This document shows, one piece after another, positions 1-36,586 of a stretch of 36,586 nt of DNA (position 1 is the stretch's first letter; every line of letters begins with the position of its first letter). Below the pieces are notes generated by a model. It saw only the letters and a list, made by a program, of their open reading frames with translations, had not been told where the DNA came from and did no database searches. The stretch comes from Crocinitomicaceae bacterium. Its GTDB lineage: Bacteria > Bacteroidota > Bacteroidia > Flavobacteriales_D > Parvicellaceae. A program made the position numbers and the translations under genes. The stretch spans positions 1 to 36,586 of the forward strand of contig PBNK01000023.1 in the NCBI GenBank assembly GCA_002723085.1, written 5' to 3'.

Positions 1-1529
1 AGAGCATGAAAATTATTGGGGATGTTTTTCAATATACTTCAGAAAATATGCCAAAATTTAACTCCATAAGTATATCAGGATATCATATGCATGAAGCTGG
101 GGCGAGTGCAGAATTAGAATTAGCATATACACTTGCTGATGGTTTAGAATATGTAAAAAAAGGCATTGATGCAGGATTAGCTATTGATGATTTTGCTCCA
201 AGACTATCATTTTTTTGGGGAATTGGAATGAATCATTTTATGGAAATAGCAAAAATGAGAGCTGCACGTTTATTATGGGCAAAAATCATTAAAAAGTTTA
301 ATCCAAAAAACCCAAAATCAATGGCCCTTAGAACACATTGTCAAACATCTGGATGGAGTTTGACTGAACAAGATCCATATAATAACGTAGCTAGAACTTG
401 TATAGAAGCTCTTTCTGCTGTTCAGGGGGGAACACAATCATTACATACTAATTCTCTTGATGAAGCTATTGCTTTACCTAGCGAACATGCGGCCAAAATT
501 GCTAGAAACACTCAACTTTTTATTCAACAAGAAACAGATATTACCAGATCTATAGACCCTTGGGGAGGTTCATATTATGTTGAAAACCTCACAAATGAGC
601 TTACAAATAAAGCATGGAAACTTATTGAGGAAATAGAAGAACTTGGAGGGATGACAAAAGCTATTGAAACTGGTCTACCTAAAATGAAAATTGAAGAGGC
701 GGCTGCTAAACGACAAGCAAGAATTGATAGTGGTAAAGAAATGATTATAGGTGTTAATTCTTATATTTCTGGAAATGAATCAGAAATTGACACACTTGAA
801 ATAGACAATAGTGAAGTAAGATTATCTCAAATTGAAAGACTCACTAAAATTAAGTCTAAACGAGACTCAAATAAAGTCAAAAAAGCATTAATAGATTTGG
901 AGAATTGTGCTGCGGATGGGAATGGTAATCTTCTCGAGTTTGCTGTTGAAGCAGCTAAACATAGAGCAACTCTAGGAGAAATATCTTCTGCTCTAGAAAA
1001 AACATTTGGAAGATACAAAGCAACAATAAGAACAATTTCAGGAATATACTCATCGGAACTTATGAATAACAAAAACTATAATGAAGCTTACGAAACCGCT
1101 AAAAAATTTGAAAAAATTGTTGGAAGAAGACCTAGAATAATGATTGCAAAAATGGGGCAAGATGGACACGACAGAGGCGCTAAAATTGTTGCCACATCTT
1201 TTGCTGATATAGGATTTGATGTCGATATAGGGCCGCTATTTCAAACTCCTGAAGAAGCTGCAAAACAAGCTGTAGAAAACGATGTACATATTCTAGGAAT
1301 TTCTTCATTAGCAGCAGGTCATAAATCTTTAGTACCTGCAGTAATTAAAGCATTAAATGATTTAGGCAGAAAAGATATAATGGTTGTAGTAGGCGGAGTA
1401 ATCCCTAAGAAAGATTATGATATTTTATTTAATGATGGTGTTGCAGCAATTTTTGGCCCAGGAACTAATATTTCAAATGCAGCACAAGACATTATTAAAA
1501 TTATGCTAAAAGGTTATGAAAAAAAATAA
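1..1529 (+). CDS. mutB: Methylmalonyl-CoA mutase large (catalytic, B12-binding) subunit, 5' truncated by window edge
   Basis: Interconverts methylmalonyl-CoA and succinyl-CoA using adenosylcobalamin. The reading frame is open to the window start (first complete codon at base 3), and the 507 residues after the internal ATG at 6 are well short of the roughly 700 usual for the family, so the true start lies outside. Visible motifs include YHMHEAGA (codons about 25-32), matching the family's substrate-side Tyr/His region, then [12 protein letters not shown] and DPWGGSYY. The C-terminal third is a cobalamin-binding domain: DGHDRG, encoded at 1161-1178, is the DxHxxG motif whose His is the lower cobalt ligand, and GGVIP and GPGT follow. 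An intact DxHxxG marks the catalytic large subunit rather than the B12-free small subunit, which I expect upstream. The 3' end overlaps the next gene by 14 bp, suggesting translational coupling. Confidence 0.96.
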
Positions 1530-1947
1530 GGTATCATTAAAACCCATACTGTACCCAAATAAAATTTTAATAGCTTGGAAAGAAGCCATTTCTGGAAATA
1601 AAGAAATAAGAAATTGGCTAATGAAAAGCAAGTATAAAGAACTTGGTATTTTTTGCTTTGCTTTAAACAATGATAAAAGTTCTAGAAAATGGTTGTTTAA
1701 TAACGGTTACGCTCATTTGTTAGCAACTATTGAGGGTACTGAGGGTAAAGAAGATGCTTTAGTTTGGTTACAAAAAAATAATTACATGCTATTATTTCAT
1801 GTTGCAAGAAGTGCTGATTCTTATGTTGAATCCAAAAAATGGTTAAAACAAAATGACAAACTTATGTTGGCAATTTCTTTACAAATGGAATATATTAAGG
1901 ACGAAATAGAGGATAAAAATATAGACCCTCACAGAATTAATCCTTAA
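1516..1947 (+). CDS. Uncharacterised 143-aa protein with four 25-residue repeats
   Basis: I do not recognise the family. Its start overlaps the mutase stop region by 14 bp, so the two are probably translated together. After a basic N-terminus (residues 1-29) the protein consists of four tandem units of exactly 25 residues, each opening with x-x-W-L: RNWL, RKWL, LVWL and KKWL, with Trp at 34, 59, 84 and 109. Most units have an aromatic residue five positions after the Leu and then a hydrophobic run, giving an amphipathic helical-repeat look. There is no signal peptide, no obvious transmembrane segment and no catalytic motif. The context suggests a function linked to the mutase, such as assembly or protection, but that is inference from position only. 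It could instead be an unrelated protein that shares the transcript. Confidence 0.85.
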
Positions 1948-1955
1948 ACGTAAAT

Positions 1956-1984
1956 AAAAAAGCCCTTCAATTGAAGAGCTTTAT
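1956..1984 (-). terminator. Rho-independent terminator of the acidic-repeat membrane protein gene
   Basis: Read on the minus strand, 1982-1959 forms AAAGC/GCTTT plus a CTTC/GAAG inner stem around an AATT loop. One position (1977/1964) is a U·G wobble on the minus strand but a C×A mismatch on the plus strand. The stem is followed on the minus strand by a run of T (1961-1956). That asymmetry favours termination of the leftward gene ending at 2010, although the hairpin also sits between convergent genes. Confidence 0.75.
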
Positions 1985-2009
1985 GAAATATTGAATGTAA
2001 TAAAAAGAA

Positions 2010-2666
2010 TTAATCTTCAGAATCATCATTATTTTCAGTTTCTCCTTCTTCACCTGAAACCCCTTCTTCACCTGAAACTCCTTCTTCACCTGAAACTCCT
2101 TCTTCACCTGAAACTCCTTCTTCACCTGAAACTTCTTCTTCACCTGAAGATCCTTCTTCACCTGAAACTTCTTCTTCTAAAGTACCTTGTTCTCCAGTTT
2201 CTTCACCTTCATGGCCTACTGAATCCCCTTCTTCTTCACTTTCATGTTCTTCAGTTTTAGTTTCATCACCAGATCCAGAAATCATAGACATTATATCATC
2301 TTTAAAAAAGAAACCAACTCCACCTATGGCACCTAAAATAACAACTAATATGATTATTTTTTTAAGTTTTCCTTTCTTTTTAATAGGTTCTGAATCTTCA
2401 ACAATTATATCATCAGTGTTTTCAGAATTTGAATCTGCATTTGAATCATTATTATGAACAGGTATTCTAACTTTTTCAGACTCTGGTGTAGGAGCAAGTT
2501 CTTTATAAGTCAACTTACTGGGACCTCCAGAGCTATATATTTCTTCAAGTCTTTTAAAAACCGCATCTTCATTTCTTCTAAATGATTTAGCAATTTTTGG
2601 GACAAGATAAGTTCTTGCGGGATCGTGTTTATCAAAAAATTCTTTAAGCCTTTTTTGGAATGACAT
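2010..2666 (-). CDS. Single-pass membrane protein with acidic VSGEEG repeat tail
   Basis: A 218-residue protein of unknown function. Residues 1-60 form a basic, probably helical soluble domain (FFDKHDPARTYLVPKIAKSF is its most distinctive stretch), followed by an Asn/Ser/Asp-rich linker. KKKGKLKK at 97-103 precedes one hydrophobic segment at about 103-121. Residues 130-218 are strongly acidic and include seven hexapeptides of the form [V/S]SGEE[G/E] at about 167-208. The positive-inside rule puts the N-terminal domain in the cytoplasm and the acidic tail in the periplasm. There is no lipobox or cleavable signal. Transcription ends at the hairpin just downstream. The start lies 61 bp from a divergent patatin-like gene, so both promoters must share that interval. 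Confidence 0.85.
   Translation of the reverse strand: MSFQKRLKEFFDKHDPARTYLVPKIAKSFRRNEDAVFKRLEEIYSSGGPSKLTYKELAPTPESEKVRIPVHNNDSNADSNSENTDDIIVEDSEPIKKKGKLKKIIILVVILGAIGGVGFFFKDDIMSMISGSGDETKTEEHESEEEGDSVGHEGEETGEQGTLEEEVSGEEGSSGEEEVSGEEGVSGEEGVSGEEGVSGEEGVSGEEGETENNDDSED
2044..2169. repeat. Seven tandem 18-bp units inside the acidic-repeat gene
   Basis: Plus-strand unit ccttcttcacctgaaact with small variations. The invariant core cacctgaa begins at 2051, 2069, 2087, 2105, 2123, 2141 and 2159. The period is a multiple of three, so copy-number change would add or remove hexapeptides without a frameshift. The units are near-identical over the first five copies and drift in the last two. Confidence 0.97.
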
Positions 2667-2727
2667 AGTTTTTATTTTTTTTTAATTGTCTAAATATATA
2701 AATTTCATAGTTTTCTTTTAATTATTT

Positions 2728-3612
2728 ATGCGTAAATCTATTTTTAATCCAAGAAATAAAGTGGGGTTAGTTATTCAAGGTGGCTCGTTACGCTCTATTT
2801 TCACCTCTGGAGTACTTGATGCTTTTATCGCTACAAAATTTTATCCTTTTAAATACATTATAGGTGTTTCTGGTGGTGCAATGTGCATGGCCTATTATTT
2901 ATCAAAACAATATGGACACACTTACAACATAATGTACAAACTTTCTACAAATACTAATTTTATTAGTCTGAGAAATATTTTTGATGAACAAGGAATGATT
3001 AACCTAGAATATTTAGAAAAATACTCTAAAGAAAATTATCCATTAAACTTAAAAAAAATAAACAGATCTCTTATTAACACTTATGTTGAAACGGTTACTA
3101 CTTCATTAAAAGATGGACATCCTAAATATTTGAGAACAAACAAAAAAAATATTTACAACCATATTAAAGCAAGCGGTACACTTCCATTTTTCACAAAAGG
3201 TCAGCAAACAATTGACAATCATCCTCTTATGGATGGAGGGTTAAGTGACCCTATTCCTATTAAAAGAGCTATTAGTATGGGTTGTACTGAAATTGTAGTA
3301 ATTAGAACATTACCAAAAGAGCATAGAGAAAACTGGAGCTATCTAGGTAAACTAGGTACTTATTGGCACAGAAACAATAAACAACTAAGCAATATTTTTG
3401 AAAACGAACCTAAAATTTATAATGAAATTGCTGATTTTCTAGAGTTTAATGAACATCCGTTAAAAATACATCAAATTGGTCCTGAAAAATATCTAGAAAC
3501 TAGCAGTTACTCAACTAACAAAAAAAAATTAAATGCAGATTACAGGTACGGATTACAAATGGGTTTAAACATGGTTCAAACCTTAAGACATAAAATTGAA
3601 ATTTATAATTAA
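2728..3612 (+). CDS. Patatin-like phospholipase family protein
   Basis: Predicted serine acyl-hydrolase with a Ser-Asp dyad, probably acting on membrane or lipid acyl esters. The patatin signatures are all present: the GGxxR oxyanion loop at residues 18-22 (GGSLR), the nucleophile elbow GVSGG with Ser48, and the D-G-G motif with Asp169 (LMDGGLSDP). Its layout (294 residues, no extra domains, no signal peptide or membrane segment) resembles the YjjU-type cytosolic patatins. The start is the first ATG after the divergent spacer. The stop overlaps that of the leftward DUF2797 gene by 4 bp. The physiological substrate cannot be read from sequence. Confidence 0.92.
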   Translation: MRKSIFNPRNKVGLVIQGGSLRSIFTSGVLDAFIATKFYPFKYIIGVSGGAMCMAYYLSKQYGHTYNIMYKLSTNTNFISLRNIFDEQGMINLEYLEKYSKENYPLNLKKINRSLINTYVETVTTSLKDGHPKYLRTNKKNIYNHIKASGTLPFFTKGQQTIDNHPLMDGGLSDPIPIKRAISMGCTEIVVIRTLPKEHRENWSYLGKLGTYWHRNNKQLSNIFENEPKIYNEIADFLEFNEHPLKIHQIGPEKYLETSSYSTNKKKLNADYRYGLQMGLNMVQTLRHKIEIYN

Positions 3613-4421
3613 AAAGAAAGTTCAACTAAATATCCTGTATGTTTCCTAATATTAAAAACAGTGTCATTGTCAAATAGTAAATATTGTCCCTTTATACCAA
3701 CTAACTTTTCTTCAATTAAAGGGCATTTATCTAAACCTACAGATTTAACTTTTTCAGGATATCTAATTACTGGAAATTTTAAATGGGTTACTTGTTCTGA
3801 TTTCTTCACGTATTGAATGAGTTCATCATCAACAAAAGGGATTAATTTATTTCTTAATTCATATAAATCATCGTCAACTAAATTATTTTGCAGCATTTTT
3901 CTCCAGTTAGTTCTATCTGAAATGTAATTTTTCAACTTTATCTCAATTAAACCAGCCGCTTGTCTATATGGAGTTTCTGCAATTATCAGTGCCTCAGATG
4001 CTCCTTGGTCAATCCATCTTGTTGGAATTTGTGTAGTTCTTGTCACCCCAACTTTTACACCTGCTGCTTTGGATAGATAAACATAATGGGGTTGCATATG
4101 ATGCTTCATCTCCCATTCATAGTCTCTTAGAGCAATTCCTTCGTGAATTTTACTAAGTTCAGGACGAATTATACTTTCTACAGCTAAAGGAGAGGATTTA
4201 AAAGCATCGTAAGACATGCCATCTCCATAGGCTTTCTTAATTCTTTTTCCTGAAACGACACAATTAATTGTACCAGAATAAGATATTGATATGGTTTGAC
4301 CAATCAATTCATTCATATTCACTTCTTCAGATTGAATTAGGTTGTCAAATAATGGCAAACAATAATTGACTTCATTATTAATTGAAGCCCTCATTTTCCT
4401 AATGTTTCCGTAAAATTTCAT
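3609..4421 (-). CDS. DUF2797 family protein lacking most of the family's cysteines
   Basis: A 270-residue protein matching DUF2797, whose function is unknown. The diagnostic core is intact: HYVYLSKAAGVKVGVTR (about 111-127) followed by IPTRWIDQGAS and a TNWRKML segment. Family members I recall have paired cysteines in the preceding region, of the form CxxCG ... GyCypC ... C..C ... PELC, which look like zinc ligands. Here only Cys54 remains; the other expected positions are Ser57, Ser70, Ala73, Ala80, Ser83 and Ser90. The start at 4421 fits the family N-terminus (a short basic stretch, then a YCLPL segment), but it lies about 6 bases beyond the T-run of the preceding gene's terminator. That leaves almost no room for a separate 5' UTR. 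Confidence 0.88.
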   Translation of the reverse strand: MKFYGNIRKMRASINNEVNYCLPLFDNLIQSEEVNMNELIGQTISISYSGTINCVVSGKRIKKAYGDGMSYDAFKSSPLAVESIIRPELSKIHEGIALRDYEWEMKHHMQPHYVYLSKAAGVKVGVTRTTQIPTRWIDQGASEALIIAETPYRQAAGLIEIKLKNYISDRTNWRKMLQNNLVDDDLYELRNKLIPFVDDELIQYVKKSEQVTHLKFPVIRYPEKVKSVGLDKCPLIEEKLVGIKGQYLLFDNDTVFNIRKHTGYLVELSF

Positions 4422-4425
4422 ATCA

Positions 4426-4459
4426 TAAAAAAAGTCCCATCTAAGATGAGACTTTTTTA
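4426..4459 (-). terminator. Rho-independent terminator after the gyrA-TPR operon
   Basis: On the minus strand AAAAAAGTC (4458-4450) pairs with GACTTTTTT (4436-4428). An inner stem CATC/GATG closes a TTA loop, with one U·G wobble at 4449/4437. A seven-T run (4433-4427) follows on the minus strand. As in the hairpin near 1970, the wobble pairs only in the leftward transcript, marking its direction. The next leftward gene's ATG follows almost immediately. Confidence 0.85.
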
Positions 4460-4478
4460 AAAAATTTTTTAATAATTT

Positions 4479-5753
4479 TTATAACGAATCTAATTTAGCT
4501 TTAATTCTATTGTATTCATCCATCATTTCTAAATTAAAATAAATACTTTTTAAAGTTTTTAAAGTAGACTTATCTTCAGGTGATGTTTCTAATACTTTTT
4601 CCAAATAAGGGAATGCTTCTTTCATCATTTCTTCCCCTCTCTTCATTTCTTTATCATATTTCTCACCTTCATAATCGCCAGCAATTGACTTAACTTCTTG
4701 AGATTGATTAACATATAATGCCCCTAAATTATAATATGCATCAGCATATTTAGGGTCCAATTCAATTGCTTTTTTATAAGACAAAATCGCTTTATTCATA
4801 AATTCAAAAGCCTCTTCATGTTTTTTGTTTTCATGAGAGCTATTTGACATGTTATCGAAAGTAACTCCAATATTAAAATGTAATGTTTTATTATTTGGAT
4901 CAGCTTCAACTGCTTTTTGAAGTGCTAATTGAGCTTTAGTATTTTCACCCTTACCATACCAAAAATTAAATTCTTCAACATTTAACACAAAATCTCCTGG
5001 AAATTTCTTTTTTCCTTCTTCAATTACCGAAATTACTTTTTCATCATCTGAATCTTCTTTTGCTGTTAAAACTCTAATCATAGACTGATACATTTCAGCA
5101 CCATCACCATAATTATTATCTGCACACATCTTATAATATGTGTATGCATTATCAAAGTTTTTAATTCTTTCTGCTGCTAAAGCAGCATTAATCATTCCCA
5201 AAGTATCAGGAATAGAAAGAACATCATACAACTCTACAGAAGATTTAAATGCTTCATAAGCATTGGCATAATCCTCCTTTTGAAACAATGCTACTCCACC
5301 ATTAATCATCATCCCCCTAAGCATACCAATTTTTCTTTTAATTAAATTCTTCCATTCACCTTTAGTATCTAATTCTAAACATTTTTTTAAAGAGCCTAAA
5401 GAAGAATTATTAAGTTCATCTTCTGGGATAGACTTAACATCAGCCATAACTTCTTCATCCATTGAAGCCATCATTACATAATCAAGATATATCATCCCTC
5501 TGTAATAATACATTTTAGTTAAATCTTTTGATTTAGTAAATGGTGTTGTTAATTGTTTATTGAATGAGCCATCAATTGCAGTTTTAGCCTTTGTCAAAAT
5601 GGCTTTGTTTTTTTGCAATTGATCAGGCTGTGTCATCCAAGCTGGACTTAAGTTATTCTTATATTCAGTTGCAGCCTCCGTTAATTGTAGCTTTTGTCCA
5701 AAAGTTGAATTAATGGTAAAAAATGCTATAGCAATGATTATATTCTTTTTCAT
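4479..5753 (-). CDS. Secreted tetratricopeptide-repeat protein downstream of gyrA
   Basis: A 424-residue protein with an N-terminal signal peptide: MKKN, a hydrophobic stretch IIIAIAFF, and a probable cleavage near TFG|Q at residues 18-20. It should therefore be periplasmic or outer-membrane associated. The mature part is helical-repeat rich. TPR-like helices are clearest near residues 155-215 (YANAYEAFKSSVELY) and 285-350 (ADAYYNLGALYVNQS). It is a scaffold with no catalytic motif. It follows gyrA by 17 bp and ends in a strong terminator, so gyrA and this gene form a two-gene operon, an arrangement I recall from other Flavobacteriia. The functional reason for the pairing is not evident. Confidence 0.9.
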   Translation of the reverse strand: MKKNIIIAIAFFTINSTFGQKLQLTEAATEYKNNLSPAWMTQPDQLQKNKAILTKAKTAIDGSFNKQLTTPFTKSKDLTKMYYYRGMIYLDYVMMASMDEEVMADVKSIPEDELNNSSLGSLKKCLELDTKGEWKNLIKRKIGMLRGMMINGGVALFQKEDYANAYEAFKSSVELYDVLSIPDTLGMINAALAAERIKNFDNAYTYYKMCADNNYGDGAEMYQSMIRVLTAKEDSDDEKVISVIEEGKKKFPGDFVLNVEEFNFWYGKGENTKAQLALQKAVEADPNNKTLHFNIGVTFDNMSNSSHENKKHEEAFEFMNKAILSYKKAIELDPKYADAYYNLGALYVNQSQEVKSIAGDYEGEKYDKEMKRGEEMMKEAFPYLEKVLETSPEDKSTLKTLKSIYFNLEMMDEYNRIKAKLDSL

Positions 5754-5770
5754 TTTTGTATTGTATTTAA

Positions 5771-8359
5771 TTAATCTTTTAATTCTGATTCGTCAGAATC
5801 ATTGTTGTTTTTACTATCAATAATGTTGCCAGAATTACCTTCCTGGATATTATCCCCGTTTAAATTATCAACTGATTCATCTATATCTTCATCGTCTTTC
5901 TCAACTTTAGCAACTGCAGCAATTTGATCTTTCCCTTTAAGGTTAATCAATTTAACTCCTTGAGTTGCTCTTCCTTGAGTACGAATATCAGCTACATGCA
6001 TTCTAATCGTAATTCCCGATTTATTAATGATCATTAAATCATCATCATCTGTAACTACCTTAATGGCAATTAAATTTCCTGTTTTTTCTGTAACGGTAAG
6101 TGTCTTAACCCCTTTTCCTCCTCTATTAGTAATTCTGTATATAGGTTCTCCTGTTTCAGGATCATTAAGTAAAGTTCTTTTTCCATATCCATTTTCAGAA
6201 ACAACCATAATAGTATGGCTAAAGTCCTCAACACATACCATTCCAACCACTTCATCTGAATCGCTTCCTAATCTTATTCCCCTGACTCCGGAAGCTGTTC
6301 TGCCCATTGAACGAACAGTACTTTCGTTAAATCGAATAGCCCTTCCTGACTTAATAGCTAATAAAATTTCATTTTCACCATTGGTTAGCTTAGCTTCTAA
6401 TAACTCGTCTCCTTCTCTGATACTAATTGCATTTATGCCATTGGTTCTAGGTCTAGAATAAGCATCTAAACTTGTTTTCTTTATCACCCCTTCTTTAGTA
6501 CACATTACTATATAGTTGCTTTCAGTATACTCTTTATCTTTAATGTCTTTAACCACTACATAAGCCTTTACTTTATCGTCTTGCTCAATATTAATAAGAT
6601 TTTGAATTGCTCTTCCTTTAGCCGATTTATTTCCTTCAGGCACTTCAAAAATTCTCATCCAGAAACATCTTCCTTTTTCAGTAAAAACTAATAGCCAATT
6701 ATGATTTGTTGCTACAAATAATTGTTCAAGAAAATCTTTTTCTCTAGTTGATGAACCTTTTGAACCTACTCCACCTCTATTTTGTACTTTATATTCATTT
6801 AAAGAAGTTCTTTTAATGTAACCTGCGTGTGAAATGGTTATTACAACTTCATCATTAGGTATAAGATCTTCAATACTCATTTCATTAGCAGAATATTCTA
6901 TAATTGATCTTCTTTCATCACCATATTTATTCTTAATTTCTAACAACTCTGTTTTAATGATATCCATTCTTCTACTTTCGTTATTAAGAATATCTTTTAA
7001 ATCTTTAATGGTTTCTAACAATGCTTCATACTCAGCTCTTAATTTGTCTTGTTCAAGACCAGTTAATTGCCTTAATCTCATTTCAACAATTGCCTTAGAT
7101 TGAACATCTGACAATTTAAATGTTTTCATAAGTTTTTCTCTAGCCTCATCAGGACTCTTTGATGCTCTAATTAATGCTATAACTTCATCAATATTATCAG
7201 ATGCAATTATTAATCCTTCAAGTATATGAGCTCTTTCTTCAGCTTTCCTTAGTTCATATTTAGATCTTCTAATAACAACCTCATGTCTGTGATCCACAAA
7301 ATGTGAAATCATATCCTTAAGATTTAACATTTGAGGCCTGCCATTAACTAAAGCTATGTTATTGACTGAAAATGAGGTCTGTAATGACGTGTATTTAAAC
7401 AATTTATTTAATACAACATTAGGAATTGCATCTCTTTTAATTTCATAGACAATTCGCATTCCATTTCTATCCGATTCATCCCTAATTTCAGAAATTCCTT
7501 CAAGTTTTCCTTCGCTAATTAATGAAGCTGTTTTTTGAATCATATCAGCTTTATTTACTTGATAAGGAATTTCATTCACAATAATAGCTTCTCTATTTTC
7601 TCTTATTTCTTCAATTGAAGCTTTAGCACGCATAACTATCCTGCCTCTACCCTCATGAAAAGCGTTTTTAACCCCTTCATATCCATATATAGTACCGCCA
7701 GTTGGGAAATCAGGAGCTTTAACAAACTCCATTAAACCATCAATATCAATATTTTTATTGTCAATATAAGCAATTGTTCCATCAATAACTTCAGACAAAT
7801 TATGAGGAGCCATATTTGTCGCCATCCCTACAGCAATACCAGCAGCACCATTGACCAATAAATTTGGTATTCTTGTTGGTAAAACTGTTGGCTCACTTAA
7901 TGAATCATCAAAATTTGGAGAAAAATCTACAGTATCTTTATCAAGATCTGAAAGTAATTCTTCAGCAGCTCTTTTTAATCTCGCCTCTGTATAACGCATG
8001 GCAGCAGGACTATCGCCATCAACTGAACCAAAATTACCTTGACCATCCACTAAAGGATATCTTAATGACCATTCTTGAGCCATTCTGACCATGGTGTCGT
8101 AAACAGAAGAATCTCCATGAGGATGGTACTTACCTAAAACATCTCCGACAATTCTGGCTGATTTTCTATAAGAACTATTTGCTCTAACACCAAGTTCCTG
8201 CATCCCATATAAAACTCTTCTATGAACAGGTTTTAACCCGTCTCTTACATCTGGTAATGCACGAGAAACTATAACTGACATTGAATAATCAATGTAAGCT
8301 GTTTTCATTTCATCTTCAATACTTACTGGTATGATTCTTTCACCGCTTTCTTCGCTCAT
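5771..8359 (-). CDS. gyrA: DNA gyrase subunit A
   Basis: Breakage-reunion subunit of DNA gyrase, which introduces negative supercoils with GyrB. The N-terminal winged-helix domain carries catalytic Tyr123 in [10 protein letters not shown]. The quinolone-determining region reads [14 protein letters not shown], with Ser84 and Asp88 equivalent to E. coli Ser83 and Asp87, so the usual resistance substitutions are absent. A coiled-coil region (about 400-500) precedes the C-terminal beta-pinwheel. The GyrA-box region reads [10 protein letters not shown], and a second NRGGKG occurs later. The last ~45 residues are an acidic, Asn/Ser-rich tail. Length 862 is normal. Its promoter must lie in the 224-bp divergent spacer shared with clpC; I could not find a clean -7 element for the leftward direction there. 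Confidence 0.98.
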
Positions 8360-8492
8360 ATTTTTACTGAATTAACTAATATTTAACTAATCAAAAATTG
8401 AAAAGTCTACGAAAATATCATTTCTTTCGAGAATAAATACCTTTTTCAGAGTTACTTTTATTCACAAAATCTTGTTTGAAAATGAATAATTG

Positions 8493-8527
8493 TTGACAAT
8501 TATTAAAAATGTTCTTAAATATCTTTG
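8493..8527 (+). promoter_or_regulatory. Candidate promoter of clpC
   Basis: TATCTTTG at 8520-8527 matches the Bacteroidota -7 consensus TAnnTTTG. A TTG at 8493-8495 is a possible -33 element, but the 24-base spacing is slightly long. Predicted transcription start is near 8533, giving a 5' UTR of about 50 bases. The rest of the 8360-8583 divergent spacer is A+T-rich and shows no other feature I can support. Confidence 0.45.
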
Positions 8528-8583
8528 ATTAACATTGTATTCTTTTGATTAAAGAATATAATTTTGAGCTAATATTTTAAATT

Positions 8584-11142
8584 ATGGATGCTAAATTTTC
8601 ACCAAGAGTAAAAGATGTAATTAGTTACAGTAGAGAGGAAGCGCTTAGATTAGGGCATGATTATATTGGTGTTGAGCATCTTTTATTGGGAATTATTAGG
8701 GAAGGTGAAGGTTTAGCAATGAAAATTATTAAATCGTCAGGAATTGACTCTAAAGATTTACGAAAAAAACTAGAATCTAAATTAGATTCAGGTCAATCTG
8801 ATAGCTCAAAAAATAGTGGAAATATTCCTCTTCTAAAACAAGCTGAAAAAGTCCTAAAAATAACTTATTTAGAAGCTAAGCTTTTTAAAAGCAATATGAT
8901 TGGAACTGAACATTTACTATTATCTATTTTAAAAGAGGACAACAATTTAGCTGCTAAAATATTAAATGACTACAAAATAGATTATGATTCCATAAAAGAT
9001 GAACTAGACACCATTTTAGAATCTGGTTATAAAACAAAACCAGAAGCAAAACATCCTGAATCAGCGGATGAAGATGATGGTCAAGATGAAGAAAGTTTCT
9101 CAAGCAGCGGAAGTTCTAAAAAACCTTCTGACACTAAATCCAAAACACCTGTTTTAGATAATTTTGGAAGAGATTTAACAAGGTTTGCAGAAGATGGAAA
9201 ACTAGATCCAATTGTTGGGAGAGAAAAAGAAATTGAAAGAGTTTCTCAAATATTATCAAGAAGAAAGAAAAATAATCCTTTATTAATTGGTGAACCTGGA
9301 GTAGGTAAATCAGCAATTGCTGAAGGACTAGCATTAAGAATTGTTCAACGAAAGGTTTCGAGAGTACTTTTTAACAAAAGAATTGTTTCATTAGACTTAG
9401 CTTCATTAGTTGCTGGCACTAAATACCGTGGCCAATTTGAAGAAAGAATGAAAGCAGTAATGAATGAATTAGAAAAATCTCCTGACATAATTCTTTTCAT
9501 TGATGAAATACATACGATTGTTGGTGCTGGTGGTGCTTCAGGGTCTTTAGATGCTTCAAACATGTTTAAACCCGCATTAGCAAGAGGTGAATTACAATGT
9601 ATTGGAGCAACTACTTTAGACGAATACAGACAATACATTGAAAAAGATGGAGCTTTAGAAAGAAGATTTCAAAAAGTAATTGTTGAGCCAACCTCAATTG
9701 ATGAAACACTTCAAATCTTAAACAACATTAAAGAAAAATATGAAGACCATCATAATGTAGAATATACAGATGAAGCAATTAAATCTTGCGTTTTGTTAAC
9801 CGAACGCTACATTTCTGACAGACACCTACCAGACAAAGCAATTGATGCGTTAGATGAAGTGGGATCAAGAGTTCATATTACAAATATAAATGTTCCAGAA
9901 TCAATTATAACAATTGAAAAAAATATTGAAGAAGTAAAAATTGAAAAAAACAAAGTTGTAAGAAGTCAACAATATGAAGAAGCTGCTAGACTTAGAGACT
10001 CAGAAAGAAAATTAAACGATCAACTTGATGCTGCAAAAAAGAAATGGGAAGAAGACAGTAAGTCACACAGGCAATTAGTTTCTGAAGAGAATGTAGCAGA
10101 AGTAGTAGCTATGATGACAGGAATACCCGTTCAAAAAGTTGCTGAAAAAGAAAGTGGCAAGCTTATGAATATGGGAAAATCTATTGGAGGAACTGTCATA
10201 GGTCAGGATGATGCCATAAAAAAAGTGGTTAAAGCAATTCAAAGAAACAGAGTTGGACTTAAAGACCCTAACAAACCTGTTGGGTCATTTATATTTTTAG
10301 GCCCAACTGGTGTTGGAAAAACTCAACTTTGTAAAGTGTTATCAAAATATCTTTTTGACAATGAAGATGCCCTTATAAGAATTGACATGAGTGAATATAT
10401 GGAGAAATTTGCGGTTTCAAGACTTATCGGTGCACCTCCAGGATATGTTGGTTATGAAGAAGGTGGTCAATTAACTGAAAAAGTTAGACGGAAACCCTAC
10501 TCTATTGTTCTTCTTGATGAAATTGAAAAAGCACATCCAGATGTTTTCAACTTGCTTCTTCAGGCTTTAGATGATGGTAAAATGACTGATAGTTTAGGTA
10601 GAAATATAGATTTCAAAAACTGTATAATCATAATGACTTCAAATATTGGAGCTAGGCAACTTCAAGATTTTGGAACCGGTGTTGGTTTTGGGACAGAAGC
10701 TAGAAATAAGAGCAATCAAGAAAACCAAAATAGTGTTATTGAAAATGCATTAAAAAAAGCTTTTGCACCTGAGTTTTTAAATAGAATTGATGATGTTGTC
10801 ATTTTTAACTCTTTAAGTAAAGATCATATAATGAAAATCATTGATATAGAGTTAGATAAATTATTCTCCAGAATTAATGACCTAGGCTATGAAATCAAAT
10901 TAACTTCTAAGGCAAAAAATTATATTGCGGATAAAGGATTTGATGAAAAATATGGTGCAAGACCATTAAATAGAGCTGTTCAAAAATACATTGAAGACCC
11001 ATTAGCTGAAGAAATCATTCAAAAAAATGTTAAAGAAGGTGACATTATTCAGTTAGACTTTAATGATAAAAAAGAGGAAATTACAGTAACTGTAAAGAAA
11101 AACAAACCTAAAATGACTAAAAAGAAAGAAAAAGAAGATTAG
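8584..11142 (+). CDS. clpC: ATP-dependent Clp protease ATP-binding subunit ClpC
   Basis: Hsp100/AAA+ unfoldase that feeds substrates to ClpP. Residues 1-150 hold the two N-terminal Clp repeats; an acidic/Ser-rich linker (about 155-190) follows. The first AAA+ module has Walker A GEPGVGKS at 236-243 and Walker B ILFIDEIHT. A middle coiled-coil (about 430-500) contains a UVR-like segment QQYEEAARLRDSERKL, typical of ClpC rather than ClpA or ClpB. The second AAA+ module has Walker A GPTGVGKT at 573-580. The tripeptide VGF at 700-702 fits the ClpP-docking loop, supporting a protease partner. A Lys-rich tail ends the protein. The stop overlaps the convergent rhomboid stop by 4 bp. Confidence 0.97.
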   Translation: MDAKFSPRVKDVISYSREEALRLGHDYIGVEHLLLGIIREGEGLAMKIIKSSGIDSKDLRKKLESKLDSGQSDSSKNSGNIPLLKQAEKVLKITYLEAKLFKSNMIGTEHLLLSILKEDNNLAAKILNDYKIDYDSIKDELDTILESGYKTKPEAKHPESADEDDGQDEESFSSSGSSKKPSDTKSKTPVLDNFGRDLTRFAEDGKLDPIVGREKEIERVSQILSRRKKNNPLLIGEPGVGKSAIAEGLALRIVQRKVSRVLFNKRIVSLDLASLVAGTKYRGQFEERMKAVMNELEKSPDIILFIDEIHTIVGAGGASGSLDASNMFKPALARGELQCIGATTLDEYRQYIEKDGALERRFQKVIVEPTSIDETLQILNNIKEKYEDHHNVEYTDEAIKSCVLLTERYISDRHLPDKAIDALDEVGSRVHITNINVPESIITIEKNIEEVKIEKNKVVRSQQYEEAARLRDSERKLNDQLDAAKKKWEEDSKSHRQLVSEENVAEVVAMMTGIPVQKVAEKESGKLMNMGKSIGGTVIGQDDAIKKVVKAIQRNRVGLKDPNKPVGSFIFLGPTGVGKTQLCKVLSKYLFDNEDALIRIDMSEYMEKFAVSRLIGAPPGYVGYEEGGQLTEKVRRKPYSIVLLDEIEKAHPDVFNLLLQALDDGKMTDSLGRNIDFKNCIIIMTSNIGARQLQDFGTGVGFGTEARNKSNQENQNSVIENALKKAFAPEFLNRIDDVVIFNSLSKDHIMKIIDIELDKLFSRINDLGYEIKLTSKAKNYIADKGFDEKYGARPLNRAVQKYIEDPLAEEIIQKNVKEGDIIQLDFNDKKEEITVTVKKNKPKMTKKKEKED

Positions 11143-11792
11143 TCTTCATCATTGAACATCCCCTCAAAATCGGGGGGTTCAATACCAAGTTCCTCTTCAA
11201 TTTCCCATTGTGCTTTTTCTCTTTTAAAAGTCTCTCCTTCATTTTTATAAAAAATAGCCAAAATAATTCCAGTAATTGAACCTAATAAATGGCTTTCAAA
11301 ACTTATTTTCCAATCATAAGGGAAAATTCCCCAAACCATGCTTCCATATAAAAAAACAACAAATAACGCAACAGTTAATAGCCTTCCATCAGATCTAAAA
11401 ACACCACTAAAGAAAATAAAAAATAAAAGACTATACAAAACCCCACTTATACCAATGTGATATGATGGTCTTCCAGAAATCCAAACAAAAAGACCAGTAA
11501 TTAACCAAGAAAGAATAAAAATCTTTAATCCAATTGGCTGATAAAAATAAAATAATGCCCAACCCATTATTAATAAAGGAATGGAATTATTCATTATATG
11601 GTTAAAATCTTCTGGAGAATGAATTAAAGGAGCTGTTAAAATTCCTAAAAATCCTGACCATGTTCTTGGAAAGATACCAAATTGAGCTAAGTTTAAATTA
11701 TACTTAACATTTAAAAAATGAATAACCCATAGTATAAGAATAAGCAAAAGAATGCCCCAAGGTTTAAAAAAAACTTGGAAAAACTCTTTCAT
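11139..11792 (-). CDS. Rhomboid family intramembrane serine protease
   Basis: Membrane protease cleaving transmembrane segments. The catalytic dyad is visible: Ser116 in GISGVLYS (GxSG motif) and His168 in the later helix ESHLLGSITG. About six hydrophobic segments span residues 12-185. The cytosolic C-terminus (186-217) is charged and acidic, ending DFEGMFNDED. It is the last gene of a leftward cluster with htpG and a J-domain protein, starting 9 bp after the latter's stop, and converges on clpC with a 4-bp overlap. The context suggests membrane-protein quality control, but the substrate is unknown. Confidence 0.92.
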   Translation of the reverse strand: MKEFFQVFFKPWGILLLILILWVIHFLNVKYNLNLAQFGIFPRTWSGFLGILTAPLIHSPEDFNHIMNNSIPLLIMGWALFYFYQPIGLKIFILSWLITGLFVWISGRPSYHIGISGVLYSLLFFIFFSGVFRSDGRLLTVALFVVFLYGSMVWGIFPYDWKISFESHLLGSITGIILAIFYKNEGETFKREKAQWEIEEELGIEPPDFEGMFNDED

Positions 11793-11801
11793 TTATTTAT
11801 T

Positions 11802-12578
11802 CTATTTAAATCCACGTTCTTTTTTTATTGTTTCGTAAGCTTCTTGAATTTTTTGAAACTTTTCTTTAGCAGCTAATTGTTGTTCTTCTCCAAGTTGAGA
11901 AAACTTATCAGGATGATGTTTAATTGCCATTTTCCTATATGCCTTTTTAACTTCATCATTTGTACTATCCTTTGAAATTGCCAATACCCTAAATGCATTT
12001 GCAGCATCTTTATAAAACATTGACTTAACCTGATTGAACTCTTCATCAGAAATCTTAAAAAAGTTCGCTATTCGATTAATCAACTCAACTTCTTTAGATG
12101 AAACATGCCCATCAGCTTGAGCAATTCCAAATAAGTACTGGATTAAAAGTAATCGCTGTTGAATTGGCATTACAGAAGAAATAGTTTGACAAACTTCAGA
12201 TATATTAAAATCTTTTTGAAGTATATTCTTAAACTCACTAATGTACTTTGAAGCTAATTGGTTGCTAAATTGTTGTTTAAAAAACTGTTTAACATATTCA
12301 AGTTCAGATTTTAAAATTTTACCGTCAGCCTTCATAACTGCAGCAGAAAGAATTAAAAGTGCTGTTGCGAAATCATTTTGACTTAATCTTGAAGTATAAT
12401 AATTTGCATCATACTGACGATAACTTCTTCCAGATTGACCGGAAGAAGTTCCCGTAACCCTTACCCTATCAAATGCTGAACCAATAAAATAACCAATTAT
12501 TGCTCCAAAAATTCTACCTCTTGATAAAACAAAACCAAGAATACTTCCAATTAAAGCCCCAAATCCAATATTAAACAC
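11802..12578 (-). CDS. DjlA-like co-chaperone: glycine-zipper membrane anchor, TerB and J domain
   Basis: Membrane-anchored Hsp70 co-chaperone of the DjlA type. Residues 1-36 are Gly-rich and hydrophobic (GFGALIGSILGF, GAIIGYFIGSAF), consistent with an oligomerising anchor. Residues 68-190 form a TerB-like helical domain with acidic loops KADGKI (Asp85) and QADGHVS (Asp156), which could bind metal. Residues 193-258 are a J domain with the essential HPD at 222-224. Six bases separate it from htpG upstream and nine from the rhomboid gene downstream, so all three are likely cotranscribed. An Hsp90-J-protein pairing implies handover of clients between DnaK and HtpG, which is inference. Confidence 0.9.
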   Translation of the reverse strand: MFNIGFGALIGSILGFVLSRGRIFGAIIGYFIGSAFDRVRVTGTSSGQSGRSYRQYDANYYTSRLSQNDFATALLILSAAVMKADGKILKSELEYVKQFFKQQFSNQLASKYISEFKNILQKDFNISEVCQTISSVMPIQQRLLLIQYLFGIAQADGHVSSKEVELINRIANFFKISDEEFNQVKSMFYKDAANAFRVLAISKDSTNDEVKKAYRKMAIKHHPDKFSQLGEEQQLAAKEKFQKIQEAYETIKKERGFK

Positions 12579-12584
12579 TAATTG

Positions 12585-14471
12585 CTAACTTTTAATTAAT
12601 TCAAAACTCCTTTCTACAAATTCAGAAAGATTTTTACCTTTTAACAACCCATGTGACAACAAAGCTAAATCTACAGCTTGTTTAGCCAAAGCTGTTTGCT
12701 TTTTACCTTTTGATTCGACAATTTTTGAAGTCAATGGATGATTTGAATTAACTACTAAATTATACATTTCTGGTAAATTACCCATCATATTCATACCTCC
12801 ACCAACAGCTTGTTGTTCTTTCATTCTTCTCATGAATTCACTTTGAGTAATTAAAACCGGCTTTTCGGTCTCACTTAAACTTTCAACTTGTATTACAAAT
12901 TTTTCTTTTTCTACTGTTTTCTCAAAAATTGGCTGAAGAGAATCTTCTTGCTCCTTAGATAATTTTGAAGGAATAGTCTCTTCTTTAGCTATAATATTAT
13001 CAATAGTATCAGCATCAACTCTAGCAAATGAAACTCCCATTTCTTGTTCAGCTTTTGTAATGTAATGTGAAGCTAAAGGTCCATCAAGAATAAGTACATC
13101 ATAGCCTTTATCCTTGGCATTCTTTATTAATGCATGGTGCTCATCTGCATCATGAGTATATAAATAAACAAGTTTATCATTTTTATCAGTTTGAGCTGTT
13201 TTTACTTTATCCTTATATTCTTCAGTAGTAAAATATTTACCATCAGTATTTTTCAAAAGATTAAAAGATTTTACTTTTTCATTAAATTTCTCATCAGTTA
13301 AAATTCCATATTGAATAAAAACTTGTATATCGTCCCACTTTTTCTCAAAATCTTCTCTATCTTTTTTAAACATTCCTGAAAGTTTATCAGCAACCTTTTT
13401 GGTGATATGATTAGATATTTTTCTTACGTTACTATCACTTTGCAAATAAGATCTTGAAACATTTAATGGTATATCAGGTGAATCAATAACGCCATGTAAT
13501 AATGTTAAGAATTCTGGAACAATATTTTCAACTGAATCTGTAATAAACACTTGATTACTATACAATTGAATTTTATTCTTTTGAAGTTCAATTTGGTTTT
13601 TCAATCTTGGGAAATATAAAATACCAGTTAGATTAAAAGGATAATCAACATTTAAATGAATATGAAATAAAGGGTCTTCAGTAAAAGGATACAACTCGTT
13701 ATAAAAAGACTTATAATCTTCATCTTTTAAATCAACAGGTTTTTTAATCCACGCAGGTTGAGTATTGTTTATAATATTAGGGACCTCAATTGAAACCTTC
13801 TCTATATTACCGTCCTTATCTTTTTTACCTTTTGGATCATCTATTGACTCTTGTTTAGTTCCAAACTCCACTTCAACTGGTAGAAACTTACAATACTTAT
13901 TAAGAATTTCTCTAATTCTATTTTCTTCTAAAAATTCTTTTGAATCTTTAGATATGTGAAGTACAATATCTGTTCCTCTATCATCTTTTTTAATTTCAGT
14001 TAGCTCATATTCAGGATTACCATTAGATTCCCATTGAACTGGAGAAGATTTTGGTTTATATGATTTAGTTTGAATTTGAACTTTATCAGAAACCATAAAT
14101 GAAGAATAAAAGCCAAGTCCAAAATGTCCAATAATAGACTTTGGGTCTTTGTCTTTATATTTTTCTAAAAACTCTTCAGCTCCAGAAAAAGCAACTTCAT
14201 TAATGTATTTATTAACTTCTTCTGAAGTCATTCCAATACCATTATCTCTTATTGTCAAAGTTTTTTTCTTTGTATCAAGTATAACTTTTACCTTTAAATC
14301 AGAAAAATCACCTTTGGCTTCGCCAGCTGCTGACAAAGTCATTAATTTTTGTGATGCATCAACAGCATTTGACACCAATTCCCTAACAAAAATTTCTGTA
14401 TCAGAATACAAGAATTTTTTTATGATTGGAAAAATATTTTCAGTTTGTACGTTAATTGTTCCTTTTTGCAT
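12585..14471 (-). CDS. htpG: Molecular chaperone HtpG (bacterial Hsp90)
   Basis: ATP-dependent homodimeric chaperone that remodels near-native clients. The N-terminal GHKL ATPase shows ELVSNAVDASQKL (catalytic Glu and Mg-binding Asn), DNGIGM and GHFGLGFYS. The middle domain carries the conserved SRSYLQSD region with the ATP-contacting Arg, and the C-terminal part forms the dimerisation domain. Length 628 is usual for the family. The start at 14471 gives the standard N-terminus, a short strand followed by helix 1 and FLYSDTEIF. There is no MEEVD tail, as expected in bacteria. It leads a three-gene leftward operon with a J-domain protein and a rhomboid protease. Confidence 0.97.
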   Translation of the reverse strand: MQKGTINVQTENIFPIIKKFLYSDTEIFVRELVSNAVDASQKLMTLSAAGEAKGDFSDLKVKVILDTKKKTLTIRDNGIGMTSEEVNKYINEVAFSGAEEFLEKYKDKDPKSIIGHFGLGFYSSFMVSDKVQIQTKSYKPKSSPVQWESNGNPEYELTEIKKDDRGTDIVLHISKDSKEFLEENRIREILNKYCKFLPVEVEFGTKQESIDDPKGKKDKDGNIEKVSIEVPNIINNTQPAWIKKPVDLKDEDYKSFYNELYPFTEDPLFHIHLNVDYPFNLTGILYFPRLKNQIELQKNKIQLYSNQVFITDSVENIVPEFLTLLHGVIDSPDIPLNVSRSYLQSDSNVRKISNHITKKVADKLSGMFKKDREDFEKKWDDIQVFIQYGILTDEKFNEKVKSFNLLKNTDGKYFTTEEYKDKVKTAQTDKNDKLVYLYTHDADEHHALIKNAKDKGYDVLILDGPLASHYITKAEQEMGVSFARVDADTIDNIIAKEETIPSKLSKEQEDSLQPIFEKTVEKEKFVIQVESLSETEKPVLITQSEFMRRMKEQQAVGGGMNMMGNLPEMYNLVVNSNHPLTSKIVESKGKKQTALAKQAVDLALLSHGLLKGKNLSEFVERSFELIKS

Positions 14472-14501
14472 TTTAGTTAAATTTAATTACATACACTGTT
14501 A

Positions 14502-14516
14502 TCAAAGGATGTGCCA
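14502..14516 (-). promoter_or_regulatory. Possible promoter element of htpG (imperfect sigma-54-like or -7-like)
   Basis: On the minus strand TGGCAC (plus 14516-14511), five bases, then TTGA (plus 14505-14502), about 30 bases before the htpG ATG. This resembles the sigma-54 pattern TGGCAC-N5-TTGC, but the critical GC of the -12 box reads GA. The same bases include ATCCTTTG, one transposition away from the vegetative TAnnTTTG. Either reading is weak. Confidence 0.25.
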
Positions 14517-14527
14517 TCATATTTTAT

Positions 14528-14558
14528 AAAAAAACCATATGACATTATGGCGGTTTTT
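14528..14558. terminator. Hairpin with flanking A and T runs between htpG and the DivIC-like gene
   Basis: CCATA (14535-14539) pairs with TATGG (14546-14550) around a six-base loop; outer A (14528-14534) and T (14554-14558) runs can extend the stem. On the minus strand the structure ends in a T run of seven, so it could stop the ruvX transcript, which would otherwise continue antisense through the DivIC-like gene into htpG. The rest of 14559-14685 shows no clear feature. Confidence 0.35.
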
Positions 14559-14685
14559 AAAAGCAAATAAGTCATTTGTTCTTAATTTATGTTGTTTAGT
14601 CAGTAAACCTAAACCAACATTTATCTGTGAAAAAATTAATCCCTTTTTGAATAACTATCTTTTATCAATCTATTACATTTATAAT

Positions 14686-14967
14686 GTGAAAAAACATCTT
14701 AAAATTTTCAAGAACAGGTACTTTTATACCTCATTTGCATTATTACTAATCTTATTCATTTTTGAGGACACAAACATATTTAATCTTTACAAAATGAAAA
14801 GTGAACTCAAAGAAATACAAATTCAAAATGCAAATAAGGAGAATGAAATTAAACAAGTTAAACTTAAAACTTATCAATTATCAACTAATAAAGCCGAATT
14901 AGAGAAATTTGCTAGAGAACATTACTTAATGAAAAAAAACGATGAGGTCATTTATTTATTTAAATAA
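14686..14967 (+). CDS. DivIC/FtsB-type septum formation initiator protein
   Basis: Small bitopic cell-division protein expected to join the FtsQ/FtsL-type divisome subcomplex. From a GTG at 14686 the 93-residue product has a basic N-terminus (VKKHLKIFKNR), one transmembrane helix (about 11-29), a coiled coil (LYKMKSELKEIQIQNANKEN, then a Lys/Glu/Gln-rich stretch) and the family C-terminal signature LEKFAREHYLMKKNDEVIYL. A longer frame from an ATG at 14539 would add 49 residues that are Cys-rich, unlike the family and preceded by no promoter I can see, so I prefer the GTG. A near-match to the -7 box (TACATTTA, 14674-14681) directly precedes it. The 3' end overlaps convergent ruvX by 16 bp. Confidence 0.85.
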   Translation: MKKHLKIFKNRYFYTSFALLLILFIFEDTNIFNLYKMKSELKEIQIQNANKENEIKQVKLKTYQLSTNKAELEKFAREHYLMKKNDEVIYLFK

Positions 14968-15359
14968 TCCTGTAATATTATTACAGCTGCTATCTCATCA
15001 ACAACACCTTTCTCCCTCCTTTTCTTTTTACTAATGCCTGACAAAATCATACTTTGTTTAGCAATTTTACTTGTGAACCTTTCATCAATAAAAACAATAT
15101 TCTTTAAAGGAAACTCCTTACTTAATTTCTTTTTAAAGCCTTTAACATGAGAAGTTGAGTCTGTTAAAGTACCATCTAAATTTGTTGGAAATCCTAAAAC
15201 AACTGTATGAACACTATTTTCTGAAAAATAAACATTTAAAAAATCCCAAAGCAAATTGGTTTCAACAGTTTTTAAAGGGTGAGCAATAGAAACTTGGTCA
15301 TCTGAATAAGCTAAACCTGTTCTTTTTAATCCATAGTCTATTGATAAAATTTTCCCCAT
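14952..15359 (-). CDS. ruvX: RuvX/YqgF family pre-16S rRNA nuclease / Holliday-junction resolvase-like protein
   Basis: RNase H-fold nuclease of the YqgF family, involved in 16S rRNA 5'-end maturation in E. coli. The three acidic residues expected for the active site are present: Asp8 in ILSIDYGLKRTG, Glu93 in FIDERFTS and Asp121 in VVDEIAA. The 135-residue length and the DYL end fit. It follows the unrecognised membrane protein gene by 10 bp on the same strand and converges on the DivIC-like gene with a 16-bp overlap. Confidence 0.95.
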   Translation of the reverse strand: MGKILSIDYGLKRTGLAYSDDQVSIAHPLKTVETNLLWDFLNVYFSENSVHTVVLGFPTNLDGTLTDSTSHVKGFKKKLSKEFPLKNIVFIDERFTSKIAKQSMILSGISKKKRREKGVVDEIAAVIILQDYLNK

Positions 15360-15369
15360 AAATTATTGA

Positions 15370-16896
15370 TTAGATCTTTCTTTTGTCAAAAATCATTAAT
15401 AGCGATATAACAAACAATAATAAACCTAACATTTTATATCTAAATAAACCTCCTATTACTGGAGTTGTAAACCCAATTATAATATAAAGTTGAATAGTAA
15501 ACAATAAATTAAATATTAATAAATTCAAGTTTTTAATTTTAATTCTTCTTTTAATAAATAAGAAAATTATTAAAAGAATAAGTCCTAAATTTTCCAATGA
15601 TGCTAATCTAAGCATAATAGAACCTTCACTTATTTGAAATGGTTTCGTAAAAACATTAAAAAGTGAAATTAAAGATGATTTTAGAAATTCGAGAGTTGAT
15701 TTATCACTAATAATGGGCAAATCATAATAACTGCCAGCTTTTTTGTAGGCGTCTAAAAAGTAACATGAAAATAAAGAATCGGTAATAAAAAAGTCAGAAT
15801 ATAGACCATTACTTACAATTTGATATTCTAGTCCAGGTTTAATCATTAATAATGATGAATCAATTCTATTATTTCCCTTATTAAAGTAAGGGGTTTCATA
15901 GTCACTTACATCATCTTTAAACCTAACAAGCCTTTTAAAATTATTTTGATCAAATTGAACATAATAATGCCCTCCATATGAAATTCTTTCTTGTTCATTT
16001 CTTTTATTGTTTAGATTATTAATAACATAAGTATTTATAGAATTATTATTGAAAAAAAGAATTGAAAAAACTAAAATTGAAAATAAGTATTTAAATAAAA
16101 TAAGTCTTTTAGAATGAGAGAAAATTAAAAATATAAATGCAATAGGAATAAGAATAATGATTATATAATATTTAGTTATAAATAAAAGAAATATTGAATA
16201 GATAAGACCTAATATATATCTCCATTCAAATTGTTTTTTTGAAATTTTAATTAATGAATAAATAAAAATCCCAAAACTAAATACTATTAACCCTTCCTTT
16301 AAGATTCCCGATGACCATATCAAAATACAAGGCAATAAAAAAACAACTATAATAAATAATTTAAAATTTGAATTAGGGATAAAAGGTAAATATGTTTTAT
16401 AAATCAAAAAACAACCTATAAAAGAAAGAAAACACATAAAAATAACATGGATATTTATATATCCAAATGAAAAAATCCTAACAATAGAATTAAATTTTGT
16501 TATTGTTCTATGATTTGATAATGTATTGTTATTCGTATTTGTTAAGTCAGAATAAAAATTTGATTGATATTTCCAATTCATAGTACTATCTACATAACAT
16601 TTTAAATCTTGATCCTCATCATTATATCCAGTTAATAGTTGAAGGAAATGAATAGGGTTATTATATAATGATTGATGAATATGCTTACTATCATTAAAAT
16701 ATTTATATATATCTGAATTATTTTGATCATCGTAATAATTTTTATAAATAAAATTTAATGAAACACCAATAGATATTTTTGTAATAAAAATTAGTATTAG
16801 GATTTTCTTAGGTAGTAAATTATCATCAAAAAACTTTGACTTTTTGATAATAAAAACAAAGACCGCCAAGTAAAAAACAAATAATATCCAACTCAT
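15370..16896 (-). CDS. Unrecognised polytopic membrane protein (possible surface-polysaccharide polymerase type)
   Basis: A 508-residue protein with about 10-12 hydrophobic segments and very high Ile/Leu/Phe/Asn content. I do not recognise a named family with confidence. After the second segment comes a hydrophilic loop (about 53-135) containing NSDIYKYF. Near residue 190 is LLPCILIWSSGILKEGL, which recalls the 'P..i.W.sgi.KE' region of Bacteroidota EpsG/Wzy-like or ArnT-like membrane proteins. A second soluble loop spans about 285-385. The C-terminus reads FTTPVIGGLFRYKMLGLLL before the last helix. It may act in envelope polysaccharide assembly, consistent with a glycosyltransferase gene nearby on the other strand, but this is a guess. 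It precedes ruvX by 10 bp, probably on one transcript. Confidence 0.85.
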   Translation of the reverse strand: MSWILFVFYLAVFVFIIKKSKFFDDNLLPKKILILIFITKISIGVSLNFIYKNYYDDQNNSDIYKYFNDSKHIHQSLYNNPIHFLQLLTGYNDEDQDLKCYVDSTMNWKYQSNFYSDLTNTNNNTLSNHRTITKFNSIVRIFSFGYINIHVIFMCFLSFIGCFLIYKTYLPFIPNSNFKLFIIVVFLLPCILIWSSGILKEGLIVFSFGIFIYSLIKISKKQFEWRYILGLIYSIFLLFITKYYIIIILIPIAFIFLIFSHSKRLILFKYLFSILVFSILFFNNNSINTYVINNLNNKRNEQERISYGGHYYVQFDQNNFKRLVRFKDDVSDYETPYFNKGNNRIDSSLLMIKPGLEYQIVSNGLYSDFFITDSLFSCYFLDAYKKAGSYYDLPIISDKSTLEFLKSSLISLFNVFTKPFQISEGSIMLRLASLENLGLILLIIFLFIKRRIKIKNLNLLIFNLLFTIQLYIIIGFTTPVIGGLFRYKMLGLLLFVISLLMIFDKRKI

Positions 16897-17009
16897 TTTA
16901 ATGAATATAATTAACTAAATATAATTATTATATAATCTAATAAACATCACACTTAAAATATAATTACATACCTTCGAATAAGAAATATTATTGAATATTT
17001 AAACTTAAA

Positions 17010-17822
17010 ATGGAAATTAAAAATATTATTGAAAAAGCATGGGTTGATAGAACATTATTATCAAATGCTTCAACTTGTAATGCAATTGAAGAAGTTATAG
17101 AAAAACTTGATAAAGGAGAATTAAGAATTGCAGAAAAAATAAATGATAATTGGAAAATCAACGAATGGGTGAAAAAAGCAGTTGTCCTTTATTTTCCAAT
17201 TAGAAATATGGAAACTTTCAACTTAGGGCCTTTAGAATTTCATGATAAAATGAAACTAAAATCAAATTACAAAGACTTGGGGGTTAGAGTTGTTCCTCAT
17301 GCTATAGCAAGATATGGTTCATATGTTGCGTCTGGAGTTATCATGATGCCATCATATATTAATATTGGCGCATATGTAGACTCTGGCACAATGGTTGACA
17401 CATGGGCAACTGTAGGTTCATGTGCACAAATTGGGAAAAATGTTCATCTAAGTGGCGGTGTTGGAATTGGAGGTGTTTTAGAACCTCTTCAAGCTTCACC
17501 TGTTATTGTTGAAGACAACGCTTTTATTGGGTCAAGATGTATATTAGTTGAAGGAGCTAAAATAGGAAAAGAAGCCGTATTAGGAGCAAATGTGGTTATT
17601 ACTAACTCAACAAAAATCATAGATGTATCTCAAAAAAAACCTATTGAATACAAGGGAGAAGTTCCTGAAAGAAAAGTGGTAATTCCTGGAAGTTATACTA
17701 AATCATTTCCAGCTGGAAAATATCAAGTACCGTGTGCTCTTATTATAGGTGAAAGAAAAAAAAGTACAGATTTGAAAACATCTTTAAACGATGCTTTAAG
17801 AGAGCATAATGTATCTATTTAA
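17010..17822 (+). CDS. dapD: 2,3,4,5-tetrahydropyridine-2,6-dicarboxylate N-succinyltransferase
   Basis: Catalyses succinylation of tetrahydrodipicolinate in the succinylase branch of lysine and meso-diaminopimelate synthesis; trimeric and cytosolic. The protein has the DapD layout: an N-terminal helical domain (IEKAWVDRTLL opening, NEWVKKAVVLYFPI), then a left-handed beta-helix of hexapeptide repeats from about residue 100 (VASGVIMMPSYINIGAYVDS). Conserved segments VDTWATVGSCAQIG and GGVGIGGVLEPLQA follow. Length 270 is typical. It opens a rightward gene run, with the glycosyltransferase starting 22 bp later. The 113-bp spacer upstream holds only a weak -7-like TACCTTCG. Confidence 0.97.
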   Translation: MEIKNIIEKAWVDRTLLSNASTCNAIEEVIEKLDKGELRIAEKINDNWKINEWVKKAVVLYFPIRNMETFNLGPLEFHDKMKLKSNYKDLGVRVVPHAIARYGSYVASGVIMMPSYINIGAYVDSGTMVDTWATVGSCAQIGKNVHLSGGVGIGGVLEPLQASPVIVEDNAFIGSRCILVEGAKIGKEAVLGANVVITNSTKIIDVSQKKPIEYKGEVPERKVVIPGSYTKSFPAGKYQVPCALIIGERKKSTDLKTSLNDALREHNVSI

Positions 17823-17844
17823 TTAGTTTGTCTATTTTTGAATT

Positions 17845-18969
17845 ATGAGAATTGGATTTGATGCTAAAAGAGCTTACCAAAACTACACAGGTCTTGGGAA
17901 CTATAGTCGGGACTTATTGCAGCACCTTATTCAAAATTATCCTGAAAACGAATTTAAATTATTTGCACCAAAAGAATTTAAAAACCCAAGACTTAACTTT
18001 TTAAACAATAATGAAAATACAGAAACTATTTTTCCTGATACTCCAATAGATAAAACATTTAAAGGTTTTTGGAGGTCTGTTAATATGGAGAAAAGTATCA
18101 TTAAGAATAAAATTGAATTGTATCATGGATTAAGCAATGAAATTCCTAGAATTAAAGAACATCACATCCCTTATGTGGTTACAATACATGATTTAATTTT
18201 TAAAAGATTCCCTAGATATTACAGGTCAGTAGACAGAAAAATATATAATCTAAAATTTAAATATGCTGTTAAAAATGCTGATATAACAATTGCTATTAGC
18301 GAACAAACCAAACGTGATTTAATTGATTTTTATAAAGCAGACCCTAATAGAATTAAAGTAGTTTACCAATCTTGTCATGAAAACTTTAGAAAAGAATATT
18401 CTAATGAATTACTTCACCATATTAAAAAGAAATTTTCATTACCTGATCAATTTATTTTAAATGTTGGAACCATTGAGTCTAGAAAAAACTTACATGCAGT
18501 TTTAAATGCAGTAAGCATAATGAAAAATGATGTCCCATTAGTTGTTGTTGGAAGAAAAACTAAATACATGAATTTTATAAATATACAATTGAAAAAAATG
18601 AAATTCGATTTAAACAAAATCATGTTTTTGCACGATGTATCAATTGAAGAACTTCCATCAATTTATCAATTGTCTTCTGTTTTTGTTTACCCTTCTCTTT
18701 TTGAAGGTTTTGGAATTCCAATTATTGAAGCACTATCTTGTGGAATACCTGTTATATCATCAATCGATGGATGTTTTAAAGAGGCAGGGGGGCCAGAATC
18801 TATTTACATTGACCCAAATAATTATGAAGAACTTGCCGATAAAATTGACGTTTGTTTAGAAAATGAAAGCTTGAGACAAAAAATGAAAAAATCAGGGTAT
18901 GAATACGTTAAAAAATTTGACCCAAAAATCATTTCTAAAGACATAATGAATGTTTACCAAAGTTTCTAA
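17845..18969 (+). CDS. Glycosyltransferase family 4 (GT-B) protein
   Basis: Predicted retaining GT-B glycosyltransferase using a nucleotide-sugar donor, probably in envelope glycan synthesis. The N-terminus MRIGFDAKRAYQNYTGLGNY carries the Gly-rich acceptor-domain loop. The C-terminal donor-binding domain starts near FILNVGTIESRKNLH (about 210) and contains the E-x7-E motif at Glu287-Glu295 in EGFGIPIIEALSCGIPVI. There are no membrane segments. Donor and acceptor cannot be read from sequence. Its 3' end overlaps the following TsaC-like gene by 20 bp, which suggests coupling although no functional link is obvious. Confidence 0.93.
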   Translation: MRIGFDAKRAYQNYTGLGNYSRDLLQHLIQNYPENEFKLFAPKEFKNPRLNFLNNNENTETIFPDTPIDKTFKGFWRSVNMEKSIIKNKIELYHGLSNEIPRIKEHHIPYVVTIHDLIFKRFPRYYRSVDRKIYNLKFKYAVKNADITIAISEQTKRDLIDFYKADPNRIKVVYQSCHENFRKEYSNELLHHIKKKFSLPDQFILNVGTIESRKNLHAVLNAVSIMKNDVPLVVVGRKTKYMNFINIQLKKMKFDLNKIMFLHDVSIEELPSIYQLSSVFVYPSLFEGFGIPIIEALSCGIPVISSIDGCFKEAGGPESIYIDPNNYEELADKIDVCLENESLRQKMKKSGYEYVKKFDPKIISKDIMNVYQSF

Positions 18970-19528
18970 AATAATAGACCAGCAAATCATTTTAGCATTA
19001 GAAATTTTAAAAAATGATGGAGTTATTCTTTATCCAACATCAACAGTTTGGGGACTTGGTTGCTCTGCATCAAGTATTAAAGCAATAAAAAAAATAAGGG
19101 AAATAAAAAAAAGAGATTTTAATCATCCATTTATTGGTTTAATTGACTCAGAAAAAAGCATTCATAAATACATCTCAAATGCTCCTAAAAAAGCAATAGA
19201 AATCATTAAAGATTCTACTTTTCAAAAAACAATTATTTATCCAAATTCAAAAAAAAATATTAGTAATATTGCCAACCAAAAAAACGAAGCTGCTTTAAGA
19301 GTCACTAATCTACCCTATTTAAGAAAGCTTATTTCTATGATGGATAGCCCTTTAGTTTCAACATCAGCAAATATAAGTGGAGAAAAAACACCAGTTAATT
19401 TTTCAAAAATAAATAATGAAATAATTGAAAAAGTTGATATGATTATTAAAATTAACGTTAAGTCAACTAATGAACCTTCAAATATCATTAAAATAAATAG
19501 TAAAGGTGAAATCGAAGAAATTAGATAA
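18950..19528 (+). CDS. tsaC: TsaC/Sua5/YrdC-type L-threonylcarbamoyladenylate synthase
   Basis: Makes threonylcarbamoyl-AMP from Thr, bicarbonate and ATP for t6A37 of ANN-decoding tRNAs. The YrdC fold is recognisable from LYPTSTVWGLGCSAS and IREIKKRDFNHPFI, which corresponds to the KxR ... P nucleotide region. STSANISG preserves the S-x-N signature of true synthases. At 192 residues it is a stand-alone YrdC domain without the Sua5 extension. It starts inside the glycosyltransferase gene and itself overlaps cca by 23 bp. Adjacency to cca is consistent with a tRNA-processing role. A second YrdC-fold protein (32465-33079) is of the YciO type, so this copy is the better candidate for the essential t6A enzyme. 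Confidence 0.92.
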   Translation: MFTKVSKIIDQQIILALEILKNDGVILYPTSTVWGLGCSASSIKAIKKIREIKKRDFNHPFIGLIDSEKSIHKYISNAPKKAIEIIKDSTFQKTIIYPNSKKNISNIANQKNEAALRVTNLPYLRKLISMMDSPLVSTSANISGEKTPVNFSKINNEIIEKVDMIIKINVKSTNEPSNIIKINSKGEIEEIR

Positions 19529-20939
19529 TAATTATTATAAAGAATTAATAAATCTTAACAAAGTTTTTATTCAAATATCTTCCGTTTCAAATAAGATAAA
19601 TCAACCCACATTTGTTATTGGTGGATATGTTAGAGATTTATTATTAAAAAGACAATCAGAAGATATTGACATTGTAACATTAGGAAGTGGAATATCATTA
19701 GCTAAAGAAGTTGAAAAAGAAATTAAATGTAATAAAATTTCAATTTTTAAAAATTTTGGAACTGCAATGATTAAAAATAATGCTTTTGAACTTCAATTTG
19801 TAGGTGCACGAAAAGAAAGTTACAGAAAAAACTCTCGAAACCCAATTGTTGAAAATGGTTCTTTAGAAGATGATCAAAAAAGAAGAGATTTTACCATAAA
19901 TGCATTAGCTATTGGTTTAAATGATGATAAAAAAGGAATTCTTATAGACCCTTTTAATGGAATTAAGGATTTAGAAAAAAAAATCATTAAAACACCTTTA
20001 GATCCAGATATTACTTTTTCAGATGATCCTTTAAGAATGATGAGAGCAGTACGTTTTAGCGCTCAACTTAATTTTGATATTGAAGAATTGACTTTCAAAG
20101 GAATTGTTAAAAATTCAGAAAGAATAAAAATTGTTGCCCAAGAAAGAATTACTGAAGAACTTAATAAAATCATTTTGAGTAAACACCCATCTAAAGGGTT
20201 TAAATTATTAGATCAAACAGGACTTTTAGAATTGATTTTTCCTGAATTTCATAATTTAAAAGGGGTTGAAATTATAGATGGAAATGGACATAAGGATAAT
20301 TTTTATCATACACTAAAAGTTTTAGATAATATTCTTCCATTATCAAAAAACAACCTTTGGTTAAGATGGGCTGCCATATTACATGACATAGCAAAACCCA
20401 AAACGAAAAGATACCATCCAAAAAATGGATGGACTTTTCATGGACATGAGGACAAAGGAGCAAGAATGGTACCTGGAATATTTAAAAAATTTAAACTTCC
20501 TTTAGACGAAAAAATGAGATATGTTCAAAAATTAGTTTTATTACACCTTAGACCAATTTCATTAACAAATGAAAAAATAACTGATTCAGCATTGAGAAGA
20601 CTTTTATTTGAAGCAGGGAATGATGTTGAAGATCTTTTAAAACTATGTAAGTCAGACATTACTTCAAAAAACAAAGAAAAAGTAAATCGTTATTTAAAAA
20701 GATTTGAAAAAGTAGATGAAAAACTCAAAGAGGTTGAAGAAAGGGATAGAATTAAAAATTGGCAACCTCCAATTGATGGAAAAGAAATTATGGAAACCTA
20801 TAATCTTGGACCATGTAAAGAAGTTGGACTTCTTAAAGAAGCAATAAAAAATGCTATTTTAGATGGAGAAATAGAAAATAACTACAACGAAGCAAAAAAA
20901 CTAATGGAAGTTACTGCAATAAAAATGGGAATAAAATGA
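19506..20939 (+). CDS. cca: CCA tRNA nucleotidyltransferase with HD domain
   Basis: Adds or repairs the 3'-CCA of tRNA (class II nucleotidyltransferase fold). Motifs in order: GGYVRD at 39-44, catalytic EDIDIV with Asp53 and Asp55, RRDFTINALAIG, and FSDDPLRMMRAVRF, followed by the head/neck tRNA-binding region. An HD phosphohydrolase domain follows (HD at 293-294, with ...HGHEDKGA and LHLRP). The start is a GTG; no ATG is available before the first motif. Overlaps of 23 bp with tsaC upstream and 4 bp with the next gene indicate tight translational coupling. CCA versus A-adding specificity cannot be resolved by eye, but no second paralogue is in the window. Confidence 0.95.
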   Translation: MKSKKLDNNYYKELINLNKVFIQISSVSNKINQPTFVIGGYVRDLLLKRQSEDIDIVTLGSGISLAKEVEKEIKCNKISIFKNFGTAMIKNNAFELQFVGARKESYRKNSRNPIVENGSLEDDQKRRDFTINALAIGLNDDKKGILIDPFNGIKDLEKKIIKTPLDPDITFSDDPLRMMRAVRFSAQLNFDIEELTFKGIVKNSERIKIVAQERITEELNKIILSKHPSKGFKLLDQTGLLELIFPEFHNLKGVEIIDGNGHKDNFYHTLKVLDNILPLSKNNLWLRWAAILHDIAKPKTKRYHPKNGWTFHGHEDKGARMVPGIFKKFKLPLDEKMRYVQKLVLLHLRPISLTNEKITDSALRRLLFEAGNDVEDLLKLCKSDITSKNKEKVNRYLKRFEKVDEKLKEVEERDRIKNWQPPIDGKEIMETYNLGPCKEVGLLKEAIKNAILDGEIENNYNEAKKLMEVTAIKMGIK

Positions 20940-21475
20940 ATTTAACTTACAAACTAAGAATAGTTGCAGATACTGAAGATGATATATTCATTGACATCTC
21001 TATTAGTTCTAAAAGTTCGTTTCTTCAACTTCATAATTCAATAATTGAGGGATTTAAATTAGGTGGTGGAGAAATGGCATCATTTTACAAAAGCAATCAA
21101 AACTGGGATAAAGGAGAAGAAGTCACATTAATGGATATGTCATTTTCAGAAGATGAAAATAACAAACCAATGTGTATGGAAAACACTGAACTAAATCATA
21201 TATTAAATAAAGATGAACCAAAGTCTCTATATCTATATGATTTTTTAAACATGAATATATTCTATATTCATTTAGTAGAAACATTAGAAACCCAACAAGA
21301 TTTAACGCCTAAAATCTTAAATAAATTTGGGAATTATGAATTAAAAAAAGGAGAAGAAGAAAATTCTAATTTTCAAAACAATTCCTCATTATCATCTGAA
21401 ATTAATGACATATTAAATGAATATAATGAAGATGATTTTGAATCATTTGACGAACTTGATGAAGATTTATATTAA
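20936..21475 (+). CDS. Plasmid pRiA4b ORF-3-like / IS1096 TnpR-like family protein
   Basis: A 179-residue protein resembling the pRiA4b ORF-3 fold (PF07929): an N-terminal strand LTYKLRIVADTEDDIFIDIS, then FLQLHNSIIEGF, a MASFYKSNQNWDKGEEV segment and a Leu/Tyr-rich YLYDFLNMN strand. The C-terminal ~50 residues are acidic and low-complexity (EYNEDDFESFDELDEDLY). Despite the family name there is no sign of a mobile element here. The ATG overlaps the cca stop (ATGA, 4 bp), so it is probably coexpressed with tRNA-maturation genes. Function unknown. Its stop is one base from that of the convergent VWA gene. Confidence 0.8.
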   Translation: MNLTYKLRIVADTEDDIFIDISISSKSSFLQLHNSIIEGFKLGGGEMASFYKSNQNWDKGEEVTLMDMSFSEDENNKPMCMENTELNHILNKDEPKSLYLYDFLNMNIFYIHLVETLETQQDLTPKILNKFGNYELKKGEEENSNFQNNSSLSSEINDILNEYNEDDFESFDELDEDLY

Positions 21476-21476
21476 T

Positions 21477-23558
21477 CTAAATCATTCCATATTTTTTCCT
21501 TAATAACCACTCAACAAATGGGAAAATTAATATTAAAATCAACCATTTCCAATGTATTAAATCTCTTAAAGTGCTTTCTTCGTGATAAATAGATTCTCTA
21601 TTAATTTTATGTAACAAATGATTTTTTAAAATATGAAATTGATTAGGTAAAACAAATTTACCGTTATTATTATTAGATAATAATTTCAATAACTCATGAT
21701 TTGCATTCTTATTCATTAATTCCTTATATGATTTTTCTACTTTGAATACTCCTTCATTAATTAATTTATCATCATCAATTTCAACATCAGCTATATATGA
21801 ATAAGTTCCTTTACTTAGATTTTTTAAAGGCAATTCATAATAATTATTAGTAGGTTTCATAACTTTTTGAAACAATTGACCATCGTCAGACTTAAATTTA
21901 AATGAAAGCTCTTCTTCATTATTTAATTCTAAGTTTGAATTATAAACTTCACCTTGAATATAAAAAGGTTCATTTTCTTTTATAATCTTAGGCAAAATAA
22001 TTTTTAACCTTTCTTTTTTATCAATCACTTTAAGAAGTTGAGCTGTTTTTTGAAATATTTTTTTAAAAACATTAGAATTTCCATGAGTTTTGAATTCATT
22101 TATTCTCCATCTCCAAATTCCTTCACCTAAAAACACTCCTAATTTATAATCTTGTTTTTGAATAAAATATGCTAAAGGGTAATTTAATTTAATGCCATTT
22201 TGAAATTGATAAAGGAAAACTTTACTAGAAGCAGAAGGCAAATAATTTGATGAGAAAGGAATATTTAAAGGTGGGTAATTATTAATTATATCATTCCAAT
22301 TATTTCCCATATTAAAAGAATTAAAATCTGGATTTAAATATGGTGAAACATTAGCTTGACCTTTGAAGCCATTATGTTTTAAATCTAAAATATTATTGTT
22401 CTCAATTATATGATTAATATTATTACCAGTGAAAATAAGTATAGGAATAGACAACCTTTTACACGTATTGATTGAATTAATGGTTTTTTCAAAGTTCAAC
22501 CCTTTATGAAAAATAACTAAATCATAATCTAAAAAACCTTTATCAAAATCATCTATATATTCAATATTTACGGAAGTTTTAAGTTGATCTGACAAGGCCC
22601 AATTAAGTGCACCTAAATCTGGATGAGGCGCTTTAGCTAGAATTAAAATGTTTTGAGTTTTATCAATAACATCAATACTAAAACTTTTCTGATTATTGTA
22701 TAAATTATTTTCTTCATCTATACTTTTAACTTTAACATTATATTCTTGTAATCCTTTTTCTTTAGTAGGAATATCGAAATTTAACTTAATAATTTGATTA
22801 GATTCAGTAATATCAACTTTAAGCTCTTTAATCAGTTGCTTATCATTATAAACAAAAACAGTTGTGTTTTTCCCCTTAACTTTTACAGCTTTTAAAACTA
22901 TTTCAACAGGAAAAGAATTACCTAATAAAGAATATTGATTTGTGTTAATATTTTTTATTGATATGTCTCCACTAATATTCGTATCTCCTAAACCAACAGT
23001 ATGAATTGTGATCATAGAATCTAAAGAATTATACTTTGGATTATTCCCATTATTAATAATTCCATCACTAGCTATAATAATATCAGTTAAATTTTTTCCA
23101 TAAAACCTGTTTTTAATGATATTAAAAAACATTTCAGAGTTAGTTGAACTTTCACCAAAATCATAAATATTATTTTCATTTACTTCTTGACCAAAAGAAA
23201 ATGAAACAACATCAAATTTCTTTTTCAAGTCATCAATTAAAATAGAAATTGAGTCTTTATAAGAAGATTTAATGAATAAAGAATCCTTATTATTTAATAT
23301 ACTTTCTGAGTTATCTTGAGCAAAAACCAAAATAGGCTTTTCTTGTTTCCTAAATGATTGGTAAATTATTGGTTCAAATAAAAAAAGAAAAAGTAAGCTC
23401 AAAAAAATAAATCTAAGAGAAATTAAAAGCTTTACAATGAAGCCAGGAGAACTCTTTCTTTTAATCTCTTTATTATATAAAAGAAAACTTAAAGCAACAG
23501 CTAAGGCTAAAAAGAGAAAATAATATCCTATCGGTAATTGAAACTTTAAATCGTCCAA
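21477..23558 (-). CDS. Membrane-anchored VWA-domain protein with GATase1-like domain
   Basis: A 693-residue inner-membrane protein. Two N-terminal hydrophobic segments (about 10-27 and 42-62) lead into a von Willebrand A-like domain whose metal-site motif DxSxS is intact (Asp82, Ser84, Ser86 in AQDNSES). A beta-sandwich-like region follows, then a flavodoxin/GATase1-like domain near 298-400 (ILILAKAPHPDLGALNWALS, DYDLVIFHKG). A final hydrophobic segment near 670-687 ends in EWLLRKKYGMI. The architecture parallels the BatA-domain protein at 27760-29811, though the BatA domain itself is less obvious. It follows fabG by 10 bp on the same strand. Such proteins are found across Bacteroidota and presumably assemble or regulate envelope complexes; the partner is unknown. 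Confidence 0.85.
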   Translation of the reverse strand: MDDLKFQLPIGYYFLFLALAVALSFLLYNKEIKRKSSPGFIVKLLISLRFIFLSLLFLFLFEPIIYQSFRKQEKPILVFAQDNSESILNNKDSLFIKSSYKDSISILIDDLKKKFDVVSFSFGQEVNENNIYDFGESSTNSEMFFNIIKNRFYGKNLTDIIIASDGIINNGNNPKYNSLDSMITIHTVGLGDTNISGDISIKNINTNQYSLLGNSFPVEIVLKAVKVKGKNTTVFVYNDKQLIKELKVDITESNQIIKLNFDIPTKEKGLQEYNVKVKSIDEENNLYNNQKSFSIDVIDKTQNILILAKAPHPDLGALNWALSDQLKTSVNIEYIDDFDKGFLDYDLVIFHKGLNFEKTINSINTCKRLSIPILIFTGNNINHIIENNNILDLKHNGFKGQANVSPYLNPDFNSFNMGNNWNDIINNYPPLNIPFSSNYLPSASSKVFLYQFQNGIKLNYPLAYFIQKQDYKLGVFLGEGIWRWRINEFKTHGNSNVFKKIFQKTAQLLKVIDKKERLKIILPKIIKENEPFYIQGEVYNSNLELNNEEELSFKFKSDDGQLFQKVMKPTNNYYELPLKNLSKGTYSYIADVEIDDDKLINEGVFKVEKSYKELMNKNANHELLKLLSNNNNGKFVLPNQFHILKNHLLHKINRESIYHEESTLRDLIHWKWLILILIFPFVEWLLRKKYGMI

Positions 23559-23568
23559 TACAAGGAAG

Positions 23569-24315
23569 TTAAGTCAACATACCACCACATACACTAATTA
23601 CTTGACCAGTAACATAAGTACTCATATCAGAAGCCAAAAACAAACAAGAATTTGCAACATCATCAGGAGACCCTGCTCTTTTTAATGGAATATTTTCAAC
23701 CCATTTATCAACGACTTCTTTGTTTAATGCATCTGTCATTTCAGTAGCAATAAACCCAGGTGCAATAGCATTACATCTAATATTTCTAGAGCCCAACTCT
23801 TGAGCTGTTGATTTAGTAAATCCAATAATTCCAGCTTTAGAAGCTGAATAATTTGATTGCCCTGCATTGCCTTGAACTCCAACAATAGAACTCATATTAA
23901 TAATTGATCCGCTTTTTTGCTTTAAGAAATTTCTTAAAGTTGCTTTAGTCATATTAAAAACTGACTTAAGATTAATATCCATTACATCATCCCAGTTTTC
24001 TTCACTCATCCTCATTAATAAGCCATCTTTAGTTATACCAGCATTATTTATTAAAACATCTATTTTCTCAAAGTCTTCAAGAATTTGATCGACCAATGTT
24101 TGAGCAGCAGAAAAGTCACCAGCATTTGATTGGTACCCTTTAGCTTTAATTCCAAAAGCAGCCAACTCTTCTTCAACATTTTTAGCTTTTTCAGGACTTG
24201 AAACGTATGTAAATGCAACATTTGCTCCTTCAGAAGCAAACTTAAGGGCTATCCCCTTTCCTATTCCTCTAGTTGCTCCAGTTATAACAGCAACTTTATC
24301 TTTAAGTAATTTCAT
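23569..24315 (-). CDS. fabG: 3-oxoacyl-[acyl-carrier-protein] reductase FabG
   Basis: NADPH-dependent reduction of 3-oxoacyl-ACP in type II fatty-acid synthesis. Classical SDR: cofactor loop TGATRGIG (12-19), NNAG (90-93), catalytic Ser143, Tyr156 and Lys160 (NYSASKAG), and the C-terminal [14 protein letters not shown] place the start at the ATG at 24315, giving 248 residues and the canonical [19 protein letters not shown]. The ATG 33 bases upstream (24348) would add an atypical peptide and would lie upstream of the likely promoter TATATTTG at 24343-24336. The VWA protein gene follows by 10 bp. Confidence 0.95.
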
Positions 24316-24335
24316 ATGTCTTTTGATCTTTAAAA

Positions 24336-24343
24336 CAAATATA
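24336..24343 (-). promoter_or_regulatory. Promoter -7 element of fabG
   Basis: On the minus strand 24343-24336 reads TATATTTG, a full match to TAnnTTTG. Transcription would start near 24330, about 15 bases before the ATG at 24315. This excludes the longer 24348 start. No clear -33 TTG is visible at the usual distance. Confidence 0.55.
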
Positions 24344-24438
24344 GACATTAATGAGTGAATTGAAAGATAATGAATGTCGATTTTAATGGAGTTTTAAAAT
24401 TGTTAAAATATCATTATATTTAGATGGAACATAAAAGG

Positions 24439-24466
24439 TTTTGTGTTAACATAAATTATACATTTG
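24439..24466 (+). promoter_or_regulatory. Promoter of the E1 alpha/beta dehydrogenase gene
   Basis: TACATTTG at 24459-24466 is a full match to TAnnTTTG. TTTTG at 24439-24443 is a possible -33 element, but its 15-base spacing is short. The predicted start near 24472 leaves a 5' UTR of about 16 bases with no Shine-Dalgarno sequence. Confidence 0.55.
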
Positions 24467-24488
24467 TGCCAAAATAATCTGAATATTT

Positions 24489-26921
24489 ATGACCCTTATA
24501 GCTGAACAATCAAAATCATTAAACAAAAAACAATTTATAGCAGAAATTATTCAGGATTATAAACTTATTTGTGAAAGTAGAGAAGCATCACTTTTAGGAA
24601 GAAAAGAAGTGCTTACTGGAAAAGCTAAATTTGGAATTTTTGGTGATGGAAAAGAATTGGCTCAAATAGCCATGGCTAAACAGTTCAAAAACGGAGATTT
24701 TAGATCTGGTTACTATAGAGATCAAACCTTTATGATGGCAATAGGAGAATTAACCATTAAACAATTTTTTGCAGGTCTTTATGCTCATACTGATTTAGAA
24801 TTTGAACCAATATCTGCTGGAAGACAGATGGGAGGTCACTTTTCAACAAAAGCATTAAATGATGATGGATCATGGAAAAATCTTATGCAACAAAAAAACT
24901 CATCATCTGACATCTCTCCTACTGCTGGTCAAATGCCTAGACTAGTTGGGCTTGGTTTAGCTTCTAAAATGTATAGAAATAATAAAGGTTTAAATCATTT
25001 AACTCAGTTTTCTAATAATGGAAATGAAGTTGCATTTGGAACTATTGGTGATGCTAGTACATCAGAAGGTATATTTTGGGAATCTATAAATGCCTCTTGT
25101 GTATTAGAAATCCCTATAGTCATGTCAGTATGGGATGACGGATATGGGATTTCTGTTCCAAAAAAGTACCAAACTACTAAGGAAAGCATTTCTGAATCTC
25201 TTTCGGGAATGGAAATAAGCAATGGAAGCAACGGCTTGAAAATATTCAAATGCAAAGGCTGGGACTATGCTGAAATGATTTTAACATATGAAGAAGCTGT
25301 TGCTTTTTCAAGAAAAAATCATGTACCTGTTTTAATTCATGTTGAAGAAATTACACAGCCACAAGGGCACTCTACATCTGGATCTCATGAAAGATATAAA
25401 TCTGAAGAAAGATTAAAATGGGCCAAAGAATTTGATTGTATAGCCAAATTTAAAGAATGGATTTTAAGTTCAGAAAATTCATTAGGTGAACCAATGACAA
25501 GTGAAGAAGAATTAAATGAAATTGAAAAAAATGCCAAATTAGAAGTCAAAAAATTTGCTAAGTCAGCATGGGCTGATTTTATAAATGACATTAAAAAAGA
25601 AAGAGATGCCATTTCTTCTCTTATAACTCAAATTTTATCTGAAAGCCAGCAAAAAGAAGAATTATCATCAATTCTAAACCAACTAAATAAATCTATAGAT
25701 CCGCTAAGAAAAGAAATCTATAATGCTTTAAGAGCTTCTTTAAGATTAGTTAGAAATGAAAATATTCCTTCAAGAAAAAATGCTCAAAAATGGTATGATA
25801 ACATTAAAGAAGAAATGTATGATAGATATAATTCTAAATTATATTCTGAATTTGACAGCTCTAGCTTAAAAGTTAAAGAAAACCTTGTAAAATATAATTC
25901 TGATAAAAAAATAGATGGAAGAATAATTTTAAGAGAGAATTTTAAAAAACTTTTTAATGACATACCTGAACTATTAACTTTTGGAGAGGATACTGGTAAA
26001 ATTGGAGGTGTAAACCAATCAATGGAAGGAATGCAAGAGGAATTTGGTGAACTTAGAGTTTTTGACACAGGAATTAGAGAAGCCACAATAATTGGGCAAG
26101 GCATAGGTTTAGCTCTTAGAGGGTTAAGACCTATTGCTGAAATTCAATATTTAGATTATTTATTGTATTGCTTACAAATCATGAGTGATGATTTATCTAC
26201 TCTAATGTATCGAACAAAAGCCAATCAAAAATGTCCCTTAATAATAAGAACTAGAGGACATAGACTTGAAGGCGTATGGCATGCTGGCTCTCCAATGGGT
26301 GGAATTATCAATTTAGTAAGAGGAATTATAGTTTGTGTTCCTCGAAACATGACTATTGCTTCTGGTTTTTACAATACATTGATTAAATCTGATGACCCAG
26401 CTCTTGTTGTTGAATGCTTGAATGGATATAGGCTTAAAGAAAAAGAACCTTCAAATTATGGGGAATTTACAGTTCCCATTGGAATTCCAGAAATTGTAAA
26501 AGAAGGAAGTGATATTACAGTTGTCAGCTACGGATCTACTTTTAATCAATGTGAAAAAGCTGCTGTTGAACTTGATAAAATGAATGTCTCATGTGAACTT
26601 ATTGACGTTCAAACTTTATTGCCTTTTGACATAAATCATATGATTGTTGAATCATTAAAGAAAACCAATAAAGTAATTTTTATTGATGAAGATGTTAAAG
26701 GAGGTGCAACTGCATTTATGATGGAACGGGTATTAACCGATCAGAAAGGATATTATCATTTAGATGCTGAACCAGTTACACTTACTGCAAAGGATCATAG
26801 ACCTGATTATGGATCAGATGGCGATTATTTCTCAAAACCGAGTATTGATGATATAATTGAAACCATTTATCAAATGATGAGTGAGTACAATCCATCAAAG
26901 TATCCATCTCTTAAAGTTTAG
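24489..26921 (+). CDS. Fused 2-oxoacid dehydrogenase E1 component (alpha and beta in one chain)
   Basis: Thiamine-diphosphate-dependent E1 of a branched-chain 2-oxoacid (or related) dehydrogenase complex, which decarboxylates the acid and acylates lipoyl-E2. The alpha-like half (about 1-330) has the ThDP/Mg motif beginning GDAS at 187-190, ending in the expected Asn, and HSTSGSHERYKS, like the phosphorylation-loop region. A helical, Lys/Glu-rich linker (about 340-460) follows. The beta-like half starts near DGRIILRENF, continues through FGEDTGKIGGVNQ and GIREATIIGQGIGLALRGLRPI, and ends in a transketolase C-terminal domain (VSYGSTFNQC, ELIDVQTLLPFD). Fused E1 proteins of this size are usual in Bacteroidota. 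It has its own promoter and diverges from fabG. Exact substrate is uncertain. Confidence 0.92.
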   Translation: MTLIAEQSKSLNKKQFIAEIIQDYKLICESREASLLGRKEVLTGKAKFGIFGDGKELAQIAMAKQFKNGDFRSGYYRDQTFMMAIGELTIKQFFAGLYAHTDLEFEPISAGRQMGGHFSTKALNDDGSWKNLMQQKNSSSDISPTAGQMPRLVGLGLASKMYRNNKGLNHLTQFSNNGNEVAFGTIGDASTSEGIFWESINASCVLEIPIVMSVWDDGYGISVPKKYQTTKESISESLSGMEISNGSNGLKIFKCKGWDYAEMILTYEEAVAFSRKNHVPVLIHVEEITQPQGHSTSGSHERYKSEERLKWAKEFDCIAKFKEWILSSENSLGEPMTSEEELNEIEKNAKLEVKKFAKSAWADFINDIKKERDAISSLITQILSESQQKEELSSILNQLNKSIDPLRKEIYNALRASLRLVRNENIPSRKNAQKWYDNIKEEMYDRYNSKLYSEFDSSSLKVKENLVKYNSDKKIDGRIILRENFKKLFNDIPELLTFGEDTGKIGGVNQSMEGMQEEFGELRVFDTGIREATIIGQGIGLALRGLRPIAEIQYLDYLLYCLQIMSDDLSTLMYRTKANQKCPLIIRTRGHRLEGVWHAGSPMGGIINLVRGIIVCVPRNMTIASGFYNTLIKSDDPALVVECLNGYRLKEKEPSNYGEFTVPIGIPEIVKEGSDITVVSYGSTFNQCEKAAVELDKMNVSCELIDVQTLLPFDINHMIVESLKKTNKVIFIDEDVKGGATAFMMERVLTDQKGYYHLDAEPVTLTAKDHRPDYGSDGDYFSKPSIDDIIETIYQMMSEYNPSKYPSLKV

Positions 26922-26957
26922 AAACCATTAATAACTATATAATCAAAAACTTAAATT

Positions 26958-27725
26958 TTGGTTAAACAGGATATTAAAATAAAACTTGATCAATTAGTTG
27001 AAGTTTATAACAACAAAGGCTTTATTAAAGATGATCCTATAAGTATTCCTCATCAATTTAAAAATAAATTAGATATTGAAGTTATAGGGTTACTAATATG
27101 TACTCTTGCTTGGGGGAATAGAAAATCAATAATTAATAGTGGTAATAAACTAATTTCTATAATGGAAAATTCTCCATATGAGTTTATAATGAATTATGAA
27201 GAAAAAAACTTTTTAAAACTTGATTTTAAGCACAGAACATTTAACTCATTTGACTTGCATTTCTTCTTTATAAGATTAAAATTTTTATTTGAAAAATATA
27301 AGTCACTAGAAAACATATTTTTAAAAGGGTTCAAGAATAAGAAAAACTCATTATATGCTATTTATAACTTTAGAAAAGAATTTTTAGGTGAATATCAAAA
27401 TGAAATCAGAACTAAAAAACATGTTGCAAATCCTAAAAGTGGATCTGCCGCAAAAAGAATAAATATGTTTCTTCGATGGATGGTCAGAAATGATAATAAA
27501 GGAGTAGATTTTGGAATTTGGAATAAAATACAACCTAATCAGTTATCTTGCCCATTAGATGTTCATAGCGGAAATTCTGCTAGAAAACTTGGGTTAATTG
27601 TTAGAAAGCAAAACGATTGGAAAACAGTTGAGGAACTTGATAAAGTTCTTAGACTTTTTGACCCAAATGACCCAACAAAGTATGATTTTGCATTATTTGG
27701 ATGGGGAATTGATCAAAAAAAATGA
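26958..27725 (+). CDS. TIGR02757/DUF2400 family protein
   Basis: A 255-residue protein of the TIGR02757 (DUF2400) family, widespread in Bacteroidota and of unknown function. Conserved features include DPISIPHQF (about 22-30), LAWGNRKSIINSG, the core GSAAKRINMFLRWMVR followed by GVDFGIW, and CPLDVHSGNSARKLGL. The C-terminus DFALFGWGI is also typical. The helical pattern is reminiscent of HhH-type DNA glycosylases, but I see no catalytic Lys/Asp signature I would trust. The start is a TTG at 26958; no in-frame ATG or GTG exists between the previous stop and the conserved region. It lies 36 bp after the E1 gene and 34 bp before the BatA gene. Confidence 0.85.
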   Translation: MVKQDIKIKLDQLVEVYNNKGFIKDDPISIPHQFKNKLDIEVIGLLICTLAWGNRKSIINSGNKLISIMENSPYEFIMNYEEKNFLKLDFKHRTFNSFDLHFFFIRLKFLFEKYKSLENIFLKGFKNKKNSLYAIYNFRKEFLGEYQNEIRTKKHVANPKSGSAAKRINMFLRWMVRNDNKGVDFGIWNKIQPNQLSCPLDVHSGNSARKLGLIVRKQNDWKTVEELDKVLRLFDPNDPTKYDFALFGWGIDQKK

Positions 27726-27759
27726 TTTCTAACTTTTTTTATCTTAATTTCGATTTTTA

Positions 27760-29811
27760 ATGAATTTACAGCATCCAGAATTTCTATGGGGATTGGCCTT
27801 AAATATCTTCCCAATTCTAATTCATCTATTTAATTTACAAAAACACAAAACCCTTTATTTTTCTGATGTAAGCTTATTAAAGAAAATTGATAAATCCACA
27901 AAAAAAAGGTCTCAACTTAAAAACATTTTAGTTTTAGTTTCAAGAATAATGATAATTTCATCTGTTGTTCTTGCACTTTGTTTTCCTTACAAAGAATCTA
28001 ATAATACAATCCCAAAGAAAAAAACAATAGGTATTTATATTGATAATTCATTTAGTATGGATAGAAAGGGTATAAAATCATCAAGTTTATTAGATCAAGC
28101 AAAAGAAGATGCTTATAACATAATTAGTGCATGCGATGAAAACACTAATTTTTTTCTTTTATGTAATTCAAATAATTTTGGTTCTTCAAATAAATTAACA
28201 AAAGATCAAATAATAGATTTGATTTCAAAAATTGAAATTTCAAAAGATTTTTTGAGTTATGATAACTTAGTTCTTAGACAGAAAGAGCAAATAAAATCAC
28301 ATAAGGAAAATGTAGATTTATATTGGTTTACAGATTTACAAAAATCTAGTACAATTTCTAATCAAAATTATTTAGACTCTTTTTTTAACGTTAATGTTAT
28401 AAATTATGAAGGACTTAATAATAATAACTTATCAATAGATTCTATTTGGTTTGATGATAAGAATAGAAAATTAAATCAATTGGAAAATTTAAACATATCA
28501 ATTACAAATAATTATTCTACAAAATATGATTTTAAAATCACTTTGATTGTTAATGAAAATGAAGTTAAAAATCAAAAAGTATTTACGATTGAAGCTAATG
28601 AAAAACAAAAATTTCAAATAAACTTTATTGTTAAAAAACATGGACTAAAATCTTGTAAATTAAAATTAGAAGATTACCCTTCACCAGATCATTTATTTGA
28701 TGATGAATATTTCTTTACTTATTTTATTAAAAAAGAATTTAAAATACTGCATGCATATAATAATAAAGAAAACTCTTTTGACAAACTGAAACCTTTATTT
28801 GAAACTCTTGATAATCCATTTTTTAAATCCATTAATATTAATAATGATCTCATATCTAATTACACAGATTTTGACATGTTAATTTTAGATGGAATTAACG
28901 AAATCAATGACGAAATTAATAGTGAAATATTAAATTTTTTAACAAACAAAAAAACAGTAGTTATAAGCCCTTCAGTAAATGAATTAAATTCTAATTCTTT
29001 TAATGAGAGTTTAAATTATTTAAACATAAAAATTAATGGTACAGATTCAAATAAATATTATCCAAACCAAATAAGAAATAACAATCCTTTCTTTAAAAAT
29101 GTATTTGAAAAAACAAATGCTAACGTAAAACTCCCTTATTTTAAAAATCATTATAAAATAAATAAAAATGCAAGTCATTCTCAACTCATAAGCTTTGAAA
29201 ATGACGATCCTTTGTTAATTTCAAAAAAATACAATGAAGGAATTTTGTACTTTTTCACAGCAAATATTTCCTTACAAAATTCCAACTTAACCAAACATTC
29301 ATTATTTGTCCCCTTATTTTTAAGAATTTTTGAAGAATCTAATGATTTTCAAATTCTTTCATATGATTGCAATAACATGTCTCTAGTTAAATCAAATGTA
29401 AAAAACAACAATATTGAAAATAGTATCATTTCTTGTAACAACAATATAGAAGTAAATTTCAATCCTTCTTTTCAAAAAATTAATAGTGAAAATTATTATG
29501 AAATATCTAACAATAAACTAATTGCTGGCAATTATACCATTTTAAATAATTCTGACACAATTGATGGTTTTTCTTTAAATTACAACAGAAATGAGTCAAA
29601 AATGAATTTTTACTCAACTGATGAGTTTAATCAGGAACTGTTTAATGCTAATTTAGAAAATCATTTTAAAATATATAATGATAATAATGATAGAATAAGT
29701 AACTTAATAAAAACAAAAATTTCAGGTGAATTTTACTGGAAATATTTTATAATATTAGCTTTACTTTTCATAGTTTTAGAAATACTATTTATAAGATTAA
29801 TACATAAATAA
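27760..29811 (+). CDS. BatA-domain / VWA membrane protein
   Basis: A 683-residue inner-membrane protein. Residues 1-78 match the BatA (aerotolerance regulator N-terminal) domain: FLWGLALNIFPILIHLFNLQ, then LYFSDVSLL and a second hydrophobic helix (about 57-75). A VWA-like domain follows with an intact DxSxS metal site (Asp95, Ser97, Ser99 in IDNSFSM). After a beta-rich region comes a GATase1-like segment (about 330-400, DFDMLILDGINEINDE). A C-terminal transmembrane helix lies at about 662-681. The stop and the next gene's start share one base (TAATG), indicating translational coupling to the dihydroorotase-like protein. The order of domains matches the leftward VWA protein at 21477-23558. Confidence 0.88.
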   Translation: MNLQHPEFLWGLALNIFPILIHLFNLQKHKTLYFSDVSLLKKIDKSTKKRSQLKNILVLVSRIMIISSVVLALCFPYKESNNTIPKKKTIGIYIDNSFSMDRKGIKSSSLLDQAKEDAYNIISACDENTNFFLLCNSNNFGSSNKLTKDQIIDLISKIEISKDFLSYDNLVLRQKEQIKSHKENVDLYWFTDLQKSSTISNQNYLDSFFNVNVINYEGLNNNNLSIDSIWFDDKNRKLNQLENLNISITNNYSTKYDFKITLIVNENEVKNQKVFTIEANEKQKFQINFIVKKHGLKSCKLKLEDYPSPDHLFDDEYFFTYFIKKEFKILHAYNNKENSFDKLKPLFETLDNPFFKSININNDLISNYTDFDMLILDGINEINDEINSEILNFLTNKKTVVISPSVNELNSNSFNESLNYLNIKINGTDSNKYYPNQIRNNNPFFKNVFEKTNANVKLPYFKNHYKINKNASHSQLISFENDDPLLISKKYNEGILYFFTANISLQNSNLTKHSLFVPLFLRIFEESNDFQILSYDCNNMSLVKSNVKNNNIENSIISCNNNIEVNFNPSFQKINSENYYEISNNKLIAGNYTILNNSDTIDGFSLNYNRNESKMNFYSTDEFNQELFNANLENHFKIYNDNNDRISNLIKTKISGEFYWKYFIILALLFIVLEILFIRLIHK

Positions 29812-31085
29812 TGAGCAATAAAATTCTTTTAAAAAAGGTCTGTATTGTAGACCCAAACTCTTCTTACAATGGGAAGGAAATGGATGTCTTAATTGAAGAT
29901 GGAAACATAACAAAAATCAACAAATCCATTTCTATTGACAAAGCAGAATTAATTCAAGAAAAAGGATTACACATTTGTCCCGGATTATTTGATTTCTCTG
30001 TAGATTTTGGTGAACCTGGTTATGAACACAAAGAAACACTTCAAAGTGGATGTGAAGCAGCTATGAGCGGAGGATTTACAGGTTTTGGATTAAACCCAAC
30101 AGACACTCCACCAAGAGACAATAAAAGTGCCGTTGCATTTTGTAAAAATTTCACTAAAAACTTACCAATTGAAGCATTCCCATATGGAGCTATTTCAAAA
30201 GACATGAAAGGTGAACAACTTGCTGAAATGTATGATATGTTTAAAGCTGGTGCTGTCGCATTTACAGATTTTAATAAACCAATTAAACATTCTGGGTTAT
30301 TATCAAGAGCATTATTGTATTCTAAAAATTTTAATGGCCTTATTATTAGTTTTCCTCATGACCAAACTATAGCGCCTAATGGACAAATGAATGAAGGAAT
30401 AAATTCAACAAAAATGGGGGTTGAAGGAATTCCAGCATTGTCTGAAAAAACATTCTTAAATAGAGATCTTTTCATAAACGAATACAATGAAGGCAGAATT
30501 CATTTTAATATAATTTCAACGTCATCTTCAGTTGAGGATATTCATAAGGCTAAAAAGTCCAAACAAGAAGTTAGTTGCGGAACTTCAATTTATCATTTAT
30601 TATTTGACGACTCAATGTTACTTGATTTCAATAGCCATTTTAAGTTTCTTCCTCCATTAAGAACATCAAATGATAGAAATTCCCTTTTAAATGGATTAAA
30701 AAACGGAACAATAGATTTAATTACATCAAATCATCAACCTAATGATATTGAATCAACACAAGTAGAATTTACGCAAGCTGCTTTTGGAGCAATTGGCACA
30801 CAAATAGCATTTCCATTAGCTTTAACTTATTTAAAAGAGTTTATTGGTTTAGAAGGAATTATCACTAAAATGGCTATAAATCCAAGAAGCATTTTACATT
30901 TAGACATGCCCATTATTAAAGAAAATCACAAAGCAAACATTACAATTTTCAATCCTTCAACAAAATGGACTTTTACAAAAAAAGATAATAAATCAATTAG
31001 TGAAAACACCCCTATTTTCGACACTGAATTTAATGGGAAAGTATTTGGGACAATTTTAAACAATCAAATTCATCTTAATTCATAA
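29811..31085 (+). CDS. Dihydroorotase-like protein lacking metal ligands (probably non-catalytic)
   Basis: A 424-residue amidohydrolase-superfamily protein with dihydroorotase architecture: an N-terminal beta-sandwich (DVLIEDGNITKI), a TIM barrel, and HICPGLFDFSVDFGEPG where active enzymes have PGFIDLHVHLREPG. Both His of the HxH metal motif are replaced (Ser63 and Asp65). The barrel-end motif reads ITSNHQP with Asn307 instead of the catalytic Asp of (S/T)DHAP. The paired His in the 'H..H.ST' region is also missing (HFNIISTSSS). Retained segments include PPLRTSNDR and the GTIDLI region. It is therefore unlikely to hydrolyse dihydroorotate; a scaffold role like that of inactive dihydroorotase paralogues bound to aspartate transcarbamoylase is possible. 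It is coupled to the upstream BatA gene. Confidence 0.85.
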   Translation: MSNKILLKKVCIVDPNSSYNGKEMDVLIEDGNITKINKSISIDKAELIQEKGLHICPGLFDFSVDFGEPGYEHKETLQSGCEAAMSGGFTGFGLNPTDTPPRDNKSAVAFCKNFTKNLPIEAFPYGAISKDMKGEQLAEMYDMFKAGAVAFTDFNKPIKHSGLLSRALLYSKNFNGLIISFPHDQTIAPNGQMNEGINSTKMGVEGIPALSEKTFLNRDLFINEYNEGRIHFNIISTSSSVEDIHKAKKSKQEVSCGTSIYHLLFDDSMLLDFNSHFKFLPPLRTSNDRNSLLNGLKNGTIDLITSNHQPNDIESTQVEFTQAAFGAIGTQIAFPLALTYLKEFIGLEGIITKMAINPRSILHLDMPIIKENHKANITIFNPSTKWTFTKKDNKSISENTPIFDTEFNGKVFGTILNNQIHLNS

Positions 31086-31095
31086 AGTAATTAGG

Positions 31096-31121
31096 ATTCT
31101 TTTCAAAAAAGAATACTTTTG
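31096..31121 (+). promoter_or_regulatory. Terminator-like hairpin abutting the SRP RNA promoter
   Basis: ATTCTTTT (31096-31103) pairs with AAAAGAAT (31107-31114) across a three-base loop, just after the dihydroorotase-like gene. Its last base is also the first base of TACTTTTG (31114-31121), a full TAnnTTTG -7 match. Transcription would start about five bases on, at the GGG of the SRP RNA 5' stem. The hairpin may separate the upstream operon from the RNA gene. Confidence 0.6.
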
Positions 31122-31123
31122 CA

Positions 31124-31223
31124 ATGGGCAAGTCTCATACGACCAGCTCCTGCTGAATCCCCCAGGATGGGAACATAGCAAGGGTAGGCGGTTGTAGCGG
31201 TGCGATATGAGTAGCTTGCCCAT
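31124..31223 (+). ncRNA. ffs: Signal recognition particle RNA, small bacterial (4.5S) type
   Basis: A roughly 100-base RNA folding into one long hairpin. The apical helix is diagnostic: CAGG (31163-31166), stem ATG (31167-31169), GGAA tetraloop (31170-31173), stem CAT (31174-31176), AGCA (31177-31180). CAGG/AGCA is the symmetric internal loop bound by the Ffh M domain, and GGAA is the conserved tetraloop. The ends pair over nine bases, ATGGGCAAG (31124-31132) with CTTGCCCAT (31215-31223). A TAnnTTTG promoter immediately precedes it. It is the small type without an Alu domain, as in most Gram-negatives. Confidence 0.93.
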
Positions 31224-31228
31224 TTTTT
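31215..31228 (+). terminator. SRP RNA terminator formed by its own closing stem
   Basis: The 3' strand of the SRP RNA closing stem (31215-31223) runs directly into six T residues (31223-31228), so the terminal helix may double as the intrinsic terminator. The GNAT gene begins only about 15 bases later, and some read-through may feed it. Confidence 0.6.
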
Positions 31229-31242
31229 GTATCTTATAGGTT

Positions 31243-31728
31243 GTGAATTCAATTGTCTTAATAAACGACCTAGTTAAACTAGATCATAAAAAACAGTGTT
31301 TAGAAATTTCTAAAGAAATATTTGGTGAACTTTACCATGACATTGCTTTTTTTAATACTGATCCTAATTTTATAAAATTGGTTGCAATAAAAAATAAAAA
31401 AGCAATAGGTTTTTTAATTGCGTATTTTATAGATTCTAAAAAAGTAAAGTTGGATTGTGTTGGTGTAGCAAAAAAATTTCAAAAACAAAAAGTAGGCTCA
31501 AAATTAATGGACTTTTTTTTTAATAAAAAAATATCAAAATCTGTAAAAGTTATTGCACATGCCTGGAAAAATAAAGATGGAATAAACGCAAAAAAATTAA
31601 ACCTTAATTATGGGTTGAAACCTGTGAAAAATTTAGGGAAAATATGGGCTAATAAATGTAACAAATCATTTAAATGTCCTTATTACTTGAAAACTTGTAA
31701 TTGCGAAAGTATTGAGTTTAGCAGTTAA
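31243..31728 (+). CDS. GNAT-fold protein with C-terminal cysteine cluster
   Basis: A 161-residue protein with GNAT acetyltransferase features: AIGFLIAYFI (strand 4), then VKLDCVGVAKKFQKQKVGSK, corresponding to motif A (V.p.yqgkGiGskL), and a Leu/Met-rich helix. In motif A the first Gly of Q-x-x-G-x-G is Lys83, so acetyl-CoA pyrophosphate binding may be altered. The C-terminus holds four cysteines at 139, 145, 152 and 154 (C-x5-C-x6-C-x-C), suggestive of a metal knuckle. The start is a GTG at 31243. There is hardly room for a promoter after the SRP RNA, so expression may depend on read-through. The substrate is unknown. Confidence 0.8.
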   Translation: MNSIVLINDLVKLDHKKQCLEISKEIFGELYHDIAFFNTDPNFIKLVAIKNKKAIGFLIAYFIDSKKVKLDCVGVAKKFQKQKVGSKLMDFFFNKKISKSVKVIAHAWKNKDGINAKKLNLNYGLKPVKNLGKIWANKCNKSFKCPYYLKTCNCESIEFSS

Positions 31729-31754
31729 TTGTTAGCAATTAGCATAAAATAAAT

Positions 31755-31784
31755 TTTGGCCGTTTTTATATATGATTACATTTG
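31755..31784 (+). promoter_or_regulatory. Promoter of the transaldolase gene
   Basis: TTTG at 31755-31758 and TACATTTG at 31777-31784 are separated by 18 bases, the best match in the window to the Bacteroidota consensus TTTG-N17-23-TAnnTTTG. The start would fall near 31790, giving a 5' UTR of about 12 bases. Confidence 0.7.
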
Positions 31785-31801
31785 TAAAAAATTAAAAAAA
31801 C

Positions 31802-32458
31802 ATGAAATTCTTTATTGACACAGCTAATCTAGAAATGATAAAAGAAGCTAAAAACCTAGGTATATTAGACGGAGTAACTACCAATCCTTCATTAATGGCA
31901 AAAGAAGGGATATCTGGAAAAGAAAACATTATTAATCATTATAATTCTATTTGTGAAATTGTTGATGGTGATGTAAGTGCTGAGGTGATTTCTACAGATT
32001 ATGAAGGAATGATAAAAGAAGGTGAAGAATTGGCTAAACTTCACAAAAATATAGTAGTTAAGGTTCCTATGATTAAAGAAGGAGTTAAAGCCATAAAGTA
32101 TTTTTCTTCAAAAGGGATTAAAACAAATTGTACTTTAATTTTTTCAGCTGGTCAAGCATTATTAGCAGCTAAAGCTGGTGCTACATATGTATCTCCATTT
32201 ATTGGAAGATTAGATGACGTAAGTACAGACGGAATGGATTTAATTGCTCAAATAAGACTTATTTTTGATAATTATGCATATGAAACAGAAATTCTTGCAG
32301 CATCTGTAAGGCACCCAATGCATATCATTCAATGTGCTGAAATTGGAGCAGATGTAATGACTGGTCCATTAAGTGCAATAACTGCATTGTTAAATCATCC
32401 CTTAACTGATATTGGTTTAGAAAAGTTTTTAGCTGATTACAATAAGGCCAATAGCTAA
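31802..32458 (+). CDS. tal: TalC-type transaldolase (often labelled fructose-6-phosphate aldolase)
   Basis: A class I aldolase of the transaldolase family moving dihydroxyacetone units in the non-oxidative pentose phosphate pathway. The Schiff-base residue is Lys87 in NIVVKVPMI; Asp6 (FFIDTAN) and Thr111 (NCTLIF) complete the usual set. Two positions separate the subfamilies: E. coli fructose-6-phosphate aldolase has Gln59 and Tyr131, whereas transaldolases have Glu and Phe. Here they are Glu61 (SAEVIST) and Phe133 (VSPFIGR), so I favour transaldolase activity. Length 218 is typical of the short TalC/MipB group. It has its own promoter and precedes the YciO-like gene by 6 bp. Confidence 0.92.
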
Positions 32459-32464
32459 AATAAA

Positions 32465-33079
32465 ATGCTCATAGAATTAGTACAAAACAATCCTGATCAA
32501 AGAAAAATTGATGAAATTGTTAAATTGCTAAATTCTGGTGCAGTAATTGTTATCCCAACTGATACCATTTATGCTTTTGCTGTTAGCCTACAAAGCAAGA
32601 AAGGCTTGAGTAAACTAGCTAATTTTAAAAAAGTAAAACTTAAACAATCTGAATTTTCATTGATATGCAATGATTTAACAGGTATATCAACATATACCAA
32701 ACCCATGGAAAGAAATGTTTTTAAACTTCTAAAAAAAACACTTCCAGGTCCTTTTACATATATTTTAGAAGCTAGTAATAATGTTGCAAAAATATTTGGA
32801 AGCAAAAAAAAAGAAGTTGGAATTAGAATTCCCGACCACAATATCACCAGAGAGATTGTTAAATCTCTTAATCATCCTTTAGTAAGTTCTTCTGTTCACG
32901 ATGATGATAAAATCATTAAATATTCTACAGATCCAAAAACTATTTTTGAAAAACATGAGAATGAAGTTGACGCAGTAATAGATTGTGGTTATGGAAAAAA
33001 TGTAGCTTCAACAGTTGTTGATTGCAGAAATGAACAGATAAAAATCATTAGACAAGGAGCTGGTATTTTACCTAATTAA
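32465..33079 (+). CDS. yciO: YciO-like YrdC-fold protein
   Basis: A 204-residue YrdC-fold protein related to TsaC/Sua5 but closer to YciO. It has the N-terminal VIPTDTIYAFAV nucleotide-pocket strand, but the region where TsaC has KxR...P reads KKVKLKQSEFSLICND, similar to the YciO 'F.lmc.dL' segment. The S-x-A-N signature is replaced by SSSVHDDD. Other conserved pieces are STYTKPMERNVFKLLKKTLP, VGIRIPDH and VVDCRNEQIKIIRQGAG. YciO proteins bind nucleotide and RNA but are not the main t6A synthase; the role remains unclear. A TsaC-like paralogue lies at 18950-19528. It shares a transcript with the transaldolase upstream. Confidence 0.88.
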   Translation: MLIELVQNNPDQRKIDEIVKLLNSGAVIVIPTDTIYAFAVSLQSKKGLSKLANFKKVKLKQSEFSLICNDLTGISTYTKPMERNVFKLLKKTLPGPFTYILEASNNVAKIFGSKKKEVGIRIPDHNITREIVKSLNHPLVSSSVHDDDKIIKYSTDPKTIFEKHENEVDAVIDCGYGKNVASTVVDCRNEQIKIIRQGAGILPN

Positions 33080-33170
33080 ATCAACTTATTCAATATCACT
33101 ATTTAATAACTTAACAAAAGATTTAATGCATTATAATTAAAAAATTAGCTATTTAGTGTAAAATTAATTT

Positions 33171-34418
33171 GTGGTTTTAAACTATATATGGATCAGCTTT
33201 TTTATTGTTGCTTTTTTAGTTGCTTTATACAAAACAATTAATGGTGATTTCGAAATTTTTTCTTTAGTAGTTAACTCAATATTTGAGAGAGCTGAATTAG
33301 GTTTTAAACTATCATTAGGTCTAACAGGAATAATGGCTCTTTGGTTGGGCATTATGAGAATTGGAGAAAAAGGAGGAGCAATACATATTTTATCTCGAAT
33401 TTTCTCACCTCTATTTAATAAATTATTTCCAGAAATACCTAAAGATTCAAAAGCTCATGGTTCAATTATAATGAACATTTCAGCTAATATGTTAGGACTT
33501 GATAATGCAGCAACTCCATTAGGATTAAAAGCCATGGGAGAATTACAAAAACATAATACTGAAAAAACAAAAGCTTCTAATGCTCAAATTTTATTTTTAG
33601 TCCTAAATACATCTGGCTTAACACTAATTCCCACAAGCATTATAGCTTTAAGAGCTACAGCAATGACTGATAATGATATTAGTGGAACAGCTACAGATAT
33701 TTTCATTCCAATTTTAATTGCAACATATTGTTCTACTTTAGCTGGTTTAATTTTTGTTTCTATTGTTCAAAAAATTAATTTATTTCAAAAAACTATACTT
33801 GCCTATTTAGGATCAGCAACCGCTTTGATTGGGGGGTTAATATGGTATTTAGCTATTCATAAAGATCAAATTGAAATAATATCTTCAGTAGTTTCAGGGG
33901 CATTTATCTTTGGTTTTATTATAGGTTTTATTCTTTTAGGATTAAGAAGTAAAATCAACATTTATGATGAATTTATTGAAGGTGCTAAAGATGGATTTAC
34001 TGTAGCAGTAAAAATCATACCATATCTTATTGCTATGTTATGTGCAATTGGAGCTTTTACCACATCTGGAGCCATGTCTTTTATAATTGAAGGTATTGAA
34101 AGTTTCTTTGGGCTATTTCTTACAGACACAAGATTTGTTGATGCCTTACCAACAGCTATTATGAAGCCCCTTTCTGGAGGTGGCGCTAGAGGAATGATGG
34201 TAGAATCTTGGGGAGAAAATGCAGCGCAAATTAACTCTTTTGTTGGAAGGTTAACTTCAACACTTCAAGGATCTACTGAAACTACATTTTATGTTCTTGC
34301 TGTTTATTTTGGATCAATAGGTGTTAAAAACACACGATATGCCATTGTAGCTGGATTATTTGCTGACTTAATTGGGGTTATAGCCGCTATTATTGTTGCT
34401 TATTTATTCTGGGGATAA
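33171..34418 (+). CDS. Nucleoside-recognition (Gate) domain membrane protein, SpmA-SpmB-like fusion
   Basis: A 415-residue polytopic membrane protein joining two Gate (nucleoside-recognition) domains. The N-terminal half resembles spore maturation protein A: LSLGLTGIMALWLGIMRIGE, LGLDNAATPLGLKAMGELQ and LNTSGLTLIPTSIIALR. The C-terminal half resembles SpmB: DGFTVAVKIIPYLIAMLCAI and MKPLSGGGARGMM, followed by GSTETTFYVLAVYFGSIGV. Such fusions are common in non-sporulating Bacteroidota, so a sporulation role is not implied; transport of an unknown solute is more likely. The GTG at 33171 is the first usable start after a 91-bp spacer in which I see no clear feature. It converges on coaE with 9 bp between stops. 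Confidence 0.9.
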   Translation: MVLNYIWISFFIVAFLVALYKTINGDFEIFSLVVNSIFERAELGFKLSLGLTGIMALWLGIMRIGEKGGAIHILSRIFSPLFNKLFPEIPKDSKAHGSIIMNISANMLGLDNAATPLGLKAMGELQKHNTEKTKASNAQILFLVLNTSGLTLIPTSIIALRATAMTDNDISGTATDIFIPILIATYCSTLAGLIFVSIVQKINLFQKTILAYLGSATALIGGLIWYLAIHKDQIEIISSVVSGAFIFGFIIGFILLGLRSKINIYDEFIEGAKDGFTVAVKIIPYLIAMLCAIGAFTTSGAMSFIIEGIESFFGLFLTDTRFVDALPTAIMKPLSGGGARGMMVESWGENAAQINSFVGRLTSTLQGSTETTFYVLAVYFGSIGVKNTRYAIVAGLFADLIGVIAAIIVAYLFWG

Positions 34419-34427
34419 ATTTCAGGT

Positions 34428-35015
34428 CTATAAAGAGTTTAATATTTGCTTATGAAAAGCATTAACTTTTAATTCTAATGCTTCAAGATTTGAATCATTT
34501 AAAATGACAAAATCAGCTAATTTTTGTTTATCATCTTCAGGCATTTGATTATTGATTCTTTTTAAGATATCATCATTATTAACACCATCTCTCTCAGATA
34601 CTCTTTTTAGTCTGTTTTCCAAACTTGATTGAATTAGCAAAACATAGTCTACTTGTTTATATGCACCACTTTCAATTAAAATTGCTGCCTCTTTCACAAC
34701 ATATGGAGCATTTATTTTTAAAATCCATTCCTCGAAATCTGATTTAACATATGGGTGGACAATACTATTTATAAGCTTAAGTTTATCTGAGTCTTTGAAA
34801 ACAAGATTAGACAAATAAGATCTATTAACTTTTCCATCTGAATAAGAAGCAGATCCAAATTCTGAAATTAATTTATCTTTTAACGTAAAGTCATGATTCA
34901 TGAGCCATTTAGCCCTATTATCAGAATTATAAACGGGAATATTTAGTTTATTAAAAAAAATTGAAGCAGATGATTTACCAACTCCTATTCCTCCAGTTAA
35001 ACCAATTTTAAACAT
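34428..35015 (-). CDS. coaE: Dephospho-CoA kinase
   Basis: Last step of coenzyme A synthesis, phosphorylating the 3'-OH of dephospho-CoA with ATP. The P-loop GLTGGIGVGKS is at 6-16, NSDNRAKWLM resembles the substrate-binding Asp region, and IVHPYVKSDF (about 85) is the HP.v motif. The lid region includes LLIQSSLENRLKRVSERDG. Length 195 is normal. It is the last gene of the leftward nusB-DUF1573-yajC-coaE set, starting 6 bp after yajC. Confidence 0.96.
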   Translation of the reverse strand: MFKIGLTGGIGVGKSSASIFFNKLNIPVYNSDNRAKWLMNHDFTLKDKLISEFGSASYSDGKVNRSYLSNLVFKDSDKLKLINSIVHPYVKSDFEEWILKINAPYVVKEAAILIESGAYKQVDYVLLIQSSLENRLKRVSERDGVNNDDILKRINNQMPEDDKQKLADFVILNDSNLEALELKVNAFHKQILNSL

Positions 35016-35021
35016 TTGAGA

Positions 35022-35330
35022 TTATTTAGCACCTTCTTCAGTTAACTTAGTGGTTGCATCTAATGAAACTGAACTTTTATCTAATTTAATTTTGGTTGAT
35101 GCATCAATTTGAAGAACTATAGTAGTTTCTTTAACTTCAACTACTTTTCCATGAATTCCTCCTGTAGTAATTACTTGATCTCCTTTTTTCAAACCTTCCC
35201 TCATTGCAATAATTTGCTTTCTTTTTTTATTTTGAGGACGAATCATAAAAAAATAAAAAATAGCAAAAATGGCTACAATAAAAATTAAATTAAGAGATGA
35301 AGATGGTTCTTGTGCTGTTTGTAAAAACAT
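35022..35330 (-). CDS. yajC: Preprotein translocase subunit YajC
   Basis: Small accessory subunit of the SecDF-YajC complex at the inner membrane. One transmembrane helix (about 14-31) ends in FYFFMIRPQNKKRKQ, the most recognisable YajC signature. A cytosolic domain with GDQVITTGGIHGKVVEV and the strand ETTIVLQI follows. Length 102 is typical. It is placed between a DUF1573 lipoprotein and coaE, an order I recall from other Bacteroidota. Confidence 0.96.
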   Translation of the reverse strand: MFLQTAQEPSSSLNLIFIVAIFAIFYFFMIRPQNKKRKQIIAMREGLKKGDQVITTGGIHGKVVEVKETTIVLQIDASTKIKLDKSSVSLDATTKLTEEGAK

Positions 35331-35358
35331 AGTTTATATTTAGATTATTTATAAAAAA

Positions 35359-35787
35359 TTAAATGCCAGAGACATAACCTTCAAGATAAAGTTTAGTTGA
35401 GGCTGGCTTTGTGTTAGCTAAAATAGAAATGTATCGACTTTTCGGACCAGGATGATTGGAAGAAAATTCAATAGGTATTTCACCTGTTTCGCCTACTTCA
35501 ATTGGGTAATCAGGCCATTCTTTTAAAACTGTGCATCCGCATGCAGCTTTAACAGAATGAATTAATAACGGACCTGGTCCTAAGTTTTTGAATTTGAATG
35601 TATGATTTACCGATTCACCAACAGCAACTGTATCAAAATTAAAAACTTCTATTTCAAATTCCATTTTTGGTGGATTTTCTGGCGATATAATATCAGAAGT
35701 TATAGACGACTGATTGTCTAATTTATCAGAAATACAAGAAGACATTAACATGCCTAAAACAATAATATAATATAACTTTACTTTCAT
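35359..35787 (-). CDS. DUF1573 lipoprotein
   Basis: A 142-residue predicted lipoprotein. A signal sequence (MKVKLYYIIVLGMLMSSC) ends in a plausible lipobox with the acylated Cys at 18. The mature part is a DUF1573 immunoglobulin-like domain: FDTVAVGESVNHTFKFKNLG, a central VKAACGCTV motif and a PGPKSRYISILAN segment. The Cys-Gly-Cys pair is characteristic of the family. It sits 5 bp downstream of nusB. Function is unknown; similar domains occur in Bacteroidota surface or periplasmic proteins. Confidence 0.92.
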   Translation of the reverse strand: MKVKLYYIIVLGMLMSSCISDKLDNQSSITSDIISPENPPKMEFEIEVFNFDTVAVGESVNHTFKFKNLGPGPLLIHSVKAACGCTVLKEWPDYPIEVGETGEIPIEFSSNHPGPKSRYISILANTKPASTKLYLEGYVSGI

Positions 35788-35792
35788 TTAAT

Positions 35793-36586
35793 TTATTCTA
35801 TTAAACCTCTACCCTTTTTAACAATTTTACCTTCCGTTTTTAAATCAGAAAAAAGCTTGTCTAATACTCCGTTAATAAAACCATTGCTTTTGGGTGTGCT
35901 ATAAAATTTTGATATTTCAATGTATTCGTTTAAAGTGACTTTTAAAGGAATTGATGAGAATTCTTTAGCTTCAGTTATGGCTAAATTCATTAATAATAAA
36001 TCCATTTTAGCCAAACGATCACTTTCCCAATTTTTAGTATAGTTTTCTAATAAACTATCATTTTCTTCTTTTTGAAGAATAGCTTTTCTAAATAATCCAA
36101 TGGTAAAATCTTTCTCATCATCTTTCCATAATGGAAAAACAAAATCATCTTTATCTTTCTCAACAGATTTCATTGTTTTAATTACCATTGAAGCTATATG
36201 ATCTAAATCATCATGCCAATAGATGCTTTTTTCTTCAAAAAAATGTTGCAACAATTCATGATTACAAATTTCATTTTTAAATAAGTTGCAAGTATATAAT
36301 TTATTAGCATTGAAATCCTGATTGTTATCAGCTAAAATATTCTTAAAAGTTTCTGATTGACTTATAGATTTATAAATTTTCTTAATTAAATCTTGTTCAA
36401 CATCTCCGATCCAAGAAATTTTGAATTCTTTTGCAACCTTTTTTAAATGTGAAGATTCTTCAAGAAGTAAAATAAAATCATTATTAACAAAATTTAAATT
36501 AAGAAGATCTGGATTGTTTTGTAAGGTTTTAGAACGCTTTGCTTCCTCAATTTTAATAGATGCGTGATTTTTAAGTTCAGAAAAAA
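35793..36586 (-). CDS. nusB: Transcription antitermination factor NusB, Bacteroidota long form (5' end outside window)
   Basis: Binds boxA RNA with S10 for rRNA antitermination. The C-terminal RNA-binding helical domain includes WESDRLAKMDLLLMNLAITE, IPLKVTLNEYIEISKFYSTP and SNGFINGVLDKLF. The minus-strand frame is open to the window edge: my translation of 36586-36255 gives about 110 more residues (e.g. FSELKNHASIKIEEAKRS) without a stop. The TTG at 36254 is therefore an internal codon. This matches the long N-terminal extension of Bacteroidota NusB (about 300 residues in total). It heads the visible nusB-DUF1573-yajC-coaE set. Confidence 0.93.
   Translation of the reverse strand, partial: FSELKNHASIKIEEAKRSKTLQNNPDLLNLNFVNNDFILLLEESSHLKKVAKEFKISWIGDVEQDLIKKIYKSISQSETFKNILADNNQDFNANKLYTCNLFKNEICNHELLQHFFEEKSIYWHDDLDHIASMVIKTMKSVEKDKDDFVFPLWKDDEKDFTIGLFRKAILQKEENDSLLENYTKNWESDRLAKMDLLLMNLAITEAKEFSSIPLKVTLNEYIEISKFYSTPKSNGFINGVLDKLFSDLKTEGKIVKKGRGLIE

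Follow-up and report, generated by a model that had tools for sequence, protein, structure and literature searches.

DUF2797 proteins of a Crocinitomicaceae bacterium and its relatives: a clade-wide loss of presumed zinc ligands beside a core that suggests a GIY-YIG nuclease-type domain

Loss of cysteines from zinc ribbons is an ordinary and known kind of event; among the ribosomal zinc ribbons, the C+/C- proteins, which are often pairs of paralogues, lose cysteines yet remain folded. In Slx1, which has a nuclease domain and a zinc finger, the finger is placed after the nuclease domain. In PMC8287910, Tyr17, Arg39 and Glu82 of Slx1 are given as invariant in the superfamily, and Hpy188I is described with the second tyrosine replaced by lysine. 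Gp88, a T5orf172 nuclease, is without the helix-1 histidine or tyrosine according to PMC8263062, and the scheme proposed for ANKLE1 in PMC10287932 uses tyrosine (and histidine) as base, with glutamate and asparagine on the metal. For DUF2797 itself, the flavobacterial cluster flavo9.00789 is annotated with 'contains Zn ribbon' in PMC9425974. In the open-licence literature naming the family, no mention of DUF2797 having a GIY-YIG domain was found, and the text of the 2006 GIY-YIG survey does not contain 'DUF'.

The DUF2797 protein studied here is encoded in a stretch of 36,586 nucleotides of a Crocinitomicaceae bacterium (contig PBNK01000023.1), which as a whole is called the window. It belongs to the same family as flavo9.00789 and has its full length, but its clade lacks the Zn ribbon cysteines; the accessible part of PMC9425974 proposes no enzyme. 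Among GIY-YIG systems, Slx1 (PMC8287910) gives the best structural match and likewise unites a GIY-YIG domain with a zinc finger domain in a single chain, although Slx1 is inactive without Slx4. T5orf172 (PF10544), such as ICP1 Gp88/Odn (PMC8263062), shares with DUF2797 the order Tyr, Lys-x-Gly, Arg, Glu and has no helix-1 histidine; unlike it, DUF2797 has a finger in addition, as well as flanking strands, and was not seen as a homing gene. In R.Hpy188I (PMC2630997) a lysine (K73) replaces the tyrosine of YIG, as Lys123 does in DUF2797; however, it is a restriction enzyme, with Tyr88 and Gln169 in its predicted site. The linker zinc finger of I-TevI (PMC10448857) is also located beside a GIY-YIG domain, and regulates cutting rather than DNA binding, but I-TevI is a homing endonuclease with another arrangement.

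The DUF2797 gene is located at 3609..4421 on the minus strand, with an ATG start at 4421 and the stop at 3609-3611, and encodes 270 amino acid residues. The protein is a full-length member of the family, matching Pfam PF10977 with an E value of 1.3e-79 and 267.6 bits (cut-off 25 bits) over profile positions 1-227 of 227. A search of the genome (2.43 Mb, 95% complete) found a single copy. Directly upstream, on the same strand, is a gene encoding a TPR protein (4479..5753, minus; Pfam TPR), and upstream of that is gyrA (5771..8359, minus; DNA_topoisoIV with an E value of 1.9e-171, and DNA_gyraseA_C). The TPR neighbour is retained in the close relatives L031-L041, and gyrA adjoins both genes in L032-L041. 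A patatin-like phospholipase gene (2728..3612, plus; Pfam Patatin) is convergent with DUF2797, the two overlapping by four bases at their stops, tail to tail. Considering flanks of up to 3 kb, any of seven tested neighbours was common to 11 of the 80 DUF2797 loci, all of them close relatives, and the gene neighbourhood says little about the function of DUF2797. Elsewhere in the window, 2010-2666 on the minus strand encodes an acidic protein that ends in a C-terminal tail of successive GEEGVS repeats, with an apparent membrane helix before the tail and a weak collagen-type Pfam match under the cut-off.

DUF2797 is frequent in Flavobacteriales and is also found in Gammaproteobacteria, Cyanobacteria and haloarchaea. 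It was present in 53 of 60 related genomes, the other seven showing no match, and in one of 14 well-known control genomes, Haloferax volcanii. Most relatives searched have one match per genome, and no homing-gene character was seen. The nearest relative, of the same genus and 87% identical (L031 145-954, the same as L117, genome G001), shows an in-frame TAA near DUF2797 residue 215, which is either an error of the metagenome-assembled genome or a recent pseudogene. Two plasmid loci have neighbourhoods of their own. In a Halocatena plasmid (L136 2854-6494) a Piwi-domain gene follows DUF2797 on the same strand after about 540 bases. In a Pseudomonas plasmid (L133 1665-6550) DUF2797 is flanked by a DUF1315 gene and pepN, and a rhomboid gene is close by, which fits the association of rhomboid and M1-peptidase given in PMC12804078.

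The preliminary description of the window had placed family cysteines at six positions where the protein now has Ser57, Ser70, Ala73, Ala80, Ser83 and Ser90, with Cys54 as the only one remaining, and these residues are as it gave them. For a comparison of the columns, 126 distinct sequences were aligned (the window and 136 loci, with 11 duplicates merged), among them six of 14 plasmid matches; three genomes with fragments only (G013, G023 and G024) and a second fragment in G014 were left out. Cysteine was found in 125 sequences at column 54, 85 at column 57, 87 at column 70 and 85 at column 73, and in five, 26 and 25 sequences at columns 80, 83 and 90. Written over these seven columns with C for cysteine, the patterns were CCCC... 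in 59 sequences, C...... in 38, CCCC.CC in 20 and CCCCCCC in five, with C.C.... in two, CCCC.C. in one and no cysteine in one. Outside the group with zero to two cysteines, all 85 sequences have Cys at 54, 57, 70 and 73. Relatives have cysteines at the positions described, five of the six named positions being Cys in the six-cysteine form; the shared pattern excludes chance. A form with all seven does exist (five of 126), but it is mainly gammaproteobacterial and cyanobacterial rather than general: Cys80, and with it the seven-cysteine pattern, was found only in four plasmid copies, of Photobacterium, Acaryochloris, Pseudomonas and Salinivibrio and in one Flavobacteriales sequence (L002).

Within the order of the window, nine other families (15 genomes examined) show six cysteines, with seven in one genome. 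The Flavobacterium-type sequences show four, with Trp83 and Ser90 in 59 of 59, and the usual form in the group of the window at the seven columns is C, T, S, A, A, S, S. With Cys54 only, the window protein falls outside the DUF2797 members with a Zn ribbon, defined by Cys at 54, 57, 70 and 73. The seven-cysteine form would presumably bind two zinc ions, one at 54/57/70/73 and the other at 80/83/90 together with a histidine; the Flavobacterium type would then have dropped the second presumed site and the group of the window both. A weak match to zf-UBR was observed in 14 of 36 DUF2797 members (best E value 0.014) and was read as a match of the cysteine pattern.

The loss is shared by close relatives. 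All 28 genomes examined from the window's family show it, as do all seven from three further families of the order (2/2, 3/3 and 2/2), which rules out a change confined to the window's genome. A phylogenetic tree was generated from 76 of the 126 sequences under LG+G4, with 50 of the 59 four-cysteine rows left out and residues 50-92 excluded. The 41 rows with zero to two cysteines formed one clade with support of 100/99, in a tree whose bootstrap had not fully settled (0.983), and the nine included four-cysteine rows formed another (100/100). Being common to four families and found in a single clade, the event is old. Unlike the C+/C- ribosomal proteins, it concerns one orthologue in a clade and not a pair of paralogues. 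One member of the clade, L044, has also lost Cys54, which is Ser there. Two others (L122 and L125), of one genus nested inside the zinc-less clade, have Cys70 besides Cys54; this position in the tree suggests that their Cys70 is probably a reversion.

The former zinc finger comprises residues 54-95 (4137..4262, minus), with Cys54 kept and the six substituted residues at the ligand columns of the relatives. In the zinc-less clade, mean pairwise identity is 0.75 over the finger (0.72 without the ligand columns), 0.71 over residues 102-178 and 0.48 over residues 1-53; the corresponding values in the six-cysteine group are 0.63 (0.56 without the ligand columns) for the finger, 0.64 for the core and 0.34 for residues 1-53. 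Relaxed selection on the finger is ruled out, since its identity in the clade equals that of the core. The replacements are themselves conserved among the 41 sequences, with Ser83 and Ser90 in all, Ala73 in 39, Ser70 in 38 and Thr57 in 34, next to Cys54 in 40. Other switches accompany the loss, among them Met69 for Phe (37/41) and Ile92 for Ala (39/41), and would fit a repacking around the vacant presumed metal sites. The finger has the same helices in the modelled window protein as in the modelled six-cysteine relative L047. The preliminary description had proposed a concerted loss in which the metal site was abandoned while the core stayed under selection. The joint loss and the selected core stand, but the finger was kept and not left to decay. 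The clade could drop the cysteines but not the sequence of the finger, which suggests that the shape of the finger is more important than its zinc.

The core, described beforehand as intact, is so: residues 102-213 (3783..4118, minus) contain Tyr115, Lys123, Gly125, Arg135, Gln139, Arg153 and Glu160 in 126 of 126 sequences, and Asn172 in 109. In a one-template comparison with hhalign, residues 105-215 matched a set of eight T5orf172 sequences with a probability of 83, an E value of 9e-6 and a score of 34.3; the best of 200 column shuffles scored 18.0 (0 of 200 as good) and the reversed alignment 10.6, and residues 1-100 and 180-270 gave no match to T5orf172. This set consisted of eight of the 24 matches, chosen for the best scores at wide coverage; L180 and the 15 weaker matches were left out. 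The stretch Y115...K123-V-G125...R135...E160 resembles the active site of GIY-YIG nucleases. In the alignment, the Tyr, Lys-x-Gly, Arg and Glu of the motif fall opposite each other in the two families, and lysine is at the YIG position in eight of eight T5orf172 sequences, as judged by eye. By subset, the rows with kept cysteines matched T5orf172 at 86% and six plasmid outgroup rows at 61%, and the 41 zinc-less sequences alone matched it weakly (26%, E value 7e-4).

Against 26 PF01541 sequences (of 30 loci; L182, L246, L250 and L254, which also match T5orf172, were left out) hhalign found no match to DUF2797 (0.35%), and since one of 30 shuffles reached 41%, this direct comparison says little in either direction. 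The link of DUF2797 to GIY-YIG goes by way of T5orf172, which itself gave a match of 92% with PF01541. Searches of 36 DUF2797 members up to an E value of 10 found no match to PF01541, PF10544 or any other GIY-YIG family of Pfam, which makes DUF2797 a distant relative and not a filed member of either family. Searches of PDB sequences by phmmer and with the 36-sequence profile gave nothing meaningful (a GTP pyrophosphokinase with an E value of 0.64 and a centrosomal protein with 0.1), NCBIfam no match, and PHROGs one weak row only (E value 0.29). The core shows the features of the T5orf172 branch of GIY-YIG, with the GIY tyrosine, the helix 1 arginine, the glutamate of a later helix, Lys-x-Gly for YIG and a significant profile match. 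It departs from the classical type of UvrC and Slx1, with Lys123 for the YIG tyrosine and Gln139 for the helix-1 histidine or tyrosine in all 126 sequences. These comparisons suggest, for the DUF2797 core, a GIY-YIG nuclease domain similar to that of T5orf172.

The two models, one of the window protein and one of L047, reached a pLDDT of 94-95 (94.6 for the AlphaFold2 model of the window protein); they share one alignment and so are not independent. In VIA-align, the top rows of the window model were four Slx1 chains, with Z of 5.0-5.4, rmsd of 3.5-3.8 and 91-93 aligned residues in the range 98-213, followed by OB folds with Z of 4.0 and below. Six Slx1 chains (Z 4.0-4.8) were likewise the top rows of the L047 model, with UPF0213 at 2.5 and UvrC at 2.4. 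Values of Z near 5 are modest, since models free of a clear match typically reach a best Z of 7 to 8 in a large set, and the Slx1 values may reflect merely a common arrangement. Foldseek alone found nothing at an E value of 0.001 or below (best 0.4). The parts flanking the finger and the core, residues 1-53 (4263..4421, minus) and 216-270 (3612..3776, minus), may form the two halves of an OB-like beta barrel, the first being weakly indicated: the window model matched SSB, PriB and RuvB-like OB domains with Z of 3-4 over an aligned range of 1..270. Such rows were absent with the L047 model, in which the first residues are missing, and its remaining rows were not SSB-type OB folds.

On balance, these sequence and model comparisons make it somewhat probable that DUF2797 combines a finger-type module and a GIY-YIG domain of the T5orf172 branch between two OB-like halves, as a nuclease whose finger has become metal-free in the clade of the window. 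The finger (residues 54-95) and the catalytic domain (102-213) would sit between the apparent barrel halves (1-53 and 216-270), the substrate, a nucleic acid, would be held by barrel and finger, and a phosphodiester would be hydrolyzed. Following the scheme proposed for ANKLE1 (PMC10287932), Tyr115 would act as base, Lys123, in place of the YIG tyrosine, and Arg135 would contact the phosphate, and Glu160, perhaps with Asn172, would hold Mg or Mn. Among the presumed zinc ligands, those at 57, 70 and 73 and at 83 and 90 would have changed to Ser, Thr or Ala in the clade's ancestor while Cys54 stayed, and the larger side chains Met at 69 and Ile at 92 would have come alongside. The finger would now fold metal-free and stay beside the catalytic domain, where it probably positions substrate or domain, with the linker finger of I-TevI as a parallel. 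Under this proposal DUF2797 is most likely a nucleic-acid nuclease, of which we infer the cutting itself.

It is rather unlikely that the core has the GIY-YIG fold and is no nuclease: it would bind a nucleotide or nucleic acid, with the finger as an interaction surface whose metal became dispensable. The lysine for the YIG tyrosine and the glutamine for the histidine or tyrosine would agree with this, as would the finding of no measured activity for any DUF2797 member in the accessible open-licence literature. However, the catalytic positions are occupied by Tyr115, Arg135 and Glu160 without exception in the alignment, and both deviations have precedents in nucleases, lysine at YIG in Hpy188I (PMC8287910, PMC2630997) and no helix-1 histidine in Gp88 (PMC8263062).

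The loss had been attributed, with a perhaps, to a low-zinc lineage, in which DUF2797 would be one of several zinc-sparing changes, and the same trend was looked for in other zinc proteins. It was encountered in some of them: in the window's genome L31 and L32 are without CxxC, DnaJ (L137) has two of the four CxxCxGxG repeats, and no match to the ClpX zinc finger was found, which either counts in favour of this attribution, as a further loss of a zinc domain, or comes from a missing contig. It was not encountered in LigA, which keeps its four cysteines, or in a UvrA-like protein, which keeps five CxxC pairs. However, the L32 and DnaJ changes also occur where DUF2797 has six cysteines. All 47 L32 sequences read from the order (of 50 fetched) are without CxxC, including the 12 read from families with six-cysteine DUF2797, one of these counted from a genome (G037) whose own DUF2797 was not found. 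Among 22 DnaJ sequences read of 30 loci, 20 have two repeats, 16 of 16 from the four zinc-less families and four of six from six-cysteine families; the exceptions, with four and three repeats, are from two genomes of one family. The ClpX finger, judged by scores, is above the cut-off in 54 of 60 relatives, and in 32 of 36 of the same family. A specific zinc-saving trend was rejected on these comparisons, and adaptation to scarce zinc is an improbable explanation that the data do not support.

Equally doubtful is that the cysteines formed a redox or iron-sulfur centre, and not a zinc site, that the clade gave up. CxxC pairs are also used in redox and Fe-S proteins; however, two CxxC pairs (54/57 and 70/73) are found here 12 residues apart, and zinc ribbons have two CxxC pairs with such spacing. 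The note 'contains Zn ribbon' in PMC9425974 also argues against it. Least probable of all, the zinc-less finger might still hold a metal through Cys54, His93 and acidic residues, Cys54 being kept in 40 of the 41 clade members and His93 present in 121 of 126 sequences, but His93 is equally present in the cysteine-rich forms, L044 has Ser instead of Cys54, and the switches specific to the clade include no column newly occupied by His, Cys or Asp.

What is new here is the GIY-YIG resemblance of the DUF2797 core, which the profile and model comparisons suggest. It is possible, if somewhat short of an even chance, that DUF2797 is an unrecognised and possibly essential chromosomal GIY-YIG nuclease that has an OB-like barrel and a finger for one or two zinc ions, which became metal-free in one clade with the catalytic site kept. 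The nuclease prediction names its catalytic residues and is directly testable, and the zinc-less clade allows fingers with and without metal to be compared readily. If the proposal is true, this clade would be a natural experiment on the purpose of the finger's metal.
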